Shown: positions 1 through 64,000 of the stretch, one piece after another
Numbering within the stretch: the stretch's first letter is position 1
Layout: every line of letters starts with the position of its first letter
NCBI GenBank assembly: GCA_029976025.1
Contig: JARKNX010000208.1
Location: 1 to 64,000, forward strand
From: Aggregatilineales bacterium
GTDB lineage: Bacteria > Chloroflexota > Anaerolineae > Aggregatilineales > Ch27
Direction: 5' to 3'
DNA: 64,000 nt
Notes under the pieces: generated by a model
What the model was told of the DNA's origin: nothing
Databases searched by the model: none
Seen by the model: the letters and a program-made list of their open reading frames with translations, nothing else
Translations under genes and position numbers: made by a program

Positions 1-61
1 GGAAGTCATCCCGGCGGCGGTCGAGAAAGTGCGCAAGTTAGGCGCCGGAGCGGCAGCCTGA
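1..61 (+). CDS. C-terminal fragment, probable cysteine desulfurase (IscS/NifS-like), truncated by window edge
   Basis: An open frame enters from the left edge (codons from base 2) and ends at a TGA that overlaps the mnmA start (TGATG). The visible tail reads EVIPAAVEKVRKLGAGAAA. It resembles the last helix of class V cysteine desulfurases, which usually end in a (V/L)P..V.(K/R)LR motif. Those enzymes supply persulfide sulfur to MnmA, and the one-base stop/start overlap suggests translational coupling. Only 19 residues are visible, so the assignment rests mainly on context. Confidence 0.5.
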   Translation, partial: EVIPAAVEKVRKLGAGAAA

Positions 62-1173
62 TGGCAGAATCCGGCACTCGCGTCGTTGTCGCCATGAGCG
101 GCGGGGTGGACAGCTCCGTGGCCGCTGCCCTGCTGGTCGAACAGGGGTACGAGGTCATCGGCATCATGCTGCGGCTGTGGTCTGAAGACAATGGTCAGGC
201 AGGTCAGGCGTGCTCTCCGCACAACCGCTGCTGCACGCCAGATCAGATGCAGGACGCCCGCCGGGTCGCTGATCTGCTGGGTATCCCCTTCTATGTCCTG
301 GACACGCGGGAACTCTTCCGCCAGCAGGTGGTGCAATACTTCATCGACATACATGCCAGTGGAGAAACCCCCAACCCCTGCATCGCCTGCAACCGTCATA
401 TCCGCTTCACTCATCTGCTCGATCAGGCGCTGGCTCTGGATGCCCGCTACCTGGCGACCGGCCACTATGCCCGTCTGCGGCAGGAAGAAGACGGCGCCAT
501 CGGGCTGTACAGGGGTGTAGATGCCGGCAAGGATCAGAGCTACGTGCTGAGCATCCTCAACCAGCACCAGCTCCGTCATGTTCTGTTTCCAATCGGCGAG
601 TTCACCAAGACGGATGTGCGCGCTATGGCGGCCCGATTCGGCCTGCCTGTCGCCACCAAGCATGACAGTCAGGACCTGTGCTTTCTGGCCGACGGCGATT
701 ACCGTCGCTTCTTGCGCCAGAACATGCCCCAGCCCGCCAGTCCCGGACCAATTGCAACGCTCGATGGGACAATCCTCGGGCAGCACACCGGCCTGGCCGA
801 CTACACCATCGGCCAGCGCAAGGGGCTGCGTATCAGCCATCCAGAGCCGTTATACGTTGTAGACAAGGACTCCGCCCATAACATGCTGATCGTAGGGACG
901 CTCAACGAGCTTGGGCGCCAGGAACTGACTGCACGTGAGATCAACTGGATCAGCGGAGTTACGCCGCTCGCGCCTTTCCACGCAGAAGCGAAAATTCGCT
1001 ATAAGGCCCTCCCGGTGCCGGCGCATGTGGCACCGCTATCAGACACAGGAGCCTCCGTGCGATTCTCGTCACCTTTGCGCGATATCACGCCGGGTCAGGG
1101 CGTCGTCTTTTACGATGGCGATCGTTGTATTGGCGGCGGGATTATCGAGCGCCCTCACGCCAACAGCGACTAG
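61..1173 (+). CDS. mnmA: tRNA-specific 2-thiouridylase MnmA
   Basis: This cytoplasmic enzyme activates U34 of Lys, Glu and Gln tRNAs by adenylation and replaces O2 with sulfur. The 370-residue protein has the normal family length. Near the N terminus is the PP-loop ATP-binding motif SGGVDSS (about residues 14-20). The two cysteines expected for persulfide relay lie in NPCIACN (about 102-108) and SQDLCFL (about 203-209). ATGHYAR and the C-terminal TIGQRKGL beta-barrel region are also present. The ATG overlaps the stop of the upstream desulfurase-like gene. The stop shares a CTAG tetranucleotide with the stop of the convergent prepilin peptidase gene, so there is no room for a terminator between them. 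Confidence 0.96.
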   Translation: MAESGTRVVVAMSGGVDSSVAAALLVEQGYEVIGIMLRLWSEDNGQAGQACSPHNRCCTPDQMQDARRVADLLGIPFYVLDTRELFRQQVVQYFIDIHASGETPNPCIACNRHIRFTHLLDQALALDARYLATGHYARLRQEEDGAIGLYRGVDAGKDQSYVLSILNQHQLRHVLFPIGEFTKTDVRAMAARFGLPVATKHDSQDLCFLADGDYRRFLRQNMPQPASPGPIATLDGTILGQHTGLADYTIGQRKGLRISHPEPLYVVDKDSAHNMLIVGTLNELGRQELTAREINWISGVTPLAPFHAEAKIRYKALPVPAHVAPLSDTGASVRFSSPLRDITPGQGVVFYDGDRCIGGGIIERPHANSD

Positions 1174-2036
1174 CGCAGGATGAGCGCGCGCACTTCTTCC
1201 CGCCACAACATCATGATCACCGTCCCGGCCACAATATACGGGCCGTAGGGGAGCGCCGTGAACATGCTGTACTTGCTGCGGGAGAACAACCGCGACACAA
1301 GGTAGAGAAGCGCGCCCAGAGCGCCCAGGAATACGGTGATGATCAGGGCGAAGAAAAGCGCCTGCCAGCCCAGCAGCAGGCCGCTCAACGTGCCCAGCAT
1401 GACATCCCCAAAGCCAAAAGCTACCTCGCCAGTTCCGGTAACCTTCGAGAAAACAACTCCGCCCAGGAACATCAGAAAGAACAGCCCGAACCCGGCAACT
1501 CCCCCGATCAGAGCAGCCCGCAGATCAGGGGGTGTATCTGGCATCAAAATTGCATTCAGCAGCGCCAGCGCACAGGCCGGAACAATCACAATCAGAAGGA
1601 TCAGTTTGTGCTCGACATCGATCACCGTGATCAGGGCGAAGATCGCCAGAAAGGCCAGGGTAAAAATAGTCTGTAAAGACACCCCCCACCCCAGGATGAG
1701 CAGCGCATACGAGATCCCAAGCACAAGCTCAGTAATCGGGTGGCGCCAGGAGAGTGCAGCGCCGGCGGGCGATCTGCGCCGGCCAGTGATAAAAGCCAGC
1801 AGGCCCAGCCACGCCAGCGGAGGGCGAAGCGTGCCGTCAGGATAGTGAGGGTGGAATACACTGCCGGGTCCGGTATTCCCGGTTTCCGGCTGGGAGCCTT
1901 CAGGCGCGTCCGAGGTGCTATTCATCCGCAAAGATGTCGCCGGGTGCGGCGGAGGCAAATAGTCCGCCAGCGCGTTCACCAGCGCCCCTGCGAATATTCC
2001 GACCAGCGCCAGCAGGAGAGCGACGATGATATCCAT
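1170..2036 (-). CDS. Prepilin peptidase (A24 family leader peptidase)
   Basis: A polytopic membrane aspartyl protease that cleaves type IV prepilin or pseudopilin leaders. The protein has 288 residues. The two family aspartates are visible in ITVIDVEHK and in the GxGD-type motif FGFGDVMLG, separated by hydrophobic helices. The N-terminal hydrophobic helix (ALVGIFAGALVNALADYLP) matches the prepilin peptidase start. The cytoplasmic loop that carries the four-cysteine zinc site in PilD is replaced here by a Gly/Ser/Pro-rich stretch without cysteines, so it probably lacks the methyltransferase module. No pilin or assembly gene is adjacent. The only other pilus-like gene in the window is the CpaF-like ATPase about 41 kb away. 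It lies 13 bases downstream of a small membrane protein gene and probably shares its transcript. Confidence 0.85.
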   Translation of the reverse strand: MDIIVALLLALVGIFAGALVNALADYLPPPHPATSLRMNSTSDAPEGSQPETGNTGPGSVFHPHYPDGTLRPPLAWLGLLAFITGRRRSPAGAALSWRHPITELVLGISYALLILGWGVSLQTIFTLAFLAIFALITVIDVEHKLILLIVIVPACALALLNAILMPDTPPDLRAALIGGVAGFGLFFLMFLGGVVFSKVTGTGEVAFGFGDVMLGTLSGLLLGWQALFFALIITVFLGALGALLYLVSRLFSRSKYSMFTALPYGPYIVAGTVIMMLWREEVRALILR

Positions 2037-2049
2037 GGCAGCCGCCTGA

Positions 2050-2214
2050 CTAAAACCACAGGCCCGGCAGCAGCAGGCCAGGCTCAGGAGGAGGCGGCAA
2101 AAGTGAGATCACCATGCTGAGGGCTATAATTACAGCGATGATGGCGGTCACGATCAATATCATCTGTTGCTGGCGAGTGCGGGTGTTCTGGCGTCTGTTC
2201 GCTTTTTTGGCCAC
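2050..2214 (-). CDS. Small single-span membrane protein, unknown function
   Basis: The ORF track starts at an ATG at 2250, but that ATG is the tail of a TATAAT box (TATAATG on the minus strand), so it would lie upstream of the transcript. A GTG at 2214 has a GGAGG 10 bases upstream and is the better start, giving 54 residues. The protein has a basic Arg/Lys/Gln-rich N terminus, one hydrophobic helix (MILIVTAIIAVIIALSMVISLL) and a proline-rich tail. I do not recognise a family. It sits just upstream of the prepilin peptidase gene, probably in one operon; a role linked to it is only a guess. Confidence 0.55.
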   Translation of the reverse strand: MAKKANRRQNTRTRQQQMILIVTAIIAVIIALSMVISLLPPPPEPGLLLPGLWF

Positions 2215-2293
2215 AGTCCGGTAACCTCCTGCGCGGTAGATTTTGGGCATTATACCACGCGGGGCAAAGTCGCCCTGATCCAGCTTCAGGTCG

Positions 2294-2302
2294 TGTTAAA
2301 AT
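2294..2302 (+). promoter_or_regulatory. Candidate extended -10 promoter for the solute-binding protein gene
   Basis: TGTTAAAAT fits an extended -10 element (TGn plus TAAAAT). The -35 region is poor (CTGATC-like). Transcription would start near 2309 and give a leader of about 55 bases before the TTG start at 2365, which is preceded by GAGGAG. Confidence 0.3.
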
Positions 2303-2364
2303 GGACCGCACCCGAGCGAGCACCGGTTTATCAGCCCGCCTGTTCCCATTGAGGAGCTACTATC

Positions 2365-3939
2365 TTGCGCTACCGCCACGCTGTTCATATCTTCCCGGTC
2401 GCCTCACTGGCCGTCTGCCTGCTGCTGCTGCCGGTTGCTCCGGCAGAAGTTGCCGCCACCCCTGGCGAGATCATCATCGGCACGACCGATTTCCCCACTT
2501 CGCTTGACCCGGCCGGCGCAGCGGATTATCCCTCCTGGGAGCTTCTCAATCATCTGTACACCGGCCTGACTCGCCAGATAGCGGGCACGCTGACTTACGA
2601 ATTGGCGCTAGCTGCGGAACATACTATCAGCGATGACGGCCTGCAGCACACCTTCACACTGCGCGATAACATCACTTTTGATGATGGAACTCCGATCACG
2701 GCGGCAACATTTGTCAGCGCAATCAACCGTGTCATCAGCCTGGGCCAGGAAGGTGCATCCTACATCAATCGCTATATCGATCGCGTCATGGAGGGCGAAG
2801 GAAACAGCGTAATCTTCACCCTGCTTATGCCTTTACCTGACTTCGAGGCTATAGTTGCCCTCCCGATGTTCTTCCCGCAGCACCCAGACTCCTATCCGGC
2901 GGACGACATACTGCCGTTGCAAAACGCGGGGCAGCTCATTACAAACGGGCAGTACCGCCTGGAACTGTGGTCGCCGAACGAAATCATTCTGGTCCCCAAT
3001 CCGGCTTATGATGGCCCGCCGCCAGCCAATGATCGGGTGATTCTGCGCCGCTATAATCTGCCCATCGACCTTCGTCGGGCGCTTGAGGCTCATGAAATCG
3101 ATGTTGCCTGGCGCGGCCTGGCTGTGCCTGATCTGGAAGCCGCCCGCCAGAACCCCTATCTGGTTACGCAGGAACAGGCCAACCTGCACATGTACTACAT
3201 GCTCTTCAACCACAACATCACTTCCGTAGGGAATATGAGTTCCTTAAATGATCTGGCGCTGCGGCATGGTATCGCCTTACTTTTACAGCGCGAGCGCGCT
3301 GCCGAAACTGGATATCACAGCACGGTGATTCCTCGCGACACCCTGCTGCCTCCGGAGATGCTGCCGGATCAGGTGACGTTCCCGGCCTACGATCGCCACC
3401 AGGCAGATGAAACCCTCACCGAAGGCGGATACCGCCCGCGCCGGCGCCCGGTTCATACCGCCATACTTATCTCAACCGAAACATATGGCGACGCGATGCG
3501 GACAGCCGCTGCAGAGCTGGCGCGCGGCCTCAATGAGAGCGTAATTGTGGAGATGCCCGCCGTCACCGATAACCTCACACCGACCTTCATCAACGCCGTC
3601 AACCGCGGCGAATATCTGGCGGCAATTATCGGGTGGAATCCGCTGTATACCAGCCCGGCGGGTTACCTGATCCCTCTGGCCTGGTCCGGCGCTCCTATCC
3701 CCGCCGGGGCCGGATACGGAAACGACGAAATCGACCGGCTGCTGGCGGCAGCTTCCCTCTCAACAGACCGCCAGGAACAAGAAGCGCTGTACGCGCAGAT
3801 TCTGGCGCTCCTGCGCGACCAGTATGATCTCGTGCCTCTCTGGCAGGGTGAGGATGCCATTAGCTACTGGGGAGATATTTCCGGCGTGCTGGTGGAAACA
3901 AATAGCTGGCTGCGTTATAGCGGCCTTCATCGAAACTGA
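2365..3939 (+). CDS. Family 5 extracellular solute-binding protein (peptide/nickel type ABC component)
   Basis: The protein has 524 residues. It starts with TTG at 2365, supported by GAGGAG eight bases upstream. An N-terminal signal peptide (VASLAVCLLLLPVAPAEVAA) is followed by EIIIGTTDFPTSLDPA, the typical entry of SBP family 5 (DppA/OppA-like). FTLRDNITFDDGTPITAATFVSAINR is a hallmark family motif. It should capture peptides or another substrate outside the membrane for an ABC importer. No permease or ATPase gene flanks it, so the partner must be elsewhere. The Cys in the signal region is preceded by Val, which argues against a lipobox, so secretion by signal peptidase I is more likely. A bidirectional terminator follows. 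Confidence 0.87.
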   Translation: MRYRHAVHIFPVASLAVCLLLLPVAPAEVAATPGEIIIGTTDFPTSLDPAGAADYPSWELLNHLYTGLTRQIAGTLTYELALAAEHTISDDGLQHTFTLRDNITFDDGTPITAATFVSAINRVISLGQEGASYINRYIDRVMEGEGNSVIFTLLMPLPDFEAIVALPMFFPQHPDSYPADDILPLQNAGQLITNGQYRLELWSPNEIILVPNPAYDGPPPANDRVILRRYNLPIDLRRALEAHEIDVAWRGLAVPDLEAARQNPYLVTQEQANLHMYYMLFNHNITSVGNMSSLNDLALRHGIALLLQRERAAETGYHSTVIPRDTLLPPEMLPDQVTFPAYDRHQADETLTEGGYRPRRRPVHTAILISTETYGDAMRTAAAELARGLNESVIVEMPAVTDNLTPTFINAVNRGEYLAAIIGWNPLYTSPAGYLIPLAWSGAPIPAGAGYGNDEIDRLLAAASLSTDRQEQEALYAQILALLRDQYDLVPLWQGEDAISYWGDISGVLVETNSWLRYSGLHRN

Positions 3940-3985
3940 TTCGAAGGCACATGCCCCTCGGAAGCGTAGCCCCCGCTCGAAAAAC

Positions 3986-4015
3986 AAAAAAGGCGCCACA
4001 AGAGTGACGCCTTTT
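3986..4015. terminator. Bidirectional intrinsic terminator
   Basis: AAAAGGCGCCAC and GTGACGCCTTTT form a 12-base inverted repeat with one mismatch and a four-base loop. The A run on one side and T run on the other give U tracts in both directions. It lies between the convergent solute-binding protein and ferredoxin genes. Confidence 0.8.
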
Positions 4016-4036
4016 CCAATCTGTGAGGGTTGTCTC

Positions 4037-4384
4037 TTACGGACGAGACTCGTAGCCAGGCCCCTTGGTGTAGAAATCGTAGTTCTTCTGGATATCGCCC
4101 GTCAGATCCACGATCTCACCGCCTGAAGCAGCGTAACGCTCTCCACCGATGGGCACTTGCTCCTGACCAGCCGCCATTTCATATTCGGCGGAGACCTCCT
4201 CTTCGGGGAAAATCGCCTCGAAGGGGCACTCAGGAACGCAGGCGCCACAGTCGATGCAGGTGTCAGGATCGATGTAGTACCACGGCCATTCCGACTCGGG
4301 GAAGCCGGGAACGATGCACTCAACCGGGCACACCTCGACACAAGCGCCATCGCGAAGGCACAGGCTTGTGATGATATGTGTCAT
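4037..4384 (-). CDS. Ferredoxin with two Fe-S cluster motifs
   Basis: A soluble electron carrier of 115 residues. The first half has cysteines spaced C-x5-C-x3-C-x3-C (CLRDGACVEVCPVEC); the second has CIDCGACVPECP. The overall plan matches 7Fe/8Fe bacterial ferredoxins of the FdxA type, but the first motif is shorter than the usual C-x7-C, so I cannot say whether that site holds a 3Fe-4S or a 4Fe-4S cluster. After the clusters an acidic tail of about 45 residues follows, ending in KGPGYESRP. GAGGAG stands eight bases before the ATG. The gene is monocistronic, with its own promoter and terminator. The electron partner is unknown. Confidence 0.88.
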   Translation of the reverse strand: MTHIITSLCLRDGACVEVCPVECIVPGFPESEWPWYYIDPDTCIDCGACVPECPFEAIFPEEEVSAEYEMAAGQEQVPIGGERYAASGGEIVDLTGDIQKNYDFYTKGPGYESRP

Positions 4385-4439
4385 GTCTCGATCTCCTCAA
4401 GATAGACAGACAGAACGAATACGACAGAACTCGAGCATG

Positions 4440-4467
4440 ACTATACCATCAACTGCAAAACTGGCAA
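4440..4467 (-). promoter_or_regulatory. Promoter for the ferredoxin gene
   Basis: On the minus strand TTGCCA is followed after 16 bases by TATAGT. Transcription would start near 4433, leaving a leader of about 48 bases that includes the GAGGAG ribosome site. Confidence 0.55.
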
Positions 4468-4490
4468 GACTTTTAATAAAGCAGCTCTGG

Positions 4491-4528
4491 AATACAAAAA
4501 GGCCCCCCTCTACCAGAAGGGGGAGCCT
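4491..4528 (-). terminator. Intrinsic terminator of the superoxide dismutase gene
   Basis: AGGC-CCCCC pairs with GGGGG-GCCT with one internal mismatch and a short loop. On the minus strand the stem is followed by TTTTTGTATT. It lies about 40 bases past the sod stop codon. Confidence 0.75.
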
Positions 4529-4570
4529 CCATATGAGCGGCTGGATCAGGCTCAAAAATACTCGCGCCGC

Positions 4571-5170
4571 CTACCGCTTTGCCTCCGCATAGAGACGGGC
4601 GACAAAGTCCCAGTTCACCACATTCCACCAGGCGGCTACGTAATCGGCTCGACGATTCTGATACTTCAAGTAGTAGGCATGTTCCCACACGTCGATACCG
4701 AGCAGAGCAGCTTTGCCCTCCATAATCGGGGCGTCCTGGTTGGGCGTGCTGGTGATTTCGAGCTTGCCATTGGCATAGACCAGCCATGCCCAGCCCGATC
4801 CGAAGCGGCCCATCGCTGCCTTGCTGAATTCATCCTTGAAAGCGGAGAAGCTGCCGAAGGTCTGGTTGATAGCGGCCGCCAGTTCGCCGGTCGGCTCACC
4901 GCCGCCCTGCGGACTCATCATCTGCCAGAACAGATTGTGATTATAGAAACCGCCGCCATTGTTGCGCACAGACGTCGGCAGGGCGTTAACCCCTTTGCGG
5001 AGGATATCCTCAATGCTCAGGCTGGCCAGTTCGGTCCCTTCGATGGCGTTGTTGAGATTGGTTGTGTATGCCGCGTGATGCTTGTCGTGATGAACGCGCA
5101 TCGTCATCTCATCAACATGTGGTTCGAGGGCATTATAATCGTAAGGGAGGGGCGAAAGTTCGAAAGCCAT
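4571..5170 (-). CDS. sodA: Superoxide dismutase, Mn-type of the Fe/Mn family
   Basis: It converts superoxide to oxygen and peroxide in the cytoplasm. The protein has 199 residues, the family norm. Metal ligands are visible as the His in RVHHDKHH, the His in NHNLFW, and the Asp and His in [16 protein letters not shown] (Gly where Fe enzymes carry Gln) together with TPNQDAP (the Mn-type Gln) points to manganese or cambialistic use. There is no signal peptide. AAGGAG lies 11 bases before the ATG. A strong promoter and a terminator flank the gene, so it is a single-gene unit. Confidence 0.95.
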
Positions 5171-5264
5171 TGTTCAGCATACTCCTTAACAAAAGACACC
5201 ATATTCCGGGGCAAACAGATTGATGGTTCCGTAGTGCGATGTTAATATCCTGTTTGTGCTTCTT

Positions 5265-5294
5265 ATTCTAGTCAATTCCTTTCCGAATTGTCAA
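5265..5294 (-). promoter_or_regulatory. Sigma-70 type promoter for the superoxide dismutase gene
   Basis: A perfect TTGACA (5289-5294, minus strand) is followed after 18 bases by TAGAAT (5265-5270). The start of transcription would be near 5258, giving a leader of roughly 85-90 bases. Confidence 0.7.
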
Positions 5295-5329
5295 AGTTAA
5301 CTGCAATAGAAACGTGTTAGAAATCCTCT

Positions 5330-6244
5330 ATGCACAGTCAAAGGGTCTCATCGCCATACCTTGTCCTCGGGATCGGCATCCTGGCTGTATCCACGGCCTC
5401 GCTGTTCGTCCGCCTGGGCCAGGCGGACGGCATACCCTCCATCGTAATAGCAGCAGGACGCCTGACTCTGGCCTCCCTGATCCTCACGCCGCCGGCTCTG
5501 CTCCGCTACCGGGAAGAAATCCGGCGTCTGACCCGGCGCGATCTCGGGTTGATGATCAGTTCAGGTGTATTGCTGGCGATCCACTTCGCCAGTTGGATCA
5601 CCTCTCTTGAATATACCCCTGTGCTGGTGAGCGTTGTCCTGGTATCAACTGCCCCACTCTGGGTAGCCTTGCTCTCCCCTTTGCTGCTGCATGAGGCGCT
5701 CACGCGCCGGGTGTTGTTCGGTATTGTCATCGCGTTTGCCGGCGCGGTACTCATCAGCCTGAGCACTTCCGGAGACGGCGGACAGCCAGACTCCAATCCG
5801 CTGCTTGGCAGCGCGCTGGCGCTGCTGGGGGCGGTCAGCGTCGCTCTATATCTGATGATCGGCCGGCGGGTGAGGGCAAAGACCAATCTGATCCCCTATA
5901 TCTGGCTGGTGTACGGCGCGGCTGCCGCCACGCTGCTTCTGGCAGTCTGGGTGCGCGGAGACTCGCTGAGCGGTTATCCCTCCGAAGGGTATCTGTGGAT
6001 TCTGCTGCTGGCCCTTGTTCCCCAGTTATTCGGCCACTCATCCTTCAATTATGCGCTGGGCCATCTCCCTGCTGCTTTTGTCAGCCTGGTGACCTTTGGT
6101 GAGCCTGTTGGCAGCGCGATTCTGGCGTTTCTGCTGCTGCAGGAAGTGCCTACCCCGCTTCAGATCGCGGGAGCGGCTTTGATTTTAGGTGCAGTTATTT
6201 ATGCTCAACGGGTGGAATTAGCAGCTCAATCGGGTAGTCCGTGA
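5330..6244 (+). CDS. EamA/DMT-family transporter
   Basis: An inner-membrane transporter of the drug/metabolite superfamily, 304 residues and about ten predicted helices in two EamA repeats. The first repeat runs from LVLGIGILAVSTASLFVRLGQ to FAGAVLISLS; the second from LLGSALALLGAVSVALYLMIGRRVR to GAALILGAVIYAQR. Members export amino acids, metabolites or drugs, and the substrate cannot be read from sequence. The ribosome site before the ATG is weak. It is divergent from sod and convergent with the double-binding-domain lipoprotein gene. Confidence 0.88.
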   Translation: MHSQRVSSPYLVLGIGILAVSTASLFVRLGQADGIPSIVIAAGRLTLASLILTPPALLRYREEIRRLTRRDLGLMISSGVLLAIHFASWITSLEYTPVLVSVVLVSTAPLWVALLSPLLLHEALTRRVLFGIVIAFAGAVLISLSTSGDGGQPDSNPLLGSALALLGAVSVALYLMIGRRVRAKTNLIPYIWLVYGAAAATLLLAVWVRGDSLSGYPSEGYLWILLLALVPQLFGHSSFNYALGHLPAAFVSLVTFGEPVGSAILAFLLLQEVPTPLQIAGAALILGAVIYAQRVELAAQSGSP

Positions 6245-6301
6245 TTGGATTGTGACTACACGAATTTCATGTCCTGTATTCCAGCTTCTGCGATCCCCCT
6301 C

Positions 6302-8122
6302 TCAGTCAGAATTGCCGACACTCACCCCCAGAAACAGGTCATCGCCTCCCGGCCATCGTTCAAACTGCACAGGCGCGCCAGACGCCACCAGCGTATCCCA
6401 CAGGGTAGCAAAAACCCCATCCGCCGCAATATCCTGCAAGGTGACTTCCACCAGAGACCAGAAGTCCGCGTCACGGCGCGGCACGCCAATACTGAAATAT
6501 TCGTGGGTATACCAGCGGTCAGTCAGCCGGACCAGATCAGCATTGGCCTCCGCCAGCGGAATCAGGCGGAGGCTGTCGCCAAAAACCACATCAATATTCT
6601 TGTCCACCAGCATGGAGTACACAGCATCTCCATCGTTGATGATAGTGTAGATGTTAACCATCGCATTGACGCTTGATGCCAGCTCATTTACCTGGGTGGC
6701 GGAACCTGGCTCGCTGGCGAAAATGCCCACCCATCGCCCTCCCCGGAGGTCAGCATACCCTTCAATTCTGCTGTTGAAAGGGACCATAAGGCGGTCCCCG
6801 TGCAGGACCAGCGGCGCGGTATACGCAACCTCATAAGGGCCGGTCCATCGCGGTGTGACTCCGACAGCCAGATCAGCCTGACCAGTCGCCACCAGCTCGA
6901 CTCCGTTGGCCGCGGAAGCCGGGATAAACTCCACTGGCACGCCCCAGCGACTCGCCATCTCCTGGACAAGCGCCTGGTAGAATGTCTCCAGACGGGCGTT
7001 CAAGCCGGTTAACTGATCGGAAAGTTCCAGCCCTGCGACGCGGATCGACTCACCATTCCGGATACGGGTGAGCACAGGCGAAGGCTCATAAACCAGCGCG
7101 GTATCGAAGCTCTCCAGCGTGCGCTCGTCCTCCATCACGCCCGGCCAGACCGGTATCGGAATCTCCGCCATCACGCTCGGGAGCCATGTCCGCCGGAATT
7201 CATCCAGCGTGCCATTGGACGCCAGCCGCTGCAAAGAGCGATCGAGCAAGTAGCGCAGGGCGTCATCGTGTCGCTGGAACACAAAGGCATACGGCTGGGC
7301 TTCCAGAGGTTCCGGCAGGATGCTCAAGCCCGCCAGGCGATCGCGCAAGCGCACCAACTGCACTTCCTCCGATAGCACAGCATCGACTTCACCACTTCCC
7401 AGGGCGCCAACAGCCAGATCCAGAGTCAGATATAGCAGCGGGGTCGCGGTGAGCACGCCGGTGCTCAGAGCCTGCCCCAGAGACCATTCGCTGGCGGTCC
7501 CCTGCACCACCCCGACCCGGCGGCCGTTCAGGCTGGCAATATCAGGTAAACCGCCGTCCTCCTTGACCAGAAAATACTGTCCGCTGGGGAAGTAGGTCTG
7601 AGAGAAGCCGGCCACCTCTTCGCCCTCCAGAGTGTGAGGGAAGATGCCTACCAGCACATCAACCTCCCCGGCCAGCATCATAGCCAGGGCGTTCTGGCGT
7701 GTCACCTGTACAAACTCCACTTCTACGCCCCAGTCCGCGGCTACAGCCCGCGCCAGATCCGCCGCGTAGCCGATCACCTCCCCACGTTCGCTCAGACTGC
7801 TCATCGGCGGGTTGTTATACAACACACCGGCCCGCACGTTGCCTTCGCTGCGAATCCGGGCCAGGGCAGATACGGTAGGGAGCGGCGTGGGCCGGGACTC
7901 TGCTGCGGGCGGAATCACCGTCGGGACCGGGAGCATCGCCGGCAGATCCGGCGTCGTTGTCGGGGGCGGCGTGCCGCTGGGGGCCTGTGTGGGCGTTGCC
8001 TCAATCTGTGGCGTGCTTGACGCCGGCATTGTTGGTTCCGGATTGCCGCCACAGGCAGCCAGGCCGGCCAGCATCAGAACTATCGCGGCGAGTCGAAACG
8101 GGTGAAGCGGTAGGCTGCTCAT
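6302..8122 (-). CDS. Lipoprotein with two fused family 3 solute-binding domains
   Basis: The protein has 606 residues. The signal peptide ends in the lipobox LAGLAAC, so it should be lipid-anchored outside the membrane. A Pro/Thr-rich linker runs to about residue 80. A first SBP family 3 domain covers about 85-325 (VRAGVLYNNPPMSS ... GYAADLARAVAADWGVEVEFV) and a second about 330-600 (IRVAGLELSDQLTG ... FYQALVQEMASRWGVPVEFI). Family 3 domains bind amino acids or similar small polar ligands for ABC import, or act as sensors. No permease or ATPase gene is adjacent, which is unusual and leaves its role open. The two domains are clearly diverged from each other, so this is not a very recent duplication. 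Confidence 0.85.
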   Translation of the reverse strand: MSSLPLHPFRLAAIVLMLAGLAACGGNPEPTMPASSTPQIEATPTQAPSGTPPPTTTPDLPAMLPVPTVIPPAAESRPTPLPTVSALARIRSEGNVRAGVLYNNPPMSSLSERGEVIGYAADLARAVAADWGVEVEFVQVTRQNALAMMLAGEVDVLVGIFPHTLEGEEVAGFSQTYFPSGQYFLVKEDGGLPDIASLNGRRVGVVQGTASEWSLGQALSTGVLTATPLLYLTLDLAVGALGSGEVDAVLSEEVQLVRLRDRLAGLSILPEPLEAQPYAFVFQRHDDALRYLLDRSLQRLASNGTLDEFRRTWLPSVMAEIPIPVWPGVMEDERTLESFDTALVYEPSPVLTRIRNGESIRVAGLELSDQLTGLNARLETFYQALVQEMASRWGVPVEFIPASAANGVELVATGQADLAVGVTPRWTGPYEVAYTAPLVLHGDRLMVPFNSRIEGYADLRGGRWVGIFASEPGSATQVNELASSVNAMVNIYTIINDGDAVYSMLVDKNIDVVFGDSLRLIPLAEANADLVRLTDRWYTHEYFSIGVPRRDADFWSLVEVTLQDIAADGVFATLWDTLVASGAPVQFERWPGGDDLFLGVSVGNSD

Positions 8123-8301
8123 AAGTTTCGTCTATCCTGATTGGTTGCCTCCGGGCGTCATCAGGCCCGGCTTGCAAAGGGCACTATTGTGCCAGATGAT
8201 CCCCGGTTTGGCGAAGAAACGGGCTGCCGCGCCGGCAGAGCCAAAAGTCTTCCGCCTCATACAAAGAGGTGCTTCACTCTATCCGAGCGCCGATCCGGCT
8301 T

Positions 8302-9855
8302 TCAGCTGTCCTTAAGCCGCCCGGACCATTCTTTATAGAGGTTGAAAGTTGGCTGGTAATGCGCTTTGTTGCGCCCGGCATAGGTGTCCATGCCGCGATC
8401 GTTATCGCCCACGCCGATATTGAAAGGCGTGGCAGAAAGCCCCCACTGCAGGAAGCCTGCGGCGCCATTGGATATCCAGAATTCCAGCTTACTCCTGGTT
8501 GTCTCCGCTCGCGCCTCACCAGTCGCCCCCCATTCTTCTACGATCAACGGCATATCCAACTGTCTGGCGATCTCCAGATCGGGGAGGGAGCTTTGCTCCT
8601 CGGCGTTATCCTCGTAGAAATGGACTGTGACAAAGTCGATATTAGGCAAGCCATACAGCCGCCTGCCATAAGCCATGCGATCCAGCCCCGGGCGATCGTC
8701 GGGCGCAACATGGCCGGTGTTGACAAGTCCGGTTGTGATCAGATGAGTGGGGTCAATCGAGCGGATCATATCGGAAGCGGCCCGGGCAAACAGCAGGAAG
8801 ACTTCGCTATCGGCTGGCGTTGCCGGCTGCGGCTGGATTGCGTATTCATTACCCAGTTCCCAGGCGAAGATGGCCGGATGATCCTTATACGCCGCGACCA
8901 CTGCCTCCAGATATGGCAGGTAATTCTCGCGATAGCCTTCCTGATGGAAGTACAGCGTCTTGTCCAGATGCCCCAGGGTGCGAATGTGAAAACGTTCGTC
9001 GCCCGGAACCCAGAAACTCCCCAGCGCGTCATTGAGCACAACAATCGCCAGCATGTCGTAGTGTTGCAGCGTATTCAAGGTCTTACCCAGCAAAGGGAGC
9101 GCATCCTGAAGGCTGACGCTGCGGTGACAGGCGTGCATCCGGACGACGTGCATCCCCATGTCGCGCATTGCATTGAGTTGATCGCTCTGATTTCCTTCAC
9201 TGGCGTAGGGCAGCACATCGCGCCGCGCATAAAACGGCAGCTCGCGCAGATTGGCGCCAACAAAGCGGAAGGGCTTGCCGTCCAGCAGGAACTGCCTGCC
9301 ATTCACCCTCACCCGCCCTTTTACCTGCGGCCTGGTCCCGGCATTGTCCGGCACAATCGTGGGAGGTCTGGCGGACAGCAGACGCTTCCCCGATCGGGCA
9401 TTATACTCAGCGATCCACGTGCTTTCCTGATCGGCCAGTTTGCGCCAGACCCATCCATCCAGGCTCAACTGTCTGACTGCGGCGAGAACCTGGACGGATT
9501 TATCTTTGGTCAGTTGTCCAATGGAATTATCCCCGGCGATTTCGGGAGTCTCACGCAGTCTGACCGTGCCCAGAGCGTAGAGCGTCTGAGGTTCGCTGCT
9601 CTCGTCAACCGGCGGGATTGCTGTGTCAAGCAAACGTCTGCCGTCCGCGCTGTTGGCTTCAGCGACCCAGACATCAGAGTCAGCAAGCCGGCGCCAGGTC
9701 CATCCATCAGCAGTTTGTTCGGCTATATCCGCCAGGACAACCAGCGGATCACCAATGACGAATAAATCAACGATATTGCCATCTTCAATGCGCGGCGCGC
9801 GGCGCGCATTGAGGCGCGGTATCCCGACATAAAACACCACTGTCTCCTGCGACAT
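8302..9855 (-). CDS. SH3-like repeats fused to a glycoside hydrolase family 5-like domain
   Basis: Two similar N-terminal units (ADGWTWRRLADSDVWVAE and LDGWVWRKLADQESTWIAE, within about residues 30-165) look like bacterial SH3 folds. A (beta/alpha)8 hydrolase domain follows (FLLDGKPFRFVGANL ... FAWELGNEY ... LIVEEWGATGE). The Glu after Asn in WELGNEY and the Glu in VEEWGATG fit the acid/base and nucleophile of clan GH-A, family GH5 or a mannanase-like relative. The ORF-track start at 9876 is possible, but the ATG at 9855 has a GGGGG about ten bases upstream and is preferred. No signal peptide or anchor is visible, which is odd for a polysaccharide hydrolase. The substrate is unknown. The gaps on either side (about 165-180 bases) show nothing clear. 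Confidence 0.75.
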   Translation of the reverse strand: MSQETVVFYVGIPRLNARRAPRIEDGNIVDLFVIGDPLVVLADIAEQTADGWTWRRLADSDVWVAEANSADGRRLLDTAIPPVDESSEPQTLYALGTVRLRETPEIAGDNSIGQLTKDKSVQVLAAVRQLSLDGWVWRKLADQESTWIAEYNARSGKRLLSARPPTIVPDNAGTRPQVKGRVRVNGRQFLLDGKPFRFVGANLRELPFYARRDVLPYASEGNQSDQLNAMRDMGMHVVRMHACHRSVSLQDALPLLGKTLNTLQHYDMLAIVVLNDALGSFWVPGDERFHIRTLGHLDKTLYFHQEGYRENYLPYLEAVVAAYKDHPAIFAWELGNEYAIQPQPATPADSEVFLLFARAASDMIRSIDPTHLITTGLVNTGHVAPDDRPGLDRMAYGRRLYGLPNIDFVTVHFYEDNAEEQSSLPDLEIARQLDMPLIVEEWGATGEARAETTRSKLEFWISNGAAGFLQWGLSATPFNIGVGDNDRGMDTYAGRNKAHYQPTFNLYKEWSGRLKDS

Positions 9856-10020
9856 ACCAGTAAGCCCCCGATCCAATCCGCTTTGTTTTCATATGATACA
9901 ACCCCGAAGCTCCTCACAGGGAACATCCCGGACCGGGCGCGGCCCTGTCTATTTGCGGGCAGGCGGCATCTGGCTACTGCTGTGTGACAGGGAATCGAGC
10001 GTAAGATTTCGCGGTGGGGG

Positions 10021-10620
10021 CTAGTCCCGGTACAGACAGTTAGAGGTGATATAGTCGCGCACCCTGTCGGGGACCAGGTAGCGTATCGAACGGCCAGCGC
10101 GCGCACGCTGAACAATAAGCGTAGATGACAGCGCAATCGCCGGCCCTTCGACCAGGATGACGCGCTGGCTGACCCCCGGCAGGAGGGATTCCAACGCGGC
10201 CAGGTCGAGTTTCACGCCCGGCCTGTGCAGCACAGCCAGCCGGCACATCTGAACGAGAGCAGCGGCCTGCTGCCAGTTCGGCAGATCGAGCAGCGAATCG
10301 CTCCCCATGAGGAAGAACCACTCGGCGTCAGGGATCTGCTGGCAGGCCAGCGATACCATATCTATGGAATAGTGCGGCCCTGGCCGATCGACATCGATCC
10401 GCGAAATCTCAAAAGTCGGGGCGTCCGCAAGGGCGGCGGCCAGCATCGCCAGTCGATGCGCGACCGGGGTGATGGCGCGATTCTGCTTGTGCGGGGGGGA
10501 AGCTGCAGGCACGAACCAGACGCGATCCAGGGCCAGAGCATCAGCCAGCACCGAAGCCAGAATGAGATGCCCGATATGCGGGGGATCAAAAGTCCCCCCC
10601 AGCAGCCCTAATCGCTCCAT
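10021..10620 (-). CDS. nadD: Nicotinate-nucleotide adenylyltransferase NadD
   Basis: It joins nicotinate mononucleotide and ATP to deamido-NAD, the penultimate step of NAD synthesis. The 199-residue protein begins GLLGGTFDPPHIGHL, the nucleotidyltransferase motif with (T/H)xGH. WFFLMGSDSLLDLPNWQ and the C-terminal LSSTLIVQRARAG correspond to the mononucleotide-binding loop and the ISSTxIR motif, with Val in place of the usual Arg at one point. The start overlaps the end of obgE by 13 bases, so the two are co-translated. pncB, about 33 kb away, feeds the same pathway. Confidence 0.93.
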   Translation of the reverse strand: MERLGLLGGTFDPPHIGHLILASVLADALALDRVWFVPAASPPHKQNRAITPVAHRLAMLAAALADAPTFEISRIDVDRPGPHYSIDMVSLACQQIPDAEWFFLMGSDSLLDLPNWQQAAALVQMCRLAVLHRPGVKLDLAALESLLPGVSQRVILVEGPAIALSSTLIVQRARAGRSIRYLVPDRVRDYITSNCLYRD

Positions 10621-11873
10621 TCCAGCTCGTATTCGCCGATGAAGACAGTATCGCCAGTCTGTACGCCAGCCCGCCGCAGCGCATCAGTCACGCCAATTGC
10701 ATCCAGAGTCCGTTGAAACCTCCTGATCGCCTCATCATGGTCCCAGTAGGTCATCGCTGCGGCGCGCTCCACCCGCTGGCCGGTCACGTGGTAGGCGCCT
10801 GCCGCATCCCGCGTAATCGTGAAGGGGACCGTATCCTCAAGTTGATACAGGGGCAGCTCAGCCGCTTCTTCAACATAGGTCACTGCGGGCAGCGTATCCA
10901 GCCGGGCAAATATCCGCTGAACCAGGTCCCGCACGCCGAGTTGTGTCGCCGCCGAAATCGCAACAGCCTCGTAGCCGCGCGCCTTGAGCGCCGCGCGCAG
11001 CTTCGGCCATCTGGCCTGCGCCTCCGGCAGGTCTATTTTGTTGAATGCCACAATCTGCGGGCGTTCGCTGAGTCGCTCATCGAAAAGCGCCAGTTCCGCA
11101 TTGATCTGGTTGAAGTCAGCGAGCGGATCAGCGCTCGTACCGTCAAGCAGGTGTACGAGCAGGCGGGTCCGCTGGATATGCCGGAGAAAAGCGTATCCAA
11201 GCCCGGCACCCTTGTGCGCGCCCTCAATTAGGCCGGGAATATCAGCGGCCACAAACGTCCTGAGGTCCATCTCCACCACCCCCAGGCCAGGCTCCAGCGT
11301 CGTGAATGGATAGTCAGCAATCTTGGGTTGGGCATTGCTGATCACAGACAGGAGGGTGGATTTGCCAGCGTTTGGGACCCCGACAATCCCCACGTCGGCG
11401 ATCAGCTTCAGTTCCAGCAGCAGCCATCGCTCTTCGCCCGGCTCGCCTTTCTCCGCGAAGCGCGGCACCTGGTTGCGACTGGTGACGTAACGGGCGTTAC
11501 CGCGCCCCCCGCGTCCTCCACGCGCAACAATGGCGCGCTGACCTTCCGTCACCAGATCGGCAAGTACCGCATTTGTCTCTGCATCACGCACGATCGTTCC
11601 CGGCGGAACCTGAATCAGCAGGTCCTCGGAATCTCTGCCAGTCCTGTTGCTGGTCCCACCGGGGCCGCCGTGCCCGGCCTTGAAATGCACTTTGCGCTTG
11701 AAATGCGAGAGCGTGTTGATATGGGGATCAACGACCAGGATGACGTCCCCCCCCTTTCCGCCATCGCCCCCGGACGGCCCGCCGCGAGGCACATACTTCT
11801 CCCGACGAAAGTGTATCAATCCATCACCACCATCGCCGCTTCGAACATAGATTTTGGCTTCATCGAAGAACAT
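10608..11873 (-). CDS. obgE: GTPase ObgE/CgtA
   Basis: An essential ribosome-associated GTPase linking large-subunit assembly with growth state. The protein has 421 residues. The glycine-rich Obg fold occupies about residues 1-158 (FRREKYVPRGGPSGGDGGKGGDV). The G domain shows GVPNAGKST, DIPGLIEGA and NKID. A C-terminal OCT domain of about 80 residues follows, present only in some phyla including Chloroflexota and Firmicutes. It lies 17 bases after the GbsR-like regulator gene and overlaps nadD, giving a gbsR-like - obgE - nadD unit. Confidence 0.96.
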   Translation of the reverse strand: MFFDEAKIYVRSGDGGDGLIHFRREKYVPRGGPSGGDGGKGGDVILVVDPHINTLSHFKRKVHFKAGHGGPGGTSNRTGRDSEDLLIQVPPGTIVRDAETNAVLADLVTEGQRAIVARGGRGGRGNARYVTSRNQVPRFAEKGEPGEERWLLLELKLIADVGIVGVPNAGKSTLLSVISNAQPKIADYPFTTLEPGLGVVEMDLRTFVAADIPGLIEGAHKGAGLGYAFLRHIQRTRLLVHLLDGTSADPLADFNQINAELALFDERLSERPQIVAFNKIDLPEAQARWPKLRAALKARGYEAVAISAATQLGVRDLVQRIFARLDTLPAVTYVEEAAELPLYQLEDTVPFTITRDAAGAYHVTGQRVERAAAMTYWDHDEAIRRFQRTLDAIGVTDALRRAGVQTGDTVFIGEYELEWSD

Positions 11874-11890
11874 AGCGTCTATTGCCGCGC

Positions 11891-12469
11891 CTATTCAATA
11901 ATGATGCGGCTGACTTCGCTGACATCAAATTTGCCAGCAACCGCACGCTGAAGAACAGAAGTTAGAATGAGTTGAGCGAATCTGAAGAAATGCTCAAGCC
12001 GATCCAGACGAGAGAGGTACAACTCCGCAATTTTCGCATCTTCTTCGCTCATAGCTGGCATGGATTGCCGTAGCTGCTCCGTATTTTCCTGCAGGGTACG
12101 CAGGGCCTGCTCCAGATCGCGAAGCTCCCGACTGCTCAGCACATTGACGACGATCTTCCAGAAATCGGTCTCCGCCTCGTAGAACTTACGGCGGTCGCCG
12201 CGCACCCATACCTCGCGGACAACGCCCATGCGTTCCAGTGTGCGCAGGTTGGTGCTGACACTCGCCTTGGACTTCAGCAAAAAGCTCTCCAGATCGTCCA
12301 GAGACATTGGCTCCGGACTGAGCAGCAGCGCTCCATAGAGCTGGCCCATGACCCTGTTGAAGCCAAAGTACTCGGCGAGTTTGCCCAACCCGTCCAGCAT
12401 GCTGTCGTTGACTGTTTGCAGGCCGCTGCCCAGCTCTCGCCCGCCAGATTGCGGTTGCGGCTCATTCAT
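11891..12469 (-). CDS. GbsR/MarR-like transcriptional regulator
   Basis: The protein has 192 residues and a winged helix at about 35-100 (GFNRVMGQLYGALLLSPEPMSLDDLESFL ... KASVSTNLRTLERMGVVREVW), then RGDRRKFYEAE as the wing and a long helical C terminus. This is the layout of the GbsR family, whose members repress osmolyte-uptake or exporter operons. It lies about 90 bases downstream of the efflux cassette and 17 bases before obgE on the same strand. Control of the efflux genes is therefore a natural guess, but not shown. The effector is unknown. Confidence 0.8.
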   Translation of the reverse strand: MNEPQPQSGGRELGSGLQTVNDSMLDGLGKLAEYFGFNRVMGQLYGALLLSPEPMSLDDLESFLLKSKASVSTNLRTLERMGVVREVWVRGDRRKFYEAETDFWKIVVNVLSSRELRDLEQALRTLQENTEQLRQSMPAMSEEDAKIAELYLSRLDRLEHFFRFAQLILTSVLQRAVAGKFDVSEVSRIIIE

Positions 12470-12558
12470 GCCTGCCCCCTGACGTGATAATAATATGGTT
12501 CAAGCCACGATTTCCACGAACGCCGGACCATAAGATTCTGTATCCGATTGCGACACAG

Positions 12559-13821
12559 CTACTCAAAGCGGAGCGCATCGATCGGGTTGAGGCGCGACGC
12601 GCGCTGCGCCGGATACAGCCCAAAGAATATCCCGATTGTGGCCGAGATGGTAGTCGCCAGAGCCACGCTGCTAAGGCTGACTCGCGCCTCCAGGTCCGGG
12701 AGCGCCAGCCCGATCAGGGTAGTCCCCAGGTACGCCACAACCAGCCCGGCAGTCCCTCCGATCACCGACAGGACGGTGCTCTCCACCAGAAACTGCGACA
12801 GGATATCAGATCGCTTGGCACCGACGGCCTTCCGCAACCCGATCTCACGCGTCCGCTCGGTCACTGTCACCAGCATGATATTCATAAGTCCGATGCCACC
12901 CACCAGCAGCGAAATGCCAGCGATGACGCCAAGAAAGATCGTCAACAGCCCGGTGATTGCGCTAAAGCTCTGCAACAGATCGGCCTGTGTCATCACCACA
13001 AAATCGTCTTCGTCGCGGAAGGCAATGTTGTGTTCTTCGCGCAGGGTCTGCGTGACCTCGGCTACAAGCGCCTCAATACGATCATCGCTGGCGGCCTGGA
13101 TGAGAATCTGCGTCACCGGATAACGGCCGGTCACGGTGCGCGCGCTCTCCAGGCGCTCCTGAGCAGTCGTCATCGGCATGAAGATCAGGTCGTCCTCATC
13201 GCCGAAACTCGTGCCGCCGTACTTGTCCAGCACGCCAATCACGCGAAAGGGCACATTGCCGATCCGGATCGTCTCGCCGACTGGTGAGACGCCAGGCGGG
13301 AAGAGATTAGCGACCGTCGTCTGCCCAAGCACAACAACCCGGGTCTTGCCAAGCATATCGCGCTCATCGAAGAAGCGTCCGACGGCTATGGTTCTGTTGC
13401 GTACGCTGAGATATTCCGGCGTGGTTGCCCGGATGCGCCCCCTGGCCTCGGCGCCCTCGAAAGAAGCGACACGAGACAGGCGCACCTCAGGAATCACGGC
13501 AAGCGCGCTCGGCACGCGAAATATATCGGAAAGCGCGTGGACATCAGCATCAGTCAGAGAGGACCAGGTCGTGACTCTGGCCGCATCCGGGGGGCCGGTC
13601 CCCGATCGATTGAACATTGTTTCCGAGACCACGAACACCAGGTTGGTGCCGATGCCCAGAAACTGCTCTTCCACAAAAATCTGCACCGCCTGGCCCAATG
13701 ATACCAGCACAATAACAGCCGCCACGCCAATAGCAATGCCAAGCGTCGTGAGGCCAGCCCGCAGGCGGTTGCTATCGAGGCCACTCAGAGCCACCCGGAC
13801 ACTCTCAACGGCGGACTGCAC
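12559..13821 (-). CDS. MacB-like ABC transporter permease (second copy)
   Basis: A membrane subunit of a type VII (MacB/FtsX) ABC transporter, 420 residues. An N-terminal helix (RAGLTTLGIAIGVAAVIVLVSLG) is followed by a large extracytoplasmic MacB_PCD domain (about 45-270). Three C-terminal FtsX helices include GIGLMNIMLVTVTERTREIGL and LRKAVGAKRSDILSQFLVES. It is paralogous to the next upstream gene, separated by about ten bases, and shares a 48-base identical stretch with it. With the single ATPase of the operon the two permeases may form a heterodimer. MacB transporters use ATP to drive a periplasmic conformational stroke rather than moving substrate through the membrane. The substrate here is unknown. 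Confidence 0.9.
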   Translation of the reverse strand: MQSAVESVRVALSGLDSNRLRAGLTTLGIAIGVAAVIVLVSLGQAVQIFVEEQFLGIGTNLVFVVSETMFNRSGTGPPDAARVTTWSSLTDADVHALSDIFRVPSALAVIPEVRLSRVASFEGAEARGRIRATTPEYLSVRNRTIAVGRFFDERDMLGKTRVVVLGQTTVANLFPPGVSPVGETIRIGNVPFRVIGVLDKYGGTSFGDEDDLIFMPMTTAQERLESARTVTGRYPVTQILIQAASDDRIEALVAEVTQTLREEHNIAFRDEDDFVVMTQADLLQSFSAITGLLTIFLGVIAGISLLVGGIGLMNIMLVTVTERTREIGLRKAVGAKRSDILSQFLVESTVLSVIGGTAGLVVAYLGTTLIGLALPDLEARVSLSSVALATTISATIGIFFGLYPAQRASRLNPIDALRFE

Positions 13822-13832
13822 AGCGATCCTCT

Positions 13833-15068
13833 CTACTCGTAACGAAGCGCGTCAATCGGGTTGAGCGACGCCGCGCGGCTGGCGGGGTAAATGCCGAAGA
13901 ACAGGCCAATGACGGTGCTTACGGTCGTCGCCAGCGCAACTGAACCGCCGGTCACGCGCAGACTCAGGTCTGGAATCAGCGCGGAGCCTGCCACTGACGC
14001 CAGGAAGCCCAGGCCAATGCCGATCAGCCCCCCTACAACGGTCAGGACCACGCTCTCGATCAGGAACTGGAGCAGGATATCGCGGTGTCGCGCGCCGACA
14101 GCCTTCCGAAGCCCGATCTCACGCGTCCGCTCGGTCACTGTCACCAGCATGATATTCATGATCCCGATGCCGCCCACCAGCAGCGAAATGCCCGCGATAA
14201 CACCCAGAAAGACGGTCAGCAGGCCGGTGATGCTGCCTACAACCGATAACAGCTCGCTTTGTGAGAGGACGGTGAAATCCTGTTCATCGCGATATTCCAC
14301 ATCGTGCCGGTCGGCCAGGATACTCGCGATCTCACTGGCGGCATTTTCCATCCCTGCTTCAGAGACAGCCTGCACCGTAATGAAGCTGACCTGGTAGCTG
14401 CCGTCGCGCTGGCGAGCACGCCCCAGCCGGGTCTGGGCTGTCGTAATCGGCACAAAGACCACCTCGTTTTCGTCGGCAAAGCCGGAGCTTGGCTGCTGCG
14501 CCATGACTCCGATAACCCGAAATGGCAGTGTATTGATGCGAATCGTCTGTCCCACCGGGTCTGTGCCATCGCTAAAGAGGCTCCTGACAACGGTTGTCCC
14601 CAGTACGGCTACGCGGGCGCTGGTTAAGATATCTGTTTCGTCAATGAAGCGCCCGAACTGGGCTTCCCAGCCGCGCACATGCTGGTAGGCCGGCGTAACG
14701 CCTGAGACGGAGATCGTCTTTTCGTTCCGGCCAGATACCACAAGCGAAAATACATCGAACTGAGGCGCGGCGCGCAGGATACTGGATGCCAGCAGCGGAT
14801 TCGTCAGCGCCTCCGCATCGCTCATCGTGAGAAGCTTAATATCGCCTAGCCTGCCTCCCGACGGCGCGGAAGAGAATACAAACAGCAAGTTGGAACCCAG
14901 CGATTCGAACTGAGCGGAGATGAAGTCCTGAACGCCCTGTCCAAAACTCACCAGCGCGATCACGGCGGTCACACCGATGACAATCCCCAGCATGGTGAGT
15001 GCCGAGCGCAATCGATTGGCTTTCAGCCCATCCAGAGCAAGCCGGAGACTTTCCCAGAATGCGGCCAT
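13833..15068 (-). CDS. MacB-like ABC transporter permease (first copy)
   Basis: The protein has 411 residues with the same plan as its downstream paralogue: an N-terminal helix (RLRSALTMLGIVIGVTAVIALVSFG), a MacB_PCD domain of roughly 230 residues and a C-terminal FtsX domain with GIGIMNIMLVTVTERTREIGLRKAVGARHRDI. The ATG overlaps the TGA of the ATPase gene (TGATG), a sign of coupled translation and a stoichiometric complex. Pairwise similarity is strong in the FtsX part and weaker in the extracellular part, which fits specialisation of the two halves of a heterodimer. Confidence 0.92.
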   Translation of the reverse strand: MAAFWESLRLALDGLKANRLRSALTMLGIVIGVTAVIALVSFGQGVQDFISAQFESLGSNLLFVFSSAPSGGRLGDIKLLTMSDAEALTNPLLASSILRAAPQFDVFSLVVSGRNEKTISVSGVTPAYQHVRGWEAQFGRFIDETDILTSARVAVLGTTVVRSLFSDGTDPVGQTIRINTLPFRVIGVMAQQPSSGFADENEVVFVPITTAQTRLGRARQRDGSYQVSFITVQAVSEAGMENAASEIASILADRHDVEYRDEQDFTVLSQSELLSVVGSITGLLTVFLGVIAGISLLVGGIGIMNIMLVTVTERTREIGLRKAVGARHRDILLQFLIESVVLTVVGGLIGIGLGFLASVAGSALIPDLSLRVTGGSVALATTVSTVIGLFFGIYPASRAASLNPIDALRYE

Positions 15069-15916
15069 CAGGTGAATTCCGCCCGCGGGGCATCGTATGT
15101 CTGGCGGAAAATCTCCTCCAGCTCGGCCATCTCCGATGGCCGCTCGACCTCGCCCGCCATCAGGGGAGATTCCACACGCTTATCGGCCACAATCTTCCCA
15201 TCGCGCAGCATGATGACGCGGTCTGTGTGGCGAGCGATAAAAGCGTCGTGTGTCACGAAAATCGTCGTGATCCCGCGCTCGCGATTAAGCTGCTGGAAAA
15301 TGCGCAGCACTTCGGTGCCGCTCTTAGAATCAAGGTTGCCGGTTGGCTCGTCAGCCAGGATGATTGCTGGCTCGGTCACCAGGGCGCGGGCAATGGCTAC
15401 CCGCTGTTGCTGGCCGCCAGATAGCTCGTTAGGCATATGATGCAGACGGTCGCTCAACCCGACAGACTCCAGGGCGGCCCTGGCTCGCTCATGGCGATTT
15501 CCAGCTTTGGAAGCATAGATTAGCGGCAGTTCAACCTGTCGCAGCGCCGTCGTGCGCTTGAGCAAATTGAAGCTCTGAAAAACAAATCCAATCTTCTGGT
15601 TACGAATGACTGCCAGATCGTGATCGCCGGCCTGGCTGATATCCACACCATCCAGGAAGTATTTCCCGCTGGTCGGCTGGTCAAGCGCGCCGAGGATATT
15701 CATCAACGTGCTCTTGCCAGAGCCAGACGGCCCCATAATCGCCACGAATTCGCCCCGGTGAATCTGGAGCGAAATGCCGCGCAGAGCGTTGACCTCAATT
15801 TCGCCCATCTGGTACGTTTTAGCCACGCCCTGCACGTCGATAACGACCTGCGGCCCGCTGTCTTCCTGCAAGTGGGCAACATTCTGCTTTTGCCGGCCAT
15901 TACGTCTGAACAACAT
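15068..15916 (-). CDS. ABC transporter ATPase, MacB/LolD type
   Basis: The nucleotide-binding subunit of the adjacent MacB-like exporter. It shows Walker A (GPSGSGKST), the Q loop (FVFQSFNLL), the signature [15 protein letters not shown], Walker B ([12 protein letters not shown]) and the switch histidine (FVTHD). An ATG at 15916 with AGGA upstream is preferred over the ORF-track TTG at 15949, and this gives 282 residues. A C-terminal extension of about 40 residues ([26 protein letters not shown]) lies beyond the core fold. It is flanked by the adaptor genes (60 bases) and overlaps the first permease gene. Confidence 0.93.
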
Positions 15917-15975
15917 CTCACCCGCTATCCTGTCGCCACGCCTGTCCAATTCAGCCTGGTTTGAGTCGCCGCTGG

Positions 15976-17478
15976 CTAAAAGCCAAACCTTGAAATTCCC
16001 GAGGTCGGAACCAGGACGACGATATCGCCTTCAGAGGCGCCGCTGATGATCTCGCTGTACGTCTCGTTACGCTGCCCCAGAACCACCTCTCGTTCTTCAA
16101 GCGTCCCATCCGGCAGTTGCAGTGTCACATAGGCCCGGCCGGTCCGGCGATCCAGGCGGACGAAACGGTTGCGCACGCGCAGCACATCAGTTACCTCGTC
16201 TACGATCACGGTCGCGGTCGAGCTCATGCCGGCCCGAATCGGGATATCGGCAGGGGCGAGCGTCACCTCAACGCCATAGGTGATTAGCCCCCCGAGATCG
16301 GTTGCCACATCATTGATGCGCGCCACAACCCCCGCGACAGTCTCATCCGGCGTAGCATCCAGGATCACCTCAACCGGCTGCCCCACGCGCAGTTGAGCGA
16401 TATCGATCTCGTCAACAGCCAGCATGATATGGTAGCTGGATATATCAATCAGCTCGACGGCCGGCTGATTCGTCGGCGGAGCCTGCCCCTGAACCAGGTT
16501 AATCCGCGATACGACGCCATCGAAAGGCGCCCTGAGCGTAGCCTGTTCTAACTGGTAGCGGGCCAGCTCCACACCAAGATAGGCCGTCTGTAGCTGAGCA
16601 TCCGCCAGTTGCAGATCGATATCACTGGCTCCCTCCAACAGGCGATCCAGTTGAGCCTGAGCGCTCACCAGTTGGGCCTGGGCCGCCGCCACCTGGCTCG
16701 CATCGGCTGTCGCGCTCTGCGCCTGCTGCAGTTGCTGTTCGGCAATCTGGACATCATATTCTGAACGTGCCACACCCGCCTCAGCCTGAGTTGCGTTCGG
16801 GATAAGGCCCGCCAGGGCGAAAGAGAAATCCGGGATGCTTCCTGACGGCGGCGCAGGCAGCGCCGGGAGATTCAGGCCTTCCAAAAACTCCTGCTGTGCA
16901 ACGGTGCGGTCGCGCTGCATTTGCTGCTGCCAGAGCTGGTTGCGCGCTAATTCAAGCCGCAGCTCAGCAATACGAGTCATTTCGCCGTTGGGGGGGACAC
17001 GGGCCGCCTCCACCTGCGCCCCGGCCGCATAAACCGCAGCCTGAGCGGCCAGCAGGTCAACTTCGCGCGGCTCTGCCGTCAGCGCATCAATATTGATTTG
17101 CTGCTGCTCAAGGGCCAGATTCGCGCTCCGCAGGGCAAATTCGAGATCCCGCGTATTCAGACGGGCCAGCTCCTGGCCGGCCCGCACGGCCTGCCCTTCC
17201 TCAACCATGATCGAGTCCACCTTGCCCGGCAGCGGGAACAGCATATACAACCGGCGGGCCGGGCTGATAGCTCCCGTCGCGCTCACAGTTACGCGGATAT
17301 CGCCCCGCTCAACCGTTGCTGACGCCTGAACTTCAGAAGCCGCCGATACACCGCTGCCGATATCCAGCACTGGCAGGCCTCGCTCCATGCGGTAACGCGC
17401 GAACGAGGCCGCCAGAATCAGCAAAGCGCCAATAACAAGTCCATTACGCAGTCGCCGATACATGCGGGTTTTACTCAC
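15976..17478 (-). CDS. MacA/HlyD-like periplasmic adaptor protein (second copy)
   Basis: The protein has 500 residues. An N-terminal membrane anchor ([19 protein letters not shown]) is followed by a split lipoyl domain ([23 protein letters not shown] ... [18 protein letters not shown]), a long coiled-coil hairpin between about 120 and 300 rich in Gln, Ala and Leu, then beta-barrel and membrane-proximal domains. In Gram-negatives MacA links MacB to TolC; no TolC homologue is visible here. The coiled coil is longer than in the partner adaptor. Its first codons overlap the end of the upstream adaptor gene by eight bases, so the two are probably co-translated and may form mixed oligomers. Confidence 0.88.
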
Positions 17479-18838
17479 TGCGCTCGAAAAAAGAGAAAAC
17501 CCCGCCGGAAGTATCCAGAGCGATCACGTCCCCTTCCTGTATCCCTGATCGCACTTCGCTCACTGTCTCATTCTGAGCGCCCAGCTCTACCGGCCGTTCC
17601 TCCAGCGAGCCATCGGGGAGCAGCACATTCACAAACGCCTGTCCGGTCCGGCGATCCAGTCGAATATATAGATTCGGGACGACGAGCACATCCTGGACGT
17701 TTTCGACGATGATGGTCGCCGCCGCCGTCATGCCCGGGCGGATGCCAGAGGTGCTCCCGTCCAGCCCGATACGAACTTCATAGACAACGACCCCATCGCT
17801 CTGGGAAGCCGCGTCAGCTATGCGCGACACAATGCCATGAAAGACCTGTCCGGGCAGCGCATCGAGCGTCAAATCAACCGCCTGCCCCTGAGTAACCTGC
17901 ACGACATCAACCTCATCGACCTTCACAATCACGGATAAAGCGGAAAAGTCCACCACTGCCATCGCCGGCAACGCGCCCGGCGCCACGAGGCTGCCAGCGC
18001 GCACGTTGACCTGCCCGACAACGCCAGTGAAAGGCGCGCGCAACACAGTATCTTCGTAAGCAGCCTGCGCCCGCTCCAACTGCAGGCGCGCCTGCTCCAC
18101 AACCAGAGCCGCCTGATCAAACTGATACTGGGCAGGGCCTTCCTCAAGCAGACGAACCTGGGCCTGAGCCCGGGCTACCTGACCCTGTGCGGCGTGAAGC
18201 GCCTCCCGGGGCACACCTTCCTGCGCCATCTGCAACTGCATCCGCGCAATCTCTGCCGCGAAGCTCGCCGCGCCAACCTGGGCCAGGCTCATGTCGCTGC
18301 GACGCGCATCGCGCGAAGCCTGTTCGGCAGCCTCATAGGACGCCTGAGCTTGCTGGTACTGAAGCTCAGCAATCCGGACAGATTCGGGGTCAACAGCGTT
18401 GTCACGCAGGTTAACATACGCCGTCCAGGCGCTGTTCACAGCCGCCCGGGCGGCCGCCAGATCGCCTTCTCTCGCCGGCTGTTCGAGGCGCAGCAGGCTG
18501 AGTTCCGCGATCCGGACGGCTAATTCGGCCTGTTCTACGGCGATTCGCTGCACCTCGCCGTCCAGCCGGGCTAACTCCTGCCCCGCGGCGACTGTCTGCC
18601 CCTCCTCCACGCTGACGGATTGCACAATGCCCGCCGAATCGAAGGTCACCTGCGCGGTTCGCGCGGCGTCAACCCTACCTGTTGCGCGCACAGAAACCAG
18701 CACGTCGCCGCGCTCCGCGATCGTCGTCTGTATCTGAGACTCGGCTGGTTTATCCTGTCCTCCCAGACTCTGGCGGGCGACAAGAAAGACTGCCCCAATC
18801 ACGATCGCGATAAAACCTGTTGTGACTACACGGCGCAT
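17471..18838 (-). CDS. MacA/HlyD-like periplasmic adaptor protein (first copy), first gene of the efflux operon
   Basis: The ORF track extends to 19018, but the extra 60 residues lack features and cross a likely -10 box. The ATG at 18838 has GAAGGTG upstream and begins MRRVVTTGFIAIVIGAVFLVAR, a proper membrane anchor (455 residues); 18880 is a second possibility. The lipoyl halves ([22 protein letters not shown] and LRAPFTGVVGQVNVRAGS) flank an Ala/Gln-rich coiled coil. A beta-barrel region with DVVQVTQGQAVDLTLDALPG and a conserved IYIRLDRRTGQAFVNVLLPDG-like tail follow. The tail closely matches the same region of the second adaptor. Confidence 0.87.
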   Translation of the reverse strand: MRRVVTTGFIAIVIGAVFLVARQSLGGQDKPAESQIQTTIAERGDVLVSVRATGRVDAARTAQVTFDSAGIVQSVSVEEGQTVAAGQELARLDGEVQRIAVEQAELAVRIAELSLLRLEQPAREGDLAAARAAVNSAWTAYVNLRDNAVDPESVRIAELQYQQAQASYEAAEQASRDARRSDMSLAQVGAASFAAEIARMQLQMAQEGVPREALHAAQGQVARAQAQVRLLEEGPAQYQFDQAALVVEQARLQLERAQAAYEDTVLRAPFTGVVGQVNVRAGSLVAPGALPAMAVVDFSALSVIVKVDEVDVVQVTQGQAVDLTLDALPGQVFHGIVSRIADAASQSDGVVVYEVRIGLDGSTSGIRPGMTAAATIIVENVQDVLVVPNLYIRLDRRTGQAFVNVLLPDGSLEERPVELGAQNETVSEVRSGIQEGDVIALDTSGGVFSFFERSE

Positions 18839-18966
18839 ATCCGGCACCTTCGATGCCCCCATCATCCATCGCATCATCATAACATAAACCCCGGGCCTGT
18901 AAGTTATAGTCGCATTAGAAGCGCTGATATCCGCGCCAATTATGTACTCCGATACAAACAGTCCGA

Positions 18967-18995
18967 TTGCCCGCGCCGGGTGAACGTGGTAGGAT
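18967..18995 (+). promoter_or_regulatory. Promoter for rex with a possible Rex half-site
   Basis: TTGCCC (18967-18972), a 17-base spacer and TAGGAT (18990-18995) give a plausible promoter. TTCACAA at 19014-19020, just past the expected transcription start, matches one arm of the Rex operator TTGTGAA-n6-TTCACAA. The other arm is not recognisable, so autoregulation is only a possibility. Confidence 0.4.
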
Positions 18996-19051
18996 ATGCA
19001 ACATATGAGGTTTTTCACAAGCGCCGCTGAAACAGAGGGAATGTGATATCT

Positions 19052-19669
19052 ATGGCTTCAGAAATCCCGGATATTGTTATTGGACGTCTGCCGGTTTATT
19101 TGCGAGAACTTTCTCGTTTGAGTGAAGAAGGGCTGGAGATAACCTCATCCCACCAACTGGCCGAACGGCTGGGCATCAGCTCCGCGCAGATTCGCAAGGA
19201 CCTGTCATGGTTCGGTCCGTTCGGCAAACAGGGAACTGGCTACAACATCCCCTACCTGCGCGAGCAGTTGAAAAAGATTCTGAAGCTCGATCATGAATGG
19301 CCAGTTGCGCTCATTGGAGCGGGCGATCTGGGGCGCGCACTCGCCCGTTATGGAGGCTTCACCCATCGGGGCTTCCGCATCGTCATGATCTTTGACAATG
19401 ATCCGGCGAAGATCGGCAGCTATATCGGCAACATTCAAGTGCAGGCTGCCGAAAATATAGAGGAACAGATACGGGCGGGGCAAATCCAGATTGCCATGAT
19501 TGCCGTGCCGACTTCAAGCGCCCAGGCTATTGCTGACACAGTAGTCAAAGCCGGTGTGCGCGCTATCCTGAATTACGCACCTATCACACTGTCGGTGCAG
19601 AACGGCGTCCGGATTCAATATATTGACCCCGCCGCTCATTTGCAGCACATGACTTACTATCTGGGCTAA
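19052..19669 (+). CDS. rex: Redox-sensing transcriptional repressor Rex
   Basis: Rex binds operators near respiratory and fermentation genes and is released by a high NADH/NAD ratio. ATG at 19052 is chosen over GTG at 19043 because AGAGGGA lies 11 bases before it and only two before the GTG. This gives 205 residues. The N-terminal winged helix reads [35 protein letters not shown] (about 30-65). The Rossmann domain carries GAGDLGRAL. The C-terminal swapped helix ends HLQHMTYYL. It is divergent from the efflux operon and convergent with the MreB-like gene. ATP synthase, typical of Rex regulons, lies nearby. Confidence 0.95.
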
Positions 19670-19709
19670 CACGCCCCTATTATCTGCAGCCATCCAGAAT
19701 CGCCAGCCT

Positions 19710-19729
19710 GCTCCGGCTCAGGCCGGAGC
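19710..19729. terminator. Strong hairpin between convergent rex and mreB-like genes
   Basis: GCTCCGGC-TCAG-GCCGGAGC is a perfect eight-base stem with a four-base loop, and further pairing is possible across a one-base bulge. It overlaps the stop codon of the MreB-like gene and follows rex by about 40 bases. It lacks a U tract, so termination is inferred. Confidence 0.45.
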
Positions 19730-20728
19730 CAGGCCGCGCATCAGGGCCAGATTGTGCATGGCGCGTCCCGCCCCGACGACTGTTGCCACAATCGGATTAT
19801 CAGACCGGTAGGCCGGGACACCCGTCTCGCGAGTCAGAAATTGATTGACGCCGCGCAAGAGCGCGCCGCCGCCGGTGAGCATGATACCCCGATCAATGAT
19901 ATCCGACGCCAGCTCCGGCGGCGTCCGCTCCAGCACAGATCTGGCTACCTGGGCGATCTCACCCAACGGTTCGCGGATGGCTTCCACTACTTCGCCGGTT
20001 GAGACCGTGATTGTCCGGGGCAATCCCCCAACCTGATCGCGCCCCTGAATCTCCATAGTCATCTGCTCCGGCATATCCACCGCCGCCCCGATCTGTATCT
20101 TGACAGATTCCGCCGTCGGCTCCCCGATGACCAGGCTATACTTACGCCGGATATAACCAATGATTGCCTCATCCAGGCGGGCGCCACCAGTACGGACGCT
20201 ATCCGCCACAACAATGCCGTTCATAGTGACCACCGCGGCCTGGCTGATCCCGCCGCCGAGGACGAGAATCATGTTGCCCGCCGGGGTATTAACCGGCAGT
20301 CCGGCGCCAATAGCTGCCGCGAGCGGCTCCGGCAGCAGGTACGCCTCACGCGCGCCAGCCTGCATCGCAGCTTCATGCACCGCGCGACGTTCGACACTGG
20401 TTACGCCATAAGGCACGCTGATCACGACTATAGGCTTAAAAATACGCATACGGCCTACAACTTTGTCAAAAAAATATCGCAGCATCGCTTCGGTGACTTC
20501 ATAGTCGGCAATCACGCCTTCGCGCAGAGGTCGGAAAACCTGGATGTTCTCCGGCGTCCGGCCCCACATATCGCGCGCCTCCTGCCCGATCGCCACCACC
20601 ATAGGCGGCTCCTCTTCTACAGTCAGCGCAACCAGTGAAGGCTCTTGCAAGACAACGCGTTCGTTCTCGAATATCAGGACATTGGTAGTGCCGAGATCAA
20701 CGCCTATCTTCCTGGAAAACAGTGCCAT
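19718..20728 (-). CDS. MreB-like actin homologue with altered ATPase motifs
   Basis: The 336-residue protein aligns end to end with MreB: phosphate-1 loop GVDLGTTN (9-16), VPYGVTSVERRAV, LAAAIGAGLPV, adenosine loop LTGGGALLRG and a C terminus matching the subdomain 1A end. The phosphate-2 signature, normally VVDIGGGTTE, reads LVLGGGISQ here. Val156 replaces the Asp, Ile161 and Ser162 replace the two Thr, and Gln163 replaces the Glu. The LIEEP motif reads LLPEP, with Pro133 replacing the first Glu. These are residues expected to handle Mg and the attacking water, so hydrolysis is probably weak or lost while nucleotide binding may remain. GGAGG stands ten bases before the ATG. There is no mreC, mreD or rodA neighbour. 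It may be a structural paralogue of a second, canonical MreB. Confidence 0.85.
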   Translation of the reverse strand: MALFSRKIGVDLGTTNVLIFENERVVLQEPSLVALTVEEEPPMVVAIGQEARDMWGRTPENIQVFRPLREGVIADYEVTEAMLRYFFDKVVGRMRIFKPIVVISVPYGVTSVERRAVHEAAMQAGAREAYLLPEPLAAAIGAGLPVNTPAGNMILVLGGGISQAAVVTMNGIVVADSVRTGGARLDEAIIGYIRRKYSLVIGEPTAESVKIQIGAAVDMPEQMTMEIQGRDQVGGLPRTITVSTGEVVEAIREPLGEIAQVARSVLERTPPELASDIIDRGIMLTGGGALLRGVNQFLTRETGVPAYRSDNPIVATVVGAGRAMHNLALMRGLAPA

Positions 20729-20910
20729 CGTTCATCAACCTCCAACGAGCGGCAAAATGCCTTCGCGCATATCAACCGGCCAGATACGCCGGGAAGGCAA
20801 CCCTATTGTAACTGAGAATTCGGAGAATACCTTTCGCCCTGCAAGCAGGCGCATCGCATCTCCGGCCCGGCATCCGGGCATAATACTCCATCGATACGGT
20901 GGCTGTCCAC

Positions 20911-20941
20911 AATAAATACGCCCGGATACGATATCCGGGCG
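20911..20941 (-). terminator. Intrinsic terminator of the atpAGDC operon
   Basis: CGCCCGGATA-CGA-TATCCGGGCG is a perfect ten-base stem with a three-base loop. On the minus strand it is followed by TATTTATT. It lies about 30 bases past the atpC stop. The remaining region up to the MreB-like start (about 170 bases) shows no clear feature. Confidence 0.8.
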
Positions 20942-20969
20942 TGGGCGCACTCCTGTCCTGGCCGTCAGC

Positions 20970-21410
20970 TTATTGCTCGTCGCGGATGCGCACAGAGCCA
21001 GCGCGCGACTGCGTGCGACGGTGCACACGAATTGACAGCTCGGCTCGCCGAAGCTCCTGTCTGATAGCGGCTATCTCGTCCGGTGGCGGCCCCTTACGCA
21101 TCATTTCCTCGGCTCTGCGACGCGCAGCCTCCGCCAGCTCCAGGTTAATCTCCGACGAATGTTCTGCTATATCGGCCAGCACAATCACCTTTTCTGGCCG
21201 AATCTCCACAATCCCGCCATATACGACGAGGATTTCCTCCGTGCCGCCGCGCTTGATTCGCAACTCGCCAGCATCCAGCATGGTGAGCAAAGGCGTATGG
21301 CGCGGCAGAACACCCAGGACGCCTTCGCGCCCGGGAAGGATAACCATGTCAGCATCCGGGACGACCAGCACCCGTCGTTCCTGTGTAACCACTTCCACGT
21401 GAATAGGCAT
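20970..21410 (-). CDS. atpC: ATP synthase F1 epsilon subunit
   Basis: The rotor-stalk subunit that couples F1 to Fo and restrains hydrolysis. ATG at 21410, with GGAGG four bases upstream, is preferred over the ORF-track TTG at 21425, giving 146 residues. The N-terminal beta-sandwich reads MPIHVEVVTQERRVLVVPDADMVILPGREG with HTPLLTMLDAGELRI. The C-terminal helical hairpin begins near NLELAEAARRRAEEMMRKG and includes a proline-rich break (GPPPDEI). It is the last gene of the operon, followed by a strong terminator. Confidence 0.93.
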   Translation of the reverse strand: MPIHVEVVTQERRVLVVPDADMVILPGREGVLGVLPRHTPLLTMLDAGELRIKRGGTEEILVVYGGIVEIRPEKVIVLADIAEHSSEINLELAEAARRRAEEMMRKGPPPDEIAAIRQELRRAELSIRVHRRTQSRAGSVRIRDEQ

Positions 21411-21433
21411 GTCGCCTCCAGGCAAATACGCCG

Positions 21434-22873
<1,440 letters not shown>

Positions 22874-23842
22874 CTACAGCGAAACCGCCATCTCTTCTTG
22901 CCGCATCTGGCTCACCACCTGCTCCGCCTGTCCTCGCAGAGCCTCCACGCCGCCCACGATATCCAGTATCTCGCTGGTAATCGCCAACTGCCGCGCTTTG
23001 TTGAAGCTAAGCTGCAGATCTGCCGCCAGCGCTTCGGCATTTTCAGAAGCGTTGCGCATCGCGATCATCCGCGCCGAGTGTTCGCTGGCCAGACTCTCCA
23101 GGATGGCCTGGTAAATCTGGAGCTGCGTGAACCGGGGCAGCATCTCATCCAGAATCTCCGAAGCCGACGGCTCATACAGGTATTCGCGCCCCTGCGTGGT
23201 AGCCGTTGGTTCCGCCTTGATATAACGCCGCGCCAGCGGCGATTCGACCTGGAACGGCTTCAGCGGCAGCAGGTTGATTACCACCGGCTTCTGGGTAAGT
23301 GTGTTAATGAAGTCGGTGTAGGCAATGAAGACCTGATCGGCGCGTCCGGTCAGAAATTCATCAATGATCGTCTGGGCAATAGGGCCGCAAGTTACGATCG
23401 ATGGTTCCGGCGGGAGATGGCTGAATTCCGAGACTATATCGGCCTTCAGTCGCCAAAGCATATCGCGCCCCTTGCGCCCGATCACGATCCAGCGGATCTG
23501 ACACCCGGGCGAGCATTGTTCAGAAGCAAACGTCGTCGCCGCCCGAACAATGTTGGTGTTATACGCGCCAGCCAGGCCGCGATCGCCGGAAATCAGGAGG
23601 ATGGTGATCTTCTGGCCGTTTGACCGCACCTGAAGCAGGGGGTGCAGCAGCGCCGTCGCCCCACCCTGCGAGGCGACATTCACCAGCACTTCCCACGCCT
23701 GCTGGGCATAGGCGCGGCTGGCCAGCGCCTGTTGCTGCGCTTTCCGTGACCGCGAAGCAGAAACCGCCTCCAGGGCACGAGTCACCTGGCCGATATTCTT
23801 GACGCTCTTGATACGATTGCGAATCTCTCGTACATTCGGCAT
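22874..23842 (-). CDS. atpG: ATP synthase F1 gamma subunit
   Basis: The central rotor shaft. The protein has 322 residues, slightly longer than the usual 285-300. The N-terminal helix starts MPNVREIRNRIKSVKNIGQVTRALEAVSAS. The fold core has GDRGLAGAYNTNIVR, and the C-terminal helix has SEHSARMIAMRNASENAEAL. The extra length lies in the middle, around the LARRYIKAEPTATTQGREYLYEPS loop. It lies ten bases after atpA. Confidence 0.95.
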   Translation of the reverse strand: MPNVREIRNRIKSVKNIGQVTRALEAVSASRSRKAQQQALASRAYAQQAWEVLVNVASQGGATALLHPLLQVRSNGQKITILLISGDRGLAGAYNTNIVRAATTFASEQCSPGCQIRWIVIGRKGRDMLWRLKADIVSEFSHLPPEPSIVTCGPIAQTIIDEFLTGRADQVFIAYTDFINTLTQKPVVINLLPLKPFQVESPLARRYIKAEPTATTQGREYLYEPSASEILDEMLPRFTQLQIYQAILESLASEHSARMIAMRNASENAEALAADLQLSFNKARQLAITSEILDIVGGVEALRGQAEQVVSQMRQEEMAVSL

Positions 23843-23851
23843 GGCCGTCCC

Positions 23852-25357
<1,506 letters not shown>

Positions 25358-25548
25358 ATGATCGTCCTCCCCGACAAGACACTCTGATCGGCGCTTAACA
25401 ACAACCAGGGGACAACCCCTATTTGACACTACCTGGAGACTATTCCCTCACCACTCTTCGCCACCAGCGAAGCTGCCCGGGTGAAGGATGCGTGCGTGAT
25501 TCTCCGGGTATTGGCGGAGATCGCGCTCATTTGAGAAGCCTGTCACTA

Positions 25549-25577
25549 AGTCTACTCTATAGGAGTGTTTCTGTCCA
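25549..25577 (-). promoter_or_regulatory. Promoter for atpAGDC
   Basis: On the minus strand TGGACA (25572-25577), a 17-base spacer and TAGACT (25549-25554) form a good promoter. The leader before atpA would be about 185 bases. Sixteen bases upstream of the -35 is a perfect inverted repeat AATTAC-n5-GTAATT (25593-25609) that touches the proC stop; it could be an operator but has no known owner. Confidence 0.5.
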
Positions 25578-25607
25578 CTTCCGCACCTGGCAAATTACCG
25601 GGAGTAA

Positions 25608-26477
25608 TTACCCCTCCCCCAGGTCCTCCGGGTCGCGCCCTCCCAGGCGGGACACCTTGCCGCCGCTGCCCAGGGCTACACTGCGCCGGTACGCGGCCCA
25701 TATCGCGCGGGAAAGCACCGTGCGCAGCCCCCCTTTCTCCAAATGATACAACGCTTCAGCAGATGTGCCACCAGGACTCGTCACCTGATTGCGCATAGAC
25801 GCAGGATGCTCTTCGGCAGCTATCGCATACGCCACCGAGCCGCGCACAGTCTGATAAACAAGCCGCTCAGCGATCTGGCGAGAAAAACCCAGGTGCACCC
25901 CGGCATCAATCATGGCTTCCATGAACAGAAACACGTAAGCGGGGCCTGTCCCGCTCAGGGCCGTCGCCATATCCAGATAGTCCTCATTATCGACGTACAC
26001 CTCGTCGCCCAGCGCGGAGAGGATAGCCCTGGCCTGAGCTATCTGCTGCTCGGGGACCTCCTGTGTAGAAGTCCATACAGTGATCCCCTGGCCAATGCGG
26101 GCCGGAGTATTCGGCATCGAGCGCACCACACGCCGGGCGCCGAAACCGGTGGCAATCTGCCGGATCGTCACACCAGCCATAATGCTCAGGACAAGCGCAG
26201 AGGGCGGCACATTGCCGTACAGGTCGATGAACACCTCCCCCAGCACCTGCGGCTTGATCGATATCACCAGAACATCGGCCTCTTTAGCCGCATCAGCGTT
26301 GCGACAGGTCCACCGCACGCCGTAGCGCGCTGCCAGTTCCCGGCAGCGCTCTTCTCGCGGCTCGGCGATCAGAATCTGCTCCGGTTCGAGCACCCTGCTG
26401 CCATTCAGCAGCCCGTTGATCATCGCTTCGGCCATCATACCGGCCCCTATAAATGTCATTTTGAAATTATCAAACAC
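25608..26477 (-). CDS. proC: Pyrroline-5-carboxylate reductase
   Basis: It reduces pyrroline-5-carboxylate to L-proline with NAD(P)H. The core starts MTFIGAGMMAEAMINGLL (Rossmann GxGxM motif) and ends with the signature TSPGGTSAEALYHLEKGGLRTVL, in which the conserved TSPGGTT is TSPGGTS. The ORF-track start at 26558 overlaps the MenC gene. A GTG at 26477 with AAGGA upstream adds six residues before the Rossmann strand and is my choice (289 residues); ATG 26459 is an alternative with a poor ribosome site. It is the last gene of an SDR - GNAT - NSAR/MenC - proC series. Confidence 0.93.
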   Translation of the reverse strand: MFDNFKMTFIGAGMMAEAMINGLLNGSRVLEPEQILIAEPREERCRELAARYGVRWTCRNADAAKEADVLVISIKPQVLGEVFIDLYGNVPPSALVLSIMAGVTIRQIATGFGARRVVRSMPNTPARIGQGITVWTSTQEVPEQQIAQARAILSALGDEVYVDNEDYLDMATALSGTGPAYVFLFMEAMIDAGVHLGFSRQIAERLVYQTVRGSVAYAIAAEEHPASMRNQVTSPGGTSAEALYHLEKGGLRTVLSRAIWAAYRRSVALGSGGKVSRLGGRDPEDLGEG

Positions 26478-26527
26478 TGCACTGTCCTTTTCCAAAACCG
26501 ACCTTTCGGTCATCTTCTTTGAATCTG

Positions 26528-27694
26528 CTATGTCAGGTGTGGAAAAGCTGCGGGCCACTGTCGGGCGAAAGCCTCCAGCCGGGAGCGATCCACACGCACC
26601 CCTGTCCCTGCGCCATCCGGCACCGCAATCGTGCTATGTTCGCCCAGCACAAACGGCGGTTCGGTCAGATCAGGGTCATAATAGCGGCTGGTCGCCGAAA
26701 GATCGCTGGGCAGCGTCACCCCGGGCAGGGACGCCACCGCCAGATTCTGGGCGCGCCCGATTCCTGTCTCCAGCATCCCGCCAACCCAGAGCGGGACACC
26801 CTCATCATAACAGAGCTTGTGAACGGCACACGCTTCGGTCAAGCCCCCCACCCGCGGCGGCTTCAGGTTGATAATCTGGCAGGCCCCCAGCTCCAGAGCC
26901 AGGCGCACATCATTGGCGCACAAAATACTCTCATCAAGGCAGATCGGCGTCTTCAAAAGCTGCTGGAGCTTGCTGTGCTCATAAATATCGTCGTATCCCA
27001 GCGGTTGCTCAAGCATGAGAAGATCAAAGCGATCCAGCTCGGCCAGGTGATCTGCATCCTGTAGTGTGTACGCGCTGTTAGCGTCCAGCATGAGCATGAT
27101 ATCAGGGAACACTCCTCGGACCACTGCAGCCAGCTCAACATCCCATCCCGGCGCAATCTTGAGCTTGATCCGCCTATAACCTTCACCCAGGCGTTTCTCG
27201 ATAATCGCCAGCGTATCGTCAATTGTGGGCTGGATGCCGATGCTCACCCCCACGCTGGCCTCAGCCCGCCGGGGCGCATCCAGCGGATGCTGCTCCCACA
27301 ACAGATCGGCCAGGGCTACCCCGCGCGCCTGAGCAAAAAGCTCCCATACCGCTCCCTCCAACGCCGCCTTGGTCAGCGGATGCCCGCGCACGCCGGCCAT
27401 TAACGGCACTACATCGGAAGGGGCGCTGATCGATTGCCCCAGCAGCCGCGGGATTAGAAAATGCTCCAGGATATGCTCGGCCGTGCCCACTGTTTCATAG
27501 CTATATCCTGCTTCATAGACGGCGGTACATTCCCCCCACCCGACCCACTCGCCAGATCGCATCTCCACCACCAGCACAGGCCGGATAGCTTCCAGCCCGA
27601 AGCTCGTTCGCAGAGGCTCCACCAGCGACATGACGACTTTGTGAATGGCGATTGAGTCGATCGTAAGCGCAGTCTGGGAAGGGGATGTACTCAT
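26528..27694 (-). CDS. menC: o-Succinylbenzoate synthase / N-succinylamino acid racemase family (enolase superfamily)
   Basis: The protein has 388 residues. The MLE-subgroup barrel shows the catalytic KxK (RIKLKIAPG), the three metal ligands in LDANSAY, LEQPL and CLDES, and the opposite Lys in INLKPPRVGG. WVGGMLETGIGRA closes the active site. The sequence type is the NSAR/OSBS branch, whose members make o-succinylbenzoate for menaquinone, racemise N-succinylamino acids, or do both. No men gene is nearby, but a GNAT acyltransferase is seven bases upstream. That is the arrangement seen in the Geobacillus D-to-L amino-acid conversion pathway, so I favour the racemase role. The symbol reflects family, not proven function. 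Confidence 0.85.
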   Translation of the reverse strand: MSTSPSQTALTIDSIAIHKVVMSLVEPLRTSFGLEAIRPVLVVEMRSGEWVGWGECTAVYEAGYSYETVGTAEHILEHFLIPRLLGQSISAPSDVVPLMAGVRGHPLTKAALEGAVWELFAQARGVALADLLWEQHPLDAPRRAEASVGVSIGIQPTIDDTLAIIEKRLGEGYRRIKLKIAPGWDVELAAVVRGVFPDIMLMLDANSAYTLQDADHLAELDRFDLLMLEQPLGYDDIYEHSKLQQLLKTPICLDESILCANDVRLALELGACQIINLKPPRVGGLTEACAVHKLCYDEGVPLWVGGMLETGIGRAQNLAVASLPGVTLPSDLSATSRYYDPDLTEPPFVLGEHSTIAVPDGAGTGVRVDRSRLEAFARQWPAAFPHLT

Positions 27695-27701
27695 AGCCGG
27701 C

Positions 27702-28601
27702 TCAATTCTGGTTGAAGGAGCGATCGATCTGGCGCAGACTGCTTTCCAGGCTGCAGACGTAGAAACTGCGCACGCGGCCCTGATACGGCTCGTTCAGGAA
27801 ATCGGTCAGCAGGAATCCATTGTCCAGCACAAGACTGAAGACCATCTGGCTGTGTTCCCGCCACGCTCTGGCTAATGCAGGCTCACCCTGCTCGATTCGG
27901 CGGTAGTATGATGGAACCTCAATCAGCCCCAGGACAGACTCCGGCTCAACAAATTCGCTACTCGGCTCCGGTAGCATATGCTGGCCGAGAGTCGTGGGGT
28001 TCAGGATACGGACTCCTCCGTCGAGGTACTGTTCAAGCGTCAAGGGCCGGCGTCCGCCTTTCATGCGTTCCCTGGCGCGCGAGCCGGTCAGCCACCAGTC
28101 CGCCTGGAAGTGACCGCCGGAGCCGGGCGGCACTGCATCACCCTCCGCACCATAGAAGGACGGGTAATAACGGGATACAACAGCGCCGACCTTCCGCAGA
28201 CTGATATTCGCGCTTTCGCCGTGCAGAGGATCGAACACCCATGTCATGAGGCGGATACCCCGCCGGCTGCAGAACTCATACTCCGCTGCTTTGAGTCGGG
28301 TGCCAATCCCCTGGTTGCGGTAAGGCTCCAGCACAACAGCCCATCGCGAATGCATCTGCAGGTTAGCCATCGCTGGCCGCGTCTCATCATTAGATGCCGT
28401 GCCCAGAAAGGCCACCGCGCCGCCCACAAGCGTTTCATCGTCGAAAGCTCCCAGCACCAGCCCCCCATTATGCGCTATTGCCATAAGCATCTGCGCCTGG
28501 ATCAGCTCATCCGCGGCATCTCCCCAGACTGTGCGCTGAATATGTTCCAGCGCGGCCATATCTCCCCCATGAGTCAGGGGGCGTATTGTGATGGTCGTCA
28601 T
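27702..28601 (-). CDS. GNAT-family acyltransferase, possible amino-acid N-succinyltransferase
   Basis: The protein has 299 residues. A GNAT core lies in the first 150 residues: the acyl-CoA loop is VVLEPYRNQGIGTRLK, followed by MTWVFDPLHGESANISLRKVGAVV. The C-terminal half has RERMKGGRRPLTLEQYLDGG and a tail without similarity to other domains I know. Proteins of this size and layout (COG3375-like) are encoded beside NSAR-type MenC and, in Geobacillus, succinylate D-amino acids from succinyl-CoA. Here the gene lies 20 bases after the SDR gene and seven before menC, so the three form one operon. The desuccinylase needed to finish that pathway is not in the window. Confidence 0.78.
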   Translation of the reverse strand: MTTITIRPLTHGGDMAALEHIQRTVWGDAADELIQAQMLMAIAHNGGLVLGAFDDETLVGGAVAFLGTASNDETRPAMANLQMHSRWAVVLEPYRNQGIGTRLKAAEYEFCSRRGIRLMTWVFDPLHGESANISLRKVGAVVSRYYPSFYGAEGDAVPPGSGGHFQADWWLTGSRARERMKGGRRPLTLEQYLDGGVRILNPTTLGQHMLPEPSSEFVEPESVLGLIEVPSYYRRIEQGEPALARAWREHSQMVFSLVLDNGFLLTDFLNEPYQGRVRSFYVCSLESSLRQIDRSFNQN

Positions 28602-28621
28602 CGTTGCTATCTTCTCCGGTC

Positions 28622-29584
28622 CTAAACTCCACGCGGGCGGCGCCGGCGGAATAAAAACTGAAGCAGCTCCACTGTATAGCGGCGCCCGGGCATATACTGC
28701 ATCAACGTTTCTTCAAAGCGCACCGGGCGAATCCCGAACAGATCAGACATATTATTCAGGCCAGTTGTGCGGTGGGCGGCAAGTATGTCAAACCACTGCA
28801 GCGTGACCGGCCACCGCCGGAACATTCTCCCCATCATCCGCGTGAGGAAACGGACATTATAAGTGGGGAGCGACACCACCGATCGGGGCGCGCCAGATAC
28901 GCGCATCACAGTGCGCACCATCTCCTCGAACGAAATATATTCCGGCCCGCCTACCTCCAGCACCCGATCGACGGCCTCAAGGCTCTCCACACAACTGACC
29001 AGCGCCGCCGCCAGATCGTGAATATGCAAAGGGTGCAGCAGATTCTCGCCCTGTCCTGGCTGGATGAACAACACCGGGTTAGTTCGCAGCAGCATAGCCA
29101 GATTGTTCACAAACCGGTCCTGTTCGCCAAACAAGAGGCCGCTGCGCACAATCGTATAAGGGACGCCGCACGCGCGCACCGATTCTTCCACCAGTCCCTT
29201 GGCGCGATACAGCGAATATGCCGACGCTGGCGAAGCGCCAAGATGACTCATAACGATCAGACGGCCGATACGCGCCTGCCGCGCCGCCTGTATAAGCAGG
29301 TCTGTGCCCCCGACATCCACCCGCTCCAGATCGCGAAGTCGGCCCCACCATTGTGCGCTGGCCAGGTGAAAGACTGTATGCACCCCCCGCATGGCGCTCA
29401 CCAGATCGTCCAGCTCGTAGGGGCTTCCGGATGCAACCTCGACGGGCAGATTACCCCAGGGGAGCCGCCCCACTCCCCCGCCAGCCGGGCCTGGGCTGAA
29501 GATACGCACCGGCCATCCGGCTCCCACCAGTCCGGGAACGAGATGCCGTCCAACAAAACCCGTGGAGCCAGTCACCAGAATCAT
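28622..29584 (-). CDS. NAD(P)-binding SDR protein (atypical epimerase/NDUFA9-like)
   Basis: The start is set at ATG 29584 (MILVTGSTGFVGRHLVPGL), 21 bases inside the ORF-track start, giving 320 residues. The glycine-rich GSTGFVGRH dinucleotide loop is clear. The catalytic YxxxK region appears as YSLYRAKGLVEESV (Tyr and Lys present). The C-terminal part (about 200-320) is divergent, as in the complex I subunit NDUFA9-like and ubiquinone-chaperone-like SDRs. The substrate is unknown. It is the first gene of the SDR - GNAT - MenC - proC operon and appears to be translated from a leaderless mRNA. Confidence 0.82.
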   Translation of the reverse strand: MILVTGSTGFVGRHLVPGLVGAGWPVRIFSPGPAGGGVGRLPWGNLPVEVASGSPYELDDLVSAMRGVHTVFHLASAQWWGRLRDLERVDVGGTDLLIQAARQARIGRLIVMSHLGASPASAYSLYRAKGLVEESVRACGVPYTIVRSGLLFGEQDRFVNNLAMLLRTNPVLFIQPGQGENLLHPLHIHDLAAALVSCVESLEAVDRVLEVGGPEYISFEEMVRTVMRVSGAPRSVVSLPTYNVRFLTRMMGRMFRRWPVTLQWFDILAAHRTTGLNNMSDLFGIRPVRFEETLMQYMPGRRYTVELLQFLFRRRRPRGV

Positions 29585-29591
29585 GGGGCGG

Positions 29592-29597
29592 ATTATA
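29592..29597 (-). promoter_or_regulatory. TATAAT box seven bases before the SDR start (leaderless transcript)
   Basis: TATAAT on the minus strand ends seven bases before the ATG at 29584, so transcription should begin at or next to the A of the start codon. No ribosome site is present between them. The -35 region is poor. Confidence 0.45.
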
Positions 29598-29720
29598 CCA
29601 TGCAAGCTCTCAAGTACGATGACCGACGCCGCAGCCCCTCATTCAACTCGTGAAATATAACGGCAGTATCATAGATGTTCCCGCGCCACCTTTGACGCTC
29701 AGCGGGGTTATAACTTCGTG

Positions 29721-29726
29721 TATAAT
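29721..29726 (+). promoter_or_regulatory. Candidate -10 box for fabF-fabH
   Basis: A perfect TATAAT lies 73 bases before the fabF GTG start. TTGACG at 29692-29697 is too far (23 bases) to be a normal -35, so only the -10 is well supported. The region from 29585 to 29799 otherwise shows no feature. Confidence 0.4.
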
Positions 29727-29799
29727 CTGGCAACTATTGCTCAGGCCGGGTGAGCCTGACATTCACCGTATCTGGCTAATCGATCTGGAGGACATAAGC

Positions 29800-31044
29800 G
29801 TGGAAAGACGTCGCGTGGTTGTGACCGGCATGGGCATTCTCAGCCCTATCGGCAACACCGTGGAAGAAGCCTGGAACAGCGCCGCCAACGGAATCAGCGG
29901 CATTGATTACCTGACCCTCTTCGATACATCTGATCTGCCCGTGATCTTCGGGGGGGAAGTGCGCAATTTCGACGGGGTAGAGCTTTTTGGCCGGCGCGAG
30001 GCACGGCGGATGGATCGTTTCACGCAATTCGCGTGTGAAGCCACGCGCCAGGCGATAGAAGACGCGGGGCTTCAGGTAACCGACGAAAATCGCTATGATA
30101 TCGGAGCGATCATCGGAACCGGTATCGGCGGCATCTGGTCCATGATTGACGGGCTAGAAACGCTGCGAGACAAAGGGCACCGCAATATCAGCCCGCTACT
30201 TGTGCCGATGATGATCCCCGACAGCGCCTCCGGCAAAGTTTCGATTCTGTGGGGGCTGCGCGGCCCTAACATGGCCCTCTCAACTGCCTGCGCTTCTTCA
30301 AATAACGCGATCGGCGAAGCCACTGAGATGATCAGGCGAGGGGCGGCGGAAGTCATGATCGCCGGGGCCTCCGAGGCGGCGCTGTGCCAGGTGGCTATGG
30401 CTTCCTTCAACAACATGACGGCAATCTCCCGTCGGAATGACGACCCCAAAGCGGCTTCACGCCCCTTCGATCGCGATCGCGACGGCTTCGTAGTCAGTGA
30501 GGGGTGCGCTGTTCTGGTTCTGGAATCGCTTGAGTACGCCACAGCGCGCGGCGCGCACATTTACGGTGAGGTGCTCGGTTACGCCAGCACGTCCGATGCC
30601 TTCCATGTCACAGCGCCGCTGGAGGAGGGAGACGGCGCGCGCGTAGCCATGCTCAAGGCGCTGAAGGATGCTGGCCTGACCGCGGCGGACATTGACTACA
30701 TCAACGCGCACGGCACCAGCACGCCGCTGAACGATATCAGCGAAACAAAAGCCATTAAGGGCGCGTTTGGCGAGCAGGCCTACCGGGTCCCGATCAGCTC
30801 GACCAAATCAGTGACCGGCCATCTGATGGGCGCGGCGGGCGCCGTCGAAGCAATTCTGTGCCTCAAGGCGATGGAGAATCAGTTCATCCCACCGACTATC
30901 AACCTGGACAATCCACAGGAAGAATGCGATCTCAACTACACACCACACCAGGGCGTCGGCGCGCGTCTCGACAGGATCATGAGCAACGCCTTCGGCTTCG
31001 GTGGCCATAATGCAGTGCTGATCTTTGGTCGATATCACGAATAA
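29800..31044 (+). CDS. fabF: Beta-ketoacyl-ACP synthase II
   Basis: It elongates acyl-ACP with malonyl-ACP in fatty-acid synthesis. The ORF-track start at 29650 lies in a noncoding leader; GTG at 29800 with GGAGG eight bases upstream begins VERRRVVVTGMGILSPIG (414 residues, normal for FabF). The catalytic triad is Cys in TACASSNNAIGEA (about residue 164), His in NAHGTSTPLND and His in SVTGHLMGAAGAVE. The stop overlaps the fabH start (TAATG). No acyl carrier protein, fabD or fabG is adjacent. Confidence 0.96.
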   Translation: MERRRVVVTGMGILSPIGNTVEEAWNSAANGISGIDYLTLFDTSDLPVIFGGEVRNFDGVELFGRREARRMDRFTQFACEATRQAIEDAGLQVTDENRYDIGAIIGTGIGGIWSMIDGLETLRDKGHRNISPLLVPMMIPDSASGKVSILWGLRGPNMALSTACASSNNAIGEATEMIRRGAAEVMIAGASEAALCQVAMASFNNMTAISRRNDDPKAASRPFDRDRDGFVVSEGCAVLVLESLEYATARGAHIYGEVLGYASTSDAFHVTAPLEEGDGARVAMLKALKDAGLTAADIDYINAHGTSTPLNDISETKAIKGAFGEQAYRVPISSTKSVTGHLMGAAGAVEAILCLKAMENQFIPPTINLDNPQEECDLNYTPHQGVGARLDRIMSNAFGFGGHNAVLIFGRYHE

Positions 31045-32216
31045 TGGCAACTAACCATCAGGCGTCTGCTCCGCGCTACGCACACATCACCGGCTGGGGC
31101 ATGGCGGTCCCTGAGCGCGTCCTGACTAATCTCGATCTTGAAGCGATCGTGGACACGTCGGATGAATGGATCAGAGAGCGCACCGGGATTCGCGAGCGGC
31201 GTATCGCGGCGGAAAAAGAGACAACCGCCACCCTGGGCATTACTGCTGCCCGCCGGGCGCTGGAAGTGGCAAATGCCCTGCCATCGAAACTCGATCTGGT
31301 CATCGTGGCAACTTCAACGCCGGAGCACATCTTCCCCAGCACTGCCAGCCTGATCCAGGATGCGCTGGGGGCTTCATCCGCCGGCGCGTTCGACCTGAGC
31401 GCTGCCTGTACCGGCTTCATCTATGCTCTGGATATGGCTGCCCAGGCGATCCGCTCCGGGAGCATAGAAATGGCTCTGGTTATCGGCGCGGAAACTATGA
31501 GCCGCCTGCTGGACTGGGAAGATCGCGGCACGTGCATTCTTTTTGGCGATGGGGCGGGCGCCGTGGTGTTGCAGGCGAGCAGCGTACCGGGGGGACTGCT
31601 ATCGACTGTGCTGCGATCGGACGGCTCCGGGCGCGATCTGCTCGCCGCGCCGACGGTTGGGAGCAAAGATGCCTACGCGCCGGAAGCCGGCCTGGAACAT
31701 AACATCGCCATGCACAAAATGACGATGAATGGGCGGGAAGTCTTCCGCTTCGCCACCCGCGTGATGAAAGAGAGCATCCCGGAGGCTGTTGCGCGGGCCG
31801 GCCTGACAATGAATGACGTGGACTGGATCGTGCCGCACCAGGCAAATCAGCGAATTATCGAACACGCTGCCCGGAGCCTGGATATTCCCCTGGAAAAGTT
31901 CATTTCCAACGTCGAGCGTTTCGGGAACACGTCCGCGGCATCCATCCCGATCGCCCTGTGCGAGGCCGCCGAAGCGGGCCGTATCAAGGCCGATCAGATA
32001 CTGGTGCTCGTCGGGTTCGGTGCTGGCCTTGCCTGGGGTTCCATGGTCATTAAATGGGGTATCGCGGAACCGCCGGAGCCTACCCGCCGCAATCGCTACC
32101 AGCGGCAGGTGGCTTATACCTTCGCCAGACAGCGCTCCCGGCTGGCCCGGACGCTGCGCCGGATCGGCGCCTGGATTCAGCGGACGCCGCTGCGCCGGCT
32201 GCTGCCGCCAGAGTGA
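31044..32216 (+). CDS. fabH: Beta-ketoacyl-ACP synthase III with a basic C-terminal extension
   Basis: It starts fatty-acid chains by condensing acetyl-CoA (or a branched acyl-CoA) with malonyl-ACP. The Cys-His-Asn triad is in AACTGFIYALD (about residue 121), PHQANQRII and FGNTSAASI. The protein has 390 residues, about 70 more than usual FabH. After the normal end at about residue 336 a tail of roughly 54 residues follows, with about 16 arginines and amphipathic stretches (RQRSRLARTLRRIGAWIQR). The frame stays open and ends at a clean TGA 53 bases before a terminator stem, so it does not look like a frameshift. The tail might bind membrane or a partner protein. Confidence 0.93.
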   Translation: MATNHQASAPRYAHITGWGMAVPERVLTNLDLEAIVDTSDEWIRERTGIRERRIAAEKETTATLGITAARRALEVANALPSKLDLVIVATSTPEHIFPSTASLIQDALGASSAGAFDLSAACTGFIYALDMAAQAIRSGSIEMALVIGAETMSRLLDWEDRGTCILFGDGAGAVVLQASSVPGGLLSTVLRSDGSGRDLLAAPTVGSKDAYAPEAGLEHNIAMHKMTMNGREVFRFATRVMKESIPEAVARAGLTMNDVDWIVPHQANQRIIEHAARSLDIPLEKFISNVERFGNTSAASIPIALCEAAEAGRIKADQILVLVGFGAGLAWGSMVIKWGIAEPPEPTRRNRYQRQVAYTFARQRSRLARTLRRIGAWIQRTPLRRLLPPE

Positions 32217-32268
32217 CCGGCGGCAGGCTATCGCAGCACTACATTCGGCTGGCCGGTATAGCTCAAAA

Positions 32269-32294
32269 AAGGAGACAGGGGGGCCTGTCTCCTT
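32269..32294. terminator. Bidirectional terminator between fabH and tyrS
   Basis: AAGGAGACAGG-GGGG-CCTGTCTCCTT is a perfect 11-base stem. An A run precedes it (U tract for the minus strand) and ATCTTT follows. It serves the convergent fabH and tyrS genes. Confidence 0.85.
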
Positions 32295-32311
32295 ATCTTT
32301 ACGGGAGGGCA

Positions 32312-33559
32312 TCAGGCCTTCTCAAGGCGGACGAATTTACGCTTGCCCACCTGAAGCACCGCTGGCAGACTGTCCGGCGCAATCTCCGCCGCGATATCAT
32401 CAATCTGAGCGCCATCGATGCGGACGCCTCCGTTCTGGATCAGCCGCCGGGCGTCGCCTTTGGAGGCGACCATCTGGAGGCGTGCCAGCAGGTCCACAAC
32501 CCGCTCAGTTTCGCTCAGCATTTCTACCGCGATATCGTCCGGCACGCCGCGCTCCTGAAACTTGCGGATGAAATCCTGCTCAGCCATCTGAGCCGCCCTG
32601 GCATCGTGAAAGATCGTCACGATTTCGCGTGCCAGCCGCATCTTGGCGTCACGCGGGTGCAGGCTGCCATCGGCTAACTTAGCTTCGAGATCTTTAAGCT
32701 GCCCCGGTGTCCAGCCCAGGATCAGCTTGTAGTAGATGGGCATGGCCTTATCCGGCACGCTCATTACTTTGCCGTACATATCTTCCGGCGGAGCCATGAT
32801 CGGGATATGGTTGCCGAGGCTCTTGCTCATCTTAATCTCGCCATCAGTCCCGGGGAGACTCTCGCCCATGATGACGCCTACCTGCGGGCGCTGCCCCAGA
32901 GCCTGCTGGAGCTTCCGCCCGGCCACAACGATATTGAAGAGCTGATCCTGCCCGCCCACCTGCACATCAGTTTCCTGCGCCACCGCATCATAGGCCTGCA
33001 TCAGCGCGTAGAACATCTCATGCAGGTAGATCGCCTCCCCGGCGTCCAGACGCTTGCGGAAGTTCTCCCGCGCCAGGAACTGCTGAACGGTGAAGTTGCT
33101 CCCCAGCCGGATAATGTCGGCAAAGTCCAGCCCGGCAAGCCACTCGTCATTGAAGCGCACCCGTGTCTTATTCCGATCCAGAATCTTGAAGCCCTGTTCA
33201 GCGTATGTCTGAGCGTTGTGGCGCACCGCTTCTGGCGTGAGTTGTTCGCGGGTGCTGTCCTTATCAGAAGGGTCGCCGATCAGACTGGTAAAGGTCCCAA
33301 TCAGGAAGGTGACATCGTGCCCCAGGTCCTGAAACTGGCGCAGTTTGCGCATGGTGATCGTGTGTCCCAGGTGTAGATCGGTCGTGCGCGGATCGTAACC
33401 ACAATAGACACGCAGGGGGCGCCCATCCTTCTCAGCTTCGATCAGACGCTGCCGGAGTTCCTGGCGCATGATCTCCTTAGTCTGAGGGTCGCCATATTCG
33501 GCTCCCTGCATGAGGAGATCGACCTGTTCATCTATCGTGAGCTTATCCGTTGCAGACAT
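32312..33559 (-). CDS. tyrS: Tyrosyl-tRNA synthetase
   Basis: A class I synthetase that charges tRNA-Tyr. The start is set at ATG 33559 (MSATDKLTIDEQVDLLMQGA), supported by AGGAA/GGAAGG upstream, rather than the ORF-track start at 33586; this gives 415 residues. The HIGH motif is LHLGH and the KMSKS motif is intact (IKMSKSLGN). VGGQDQLFNIVVGR-like substrate residues appear as QVGGQDQLFNIVV. A C-terminal S4 RNA-binding domain reads DARRLIQNGGVRIDGAQI. It belongs to the TyrZ/TyrRS2-like branch by its HLGH and compact layout. The leader is short (about 40 bases), so there is no T-box. Confidence 0.95.
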   Translation of the reverse strand: MSATDKLTIDEQVDLLMQGAEYGDPQTKEIMRQELRQRLIEAEKDGRPLRVYCGYDPRTTDLHLGHTITMRKLRQFQDLGHDVTFLIGTFTSLIGDPSDKDSTREQLTPEAVRHNAQTYAEQGFKILDRNKTRVRFNDEWLAGLDFADIIRLGSNFTVQQFLARENFRKRLDAGEAIYLHEMFYALMQAYDAVAQETDVQVGGQDQLFNIVVAGRKLQQALGQRPQVGVIMGESLPGTDGEIKMSKSLGNHIPIMAPPEDMYGKVMSVPDKAMPIYYKLILGWTPGQLKDLEAKLADGSLHPRDAKMRLAREIVTIFHDARAAQMAEQDFIRKFQERGVPDDIAVEMLSETERVVDLLARLQMVASKGDARRLIQNGGVRIDGAQIDDIAAEIAPDSLPAVLQVGKRKFVRLEKA

Positions 33560-33605
33560 GGCCTTCCTGTTCCTTATGCTACGCAAACCGCGCGGAAATA
33601 ACCGT

Positions 33606-33611
33606 ATTATA
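33606..33611 (-). promoter_or_regulatory. -10 box for tyrS
   Basis: A perfect TATAAT on the minus strand, 46 bases before the tyrS ATG. The -35 (TGTAAG at 17 bases) is weak. It is divergent from the alaS promoter, whose -35 lies only about 24 bases away, so the two may compete. Confidence 0.45.
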
Positions 33612-33634
33612 GCATGGCCGTCACCGGACTTACA

Positions 33635-33663
33635 TTGTCAAGCGTCCGCGGGCGCACTATAAT
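33635..33663 (+). promoter_or_regulatory. Promoter for alaS
   Basis: TTGTCA (33635-33640), a 17-base spacer and a perfect TATAAT (33658-33663) form a near-consensus sigma-70 promoter. The leader to the alaS ATG is about 60 bases, too short for a T-box. Confidence 0.7.
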
Positions 33664-33730
33664 CTCCCCCACCTCTCAATAGAGATTTGAGGTTGCTTGC
33701 GCCGACAGATATACGAGGAACAGCACCCCC

Positions 33731-36436
33731 ATGAAGCGCATGACCAGCACCGAGGTACGGGAAGCGTTTTTAGAGTTCTTTCAAGAGGCTAATCACAAAG
33801 TAGTGGCATCGTCTTCGCTGGTCCCCGCCAACGATCCGACCCTGCTCTTCACCAATGCCGGCATGGTCCAGTTCAAGGATGTTTTCCTGGGGTTGGACAG
33901 CCGTAAGTACGACCGGGCCACAACCGCGCAAAAGTGTATGCGCGTCAGCGGCAAGCATAACGATCTGGAAAATGTTGGTCCGTCGCCGCGCCATCACACG
34001 TTCTTCGAGATGCTCGGCAACTTCAGTTTCGGCGCTTATTTCAAGCGGGAAGCTATCCGCTACGCTTACGATCTGCTGACCCTAGTCTATGAGCTGCCAC
34101 CCGAACGGCTGGTATTCACCGTCTACGAAAGCGACGATGACGCCTATAACATCTGGGTTAACGACATCGGGGTCGATCCGCGCCGCGTAGCCCGGATGGG
34201 GCCCAAAACCAACTTCTGGCAGATGGCCGAAACCGGCCCCTGCGGCCCAACCAGCGAAATTCACTGGGATAACACGCCGCAGCTGGGGCCTGACAGCATC
34301 ATCGCCGGCCTGAAGGTGGAGAGCGATCGCTTTCTGGAGCTTTGGAACCTGGTGTTCATGCAGTTCAACCGCACTCAGCCCGATCCGGACCATACCGGAC
34401 GCTACGATGTCCCCCTGCCCAAACCCGGCGTAGACACCGGCCTGGGCCTGGAGCGCCTGGTCAGCGTCCTGCAGGAAACCGGCGCGAATTATGAGACCGA
34501 TCTGTTCATGCCGATCATCGAGCGCACCCAGCGACTCGCCGGCATGACCGACGCCGAGCGCGATGCCAATATCGTGCCCTTCCGCGTCATTGCCGACCAT
34601 ATGCGGGCGGCGTCTTTCCTCATTGCCGATGGCGTGATCCCCGGATCAACCGGCCGGGAGTACATCTGCCGCATGGTCATTCGTCGCGCGGCGCGCTTCG
34701 GTGCCAGGCTGGGCTTTACCGAACCGTTTCTGGCCGATGTCGCCGAGACCGTGATTGCCATCATGGGGACTCATTACACCGAGCTGGTGGAAAAACGGGA
34801 AGCTATCCGGCAGGCAATTGCGCTGGAAGAAGTCCGCTTCCGGCGGACGCTGGATCGGGGACTGTCCGATCTTGAAGACGCGCTGGATCGCTTACAGGCC
34901 GAAGGCAAAACAGTCCTGCCCGGCACAATCGCCTTTTTCCTGAAGGCCACGCTGGGGCTGCCGCTCGAGGTGATCCGCGATGTTTGCAGCGAGCGCGGGT
35001 TCCAGGTTGACGAAGCGGAGTTTCTCCGCGAGGAAGAGCGGCATATTCTGGCGAGCGGTGGCGGCCACGCTATGGGGCAGATTGCTTCCGCCGAGATCTA
35101 TCGTCAGGTGCTTGACCGGCTGATTCAGGATGGCCTCCTCCCCCGCGATGGTGTCGCTAACAATCCTTACGATCAATCCGAGGCGGACGGCCCGATTCTG
35201 GCTCTGATTCGCAACGGTCACAGCGTAGACAGCGCCATCACGGGCGAGCGTGTTGAGGTTGTGCTCCCGGCCACACCGTTCTACGTCGAATCCGGCGGCC
35301 AGGTTAGCGATACCGGCGTCATCACCGGGCCGGGCTGGCGCATCGAAGTGGAAGAAATGCGCCGCCCCGTCGGCGGTCTGGTCGTCCATGTCGGTGAGGT
35401 CGTCGAGGGCACACCGCGCCTTGGTGACGCCGCCAGAGCGCGCATTGACGTCAACCGCCGCAATGATATCCGGCGCAATCACACCGCCACGCACCTGCTC
35501 CACGCTGTGCTGCGGGAGAAGCTGGGCAACCATGTGCAGCAGCGCGGCTCACTGGTAGCCCCGGATCGGCTGCGCTTTGACTTCAGTCACCCCAACGCGC
35601 TCTCCAAAAAAGAGCGCGAGGCGATCGCGATCGCGGTCAATGAGGCCATTCTGGCCAATCTGCCGGTAACCCCTGTTATCAAAGGCCTGGACACTGCACG
35701 CTCAGAAGGCGCAATGGCCCTCTTCGGGGAGAAATACGGGGAAGAAGTACGGACAATCACAGTCGGCGACCCCGCACACCGTTTCAGCTATGAGCTGTGC
35801 GGCGGCACGCATGTCCGATCAACGGCGGAGATCGGCGCGTTCATCATCCGCAGCGAAGGAAGCGCTGCCGCCGGCATTCGTCGTATCGAGGCGGTCACCG
35901 GCAATACGGCGGCCCACGATATCCTGACGTATCTGGATACACTTCATGAATCAGCAGAGGCGGTTGGTTCTACGCTGCTGGACCTGCCGGAACGGGTGCA
36001 CGCCATACAGGAGGAATTACAAACTGTCCGCCGCGAAAATAATGCGCTCCGCCGTGGCATGGTCATGGCGCGTTTCGATACCCTGCTGGGCCAGATCGAA
36101 GAAGTTCAGGGTATCCCGGTGCTGGAAGCCCGGCTGGACGGCGCTACTGTCGATCAACTGCGGGAGGCGGCGGATATGTTCCGCACGCGCAGCAAGACGG
36201 GCGTAGTGGCCCTGGGCACCGTGATCGATGGCGCGCCGCAGATCATCATTGCCGTCACTGAAGACCTGGTCAAGCGCGGGCTGCATGCCGGCCAGATGAT
36301 CAAGGAAGTGGCCCGCATCGTTGGCGGCGGCGGCGGCGGAAAGCCCACAATGGCTCAGGCCGGGGGTAAGGATTCGTCCCGGCTGGACGAGGCGCTCGAC
36401 TACGTCTCCATCCTGCTGGAAAAGACTTTGAGCTAG
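33731..36436 (+). CDS. alaS: Alanyl-tRNA synthetase
   Basis: A class II synthetase with proofreading. The protein has 901 residues. The catalytic domain includes RKYDRATTAQKCMRVSGKHNDLENVG and GPCGPTSEIHWD. The editing site has the zinc-binding pair HTATHLLH and the CGGTHV motif. The C-terminal C-Ala domain carries GGGGGGKPTMAQAGGKDSSRLDEAL. All sections are full length. Downstream, a membrane baseplate-J-like gene starts only 13 bases later and ruvX and mltG follow, so the four genes are probably one operon. Confidence 0.97.
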   Translation: MKRMTSTEVREAFLEFFQEANHKVVASSSLVPANDPTLLFTNAGMVQFKDVFLGLDSRKYDRATTAQKCMRVSGKHNDLENVGPSPRHHTFFEMLGNFSFGAYFKREAIRYAYDLLTLVYELPPERLVFTVYESDDDAYNIWVNDIGVDPRRVARMGPKTNFWQMAETGPCGPTSEIHWDNTPQLGPDSIIAGLKVESDRFLELWNLVFMQFNRTQPDPDHTGRYDVPLPKPGVDTGLGLERLVSVLQETGANYETDLFMPIIERTQRLAGMTDAERDANIVPFRVIADHMRAASFLIADGVIPGSTGREYICRMVIRRAARFGARLGFTEPFLADVAETVIAIMGTHYTELVEKREAIRQAIALEEVRFRRTLDRGLSDLEDALDRLQAEGKTVLPGTIAFFLKATLGLPLEVIRDVCSERGFQVDEAEFLREEERHILASGGGHAMGQIASAEIYRQVLDRLIQDGLLPRDGVANNPYDQSEADGPILALIRNGHSVDSAITGERVEVVLPATPFYVESGGQVSDTGVITGPGWRIEVEEMRRPVGGLVVHVGEVVEGTPRLGDAARARIDVNRRNDIRRNHTATHLLHAVLREKLGNHVQQRGSLVAPDRLRFDFSHPNALSKKEREAIAIAVNEAILANLPVTPVIKGLDTARSEGAMALFGEKYGEEVRTITVGDPAHRFSYELCGGTHVRSTAEIGAFIIRSEGSAAAGIRRIEAVTGNTAAHDILTYLDTLHESAEAVGSTLLDLPERVHAIQEELQTVRRENNALRRGMVMARFDTLLGQIEEVQGIPVLEARLDGATVDQLREAADMFRTRSKTGVVALGTVIDGAPQIIIAVTEDLVKRGLHAGQMIKEVARIVGGGGGGKPTMAQAGGKDSSRLDEALDYVSILLEKTLS

Positions 36437-36448
36437 GCAAGCACAGCC

Positions 36449-38011
36449 GTGGCCGCTTCGATCGACATCATTCAGATTGAGCCTCATGATGATGTAACCT
36501 CGGTGCGCGACCGGCTCTCGTTTGTGGAAACGCGCCGCGTGCTGCTGGTATGGCCGGAGAGCGAGGAGCATCTCCTGCGGCGCAAGCTCGATCTGGTGTT
36601 GTTACAGCGGGAGGCCTATCGGCAGGCAGCGCGCCTGGCGCTGGTCACATCCGATCAGGCCGTCATCGACAACGCCCGCGATCTCAATATCAGCACCTTC
36701 ACCTCAGTGACTGAAGCGGAAAGAAGCCGTTGGAAGCGAGGACGATCCAGGGTGTTCGTCAGCCGTTCCGACAAGCCAGAGGGCGAGCTGACCTCTTTCG
36801 AGCTGCGTGAAATTGCCACACGCCGTCGATCCAGATTCTCCGGCGCTCAGCTCGCCCTGCGCCGCGCCGGGCAGATTATTGTCCTGCTGGCCCTGTCAGG
36901 AATTCTGCTCGGCATCGCCTTCGTTTTTCTACCCAGCGCCACCATCACCATCGTCCCGGTGAAAGATCATCTCGATGTGACAATCCGGGTGGTGGCGGAC
37001 CCGGCAGCTGATATTGCGGACCTGGAGAACAGCGTGATCCCGGCAACGCTGCTGACCGTAGAGATTGAAGAAAGCGCCACCTTCGACACAACCGGCAGCG
37101 CCGACGCCGCCCCCACCCTGGCCAGAGGCACGATTGTGTTCACCAACCAGGCCGATCAGGCAGTCACCATCCCGGCAGGCACTACCGTGAACACAAGCGC
37201 CGGGACTATTGTGCGCTTTCGCACGCTGGAGCCGGTCAATATCGCCGGCCAGCGGGGCGCAATCGCCGCAGTTGCCATCGAAGCCCTGCCGGAATTCGCG
37301 GGAGAAGCCGGCAATGTCCCCGCTTACGCCATCAATCACATCGATGGCCCGCTGCGTGACATTCTGACAGTCCAGAATCTCGATCCGATAACGGGCGGCA
37401 CAATCCCGACCAGTCGTATTGTCTCCCAGGCTGATCACGATCGGCTGTTAGCATCGGTGCGCGGCGCGATCCAGCAACGCGCGCTGGGCGATCTGACGCC
37501 GTTGCTGGGCGATCGTCAGGCGATCATCCCTGAATCAATCCGTATTCTGGAAACGCGCCCGGAATGGACCTCTTTTAGCGCCGATGTCGGCGATGCCGCA
37601 GATACAATATCGCTGACCATGCGCGCGCTGGTGCAGGCCGCTGTCCTCGACGGCCGCATGGTGGATCAGGTCGCCCTGGCGGGCCTGGTCGATCGCATCC
37701 CTCCGGAACAGTCGCTTCTCCCGGAGACGATAACTTTCAGCCGTGGGGAGATTGAACAGATCGGCGAGGACGGCTCAGTCACCTTTCAGGCTCATGTAGA
37801 AAGCGACACCAGCGCTGCTATTGATATCGAGCGGATCAAGCAAGCTCTCGCCGGGCTAAGCTCTGCTGAAGCGGCTTCATACCTCACCATGCATCTCAAC
37901 CTGTTCCCCAATACATCGCCGGACATAACAACCTGGCCGGCTTTCTATGACAGGATGCCCGTGCTGCCGATCCGGATCACGATCGTAGTGCAGGGTGCGC
38001 CCGCCTTATGA
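36449..38011 (+). CDS. Membrane-anchored baseplate J/gp47-like protein
   Basis: The protein has 520 residues and starts with GTG 13 bases after alaS. About 140 N-terminal residues are soluble and charged (RVLLVWPESEEHLLRRKLDLVLLQREAYRQ). A single hydrophobic helix follows (QIIVLLALSGILLGIAFVFLPSATITIV). The extracytoplasmic part contains a stretch typical of baseplate J-like domains (RGTIVFTNQADQAVTIPAGT ... AGEAGNVPAYAINHIDGPL). No other phage tail gene is near. Its place between alaS and ruvX-mltG suggests a resident chromosomal envelope protein, not a prophage relic. Function unknown; binding of the cell wall or a contractile structure is speculation. Confidence 0.7.
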   Translation: MAASIDIIQIEPHDDVTSVRDRLSFVETRRVLLVWPESEEHLLRRKLDLVLLQREAYRQAARLALVTSDQAVIDNARDLNISTFTSVTEAERSRWKRGRSRVFVSRSDKPEGELTSFELREIATRRRSRFSGAQLALRRAGQIIVLLALSGILLGIAFVFLPSATITIVPVKDHLDVTIRVVADPAADIADLENSVIPATLLTVEIEESATFDTTGSADAAPTLARGTIVFTNQADQAVTIPAGTTVNTSAGTIVRFRTLEPVNIAGQRGAIAAVAIEALPEFAGEAGNVPAYAINHIDGPLRDILTVQNLDPITGGTIPTSRIVSQADHDRLLASVRGAIQQRALGDLTPLLGDRQAIIPESIRILETRPEWTSFSADVGDAADTISLTMRALVQAAVLDGRMVDQVALAGLVDRIPPEQSLLPETITFSRGEIEQIGEDGSVTFQAHVESDTSAAIDIERIKQALAGLSSAEAASYLTMHLNLFPNTSPDITTWPAFYDRMPVLPIRITIVVQGAPAL

Positions 38012-38481
38012 GTGGCCCGCTGCCAGGTAAGTTGATGGGCATAGACTACGGGTTGAAGACTATTGGTCTGGCGATGAGCGATTCTCTCGGCATACTGGCC
38101 GCTCCTCTGAGCCAGATCAGGCGCGCATCGAAGCGGGAAGATTTCGCCAGGATTGCCGCTATCGTAGCTGAAACAGGCTGCCGTGAGATCATCTGCGGCG
38201 TGCCCATGCCCCCGCCCGGCTATACAGGCTATTCGCAGGCTGACACGGTGCGCCTGTGGGCCAGCAGACTGGCCGCCGCTGTCCCCGTGCCGGTGCGTCT
38301 GTGGGATGAGACACTCTCCTCAGAAGAAGCCCATCGACTGTTAGCCGAAGGCGACCGCCCCCGCAAGCGAGTGGACTCCGTCGCCGCCGCCCTGATCCTG
38401 CAGAGCTATCTTGATGCGCTGAGGGAAGGAGTTTCCCCTCCCCAACCAGTGCAGCCCGCTGTGAACGCTGATCGTGAATAG
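38008..38481 (+). CDS. ruvX: RuvX/YqgF-type Holliday junction resolvase-like nuclease
   Basis: The protein has 157 residues with an RNase H-like fold. The first catalytic Asp is in MGIDYGLKTIGLAMSD, the middle acidic residue in LWDETLSSEEA and the final Asp in RVDSVAAALILQSYLD. The family is implicated in pre-16S rRNA 5-prime processing and in Holliday junction cleavage. The ATG overlaps the upstream stop (ATGA). A proline-rich tail of about 20 residues follows the fold. The upstream alaS and downstream mltG are common ruvX neighbours. Confidence 0.92.
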   Translation: MSGPLPGKLMGIDYGLKTIGLAMSDSLGILAAPLSQIRRASKREDFARIAAIVAETGCREIICGVPMPPPGYTGYSQADTVRLWASRLAAAVPVPVRLWDETLSSEEAHRLLAEGDRPRKRVDSVAAALILQSYLDALREGVSPPQPVQPAVNADRE

Positions 38482-38500
38482 ATCTCGTTGAGGAGAGACT

Positions 38501-39616
38501 ATGAGTCGCAAGACGCTCGTCTATCTGGCGCTCACGATGGCCATTCTGCTCACCGTCCTGTGCATTGTCGCGGTGGGAGCTTCGGCCATTATCGAGGTCC
38601 GGGACAACCTGACTGTCCTGGAAGCAGTCTACCTTCAGCTCTGGCTGGGCAGCCGCGAAACCCTCCTGAACACCGCCGTGGGGAGCGACACCACGCCGCA
38701 GCTCTTCGTCATCGCGCCGGGCGATACAGCCGGAGCGGTCGGGCAAAAACTGTACGCGGCAGGGTTCATCTCCGATCCGGAGTTGTTCCGCAACTATGTC
38801 CGCTACCACGGCCTCGACTCACAGCTCGAAGCGGGGACCTACTTCCTCAATCAGGCGCAGGGGATACCGGAAATCGCGCTGACGCTGACCGATTCCAGCC
38901 GGGCTTCTGTCATTGTCCGCATCCTTGAGGGCTGGCGTCGGGAAGAGATCGCCCAGGCGCTGGATATGGCGCCGCTGCTCGGGTTCAGTGGCGCCGACTT
39001 CCTGGCGGTCACCGGGCCGGGCGCTGATGTGCCGCCGGAATTCTCCGCTTATACGAGTCTGCCGGAAGGCGCATCTCTGGAGGGCTTTCTCTATCCGGAA
39101 ACCTATTACGTCCCCCCCGATGCAACCGCTACCGAGTTCCGCGATATCTTGCTCCGCACATTCATGCAGCGTGTAGGGGCGGATATCATCGCCGCTGCCG
39201 GGGATGCCGGGATGACTCTGTACCAGATCGTCACACTGGCTTCTATCGTCCAGCGCGAGGCTGTGCATCCCGATGAGCAGCCACTTATCGCCAGCGTGTA
39301 TCGTAACCGGCTCGACCACGGTATGAATCTCGACGCCGATCCCACAGTGCAGTACGGAATCGGTTATCGAGATGGGTCCTGGTGGCCGCCCATCACCCAG
39401 GAAGATTACCGGACGGCAGTATCGTCCTATAACACTTACCTGGTTGCCGGGCTGCCGCCCTCCCCTATCGCCAATCCATCACTATCCGCTATCCGGGCCG
39501 CTGCCTTTCCTGATACCTCGCCCTATTTTTTCTTCAGGGCAAGATGCGCCCAGGACGGATACCATGTCTTCGCCGTGACTTTTGATGAGCATATTGCCAA
39601 CGGATACTGCCCATAA
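38501..39616 (+). CDS. mltG: Endolytic murein transglycosylase MltG (YceG-like)
   Basis: A membrane-bound enzyme that cleaves nascent glycan strands and helps set their length. The protein has 371 residues. An N-terminal helix (VYLALTMAILLTVLCIVAVGASAII) is followed by a LysM-like subdomain (FVIAPGDTAGAVGQKLYAAGFI) and the YceG catalytic domain with LASIVQREA (conserved Glu), NLDADPTVQYGIG and the strong signature NTYLVAGLPPSPIANPSLSAIRAA. GAGGAG stands before the ATG. It lies 19 bases after ruvX. Confidence 0.94.
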   Translation: MSRKTLVYLALTMAILLTVLCIVAVGASAIIEVRDNLTVLEAVYLQLWLGSRETLLNTAVGSDTTPQLFVIAPGDTAGAVGQKLYAAGFISDPELFRNYVRYHGLDSQLEAGTYFLNQAQGIPEIALTLTDSSRASVIVRILEGWRREEIAQALDMAPLLGFSGADFLAVTGPGADVPPEFSAYTSLPEGASLEGFLYPETYYVPPDATATEFRDILLRTFMQRVGADIIAAAGDAGMTLYQIVTLASIVQREAVHPDEQPLIASVYRNRLDHGMNLDADPTVQYGIGYRDGSWWPPITQEDYRTAVSSYNTYLVAGLPPSPIANPSLSAIRAAAFPDTSPYFFFRARCAQDGYHVFAVTFDEHIANGYCP

Positions 39617-39645
39617 CAGGAAGATAAGCTCCCCCCGGGAGGAGC

Positions 39646-40962
39646 CTATCCGGTTAGCGTATCATAGAAAAGCGGCAGAGGAGCCTGAGGTCGCCGTCGA
39701 TAATCGACAGCGCGCTCCAGCCGCCGCCGGGCAGCTTCCAGCCGATCCGCTTCGTTAGCGTGAATCGTGAATGACAGGTCGCCTTTCTTCACCTGATCGC
39801 CCACTTTGAGGTGGCAGAGCACGCCGACCGTATGATCGATCGGGTCCCCTTTCTTCTCACGTCCGGCGCCCAGCTCGACTGCGGCCTGGCCAACCTCCAG
39901 CGCATTGATCTGAGCTACATACCCGTTAGCAGGCACTTCCAGAGTCTCTACAATCCGGGCCGCGGGCAGCAGATCGGGGTCGTCCACCATCCGGGTATCG
40001 CCCCCCTGCGCCGAAACCAGATCGCGCAGCTTTGCCAGCGCTGCGCCGCTTTCCAGATGTTCTGTTAGCTCCTGAATGATTTCTACCAGCGTGTCCTCCG
40101 CCTGATTCTGGCGCGCCAGGCGGACCATGTGGGCGGCAACCGTCAGACAATGCTCGCGCAAGTCCTGCGGCCCCTCGCCGCGCAGCGTCTCGATCGCCTC
40201 CCGCATTTCGAGGGCGTTACCAACGGCCACGCCAAGCGGCTGGTTCATATCCGAGATCAGGGCCACCATATCCCGGCCCGCATCACGACCAATATCCACC
40301 ATCAAATGGGCCAGGGCCTTGGCTTCCTCGACTGTCCTCATGAAAGCCCCCATGCCCACCTTGACATCCAGTACAACGCCATTTGCCCCCGCCGCAATCT
40401 TCTTGCTCATGATACTGCTGGCAATAAGCGGCACACAGGACACGGTAGCTGTAGCATCGCGCAGGGCGTAAATCAAGCCATCGGCAGGCGCCAGGTTTGA
40501 GGTCTGCCCGCACAGCACAATACCATACTGCTCCGCCTGAGATCGAAACTCTTCCAGAGTCAGCTCAACCCGGTAACCCGCGATCGACTCCAGCTTATCC
40601 AGCGTCCCGCCGCTGAAGCCGAGGCCGCGCCCGCTCATCTTGGCGACCGGCACACCACAGGCCGCAACCAGAGGAAGCACTACGAATGTGGTCTTATCTC
40701 CCACCCCGCCGGACGAATGCTTATCCACCGCATATCCGACCACGCCGGACAGGTCCAGCATATCGCCAGAATGCGCCATAGCCAGAGTCAGATCGACGGT
40801 TTCGCGGCGGGTCATCCCGCGCAAATATACCGCCATCAGCCACGCTGCAACCTGATAATCCGGTATATTGCCGCTAACGTAAGACTCCACGAACCAGCGG
40901 ATCTCCTCAGCGGTCAGTTCACTTCCGTCGCGTTTCCTGGCAATTACGTCAACAGCACGCAT
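39646..40962 (-). CDS. pdp: Pyrimidine-nucleoside phosphorylase
   Basis: It splits thymidine/uridine/deoxyuridine with phosphate. ATG 40962 (MRAVDVIARKRDG) has GGAGG nine bases upstream and replaces the ORF-track start at 40980; the length becomes 438 residues. The thymidine/pyrimidine phosphorylase signature is SGRGLGFSGGTLDKLESIAG. The phosphate site is KHSSGGVGDKT. The C-terminal alpha/beta domain includes HTVGVLCHLKVGDQVKKGDL. The split between DeoA and Pdp is set by a few residues; the length and motif suggest Pdp. Convergent with mltG. Confidence 0.93.
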   Translation of the reverse strand: MRAVDVIARKRDGSELTAEEIRWFVESYVSGNIPDYQVAAWLMAVYLRGMTRRETVDLTLAMAHSGDMLDLSGVVGYAVDKHSSGGVGDKTTFVVLPLVAACGVPVAKMSGRGLGFSGGTLDKLESIAGYRVELTLEEFRSQAEQYGIVLCGQTSNLAPADGLIYALRDATATVSCVPLIASSIMSKKIAAGANGVVLDVKVGMGAFMRTVEEAKALAHLMVDIGRDAGRDMVALISDMNQPLGVAVGNALEMREAIETLRGEGPQDLREHCLTVAAHMVRLARQNQAEDTLVEIIQELTEHLESGAALAKLRDLVSAQGGDTRMVDDPDLLPAARIVETLEVPANGYVAQINALEVGQAAVELGAGREKKGDPIDHTVGVLCHLKVGDQVKKGDLSFTIHANEADRLEAARRRLERAVDYRRRPQAPLPLFYDTLTG

Positions 40963-41160
40963 TGAGCATTTCCTCCACACGCGGCCACCAGTTGTCAGGC
41001 GTCACCTCTGGCAGGACACGTCCGGATTGTCCTCCGCCAGCAAAGTAAGATTTGGCAGCAGCAGAATCTCAGTATAGCATAGTCCTCAGGCGCAGACCGG
41101 CCGCGTTATCTCTGACGTTGCAGCCGGATTTCTTCGCCCCGTTGCCAGGAAAACAGACCG

Positions 41161-41796
41161 ATGACCGCGCTCCCCTTGCTTGCGATGTTGTTCTTCGCCG
41201 TTATACACAGCCTGATGGCCACGATGGGTTTCAAGAACAGGATAGCCGCCCTGGTAGGCCGGCGTGTTTATGAGGGGTTTTACCGTCTATTTTACAATGT
41301 GGTCAGCGTGATCATATTCCTGCCCGTGCCTCTGGCCATTATTCTGTCTCCCTCAACGATTTTGTGGCACATCCCGGCCCCCTGGGTTTTTCTGGGTGCG
41401 CTGGTCCAGGTGGCCAGCATCATTGCTTTGCTGGCCGCCCTGCTGCAAACTGATGTGCTGCGATTCGCTGGCATACGCCAGGCGCTGGCTTACCTGAACG
41501 GCGAGCCGCTGCCACTCCCGCCGGAAAAACTGCAGACGTCAGGCATGTATGCGCTGGTCCGCCACCCTCTCTATCTGTTCGGGCTGTTCATCCTGTGGCC
41601 GGTCCCGGTGATGAGCGACACCTATCTGAGCTTCGCCGCTGCCGCAACGCTCTATCTCTTCATCGGCTCCCGGCTGGAAGAACGGCGGCTCCTCGCTGAG
41701 CATGGCGCAAGCTATCATGCCTACCGGGAACGGGTCCCGTGGATGCTGCCGTGGCCACGCCCGGTGACGCCGCGCGCCAACGAGAACATGCCATGA
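41161..41796 (+). CDS. Integral membrane methyltransferase (ICMT/PEMT-like)
   Basis: The protein has 211 residues and about five hydrophobic helices. The C-terminal part carries GMYALVRHPLYLFGLFILWP and EERRLLAEHGASYHAYRERVPWMLPW, the SAM-binding RHPxY and EExxL...Y..Y signature of isoprenylcysteine and phospholipid N-methyltransferases. These enzymes methylate membrane lipids or prenylated groups; the substrate here is unknown. The stop overlaps the next start (ATGA), linking it to a DsbA-like protein. Confidence 0.82.
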   Translation: MTALPLLAMLFFAVIHSLMATMGFKNRIAALVGRRVYEGFYRLFYNVVSVIIFLPVPLAIILSPSTILWHIPAPWVFLGALVQVASIIALLAALLQTDVLRFAGIRQALAYLNGEPLPLPPEKLQTSGMYALVRHPLYLFGLFILWPVPVMSDTYLSFAAAATLYLFIGSRLEERRLLAEHGASYHAYRERVPWMLPWPRPVTPRANENMP

Positions 41797-42509
41797 TACG
41801 CGCTCGCCAGCAGGTTCTCATCGCCAGCGGAATCGGGCTGATCATCCTGATCGCCGTCATCGCCCTCGTGGTCTCCAATGCGATCTCGTCTGGCTCCACA
41901 CAAGATACAACAAATATCTATCTGAATATCCCGGTCAGCCTTACCGAGGATGGCACTCCTATCGTGGGATCGGCCAATGCCACCGTGACTCTGGTCGAGT
42001 TTCTGGACTATTCCTGTTACCAGTGCGCGGAATACCAGGCAGTCATCAACACGTTCATCGAGGAATACGTAGCAACCGGCCGGGCGCGTCTGGAGATCCG
42101 CATCCTGGCCGGGCTGGATCCAGCCGGGTCGGCCGTCGCGGCGCGCACGGCCCTGTGCGCCGCTGAACAAAATGCTTTTCTGCAGATGAATAGCGAGCTG
42201 CTGCGCATGCAGCAGCGCTATGGCCAGAATGCTTTCACTGCCGATCACATCCGGTCGGCAGGCGGACGCCTCGGGCTGGATCTGGAAAGCCTCTCTCTCT
42301 GCACGCAAAACACGGCGCTCTTCAGTTCAGTTGTGCGAGAGACCGTCGATCTGGCACTGGCCCTGAACGTACAGACCATGCCCTCGCTGCTGCTCCGCTA
42401 CGGGAAGTCAACGCCGGTGTGGCTCTTTGAAAATGGGCTGATTCTCACCGGCCAGATTCCGCTGGATGTATTGAGGCAGGCCATAGAGATGGCCCCGGTG
42501 ACGCCGTAG
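41793..42509 (+). CDS. DsbA-like membrane-anchored thioredoxin-fold protein
   Basis: ATG at 41793 (MIRARQQVLIASGIGLIILIAVIALVV), overlapping the previous stop, is preferred over the ORF-track start at 41739; the protein has 238 residues. An N-terminal anchor is followed by LVEFLDYSCYQCAEY with the CxxC redox motif CYQC, a helical insertion and the cis-Pro loop TMPSLLL. It is therefore an extracytoplasmic thiol oxidoreductase of the DsbA/BdbD type. Two further cysteines lie in the helical insertion (ALCAAEQ and SLCTQN). The redox partner (VKOR or DsbB) is not in the window. Confidence 0.85.
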   Translation: MIRARQQVLIASGIGLIILIAVIALVVSNAISSGSTQDTTNIYLNIPVSLTEDGTPIVGSANATVTLVEFLDYSCYQCAEYQAVINTFIEEYVATGRARLEIRILAGLDPAGSAVAARTALCAAEQNAFLQMNSELLRMQQRYGQNAFTADHIRSAGGRLGLDLESLSLCTQNTALFSSVVRETVDLALALNVQTMPSLLLRYGKSTPVWLFENGLILTGQIPLDVLRQAIEMAPVTP

Positions 42510-42521
42510 CGCCAGATGAAG

Positions 42522-43856
42522 CTAAGCTGTCCAGAAGCTATCCGGGAGCCCCAGCGCGTGCCGGGGCACAGCGCCAGTCACGTTCCCATCTCGCATCAGG
42601 CAGCGCAGCCAGTCCCCCGATGGCATCAAATCTTCCGCCCACTCACTGATAGCGGTCACGCGTATACCGCTGCTCTCTGCTCGCGTCGTCACGACGAACG
42701 GCAGACGGTCGAACAGTGCCCGATCGATAGATTCCTGGGGCAGCGTCGGCTGCCCCTTGCGCACCAGAATGCTGAAGGCGCTGCGCAGGCGATCCGGTTC
42801 GGGGCTGCTGCGCAGAACAAAGCAGAGGCGCAGGTCAGGTTTCGCGATCGCCTGCCCGACGACCTTCGCTTCATCGCCGCGAATCTCATCCAGAATCAGG
42901 GTGCGGGGGGCGCTCCCCAGAGCGGCATCAATCTGCGCCGCGAACAGCACCGCTGGTTGCTCCATTGTAGCGGGAATAGCTTGCAGAGAATGCACAGAGG
43001 CCGGGGGGCGGATTTCGCGAGCGCGTTCCACCAGATAACAGGTCTCGGGGGCGGGGAATTCGGGCAGCATAGCCTCCAGAAGGGTGGTCTTGCCAGAGCT
43101 TGCCTCCCCGACAATCAACAGCCCGTGGCCGCTGCGGGCAATCGCTTCCAGCACGTGCAGTTCCGCTTCGTTGATCGCCCCGGTTTGACTCAGCAGCTCC
43201 AGTGTCGCCGGCTGGCGCGGGCGCAGCCTCAATTCCAGATGCAGCATCTGGCTCAGCGGTGGGCTGACCAGAGTGAGCCGCACCGGCCTGCCCTGGATAA
43301 CCAGGCCGGCCTCGACGAATGGCTCTGCCTCGACGAACTGCCCTCCGGCGCCGGTCAGCAGGCGCTCCGCAACGTCTTGCAGATGCTTTTCATCCTCGAA
43401 TGGCGATGAGACCTGCTCCGCAGGCCCTGCCTGTCGCCGGATGAAGGCTTTGCGACATCCATCAATCGTCAATTCGATCACGGCATCTTCTTTGAACAGG
43501 GCGTCAAGCGGGCCGAACCCGAACAGATTGCTGTAGACCGCTTTGAACAGCGTCTCCTTCTCAGCAGCAGCCAGTCGTATCGATTCCGTAGCCAGCACGT
43601 AATCGCCCACCTCACTCACCAGTCGCCGCCGGCTGGCCTCGTCCCGCGCCTCCAGCAGGAGATCCGAGCGCTGAGCCATCTCTTCCTCAAACTGGGCCTC
43701 GATACGCTCCTGAAGCGCCGCCAGCGAAAATTTTGTATATCCGGCTCCGCCTCGCACCAGCTTCGGTTCCGCCGAATGAGCGGTGGGCGGGGCCTCCGGC
43801 TGATCGGGATTCGGACTGGATTCCGGTTCGGAATGTAAAGGGTCTGAAAGGGACAT
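42522..43856 (-). CDS. CpaF/TadA-type secretion ATPase, orphan
   Basis: The protein has 444 residues. An N-terminal charged region is followed by the all-alpha/beta N domain and a RecA-like ATPase: Walker A is GEASSGKTTLLEA (around residue 250) and Walker B is TLILDEIRGDEA. VRLTLVSPPL matches the CpaF arginine-hand region. CpaF/TadA ATPases drive Flp pilus assembly, but no tad, pilin or membrane platform gene is adjacent, and the C-terminal region is divergent (the family's GSxxTxH-like motif is not clear). Its role may differ. It lies 29 bases after pncB and may share its transcript. Confidence 0.78.
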   Translation of the reverse strand: MSLSDPLHSEPESSPNPDQPEAPPTAHSAEPKLVRGGAGYTKFSLAALQERIEAQFEEEMAQRSDLLLEARDEASRRRLVSEVGDYVLATESIRLAAAEKETLFKAVYSNLFGFGPLDALFKEDAVIELTIDGCRKAFIRRQAGPAEQVSSPFEDEKHLQDVAERLLTGAGGQFVEAEPFVEAGLVIQGRPVRLTLVSPPLSQMLHLELRLRPRQPATLELLSQTGAINEAELHVLEAIARSGHGLLIVGEASSGKTTLLEAMLPEFPAPETCYLVERAREIRPPASVHSLQAIPATMEQPAVLFAAQIDAALGSAPRTLILDEIRGDEAKVVGQAIAKPDLRLCFVLRSSPEPDRLRSAFSILVRKGQPTLPQESIDRALFDRLPFVVTTRAESSGIRVTAISEWAEDLMPSGDWLRCLMRDGNVTGAVPRHALGLPDSFWTA

Positions 43857-43885
43857 CCTCGCGTTCCTTTGATGTTATATTCGGT

Positions 43886-45439
43886 TTAGCCATCACTGCC
43901 CAGCACACTGCCGATCAGAGTTTGCTTGTATTTCCACAGGCGATCGGTGAGCGAGACATGATAGATATGAGGATTCATCATACGCCGCACGCCGGGGTGC
44001 AGACGGTCCACATCCGCCCGGCGCTTCGCCCGCATTGCTTCGATATCCGGAAGCTCGCCGACTAGCCTCCCCTGCCGTAAGACATCCACCAGCAGCGGCT
44101 CAATTTCTGAAAGCTCATCACAGCGCAGGAGGCGGAATTTGAGGTGATCGGAAGGATGGTGCAGGAGGATCTCCGCCATCTCACAGGGATCTTCATCCTC
44201 CAGACTCAAAACATCGGCGGTCGCCTTCCCAAAGCGATCGTACAACCGCCACAGATGTTTGTGGCCGGGGTTGGGAGCCTTGTCAGGTGTATCGGAGATT
44301 TTGATAGCCGGCGCCCAGACTCCCCCGTTATCCATCGCAACCAGCTTATACACGCCATCCAGGGCGCCGCTTCCGGCGGAGGTAATCAGGCGCGTCCCCA
44401 CTCCGTAAACCAGACGCTTCAGGAGATGATCCGGATCAACCCCATACCGGGGCGCCTCCTCCTGTATCTGAGTCACGATCTGCCAGATGTTCAGCTCGTC
44501 AAGCTGGTTGGAAAGCACGATCCGGGTCCCCGGGAAGCCGGCGTCATCGAGCATTCGGGCCGCCTGAATCGCCAGATAAGCCAGGTCTCCCGAATCCAGG
44601 CGGATACCAACGGGCGCATGCCCCTTCCGCCTGAGTTCTTCAAAAACCCGAATCGCGTTAGGGATTCCGCTATCCAGCGTATTGATCGTATCCACGAGCA
44701 GCAGGCAGTCATCCGGATACAGGTCCGCATAAGCCCGGAAGGCATCCAGCTCGCTGCCCCCCAGGGCCATAAACACCTGGACCATGCTGTGTCCGTGCGT
44801 ACCCCGGGGCGGGTATCCCATCGCCAGCGAGACTCCCGTATTAGAGGTGAAATCAGCCCCGCCGATCAGGGCTGCCCTTGCGCCGGCGTTAGCACCCATA
44901 CCCGGGCCGCGCCGCATCCCGAATTCGAGGACCATCTGCCCGCGGCTGACCTCCCGTATCTGGGCCGCTTTGGTGGCAATCAGAATCTGATAGTTGAGCT
45001 GGTTCAGCAGCGGCGACTCCAGCAGTTGAGCCATAGCCAGCGGCCCCTGCACGACTGTCACCGGCTCCTGCGCGTGGATCACCCTGCCCTCGGGTATAGC
45101 CCGCATCGTGATCCCGTCGAAGGCGCCGTTAGCGCGAATCCAGCCCAGGAAGTCTTCCGAAAATAACGGCTTTCCGCCCTGCCCCTTCAGCGTGCGCAAA
45201 TACGCCACATCGTCATCGCGGACATGGGCGTGCCGCATCCAGTCCAGCAGCCACTCCAGCCCGGCGCTGATGCAGTAACCGGCCTGGTGATGCCCGTAAT
45301 CAGGGTAACTGCGGAAGAAGTGATCGAACAGCGCCTCTTTCTCATGCAGATTCATATGATAGTAAAGCTGCGCCATCGTTAACTGATACATATCCGTGAA
45401 CAGTATTCCCTGAGCTATTGCATATTCGCTCTGTTTCAT
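43886..45439 (-). CDS. pncB: Nicotinate phosphoribosyltransferase
   Basis: It makes nicotinate mononucleotide from nicotinate and PRPP with ATP hydrolysis. The protein has 517 residues. The N-terminal domain begins [17 protein letters not shown]; catalytic-site stretches include [29 protein letters not shown] (with the family's FG.RR), [10 protein letters not shown] and [14 protein letters not shown], and [14 protein letters not shown] follows. AGGAAGG lies before the ATG. NadD, in the obgE cluster, uses its product. The 262-base region on the other side up to adoK shows only a weak TATACT and a short CCCCG/CGGGG hairpin. Confidence 0.94.
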
Positions 45440-45701
45440 AACGGCTTACCTTCCTGCCGGTCAGGTGTTTGAGGTAACGCAGGCCGGGATGCGCTCCCCG
45501 CCTTCAACAGTGAGTATAGACAGGGCTTGCCCGCATATCAACGATCGGAGCCGGTGCGCCCGTTCACGCCTGCCCGCCGCATTGGAGGCGCAAATTTGTG
45601 GTATACTTCGCCCGTTTGGGTGGCCCTCGCCTCCCGTGCGCGTCATCGTCTGGAACAGCGAACCCCGGTCGCAGCGGGGAGATTTGTCAAAGGATCGTGG
45701 G

Positions 45702-46667
45702 ATGGACATTGCCATTACCGGCTCAATTGCCTATGACTACCTTATGCGCTTTCCGGGGAAATTCCAGGACCAGATCGTCCCCGACAAGATCGATCGCATC
45801 AGCCTGAGCTTCCTCGTAGACGAGATGACGAAGCATTTCGGAGGGGTGGCGGCCAATATCGCCTATACGCTGGGGTTGCTCCGACACACCCCGCGTCCGA
45901 AGCTGGTCGGCACCGCTGGCAAAGACTTCGGCGACTATCGCAAGTGGCTCGATGAAGCCGGCGTCGATACTTCAACAGTCCGCCAGATTGATGATGTTTT
46001 CACCGCTTCGTTCTTCGTCAATACCGATGCAGTCAACAATCAAATCGCCTCTTTCTACACCGGGGCGATGGCGTGGGCGCGACATTTCACTCTGGCTGAG
46101 CTGCTGCCCCAGAAGCCCGATCTGGTCGTGATCTCTCCCAACGATCCGATCGCTATGCAGCATTACACAACGGAGTGCCACGATGCGGGCATCGCCTTCA
46201 TGTACGATCCCAGCCAGCAGGTAGCCCGCATGGACGGCGAATCGCTTCGCTACGGTATAGAACGGGCGGAAATTCTGGTCTGCAATGAGTATGAGTTTGA
46301 ACTGATTATGCAGAAGACCCGGATGTCATCTGCTGAGATCATCAATCTTGTGCCAGTCGTGATTATTACGCTGGGCAGCGAAGGCGCGCACATTTTCCAG
46401 AATGATCTGAAGATCGAAATCCCGATCTTTCCGGTCTCCCGGATCGTCGATCCGACAGGCGTCGGAGACGCCTTCCGCGCCGGCCTGCTGCGCGGGCGGG
46501 GAGCCGGATGGGACTGGGAGTTGTGCGGCCGGATCGGCGCGCTGTGCGCCGCCTACGCGCTGGAACACAATGGGACGCAGAATCATCGCTTCACACCGGC
46601 GGAGTTCGTGGCGCGTTTCCGTACCGTATTCGACGATCAGGGCCGGCTCGACAGCCTGTTGGACTGA
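45702..46667 (+). CDS. Adenosine kinase, PfkB family (mycobacterial AdoK type)
   Basis: It should phosphorylate adenosine to AMP. ATG 45702, with AAAGGA upstream, replaces the ORF-track start at 45465, whose 79 extra residues have no similarity. The protein has 321 residues. AVTGSIA-type opening (AITGSIAYDYLMRFPGKF), SLSFLVDEMTKHFGGVAANIAY, QIASFYTGAMAWAR and DPTGVGDAFRAGLLRGR closely follow Mycobacterium adenosine kinase, which groups with sugar kinases rather than with eukaryotic enzymes. The catalytic Asp is in GVGDAFRAG. AhcY, encoded 140 bases downstream on the same strand, releases adenosine, so the kinase would pull that reversible reaction forward. Confidence 0.85.
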   Translation: MDIAITGSIAYDYLMRFPGKFQDQIVPDKIDRISLSFLVDEMTKHFGGVAANIAYTLGLLRHTPRPKLVGTAGKDFGDYRKWLDEAGVDTSTVRQIDDVFTASFFVNTDAVNNQIASFYTGAMAWARHFTLAELLPQKPDLVVISPNDPIAMQHYTTECHDAGIAFMYDPSQQVARMDGESLRYGIERAEILVCNEYEFELIMQKTRMSSAEIINLVPVVIITLGSEGAHIFQNDLKIEIPIFPVSRIVDPTGVGDAFRAGLLRGRGAGWDWELCGRIGALCAAYALEHNGTQNHRFTPAEFVARFRTVFDDQGRLDSLLD

Positions 46668-46702
46668 TGTTTTTCGGCGCCAGAGTGAGGACCAGCCAAA
46701 CG

Positions 46703-46731
46703 GCGACAAGCGGCAAAAGCTGTGCTACAAT
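46703..46731 (+). promoter_or_regulatory. Candidate promoter for ahcY
   Basis: GCGACA (46703-46708), a 17-base spacer and TACAAT (46726-46731) fit a sigma-70 promoter. The leader of about 70 bases holds a small GGGA-TGAAAG-TCCC hairpin followed by a T-rich stretch, then the AAGGAG site. It does not match the S-adenosylhomocysteine riboswitch that I know. Confidence 0.45.
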
Positions 46732-46798
46732 CAGCCGCTGTCTGTCATTTTATAGGGATGAAAGTCCCGTTTTGTTGTCTCCTGATAACCGTGTTTAA

Positions 46799-48073
<1,275 letters not shown>

Positions 48074-48105
48074 TCGGGGCACGGCAAAAAGCCGTTGATT
48101 CTCCG

Positions 48106-48151
48106 GGGCATGGCCGGCCCGGGTTGCTGATGCAGCCCTCCGGCCACGCCC
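48106..48151. terminator. Large hairpin after ahcY, probable terminator or RNA-end structure
   Basis: GGGCATGGCCGG pairs with CCGGCCACGCCC (one A/C mismatch), enclosing a second stem GGTTGC-TGAT-GCAGCC. The fold lies about 35 bases past ahcY and about 65 bases before the next gene. There is no U tract. A small ACGGC-AAAAA-GCCGT stem precedes it. Confidence 0.5.
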
Positions 48152-48216
48152 CCACCCGATTACGCGAACCTTTCTGAAGTTGTAAAATAGACGTTGTTTG
48201 TTTAAGGGAGATACAC

Positions 48217-51200
48217 ATGAACCGTCGCCTAGTTCTGACACTTGTGCTGGTCACCGGCATCCTTCTGCTGGGCCTTGTGCCGGGTGTCTTCGCCGCGCCG
48301 CGCGCGCAGGCGGAGATTGCCCAGGTCCGCCTGGTCCATGCAGTCCCGGATGCTCCTGCCGTGGATGTCCTGATCGACGGAGGGCTGGTCGCCTCCTCGC
48401 TCACCTACCTGGAAGCTACACCTTATATTCTGTTGATGAGTGGCGGCGAGCACACCATCTCGATACAGGCTGGCGGCGTCGATATCGTCCGAACGTCACT
48501 CACCATCAACGGCGGCCAGAATCTGACTGCCCTGATGATGGGCACAGCCGAAGCGATTGAGATCAACACTTTTGAGGATGATCTCAGCGGCCTGGTGCCG
48601 GGGAATACCCGTCTGAGCGCCATCAATGCCCTGTCCGGCGTCGAAGCAGTCGATATCATCCTGCCTGACGGCAGCCCGGTCTTTCAGGACCTGGCGTACG
48701 GCGCCAGTTCCGGCGGGATTGATATCCCGGCCAATACCTATCCGCTGGTAATTGTGTCTGCTGGCGGCTCTGTGGAACAGGCGCTGACACCCGCTGCGAG
48801 CTATGCTCTGCAAGCGGGCATGCTTTACCGGCTGCTGGTCACGGGCGGCGTGCCCACGGCCCTCATGTTAGAAACTCCGGTACAGGCCCCGGCAGACAGC
48901 GTGAACCTGCGCCTGGCACATGCTATCGAGGGCGCTCCTGCCGTCGATGTGTACGCCAACGATATGCTGATTGTGCCCGGTCTGGCCGCCGGAGAAATGA
49001 CGCAGTACATGGCCTTGCCTCTTGGCACCTACGAGATCAGTATGCGCACGGCGGGTGAGCAGAACGTCGCTTCCATCGCCCAGATCGCCTTCGATGTCAG
49101 CAATCCAGAGGTTGCGGGGCAGGCCAGCACCATCGCCGCAGTGGATAAGGGCGATAGCCTGGGTCTCCAGATCTATCAGGATGATTTCAGCATACTCGAC
49201 TCGGGGACAGGCCGGATCAGCCTCCTGAATGCGCTGCCTGGCTCCTCACTGACTGCCGCCCTGAGCGACGGCACCACCCTGACAGCCGGCACACCGTTCG
49301 ACAGCGCAGCGACTTCGGCCCAGGTTCCCGCCGGTGATTACACCCTGACCCTCACGGATGAAGCGAGCGGTAAAGCCATCACCTCTGATGTCAGCCTCAC
49401 AGGCGGCACGCTCACCAGTGTGCTCGTCGCCGGCCCGGCGGAACAGCCGCTGGTCATTACCGGGACAACTGCTCTAAATGTCCAGCCCGGCAGCGTTGTG
49501 GCCGCCGTCGCTGAAGTTATCCCCACAACAACACCTGAGATTCTGGTCACAGAGGAAGCCCCAACTGAAGTGCCCGCTGTTCCGACGGAGACGCCTGTTC
49601 CGGTCGAGATCGCTGCCGCGCCGACCGCTACCCTGGCCCCGACAACGGCGCCTGTCGCGCAGCCCTTGCCTGCTGAAGGGCCAGTCGGCCTGGTCTATAA
49701 CCTCGACCCCGGCGCAAATCTGCAGCTTCGCCAGTATCCGAACTCTGCTGCCCTGTCGATCGGCCGTGTCAGCTCCGGCACAGTTCTGAGTATCCTCGGC
49801 CGCGCTGGCGAGCCGGACTTCCCGAATCTGGTAGACCTGCCGCCCAACGCCGATCTTGATCCGATGGAAACCTGGCTCAGCGTGCTGTACAACACGCCGG
49901 AAGGCGGCACGGTCGAAGCGTGGGCAACCGCCCAGTACGTCCATATCACTGAGGATGGCAAGCCAGTCCGCCTGGCCGATCTGGAACCATTGCGCTCCGA
50001 TATTCCCGGCACGGCATCCGGCTCGACAGTTGCCCAGCCGACAGCCGCTCCCGCCGACGCTGAGTTCTATGCCGTCGTGTTCAATCTCAATCCGGACGCG
50101 CGCCTGAACATCCGCCGCACTCCCGAAACAATAGGCGAGGTCCTGGCCGGCGTCGGCCCTGGCACAATCCTGGAGCCGACCGGCATTCTGGAGGATCTGT
50201 CCTGGACGTTTGTGACCTTCCGTCCGGAAGGCGGCGGCACAATCACCGGCTGGGTTTCCACCGAGTTCCTGCAATTCGTGTTTCGGGGGAAGATGGCCCT
50301 GCCCACGGCGGGGAATATTGACGAGTATTTGCAGCGCAGCGTGCTGCTGTACGCTGACCCGACCCGGCGCGGCGAAATCAGCCCGGAAGCTGCCGCAGCA
50401 GCGGGCGCTACGCCTACACCTGCGGCGCAGTCCGAGTTCTATCTGCTGGTATTCAACCTCGATCCCGGCGCTAACCTGAATATCCGCCGCACCCCCGATA
50501 CGCTGGCCGAAATTCTGGCGGCAGTGCCCTCCGGCACTATCCTCGAGCCAGTTGGCATTCTTGAGGATCTCTCCTGGACATTCGTGCGCTATCTGCCGCC
50601 GCAGGGTGGCGAGATCACCGGCTGGGCCTCGACAGAATTCCTGCAGTTTGCCTATCGCGGGCGGACTTATCGGCCCCTCCCCGAATATATCAACGAATTT
50701 CTGCAGCGCGGGCTGGTGATCTACGTGGACCCAACGCTGCGCGGGGAAGTGAGCGCGGAAGCAGTGCTTGTGACGCCCACTGCCGCCCCTTCTGACGCCG
50801 AATTCTACAGCGTTGTGTTCAATCTGTTTGAAAGCGCGCGTCTGAACGTCCGCCGGACGCCCGATACCCTGGCCGAAATACTGGTCGCTGTGCCGCCGGG
50901 GACCATATTGCTGCCAGTGGGTATCCTGGAGGACCTTTCCTGGACCTTCGTGACCTTCCTGCCTGAGGGCGGCGGCACGATCACCGGCTGGGCCTCGACG
51001 GAATTCCTCCAGTTCGTTTTCCGCGGTCGCGCTTCCTTGCCGACGCCGGAAAATATCGAGGAGTACCTCCAGCGCGGTTTGCTCCTGTACCAGGACCCGA
51101 CCACTCGCGGCGAAGTTAGCGATGATGCCGTCACCGCAGGAGGGTCCTCGGCAGATACTGACGCGTCGCGATATCGCAATCAGTATGTCGGCACTGTAGT

Positions 51201-51429
51201 CTCGGCCCCTGGCGCGAACCTGCACTTGCGCCAGACCCCGGATGCCGCCAGCCGCTCCCTGGCCCTGATACCAAGTGGAGCAATTATACTGATCGAGGGC
51301 CGGACGGCTGACGCCGGCTGGCTGCAAGCCGAATATGACAATATGCCCGGCTGGGTGGCCAGCGCTTACGTTGGCGTTACCCGAAACGGCCAGCGCGTGG
51401 CTATTCAGGATATTCCGGTTGTCCAGTAA
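48217..51429 (+). CDS. Large secreted protein with DUF4397 units and five SH3-like repeats
   Basis: The protein has 1070 residues. A signal peptide (LVLTLVLVTGILLLGLVPGVFA) leads to an N-terminal half of about four DUF4397-like beta units (28-420; VRLVHAVPDAPAVDVLIDGG, VNLRLAHAIEGAPAVDVYAND). A Thr/Pro/Ala linker runs at about 425-488. Five SH3-like units follow, starting near 489, 616, 740, 862 and 988. The middle three are close copies (FLQF.FRG, EYLQR, NxRRTP). DUF4397 proteins are secreted and of unknown function; SH3 repeats often bind peptidoglycan or polymers. No LPXTG, TM anchor or enzyme motif is visible. AAGGGAG precedes the ATG. A related DUF4397 lipoprotein gene follows. Confidence 0.88.
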   Translation: MNRRLVLTLVLVTGILLLGLVPGVFAAPRAQAEIAQVRLVHAVPDAPAVDVLIDGGLVASSLTYLEATPYILLMSGGEHTISIQAGGVDIVRTSLTINGGQNLTALMMGTAEAIEINTFEDDLSGLVPGNTRLSAINALSGVEAVDIILPDGSPVFQDLAYGASSGGIDIPANTYPLVIVSAGGSVEQALTPAASYALQAGMLYRLLVTGGVPTALMLETPVQAPADSVNLRLAHAIEGAPAVDVYANDMLIVPGLAAGEMTQYMALPLGTYEISMRTAGEQNVASIAQIAFDVSNPEVAGQASTIAAVDKGDSLGLQIYQDDFSILDSGTGRISLLNALPGSSLTAALSDGTTLTAGTPFDSAATSAQVPAGDYTLTLTDEASGKAITSDVSLTGGTLTSVLVAGPAEQPLVITGTTALNVQPGSVVAAVAEVIPTTTPEILVTEEAPTEVPAVPTETPVPVEIAAAPTATLAPTTAPVAQPLPAEGPVGLVYNLDPGANLQLRQYPNSAALSIGRVSSGTVLSILGRAGEPDFPNLVDLPPNADLDPMETWLSVLYNTPEGGTVEAWATAQYVHITEDGKPVRLADLEPLRSDIPGTASGSTVAQPTAAPADAEFYAVVFNLNPDARLNIRRTPETIGEVLAGVGPGTILEPTGILEDLSWTFVTFRPEGGGTITGWVSTEFLQFVFRGKMALPTAGNIDEYLQRSVLLYADPTRRGEISPEAAAAAGATPTPAAQSEFYLLVFNLDPGANLNIRRTPDTLAEILAAVPSGTILEPVGILEDLSWTFVRYLPPQGGEITGWASTEFLQFAYRGRTYRPLPEYINEFLQRGLVIYVDPTLRGEVSAEAVLVTPTAAPSDAEFYSVVFNLFESARLNVRRTPDTLAEILVAVPPGTILLPVGILEDLSWTFVTFLPEGGGTITGWASTEFLQFVFRGRASLPTPENIEEYLQRGLLLYQDPTTRGEVSDDAVTAGGSSADTDASRYRNQYVGTVVSAPGANLHLRQTPDAASRSLALIPSGAIILIEGRTADAGWLQAEYDNMPGWVASAYVGVTRNGQRVAIQDIPVVQ
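50062..51165 (+). repeat. Three tandem 366-372 base repeats inside the DUF4397/SH3 gene
   Basis: Units begin near 50062, 50434 and 50800, each at a (D/S)(A/E)EFY-type junction, with periods of 372 and 366 bases (124 and 122 codons). They encode diverged copies of the same SH3-like module. Shared motifs such as ILEDLSWTFV and TGWxSTEFLQF recur in each. The units end in low-complexity linkers of Ala, Thr and Pro. Confidence 0.85.
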
Positions 51430-51451
51430 TCCGCCACAGCCTCAGTCTGTC

Positions 51452-51484
51452 AACGGCCCCGCCCTCAACGGGGCCGTTCTGTTT
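51452..51484 (+). terminator. Intrinsic terminator after the DUF4397/SH3 gene
   Basis: AACGGCCCC and GGGGCCGTT form a perfect nine-base stem with a nine-base loop, followed by CTGTTTGCT. Confidence 0.75.
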
Positions 51485-51508
51485 GCTGTGTATGGGAATA
51501 ACGGCAGA

Positions 51509-51537
51509 TTGGTCAGGCCCGGAGAGCGAATTACAAT
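51509..51537 (+). promoter_or_regulatory. Promoter for the DUF4397 lipoprotein gene
   Basis: TTGGTC (51509-51514), a 17-base spacer and TACAAT (51532-51537). Transcription would start near 51544, giving a leader of about 30 bases. With the terminator just upstream, this gene has its own transcript. Confidence 0.5.
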
Positions 51538-51573
51538 AAAGCCGGATGGCGATCTGGCGAGAGGATAGCATCT

Positions 51574-53658
51574 ATGGCCTGGCGACGAGCTTTCTACCTT
51601 TTTTCCATCCTGTTATTCCTGGCCCTGCCCGCGTGCAGCAGCACACCCGCGCCGACGGCAGCGGTTTTGCCCACTGTCACGCTCGCCCCTACAGCCACGC
51701 CCGCCCCGCAGCCTACCGCCACGATAGGTTCGGTTCCCCAGGCGGCGGCTGAGCCGCAGGTCAGCGGCCAGATACGTGTCGTGCAGGCGGCGCCCGAAAC
51801 AGGTGCTGTCGATGTCTACCTCGAACAGGCTCTGATCGCCGGACGGCTGGGCCCGGGGGCTTTCACTAACCCGGTTGCCGTACCTGTCGGGGTCTACACA
51901 CTTCAGGTTATCCCGGCGGGTGCGCAGATCGATACGCAGGTGCTGGCCGAAACCTCCGTCAACATACTGCCGGAGCAGTCTTTCCTCGCCCTGATCACAG
52001 GTACGGCCGAGACCCTGAACATTTCCGTCTTCCAGGAAGATCTGAGCGCCATCCCCCAGGGACAGTCGCGTCTGGCCTTCCTGCACGGGGTGCCGCGCGG
52101 CCCTCTGTTCTCGCCGCGGGTGGATGCCCAGCCGCTGCCCGACATACTGGACCTGGGTCAGGTTAGCGCGGGCTACCTGTTCGAAAGCCGCCCGCATCGC
52201 CTCGCCTTCTACGCCGGCGATACCCTGCTCGCCAGTATTGACGCCGCCCTCGCCCCGCAGCAGATGTATACCGCCGTCCTGATAGGCCGTGTCGGCGGCG
52301 GCGATTACCGCATACTGCTCTTCAGCACGCCGGTTCAGACGCCCGGTCAGGTACGCTTCATCCATGCTGCCCCCAGCACGGGATATGTCCGCATCGACCT
52401 GGGCGAACAGACGCTGGCAGAAAATCTGCCCTATCGGGATACAGGTGGCTGGCAACCCGTCAAGCCGGGAACCTATGAATTGCGGGTGACCGAAGCAGAT
52501 GCGGAGGAAGCGACGCGACCGCTGGTAGTGACCCGGCTGAACATCGCCCCTGCACAGGCCCTGGAAATCGTGATGCTGGAAGAGCGCGGCATCCCCACTG
52601 TGCGGGCATATGACTATCCTCTGGCGCCCACTCTGCCGCAGACCATCCGCCTGGTGAGCGTCAATGCCGCACCCGACGCGCCAGTTATCTATGCCCAGAT
52701 GTTCTCCGAGCGTCTTGCCAGCATCCCACCCATCCCTTATGGCGCCTATACGCGCCCGCTCGATCTGCCGGCGGGCCAGTACGATGAGCTGATGTGGCTC
52801 ACAGGCGAGGGAAACAATGCCAGGGTTGTGGAGCGCGCGGGCAGCGTGACCCTTGAAGAAGGGCACACCTATACTTATATCGTCACCGGCCAGGACTATC
52901 TGCCCTTCCTGCTGGGCACTGAGACAGGGCTGGATACATCGGTTGCCAGCATCGGCCCGGATACCAATCCCGGCGATGTAGCTGAGGTGCGCGCATTGAA
53001 TGCGCTGGCTGAGCCGCTCGGGCTCCGGGTTCAACTGGGAGACATAACACTGACGGAATTGCTGGAATATGCTGAGGCCAGCGGGTACCAGACAGTCCCT
53101 GCCCAGGATTACACTTTGCGCGTTGGATCGGCGGGCAGCTCGCACAACGCCCCGGATTACCTCATCCAGGATCTGTCCCTGCTGAACACGCGCAAGGCCA
53201 CCATCCTTCTGTATGGGCCAGCAGAAACCATGCAGGCAGCGCTACTCCCGGACTATGAGGATCCGGTCGGCCTCGGTCAGGCCGTGCTGCGCGTCATTCA
53301 CGCCGCTCCCGGGCGGGGTGACCTCACGATATCGCTCAACATTCCCGGCATCATGCCGACGCAGCCGCCGATCGATATTGACGGAACTCCCAGTTACCCC
53401 CCGCCCACGCCCGATCGGTCGCTGGACACCTATAAATCATCTGCCTTCAGGCCGGGAGACTCAACCGGCTTCGTCGGCCTCCCGACTGGCGTTTACGATA
53501 TCCTTGTGCAGCGAACATCCGATTCGCACGTAGTCGCCATTGTGCCGCGCCTCCAACTGGAAAGCCGCACTCTCTACGACCTGATTCTGCTGCCCGACAC
53601 CTCCGGCGAAGGCTTCACCGTGCAACTCCTGAGTCAGAACGTTGAAAGCAGGCCCTGA
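51574..53658 (+). CDS. DUF4397 multi-unit lipoprotein
   Basis: The protein has 694 residues. The lipobox LALPAC sets a lipid anchor at Cys21. A Thr/Pro-rich stretch (TPAPTAAVLPTVTLAPTATPAP) precedes about five or six DUF4397-like units with recurring openings: IRVVQAAPETGAVDVYL, RFIHAAPSTGYVRIDLG, IRLVSVNAAPDAPVIYA, VRALNALAEPLGLRVQLG and LRVIHAAPGRGDLTISLN. No enzymatic motif is seen. It is related to the N-terminal half of the previous gene, so the two probably arose from a shared module. A surface-exposed, beta-rich, ligand-binding or structural role is the most I can infer. Confidence 0.85.
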   Translation: MAWRRAFYLFSILLFLALPACSSTPAPTAAVLPTVTLAPTATPAPQPTATIGSVPQAAAEPQVSGQIRVVQAAPETGAVDVYLEQALIAGRLGPGAFTNPVAVPVGVYTLQVIPAGAQIDTQVLAETSVNILPEQSFLALITGTAETLNISVFQEDLSAIPQGQSRLAFLHGVPRGPLFSPRVDAQPLPDILDLGQVSAGYLFESRPHRLAFYAGDTLLASIDAALAPQQMYTAVLIGRVGGGDYRILLFSTPVQTPGQVRFIHAAPSTGYVRIDLGEQTLAENLPYRDTGGWQPVKPGTYELRVTEADAEEATRPLVVTRLNIAPAQALEIVMLEERGIPTVRAYDYPLAPTLPQTIRLVSVNAAPDAPVIYAQMFSERLASIPPIPYGAYTRPLDLPAGQYDELMWLTGEGNNARVVERAGSVTLEEGHTYTYIVTGQDYLPFLLGTETGLDTSVASIGPDTNPGDVAEVRALNALAEPLGLRVQLGDITLTELLEYAEASGYQTVPAQDYTLRVGSAGSSHNAPDYLIQDLSLLNTRKATILLYGPAETMQAALLPDYEDPVGLGQAVLRVIHAAPGRGDLTISLNIPGIMPTQPPIDIDGTPSYPPPTPDRSLDTYKSSAFRPGDSTGFVGLPTGVYDILVQRTSDSHVVAIVPRLQLESRTLYDLILLPDTSGEGFTVQLLSQNVESRP

Positions 53659-53673
53659 TATCCACGCTGTGCC

Positions 53674-53706
53674 GCCGGCAGGAGTTACCATATCTCCTGC
53701 CGGCTT
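53674..53706 (+). terminator. Terminator hairpin after the DUF4397 lipoprotein gene
   Basis: GCCGGCAGGAG and CTCCTGCCGGC form a perfect 11-base stem with a nine-base loop, 15 bases past the stop. A short TT follows; no long U tract. Confidence 0.65.
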
Positions 53707-53754
53707 AACCCGTAAAACGATATATCACATTTCTATGTTTATAATCTTTTTAAT

Positions 53755-53784
53755 TTGACAAAGCCCTCTCCGACATGATAGTAT
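53755..53784 (+). promoter_or_regulatory. Promoter for the SufR-like regulator gene
   Basis: A perfect TTGACA (53755-53760), an 18-base spacer and TAGTAT (53779-53784). The stretch upstream (TATATCACATTT...TTTATAATC) is A/T-rich and could act as an UP element. The expected transcription start near 53791 lies inside the ORF-track coding start, which moves the true start downstream. Confidence 0.6.
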
Positions 53785-53848
53785 CGTGCTGAAATATGAC
53801 GAAGTCGGCGCGGCGGCGCTGGCTGGTGGATGGGCAAAGGCCCCCATC

Positions 53849-54493
53849 ATGCAACAGACAAGACAGTGTATACTGCAAATCCTCAAGGATAACGGCACAG
53901 CCACCGTTGACGAACTGGTGAAGGCGCTCTCCAGCAGCGTTGGCGACATTACCGCCGTCACAGTGCGACATCATCTCGAAATTCTGCGCGGCGATGGGCT
54001 GGTTGCCGCGCCAACAATACGCCGGCGCACCACGCCAGGTCGGCCGCAGCACGTCTACTCGCTGACTGATAAAGCGCTGGAACTCTTCCCCAACAATTAC
54101 CGCAGCCTGGCAGCGCAGTTGTTATTTCAGATCAAGACCCAGCTCCCTGCTCATGACGTGAATGTAATTCTGGAAGGGGTGGCGGACCAGATGGCGAGCA
54201 CGCTCCCTCCGTCCGACGCCCCCCTGCCCGTCCGGCTCAACCAGGTTGTCGAGTATTTATCCCACCTCGGTTATCATGCCCGCTGGGAAGTTTGCGAAGA
54301 AGGCTACATGCTGTTGACTGCTAACTGCCCTTACCACCACCTGGCGCAGAAGCACGACGAGCTTTGCCTGATGGACATGCGCCTGGTATCGAAGCTGCTG
54401 GGCGGGATCGTGCCTCGACGGGTGAGTCACATGGCTGGCGGTGATGAAAGCTGTGCTTACCTGATTCCGGAGAAAATTACCCAGACATCCTGA
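53849..54493 (+). CDS. SufR-like Fe-S responsive transcriptional regulator
   Basis: The ORF-track GTG at 53786 lies upstream of the predicted transcription start. ATG 53849 (MQQTRQCILQILKDNGTATV), with AAAGG upstream, gives 214 residues. The N-terminal winged helix reads TVDELVKALSSSVGDITAVTVRHHLEILRGDGLV with a wing at RRRTTPGRPQHVYSLT. The C-terminal domain carries four cysteines in VCEEG, NCPYHH, ELCLMD and SCAYLI, the pattern of COG2345/SufR regulators that bind an Fe-S cluster. The gene for an IscA-type carrier follows 87 bases downstream with its own promoter, supporting a link to Fe-S homeostasis. Confidence 0.82.
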   Translation: MQQTRQCILQILKDNGTATVDELVKALSSSVGDITAVTVRHHLEILRGDGLVAAPTIRRRTTPGRPQHVYSLTDKALELFPNNYRSLAAQLLFQIKTQLPAHDVNVILEGVADQMASTLPPSDAPLPVRLNQVVEYLSHLGYHARWEVCEEGYMLLTANCPYHHLAQKHDELCLMDMRLVSKLLGGIVPRRVSHMAGGDESCAYLIPEKITQTS

Positions 54494-54518
54494 ATAAACA
54501 AGACGAATCTCTAACTTA

Positions 54519-54547
54519 TTGACGATCCCCCCGAAGCATGGTAAACT
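54519..54547 (+). promoter_or_regulatory. Promoter for the IscA-type gene
   Basis: TTGACG (54519-54524), a 17-base spacer and TAAACT (54542-54547), about 30 bases before the ATG. This would let the Fe-S carrier be transcribed separately from its likely regulator. Confidence 0.55.
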
Positions 54548-54580
54548 TCCGTCCATCATCTTACATAAGGAGAATGCCGC

Positions 54581-54991
54581 ATGACTGCATCACTGAACGC
54601 ACAGGAAACCACCGAAGCCACCCCGATCCTGAATGTCACCCCTGCTGCCGCGAGCAAGATTAAGGAACTGCTGGAGGCGCGCGGGTTGCAGGATTACTCT
54701 CTGCGCGTTTTTGTGAGCGGCGGTGGGTGTTCGGGCCTTCAATACGGCATGGCCTTCGAAAAGGAAGCCGACGAATCGGACACCCGGGTTGATACACAGG
54801 GTGTAAGTCTGCTGGTAGACTCAATGAGCCTGGAATATCTCCACGGCGCATATATCGACTTCGTCGATAACCTGATGGGTGGCGGATTCCGTATCGACAA
54901 CCCGAACGCAACCTCATCCTGTGGCTGCGGTCACTCGTTCCGCACTGCGGACAGCAGCAGCTCCGGCAGCGGCTGTGGTGGTTGCCACTAG
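54581..54991 (+). CDS. erpA: A-type Fe-S carrier (IscA/ErpA/HesB family)
   Basis: It accepts and delivers Fe-S clusters or iron. The protein has 136 residues. The three conserved cysteines are in SGGGCSGLQYG and TSSCGCGHSF. LLVDSMSLEYLHGAYIDFVDNLMGGGFRIDNPNA is a strong family stretch. Compared with ErpA (about 114 residues) it has an N-terminal extension and a Ser/Gly-rich tail with two extra cysteines (GSGCGGCH) that could add a metal site. ATAAGGAG stands before the ATG. The symbol is a family assignment; IscA and ErpA cannot be separated here. Confidence 0.92.
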   Translation: MTASLNAQETTEATPILNVTPAAASKIKELLEARGLQDYSLRVFVSGGGCSGLQYGMAFEKEADESDTRVDTQGVSLLVDSMSLEYLHGAYIDFVDNLMGGGFRIDNPNATSSCGCGHSFRTADSSSSGSGCGGCH

Positions 54992-55052
54992 CACCTGCCA
55001 ATTGACGCTTTTGCGGAGCCGCAATTCAGGAACATCATGAGTGTCATGGGAG

Positions 55053-55084
55053 GGACCTTGTTCGGCGCAGACTGGACAAGGTCC
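55053..55084. terminator. Inverted repeat between the A-type carrier and radical SAM genes
   Basis: GGACCTTGT and ACAAGGTCC form a perfect nine-base stem with a 14-base loop, extended by one G-U pair. It lies about 60 bases past erpA and about 100 before the radical SAM start. It may be a terminator without a U tract or an RNA structure in a longer leader. Confidence 0.4.
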
Positions 55085-55184
55085 TTCGTTCGAGGGTATG
55101 CGGCCAGGTTCTGAACAGGCGCAGCGCCCTTACAGCCGGGATATGGCCTGGCTACCGTACGCCAGTTGACGAAGGAAACCAACC

Positions 55185-56606
55185 GTGTTGAATATTTTTT
55201 CCAGAAGCAAGCAAACAAGCGATTCCCCGGATGGCCGCCGCCGGCTCTGGATGGATGTGGGCGACCTGGGCGATCTGGTCAACCCCGCCGGCCCGCATGA
55301 GCAGTGGCAGGATCATGGCCTGGGGCTGCTGCGTACCATCATGCATCAGAACGGGTTGATGACCGACGTTGCATCCACACGCGCGGTTACATCCTGGCGC
55401 GATCTGCGCAAGCAGATCAAAGGCTACGATATGATGTTCATGAACATACGCAGTTACACGTTTCCAGTCGCCCGGCGCGCTGCCCAGATATTCAAAGAAA
55501 TAAACCCCACCGGCAAAGTCATCACCGGCGGCATGCACGCTACGGTGGCCCTCGATGAGTTGGAAGCCATACCCGAGATCGATCATATCGTCCAGGGTCC
55601 CGGAGAGTTGATCATCAACGATATCGCCCGCGACCCGGACGCTTTCCCGCGCGTCATACTCGGCACAGGGACGCGGTCGATGGCCGACTGGCCGATGATC
55701 GATCGCACGCTGTGGCCCAAGCCAGCCAGCCGGCATCTTGCCAAGACCTTCCACTGGCCGCTGGAGCCAGAGTGTGGCTGGGGGCCGGCCCCTGTCGCCA
55801 CCCTCCTCACCAGCCGGGTGTGTCCCTGGAAGTGCGTTTTCTGTAACGAAAGCTCCTATATTCAGACCATGGGCCGCCGCCCGGTGGAAATGGTGATCGA
55901 GGAATTGAACTTCCTGGATACTCATTATGGGCCGCTGGGATCGGTGGTTATCCACGACTCGATGTTCTTCCAGAATCCAAGCTGGCTGGAGGAGTGGATC
56001 GAAAAATACCCCCGGCAGGCGCATCAGACCTGGTCTTACTGGGCCGCCGGACGCTCTGACACTGTCCGTCAGTGGCCGGACCTGTTCGAAACGCTGCTCA
56101 AAGAAACTAACTGGGGCACGATTTCTATCGGATTCGAATCGGGGAGCGATCGCATCCTCCGTATGCTCAACAAAGAGTGCACTGAGGAGGACAACTACTT
56201 CGCGATCGACCTGATCAATCGCATCGGCGATGAGCTGGAGGCGCAGGGACGCAAGCCGCCCATCATCTGGGCCAACATCATGCTGGGCATCCCCGGTGAG
56301 ACGCCGGAAGATGCCTTCAAGACAATGCGCATGGTCAAGTCGATGCACCGCGTCATGCCTTCTATCTCATTTTACGCCCCCTACCCCGGCTCGGCGCTCG
56401 GCTACCAGCTCATTGCCGAGGGGAAAAGCAAGATGTCCAAAGAGAACTACCACCGTTACCCTGATGATGAGAAGCTCCAGGGCATCGACTACCAGTTCTA
56501 CCGCGAGTTGCTGGCGGGCAAATACGACGACGAAGTCAATAAGGGCCTCGATCCGCTATCCAGGCGCAAAGCTGGCGATTTCTCTGCCGCTCTGATCAAG
56601 GCTTAA
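55185..56606 (+). CDS. B12-binding domain/radical SAM protein
   Basis: The protein has 473 residues and starts with GTG with GAAGGA eight bases upstream. The N-terminal part (to about 165) has a cobalamin-binding-like fold, with VITGGMHATVALDELEAIPEIDHIVQGPGE resembling BchE-type B12 domains; the base-off DxHxxG motif is not seen. The radical SAM core carries the cluster motif CPWKCVFC (about 213-220), GFESGSDRILRMLNKECTE and MLGIPGETPEDAFKTMRMVK. The family carries out radical methylation, cyclisation or ring rearrangement on very different substrates. Two small genes follow closely. The product is unknown. Confidence 0.85.
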   Translation: MLNIFSRSKQTSDSPDGRRRLWMDVGDLGDLVNPAGPHEQWQDHGLGLLRTIMHQNGLMTDVASTRAVTSWRDLRKQIKGYDMMFMNIRSYTFPVARRAAQIFKEINPTGKVITGGMHATVALDELEAIPEIDHIVQGPGELIINDIARDPDAFPRVILGTGTRSMADWPMIDRTLWPKPASRHLAKTFHWPLEPECGWGPAPVATLLTSRVCPWKCVFCNESSYIQTMGRRPVEMVIEELNFLDTHYGPLGSVVIHDSMFFQNPSWLEEWIEKYPRQAHQTWSYWAAGRSDTVRQWPDLFETLLKETNWGTISIGFESGSDRILRMLNKECTEEDNYFAIDLINRIGDELEAQGRKPPIIWANIMLGIPGETPEDAFKTMRMVKSMHRVMPSISFYAPYPGSALGYQLIAEGKSKMSKENYHRYPDDEKLQGIDYQFYRELLAGKYDDEVNKGLDPLSRRKAGDFSAALIKA

Positions 56607-56627
56607 GTTAACGAAAGGTTAAACAGG

Positions 56628-56834
56628 ATGAGCAGCTTCACGACCCCGCACTACATGTACTTATTCGAGATGACCAACGGCAAAAAGAAGCTGGCTTACG
56701 GGGCATCGCCGGAGGACGCTCTGGATATCCTGTCGATGCGCCTGACCGAGGAGGAGATGGCGCTCATCATCCGGGATCGCTACCAGCGTATCCCCCAGCG
56801 GGAGATGATGAAGCATCTCGACAATCTGGGTTAG
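56628..56834 (+). CDS. Small 68-residue protein encoded behind the radical SAM gene, unknown
   Basis: The gene lies 21 bases after the radical SAM gene, with AAAGG/CAGG before the ATG, so it is probably co-transcribed. The protein starts MSSFTTPHYMYLFEMTNGKKKLAYG and continues with a helical stretch (SPEDALDILSMRLTEEEMALIIRDRYQRIPQREMMKHLDNL). There is no cysteine, no leader/core layout, no signal peptide and no membrane helix. I do not recognise a family. A small partner or substrate-presenting protein for the radical SAM enzyme is possible from context alone. Confidence 0.65.
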   Translation: MSSFTTPHYMYLFEMTNGKKKLAYGASPEDALDILSMRLTEEEMALIIRDRYQRIPQREMMKHLDNLG

Positions 56835-56896
56835 CGCGGCGGAGGCCCACAGGGGAGTCAAGGCGGCTCCCGGCCCTGCCGCCGTCAGGTGATTTT

Positions 56897-57154
56897 ATGG
56901 CTCTCTCCCGCAGTGAGAAACGGCTGTTGCGGGCGCTCGCCCGCGGCAGCCTGCTTAAGGCGCACCGGGACATGGATGGCGCCAAGACCTTCCTGCTGCA
57001 CCCGCTCACCGGCCCTGCTGAAGTCGTGCAGAAGAAGGCAGTCGATGCATTACTCCGACAGGGGCTGATTAGCAGCAATCAGAAGTTCCCGGCGGCAACA
57101 TTCTTGCTCACAGAAAAAGGGCGGCTGATGGCTGCCGCCCTCGAGCAGCCCTGA
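56897..57154 (+). CDS. Small 85-residue winged-helix-like protein
   Basis: It begins MALSRSEKRLLRALARGSLLKAHRDMDG, passes through a helical stretch (AEVVQKKAVDALLRQGLISSNQ) and ends in FLLTEKGRLMAAALEQP. Helix-turn-helix proteins of the PadR/MarR style often show an LTEKG(R/K) wing, so a small DNA- or RNA-binding protein is likely, but I cannot name a family. AGGTGATTTT precedes the ATG. It is third in line after the radical SAM gene (62-base gap) and convergent with the SH3 protein gene ten bases away. Confidence 0.65.
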   Translation: MALSRSEKRLLRALARGSLLKAHRDMDGAKTFLLHPLTGPAEVVQKKAVDALLRQGLISSNQKFPAATFLLTEKGRLMAAALEQP

Positions 57155-57164
57155 TTCCAGTCGC

Positions 57165-57932
57165 CTACCCCACCCGGCGGGCCAGCCCGATCAACAACCC
57201 CAGGATTCCCAAGGCTCCCAGCACTGCAATTGGCACAATCGGGGGGAGACCGCCGACTTCAATCGTCGGGAGACTCGCGACGGGCGCGATCGATGTAGCT
57301 CGCACAGCGGAATCCGGCGGCGAGGTGAAGGTAGGCAGCGGACCGGGTGTATTGCTCGGCGTCAGCGTTTCGTCATTGACCGCGACAGAGAAGAGCGCCA
57401 CGATGGTGGCCGTTTCAAGCGCCCCCGGGGTCTGGGCCAGCGCCTCCACCGTCCGGGTAGCGGCGGCGGCATTCACATCAAGCGTTGGCTCGCTGGAGAT
57501 ATTCAATATCGGGATATTCTCCACGTCGCCAGTCAGAGAGACAACCTGTTCGAATACCCAGGCAGTTCCGGTGGGCGAGTCGGGATACTGTATCTTGAGC
57601 CAGAGCGTCCCCGCCGCCCGCCCCATGACAGGATAAACATCCCCCGGGATGATCTGGCCCAGCAATTCGCCAGTCAGGTCCGGCGCAGCCCGGACATTGG
57701 TGGGGCCTTCCAGCGCCTCAGCGAGCGCCGGGCCGACCGGTGTGGGCGTTCGTGTCGGCGTTGAAGTCACCTGTACAGCGGCTGTCGGGCTGATCGAAGG
57801 GAGCACAACCGGCGCTGGCGTCGGGCTGACCTGTAATCCCGGTGCGGCCAGTGCAGCCGGCGCCAGCAGCACCGCCGCCGCTAAAAAAGCCGCCCCGGCC
57901 AGGGCGGCGCGTATTCTCAAGGATGGCGTCAT
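57165..57932 (-). CDS. Secreted SH3-domain protein with C-terminal membrane anchor
   Basis: ATG 57932, with GGGAGA seven bases upstream, gives 255 residues; the ORF-track GTG start at 57953 is less likely. A signal peptide (AALAGAAFLAAAVLLAPAALA) is followed by a Thr/Pro linker, one SH3-like domain (TNVRAAPDLTGELLGQIIPGDVYPVMGRA ... GTAWVFEQVV), a second Thr/Pro region and a C-terminal hydrophobic helix with basic end (PIAVLGALGILGLLIGLARRVG). This is the layout of a cell-wall-binding surface protein. It lies 14 bases downstream of the LysM-peptidase gene, so the two probably act together. Confidence 0.82.
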   Translation of the reverse strand: MTPSLRIRAALAGAAFLAAAVLLAPAALAAPGLQVSPTPAPVVLPSISPTAAVQVTSTPTRTPTPVGPALAEALEGPTNVRAAPDLTGELLGQIIPGDVYPVMGRAAGTLWLKIQYPDSPTGTAWVFEQVVSLTGDVENIPILNISSEPTLDVNAAAATRTVEALAQTPGALETATIVALFSVAVNDETLTPSNTPGPLPTFTSPPDSAVRATSIAPVASLPTIEVGGLPPIVPIAVLGALGILGLLIGLARRVG

Positions 57933-57946
57933 CCGAATATCTCCCG

Positions 57947-59539
57947 CTACCACTCAACCTCGTTGATCGGCGTGTCTCGGCCCTGTTCGGCCTGCCGGTA
58001 GTCGCCCCCCTTGCTCATCGTACCCTGATACTCCTGCCCTTCCCACCCGCGCACCGTCCATCCTCCCAGCACAAACGGCAGGTCTGACAGGCCCGGGACA
58101 CAGGCGTGGCACTGCGCCGGAATCCACTCGCCGTTGTATCGGCGAGCGATATGCAGATGCGTCGCATTCGACACTCCGCCTTCGCAAGAGGGGTGCCCCA
58201 GCGGATCGCCGGCCCGGACGACTGTCCCCGCCGGGACGCGCCCCTCGCTGGCAAGATGCAGGTAGACCACCGTCCAGCCGGTCGTCTCATCCCCGTCGCC
58301 GTCCAGGTCAAGCACCACAAAGCCGCGCTCAGAACGGGCAATGACTCCATCAGCAACCGCGGTGGCCCACTGCGGGGCTACAAAACAGCCGGCAGTATCC
58401 TTATCCCCCGGCGGCGCAAAATCGATAGCCGCCCAGGCGCTGCCGGAAGCGTACGCGCCATGCGGCCCGCCGGTGTAATACCACAGCTCCCCCTGCTCCC
58501 AGGGCAAGCGCATAGCCGGCTGGGTCAGGCCCGGAGGCAGTAGCGGATCGACAGTGAGCGCGAACGGGTCGCCGAAGAGGCCAGCGTACAACAGGTAGAA
58601 TCCCGCCGGATCGACCTGTTCCAGCCAGGCATCATAACTGCGGTTCAGGCTTAAAACATACTGTACGGCGGCCGTGGCCGCATTGATGCCCGATGCATAA
58701 GCCACGCGGATGCCATTGCTAAAGGTGAACCACCGCTGGCCGCGCAGCCGGTAGCCATAATACCCTTCGTTGAGGCGATTCGCCGCCCAGGAGAGCTGCT
58801 CATACAGCCCTTCGTAGCCAGGCTGGATATATCCCATCGGATAGAGCAGGGTAGCTTCCGAGGGTGTCGGATTGAACAACCAGCCGGAACTATTCTCCAG
58901 CAGCGCCAGCAGAAGGCGCGGGTTGACGCTGAAATCGTCGGCCACCCGCCGCACAATTTCCGCCGCGTCAATGGTCACCCCATCAACCATTTCGGTGAAG
59001 GAGCTGATGTAGCCCGGCAGCATCCTGACGTAACCGGCAATATCAAAACTCGCCGTGGCTGGCCCTCGTACCAGCTCGCTGTCGGGGAGTATCTTGAAAG
59101 CCGGGCCAAAGACAGTCCTGGACGATGGCAGCGCCAGCACCTGGCCTACCGGAATAAGCGAGGGGTCCCCCAGCGCATTCAAAGCCGTGAGCTGCTCCAC
59201 CGTGGTCCCAAACTGGCTGGCGATGGCTGAGAGGGTATCGCCGGCCTGGACTACGTATGACTCCGGCAACGGTTCCGGCATCTCAAAGCTGAGCGGCGGA
59301 TCCGGCGTGGGGACAATCGGAGCAGCTCCAGCCCCGGGCAATGACTGAGCCAGAGCGACCGGGAATCCGACCGTCTCTTCCCCGGCGGTTCGGGTCTCAA
59401 TGCCGAGGGTGCTCACTGCTTCAGGCGGCGTGGCGGTGACAATGATCACCGGGCCAGAAGGCTGCCGCACACAGGCCAGGCCAGCCAGCAGCAGCATCGA
59501 CAACACCGCAAGCAGGCGAAACAGGCGTGATACTGACAT
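57947..59539 (-). CDS. LysM-M23 (LasA-type) peptidase lipoprotein
   Basis: The protein has 530 residues. The lipobox LAGLAC anchors it by lipid. A LysM domain (YVVQAGDTLSAIASQFGTTVEQLTALNAL) binds glycans. A long middle domain (about 150-390) has no motif I can name. The C-terminal M23 domain shows zinc ligands in GPHGAY ... AIDF (His and Asp 13 residues apart, as in LasA) and HLHIARR. It contains Cys pairs (AGCFV, PSCEGG, CHACVPG). Such enzymes cut glycine or peptide bridges in cell walls. The first residue of the next gene upstream overlaps its end region, and the SH3 gene follows 14 bases downstream. Confidence 0.87.
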   Translation of the reverse strand: MSVSRLFRLLAVLSMLLLAGLACVRQPSGPVIIVTATPPEAVSTLGIETRTAGEETVGFPVALAQSLPGAGAAPIVPTPDPPLSFEMPEPLPESYVVQAGDTLSAIASQFGTTVEQLTALNALGDPSLIPVGQVLALPSSRTVFGPAFKILPDSELVRGPATASFDIAGYVRMLPGYISSFTEMVDGVTIDAAEIVRRVADDFSVNPRLLLALLENSSGWLFNPTPSEATLLYPMGYIQPGYEGLYEQLSWAANRLNEGYYGYRLRGQRWFTFSNGIRVAYASGINAATAAVQYVLSLNRSYDAWLEQVDPAGFYLLYAGLFGDPFALTVDPLLPPGLTQPAMRLPWEQGELWYYTGGPHGAYASGSAWAAIDFAPPGDKDTAGCFVAPQWATAVADGVIARSERGFVVLDLDGDGDETTGWTVVYLHLASEGRVPAGTVVRAGDPLGHPSCEGGVSNATHLHIARRYNGEWIPAQCHACVPGLSDLPFVLGGWTVRGWEGQEYQGTMSKGGDYRQAEQGRDTPINEVEW

Positions 59540-60549
59540 CAGGGCTGCAATGCCTCAGATAGCAGAGGAAGAGAGACGTCATACCGGTAATGAATGTCGC
59601 GATGCCCGTCCGGAAACTCTTCATACCGGTGGGGGATACCCAGCGCTTCCAGCTTCCTGACCAGCACGCGCGCGCCAATCTGGAGGTTAAATTCGTCCCG
59701 GCTGCCGCAGTCAATAAACAGGAGTTTCATGCTGCGCAGGGCATCCGCGTAAGCCGGGTTGTCCACCTTACGAACCGGATCGTGGGCCAGCCAGCGCTGC
59801 CACACGGCCTCATCCAGCGCTCCCGTGTCGAGGTCCACCGGCAAATCGAACCCGTAAGGAGCCTCCGGGTTGGGCGCATAGGCCATTCCATAGGCGAGCG
59901 TACTCATCGTCTCGTAAAACATGTTGCTCTTGGGGCGGATACTCTCCAGATCGGTGAGCACTCGCTCCAGCCCGCCATAGCTCGTTATATTTGTGTGGAG
60001 CCGCGCCAGATCGCCCATGTAGCCAAATTCAAAGTACATGTCGCCGCTATGACAGGCAACTGCCCCGAACATTTCAGGATGGTGCATCCCCTGCACCAGG
60101 GCGCCATACCCGCCGCTGCTCTTACCGAGAATGCCCCGGTGAGCCGCTTCCGGCAGCGTACGATAGTGGCGATCCACAAACGGCAGGATCTCGTCGATGA
60201 GATAGTCCTCGTACCGCCCCAGCGCCGATGAGTTGAGATACTGCGACCCGCCGTAGCGAGTCCAGCAATCCGGCATGACGACGATGGCCGGGGCCATAGC
60301 GCCGCTCGCGATCAGGCGATCGATCTGCTGAGGGAGGCTCTCATCCCAGGGCCGCAGGTTGAGCAACATCGGCCCGGAACCGCCATAGCCCGTCAGCATC
60401 ACCAGCACCGGATAGCGGACAGCCGGCCGCTCTTCGTAACCCGGCGGCAGATACACCGGCAGGCGGCGGCTGGACGGATCGCCCGGCCGATTACCCTGCA
60501 AAACCCGGCTCTCGAGAACTGGTTGGTCCACCCGGCCTGAGATTCCCAT
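59539..60549 (-). CDS. Alpha/beta hydrolase, putative esterase (EstD/S-formylglutathione hydrolase-like)
   Basis: The ORF-track start at 61203 lies far upstream inside the opposite SCP2 gene. ATG 60549 (MGISGRVDQPVLESRVL), with AAGGAG 11 bases upstream, gives 336 residues. The catalytic serine is in GKSSGGYGA, the acid lies near FIDCGSRDEF and the histidine is in DGHRDIHYRYD. RLPVYLPPGYEERPAVRYPVLVMLTGYGG is the typical esterase D opening. The substrate is unknown. No signal peptide is seen. It is divergent from the SCP2 gene. Confidence 0.83.
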   Translation of the reverse strand: MGISGRVDQPVLESRVLQGNRPGDPSSRRLPVYLPPGYEERPAVRYPVLVMLTGYGGSGPMLLNLRPWDESLPQQIDRLIASGAMAPAIVVMPDCWTRYGGSQYLNSSALGRYEDYLIDEILPFVDRHYRTLPEAAHRGILGKSSGGYGALVQGMHHPEMFGAVACHSGDMYFEFGYMGDLARLHTNITSYGGLERVLTDLESIRPKSNMFYETMSTLAYGMAYAPNPEAPYGFDLPVDLDTGALDEAVWQRWLAHDPVRKVDNPAYADALRSMKLLFIDCGSRDEFNLQIGARVLVRKLEALGIPHRYEEFPDGHRDIHYRYDVSLPLLSEALQP

Positions 60550-60738
60550 GTGCGGCAATACTCCTTGTGACCGAAACACATACAGCGATTCTAGCCCGCT
60601 GTTTTCTCTCCCGCCAGAAGATTGGAGAATGCTCATCTGGTCAGGCTGTACAATCGGCGGCTTGCCAGTATACTTGAGGTGCGAAGCCGTCCCCTGCTCC
60701 CGCCTGACAGGGTGCATTGAATAAGGAGAACAGAAACA

Positions 60739-61074
60739 ATGCCCTCCAAGGATGAAGTTGCCGCTTTCTTTGCGCAGATGCCCGCGATATTCGTGCCCGA
60801 AAAAGCGCAGGGCGTGAATGCTGTTATGCAGATTAACCTCGCAGGAGATAACGGCGGCCAGTGGTGGATCAGGATTGCCGATGGCACATGTGAAGTAACT
60901 GAAGGCGAATACGCCAACCCGGCCATGACGTTGAGCGCCAAAGCCGATGATCTGTATGACGCCATGACCGGAAAGACCAATGCCGTAGCATCTTTCATGC
61001 AGGGCAAGATCAAGGTCGCGGGCGATATGTCGCTCGCCCTCAAGATGCAAAGCATGTTCAAGTTCACTGCATAG
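60739..61074 (+). CDS. SCP2 sterol-binding domain protein
   Basis: A small lipid-binding protein of 111 residues consisting of one SCP2 domain: DEVAAFFAQMPAIFVPEKAQGVNAVMQINLAGDNGGQWWIRIADG, then NPAMTLSAKADDLYDAMTGKTNAVASFMQGKIKVAGDMSLALKM. Bacterial single-domain SCP2 proteins bind long-chain lipids, often near acyl-CoA or phospholipid enzymes. AATAAGGAG precedes the ATG. The nearest gene on the same strand is nagA, 100 bases on; the esterase is divergent. The 190 bases between the two starts show no named element. Confidence 0.88.
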   Translation: MPSKDEVAAFFAQMPAIFVPEKAQGVNAVMQINLAGDNGGQWWIRIADGTCEVTEGEYANPAMTLSAKADDLYDAMTGKTNAVASFMQGKIKVAGDMSLALKMQSMFKFTA

Positions 61075-61177
61075 ATCTCGGATCGGGCCGGCTGTAATTT
61101 CTCCGCCGGGCGACACGCGACCAGAGGTCGGTCCCGCTTCATTGCGGATGCTGTGCAAGTAACGTGAGGAGAATCTT

Positions 61178-62332
61178 ATGCGCATCCTGATAACTGGAGG
61201 CACGCTGGTTACGCCGTACCAGCGCCTGCCCGGACATACCCTGGTCGTGCAGGATGGCCAGATTGCTGCACTTGAGCCTCATCCGGTGGCTTCGCAGCCG
61301 GGCGATCAGGTGATCGACGCACAGGGAATGTGGGTCGCGCCCGGCATGATTGATGTACACGTGCACGGGGGCGACGGCTGTGACACTATGGATGCCACGC
61401 CGCTGGCGCTCGAGACAATAGCGCGTTTCTTCGCCGCTCACGGTGTCACGGCTTTTCTCCCCACAACGATGACCTGCCCGGGGGAAGCCATCACAGCGGC
61501 AGTAGAGAACGTCCGCCGGAGTCCCTCCACACCGAACGGAGCCGCTCACCTCGGCGTCCATCTTGAAGGCCCCTACCTGAACGCCAGCCATAAGGGTGCC
61601 CAGCCCGCAACACACCTGCGCAATCCTGATCCAGCGGAATACCAGCAGTGGTTCGACTCAGGCGTGATTCGCCTGGTCACTGTAGCGCCCGAACTGGACG
61701 GCGCGCTGGACATGATCGGGACAGGCGTCGCGCGCGGGATCGAGTTCGCTGTCGGGCATAGCAGCGCGGAATACGCCTGCGTCCTTGAGGCAGCGGACCG
61801 CGGATTGCGTCAGGTCACCCATACCTTCAACGGCATGTCCCCCCTGCACCATCGCGAGCCGGGCGTGCTGGGCGCAGCCCTGAGCGATGATCGTCTTTTC
61901 GCCCAGATTATCAGCGATGGCATCCATGTTCATCCGGCAGTTGTCAAGGCGCTGATCCGGGCCAAGGGCGTTGATCGGACGCTGCTCATCACAGACGCGA
62001 TGCGCGCCGCTGGCCTGCCAGGCGGCACATACGATCTGGGTGGGCAGGAAATCGCCGTCCACGATGGCATCGCGCGCACCGCGTCGGGCAGTCTGGCCGG
62101 CAGCACGCTCACCATGGATCGGGCCTTGCGCAACGTCATAGAATTCGCCGGGCTGGAGCTAGGCGACGCCCTTAAGATGGCAACAACTACTCCGGCAGCA
62201 ACGCTGGGTTTGAGCGGGTGCAAGGGCGTCCTGGCTCCCGGAGCCGACGCCGATATCATCCTGCTCACACAGGACCTGGAGGTTGCGTTAACGATGGTGG
62301 CTGGCCGGGTTGTCTACAGCCGTCCGCAGTAA
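61178..62332 (+). CDS. nagA: N-acetylglucosamine-6-phosphate deacetylase
   Basis: It removes acetate from GlcNAc-6-P in amino-sugar and wall recycling. The protein has 384 residues. The amidohydrolase barrel has the metal region VDVHVHGGDGCDTMDAT, GVHLEGPYLNASHKGAQP (catalytic-site Glu), GHSSA and HTFNGMSPLHHREPGVLGAAL, with DAMRAAGLPGG near the end. All typical NagA motifs are intact. The ATG has GAGGAG nearby. A 1-phosphofructokinase-type kinase gene is convergent. nagB is not in the window. Confidence 0.95.
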   Translation: MRILITGGTLVTPYQRLPGHTLVVQDGQIAALEPHPVASQPGDQVIDAQGMWVAPGMIDVHVHGGDGCDTMDATPLALETIARFFAAHGVTAFLPTTMTCPGEAITAAVENVRRSPSTPNGAAHLGVHLEGPYLNASHKGAQPATHLRNPDPAEYQQWFDSGVIRLVTVAPELDGALDMIGTGVARGIEFAVGHSSAEYACVLEAADRGLRQVTHTFNGMSPLHHREPGVLGAALSDDRLFAQIISDGIHVHPAVVKALIRAKGVDRTLLITDAMRAAGLPGGTYDLGGQEIAVHDGIARTASGSLAGSTLTMDRALRNVIEFAGLELGDALKMATTTPAATLGLSGCKGVLAPGADADIILLTQDLEVALTMVAGRVVYSRPQ

Positions 62333-62356
62333 TTACGGCTGTGCCGACCCTGTTAT

Positions 62357-63289
62357 TCACGGTAGCGTCGTCACGCGAACCTGCTTCCTGAGTTCGGCGA
62401 TCCGCTCAGCCGATCCAAACGCTGTCCCATCCAGGCTGGCCGCAGCCGCCCCGGACGCCACCCCCCAGGGAAACGCCGCCGGCAGGTCATCTCCCGCCGC
62501 CAGCCGCACAGCCAGCCCGGCTACCAGCGCGTCGCCGGCGCCGATCGGGTTGCGCTCCTCAATTTCAGGGGTGTTCGCCCGCCAGCAGCGGTTTGCCGTT
62601 GATAGAATCGCCCCGTCCTGCCCCAGGGAGATGACGACGTTCGGCGCGCCCGCCGCGCGAATGGCGGCTGCTGCCCCACACGCCTCTTCCGGCGACTTGA
62701 TCGTGGTCTCGCTCAGAGCCTCAGCCTCGGATCGGTTGGGCTTGATCAGCCACGCCCCGGCCCGACATCCAAGTCGCAGCGGCTCTCCGCTGGTATCCAG
62801 AAGGACGCGCCCGCCCGCTGACTGGATTATCTCCGTCAGGATAGCATAATAGTCGGGCGCGACGCCCGGCGGCAGGCTGCCGGAGAGCACCCACCAGTCG
62901 CCCTGCCGCGCCAGTCCGCGAACTTTCGCCGTCATGGCCCGGGTTTCATTCGGCAAGATCGCTGCTCCGGCTTCATTTACCTTCAGGTATCGGTTCTGGC
63001 TGCGGCTGATCACACTGGTGTTTGTCCGCGTCTCACCATCAGTCCAGACGATATCCATGGCGATCGATGCCCGCATCAGATCGGCGGCCAGCCTCCGCCC
63101 GGTTGCCCCACCCAGGAAGCCCAGGGCAGTGCTATGCCCGCCCAGCGCCGCGATTGCCCGCGACACGTTAAAGCCTTTGCCGCCGGGGTCCACGCGCACT
63201 TCCGCCGCACGAAGCACTTCATCGAACGCCAGGGCGAGAACTACGTACTCACGGTCGAGGGCCGGGTTGAGTGTCACAGTGTAAAGCAC
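62357..63289 (-). CDS. fruK: 1-Phosphofructokinase-type PfkB kinase
   Basis: The protein has 310 residues. It starts YTVTLNPALDREYVV, then VDPGGKGFNVSRAIAALGG (the PfkB N-terminal signature), KPNRSEAEAL and NPIGAGDALVAGLAV (ATP-binding anion hole with the catalytic Asp). This layout is shared by FruK and LacC (tagatose-6-phosphate kinase); FruK is more likely by default, but the substrate is not fixed. No fru/lac PTS gene is beside it. The 131 bases up to pstB show nothing clear. Confidence 0.83.
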   Translation of the reverse strand: MLYTVTLNPALDREYVVLALAFDEVLRAAEVRVDPGGKGFNVSRAIAALGGHSTALGFLGGATGRRLAADLMRASIAMDIVWTDGETRTNTSVISRSQNRYLKVNEAGAAILPNETRAMTAKVRGLARQGDWWVLSGSLPPGVAPDYYAILTEIIQSAGGRVLLDTSGEPLRLGCRAGAWLIKPNRSEAEALSETTIKSPEEACGAAAAIRAAGAPNVVISLGQDGAILSTANRCWRANTPEIEERNPIGAGDALVAGLAVRLAAGDDLPAAFPWGVASGAAAASLDGTAFGSAERIAELRKQVRVTTLP

Positions 63290-63420
63290 AGGGTCTCCCG
63301 CCAGCCGTATATTGCCAGATCAATCGAGGATGTGACAAGCGGCTCTACAGCATAGTATAGCCCGGCAAGAAACGCCGAAGCGCCCTATATCAGGCTGATT
63401 TTATAGCAGTGAAGGGACGC

Positions 63421-64000
63421 CTAACCGAACCGTCCGGCGATGTAATCAGCCGTGCGCTGATCGGCAGGGCTGGAGAATACCTTCTCCGTCCGGTCAAACT
63501 CGACCAGCTCCCCGATGCGCGACTCATCAGTTGTGAAGAAAGCGGTGTAATCTGAAACGCGCATCGCCTGCTGCATATTGTGCGTGACAATCACAATTGA
63601 GTAGTCTTCGACCAGTTTCTTCATTAGGATTTCGATATACTGAGTGGCAATAGGGTCGAGCGCGGAACACGGCTCATCCATGAGGATAACCTCAGGCTCG
63701 ACAGCCAGGGCGCGAGCAATGCACAGGCGCTGCTGCTGCCCCCCGGAAAGCGTCAACCCTGACTTCTTCAGGTCATCCTTCACTTCATCCCACAGCGCCG
63801 CTTGCCGCAGGCTCTGCTCCACAATCTGGTCGAGCAGGCGGCGATCGCGAATTCCGAGCACGCGCGGCCCATAGGCCAGATTCTCATAAATACTCTTGGG
63901 GAAAGGATTGGGTCTCTGAAACACCATGCCAATCCGGCGCCGTATCTCCACTGGATCGATGTCCGGTCCGTAAATATTTTGGCCGCGGAAGCATACTTCC
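63421..64000 (-). CDS. pstB: Phosphate import ATPase PstB, truncated at the right edge
   Basis: The ATPase of the high-affinity PstSCAB phosphate importer. Only the C-terminal part is visible; the frame continues through 64000 ([27 protein letters not shown]). The PstB-type Q loop [18 protein letters not shown] is followed by the signature [15 protein letters not shown], Walker [17 protein letters not shown] and [28 protein letters not shown] is a normal PstB end. The other pst genes should lie to the right; phoU does not follow it on this side. Confidence 0.95.

Follow-up and report, generated by a model that had tools for sequence, protein, structure and literature searches.

A B12-type radical SAM enzyme and its conserved 68-residue companion form an apparently undescribed two-gene system in Chloroflexota

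Analysis of a 64,000-nucleotide stretch of contig JARKNX010000208.1 from an Aggregatilineales bacterium (hereafter the window), together with related genomes, reveals a two-gene system that is genuine, well conserved and apparently undescribed; it is built on a known kind of enzyme and accompanied by an optional third gene. It comprises a class B (B12-type) radical SAM enzyme and a protein of 68 residues that is its near-universal, single-copy and coevolving companion. All three plus-strand reading frames proposed for this region by the initial annotation (473, 68 and 85 residues) were found (Table 1), and both the lack of cysteine in the 68-residue protein and its 21-nt distance from the enzyme gene were confirmed. 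The searches found neither a paper on this pair nor a database name for the enzyme family.

Table 1. Features of the locus, in positions of the window
Feature	Position	Strand	Remarks
SufR-like/ArsR-type regulator gene	53786..54493	+	SufR TIGR02702 E 2.7e-15, below cut-off
ErpA-family A-type Fe-S carrier gene	54581..54991	+	NCBIfam ErpA PRK13623, 135 bits vs cut-off 117
Inverted repeat/strong RNA hairpin between erpA and the enzyme gene	55050..55087	+	
B12-binding-type (class B) radical SAM enzyme gene	55185..56606	+	473 aa, GTG start, CxxxCxxC at 213-220
68-aa cysteine-free partner gene	56628..56834	+	starts 21 nt after enzyme stop
85-aa winged-helix-like accessory gene	56897..57154	+	ends just before convergent gene
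Convergent gene downstream of the 85-aa reading frame	57165-57953		

The co-occurrence of the two genes was analyzed in 298 genomes of one Chloroflexota class, inferred to be Anaerolineae, with enzyme orthologues defined by E ≤ 1e-60. Such orthologues are present in 117 genomes (about 40%) from 20 family-level lineages, nearly always as a single copy. The full-length ones are 66–85% identical across the class, so the reading frames of the window are not due to chance. The 68-residue family occurs in 108 of the 298 genomes, with one copy each, and all 108 are enzyme carriers (Fisher p = 3e-71, a figure uncorrected for phylogeny and inflated by phylogenetic non-independence); loci with the pair include members of Caldilineaceae, Thermoflexales, Roseilinea, Ardenticatenaceae and Aggregatilineales. 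The initial annotation had proposed an undescribed system of a radical SAM enzyme and small proteins, for which at least ten co-occurrences would count as support and small proteins found mostly without the enzyme would count against it. The 108 genomes with both genes far exceed that number, both small families lie almost entirely within enzyme carriers (108/108 and 57/58), and the proposal is strongly supported by this co-occurrence and by the spread of carriers over 20 lineages. Among the nine genomes in which only the enzyme was recovered, five hold fragments only, in three the enzyme gene lies close to the edge of its contig, and the last (G187) contains a full enzyme gene followed by a transposase-like gene, the partner being absent from the fetched stretch and from the rest of the genome.

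In the 81 distinct pairs whose enzyme gene comes first, the two genes overlap by 4 nt in 15, are separated by 1–50 nt in 44 and by 51–150 nt in 13, and lie farther apart in 9. They are located on separate contigs in three genomes (G121, G296 and G291) and, as neither gene is at a contig end in G121 and G296, their co-retention is more than a by-product of linkage. Inserted genes split the pair in four further genomes (G164, G224, G267 and G229). In G164 and G224 these span 3.6–5.7 kb between the 68-residue gene and the usual enzyme, and a different B12-type radical SAM gene is found about 9 nt downstream of the 68-residue gene in both (L123 and L124) as well as at locus L078; in G267 and G229 (L125 and L126) the insertion consists of a ParA-like ATPase gene and a gene of 200 codons.

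The phylum-wide sample of 301 genomes revealed no carrier outside the class; its sole extra-class match at E ≤ 1e-60 is a remote relative (G407, 211 bits) located beside nucleotide-sugar genes. A 68-residue gene at 66% identity is present on a contig titled Planctomycetia bacterium (L106), which may reflect horizontal transfer or a mislabelled MAG. In a plasmid collection only remote relatives of the enzyme, largely of the HpnJ type, and no credible relative of the 68-residue protein were detected. The partial correlation between enzyme and partner, given ErpA, is 0.32 (0/2000 permutations), and that between partner and ErpA, given the enzyme, is 0.01. A distance-correlation test supports the link between enzyme and partner (0.64), yet adds little beyond shared ancestry, which dominates the test since the value for enzyme and ErpA is higher (0.90). 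Between the window and a close relative (L002), dN/dS values are about 0.057 (68-residue gene), 0.058 (enzyme) and 0.23 (85-residue gene), with dS near saturation. In a sister lineage, the partner and the N-terminal motif of the enzyme are altered together. The co-inheritance of the enzyme with so strictly conserved a small protein makes a joint function almost certain.

The assignment of the enzyme to the class B radical SAM proteins rests on its match to Pfam Radical_SAM PF04055 (44.9 bits, cut-off 29.5, E 1.9e-11), on the invariance of cysteines 213, 217 and 220 in an alignment of 58 rows, remote relatives included, and on its predicted fold. As to an N-terminal cobalamin-binding Rossmann domain, the match to the Pfam B12-binding entry PF02310 reaches 27.3 bits, under the curated cut-off of 32.1, and the predicted fold resembles TokK, OxsB, CysS and MgmA; we infer that the enzyme binds cobalamin. 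No NCBIfam equivalog comes near its cut-off. Structural comparison of the AlphaFold model (pLDDT 85.5, pTM 0.86) with the PDB gives MgmA as the best match, followed by TokK, OxsB, MiaB, AprD4 and CysS. MgmA (PDB 9ccb), the glutamine C-methyltransferase of methyl-coenzyme M reductase, superimposes with TM scores of 0.59/0.66 and is also the only sequence match in the PDB (E 9e-5, residues 207–409, 18% identity); like the present enzyme it is a compact single-chain B12-type radical SAM protein. The enzyme is nevertheless no member of the MgmA family (TIGR04014; 31.6 bits against a cut-off of 360), and MgmA differs in being a methanogen protein with a known target, for which the accessible part of its description mentions no partner of 68 residues (PMC11796369). 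The radical SAM diol dehydratase AprD4 (PDB 6fd2) is similar in size and fold (TM 0.61/0.63); it matches by fold only, at 13% identity, and its substrate is the aminoglycoside paromamine. The enzyme chain of the MtaB–YvfG complex model (PDB 9a6d), which according to the record title associates a radical SAM-fold enzyme with a second protein, matches the predicted fold as well. Neither the enzyme nor the 68-residue protein matches the PADLOC models of phage defence.

The 68-residue protein is highly constrained. Its length is exactly 68 residues in all 87 distinct full copies from a first set of loci, each of which starts with (M/V)SSF..PH and finishes with LG; three further genomes encode a version with two extra residues in the hairpin. 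One copy (L113, genome G280, positions 8780-8983) is interrupted at codon 11 by an in-frame TAG, the rest of the frame being conserved, and may be a pseudogene or the result of a sequencing error. Conservation spans the whole length of the protein, which bears out the claim of the initial annotation that a leader/core layout is absent. AlphaFold predicts a β-β-α-α-β-α arrangement (a hairpin followed by a pair of helices, one strand and a last helix; mean pLDDT 82.7) in which residues 9–66 form a confidently predicted compact fold, whereas residues 1–4 fall below a pLDDT of 50 and the mean over the first ten residues is 59. Despite these low values, M1 to F4, P7 and H8 are invariant. The predicted fold has no match in the PDB (best E 1.4), the sequence has no significant match there, and no family profile scores above its cut-off, in agreement with the earlier view that this protein lies outside known families.

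Small proteins such as the MbtH-like proteins and PqqD, of about 70–90 residues, are dedicated to one enzyme and encoded beside it. They show no sequence match to the 68-residue protein, and the likeness is one of role only. The reading that we favour is a two-protein enzyme in which the 68-residue protein is a required, dedicated subunit, a proposal to which we assign a probability of roughly one half; it is preferred because of the whole-length conservation, the fixed length, the single copy and the compact predicted fold of this protein. The enzyme would combine SAM, a [4Fe-4S] cluster and probably methylcobalamin to act on an unactivated carbon by radical chemistry. Class B radical SAM enzymes commonly catalyse C-methylation, which would be the most likely reaction here too, though this is only a guess, against which it can be noted that AprD4, among the closest folds, is a diol dehydratase. 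The hairpin-helix body of the small protein would dock on the enzyme, and its invariant, predicted-disordered tail MSSF[S/T]NPH could reach the open active-site cleft and serve there as a lid or guide the substrate; the Fe-S cluster would probably come from the ErpA-type carrier whose gene lies upstream, and the winged-helix protein may serve as an optional regulator or accessory. A more specific version of the subunit proposal, put forward tentatively and with less than even odds, is an obligately heteromeric B12-type radical SAM enzyme whose active site is completed by the N-terminal tail of a small protein with a fold new to the PDB, for a reaction peculiar to Anaerolineae that mostly respire and with ErpA as dedicated cluster donor.

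The main rival, somewhat doubtful but well ahead of the others, holds that the 68-residue protein is the substrate of the enzyme: it would be C-methylated or otherwise modified, probably at the disordered N-terminus or at the C-terminal LG, and would then act elsewhere as a modified protein, unlike a classic RiPP, whose leader is removable. An N-terminus that is invariant and yet predicted to be disordered would fit a subunit and a substrate alike, and the fixed length with its invariant terminal dipeptide can be read in favour of a substrate. MgmA is described as a protein C-methyltransferase that has a wide cleft and modifies an extended protein segment (PMC11796369), so the closest solved relative makes both roles plausible. 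Furthermore, residues 27–51 are weakly similar to models of the Franean1_4349/Os1348 NHLP-clan RiPP precursors (PF14407 and NF038399), with a short stretch P-E-x-A-L...L-T-x-E-E in common. These matches remain far under the cut-off, with at best 18 bits against 48 for PF14407 and a best E value of 0.017 for NF038399, and profile comparison (hhalign) of the 68-residue family with genuine PF14407 proteins from the phylum gives a probability of 7.6%. Genuine PF14407-type members also differ in context, a CxxxCxxC radical SAM-type gene adjoining them in only 1 of 30 stretches. A leader with a variable core is contradicted by the conservation of the entire protein, the constant length and the LG end, and residues 9–66 are confidently predicted to be compact. 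The earlier preference for a partner over a peptide substrate is thereby upheld as far as precursor layout, precursor family and compact predicted fold are concerned, while a role as a modified protein stays its main rival.

The genomic context bears on a further alternative, in which the 68-residue protein would be a non-catalytic chaperone or protection factor for an oxygen-labile cluster, aiding loading by ErpA or keeping the [4Fe-4S] cluster in respiring cells. The set often reaches further upstream, taking in genes for an ErpA-type Fe-S carrier and for a SufR-like regulator, which are found near the enzyme in 32 and 27 of 81 neighbourhoods, respectively. Strong matches to haem-copper oxidase (E < 1e-80) are present in 38 of 40 carriers and 13 of 40 non-carriers, and ErpA in 38 of 40 and 9 of 40, both contrasts being confounded by phylogeny. 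They suggest that the lineages with the system are mostly respiring ones, in which an Fe-S enzyme exposed to oxygen and supplied by ErpA would be plausible. As support for a chaperone, on the other hand, such a lifestyle correlation is weakened by the same confounding, a protein devoid of cysteine offers no usual ligation of a cluster, and the correlation of the partner with ErpA vanishes (the 0.01 given above) once the enzyme is accounted for; we consider this role unlikely. Other frequent neighbours of the pair are MoaA, a SPASM radical SAM protein and DUF2203, each at 14 loci. The SPASM gene is placed outside the core, since it occurs in 25 of 40 carriers and 16 of 40 non-carriers and is absent from the genome of the window. 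About a dozen loci (L080, L113, L115, L070 and L047 among them) contain, near the pair, one or two extra B12-type radical SAM genes together with a SPASM radical SAM gene, possibly a separate undescribed pathway.

Least probable by far is that the enzyme acts on lipids or pigments as a hopanoid-type (HpnJ) or tetrapyrrole-type (BchE) protein with unrelated small genes beside it: both models are among its best-scoring NCBIfam matches and this branch has the two-domain layout in common with it, but the scores amount to roughly 10% of the cut-offs (64.2 bits against 577.6 for HpnJ, TIGR03471, and 56 against 481.4 for BchE), a single one of 80 genomes (40 carriers and 40 non-carriers) has hopene cyclase (TIGR01507), which is missing from nearly all enzyme carriers and from the genome of the window, and the co-occurrence of the 68-residue gene contradicts unrelated neighbours. 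An HpnJ identity is thus largely refuted.

The 85-residue protein is an accessory. Its family occurs in 58 of the 298 genomes, and its inclusion in the system by the initial annotation holds insofar as all but one of these are enzyme carriers, but it is present in only about half of the carriers. About 43 of the genes are located within 500 nt of the 68-residue gene; about 11 are on a different contig from it, in some cases at contig breaks. The protein gives weak matches scattered over winged-helix families; a relation to the YjhX toxin (PF09857) was rejected (19.4 bits against 27, over residues 1–29 only, with 2 of 19 members matching), and the PADLOC search yielded one weak match (E 0.014). 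In-frame TGA codons occur within the matches to this family in G025, G116 and G259.

The presence of mostly single-copy orthologues, 66–85% identical, in some 40% of the genomes sampled suggests a basic role of the enzyme rather than one in niche secondary metabolism, in a class of largely uncultured bacteria. In-vitro study of radical SAM enzymes hinges on small obligate partners. If the 68-residue protein is a subunit, its co-expression may be needed for enzyme activity; if it is a substrate, it represents a new protein modification. Both outcomes are testable with two genes.

The inverted repeat upstream of the enzyme gene had been proposed as a boundary of the set. It is real, with arms at 55050-55061 and 55076-55087 and a predicted RNA fold of -32.9 kcal/mol (z -3.7); it lacks a T tract and was not called as a terminator, and the Rfam search yielded no conserved RNA element. 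Close relatives lack this repeat, L002 and L094 having other repeats and L043 having none, which makes it a local feature rather than a border of the system. Farther upstream, positions 48217-53658 of the window are occupied by tandem large reading frames of 1070 and 694 residues, the latter with six DUF4397 stretches.
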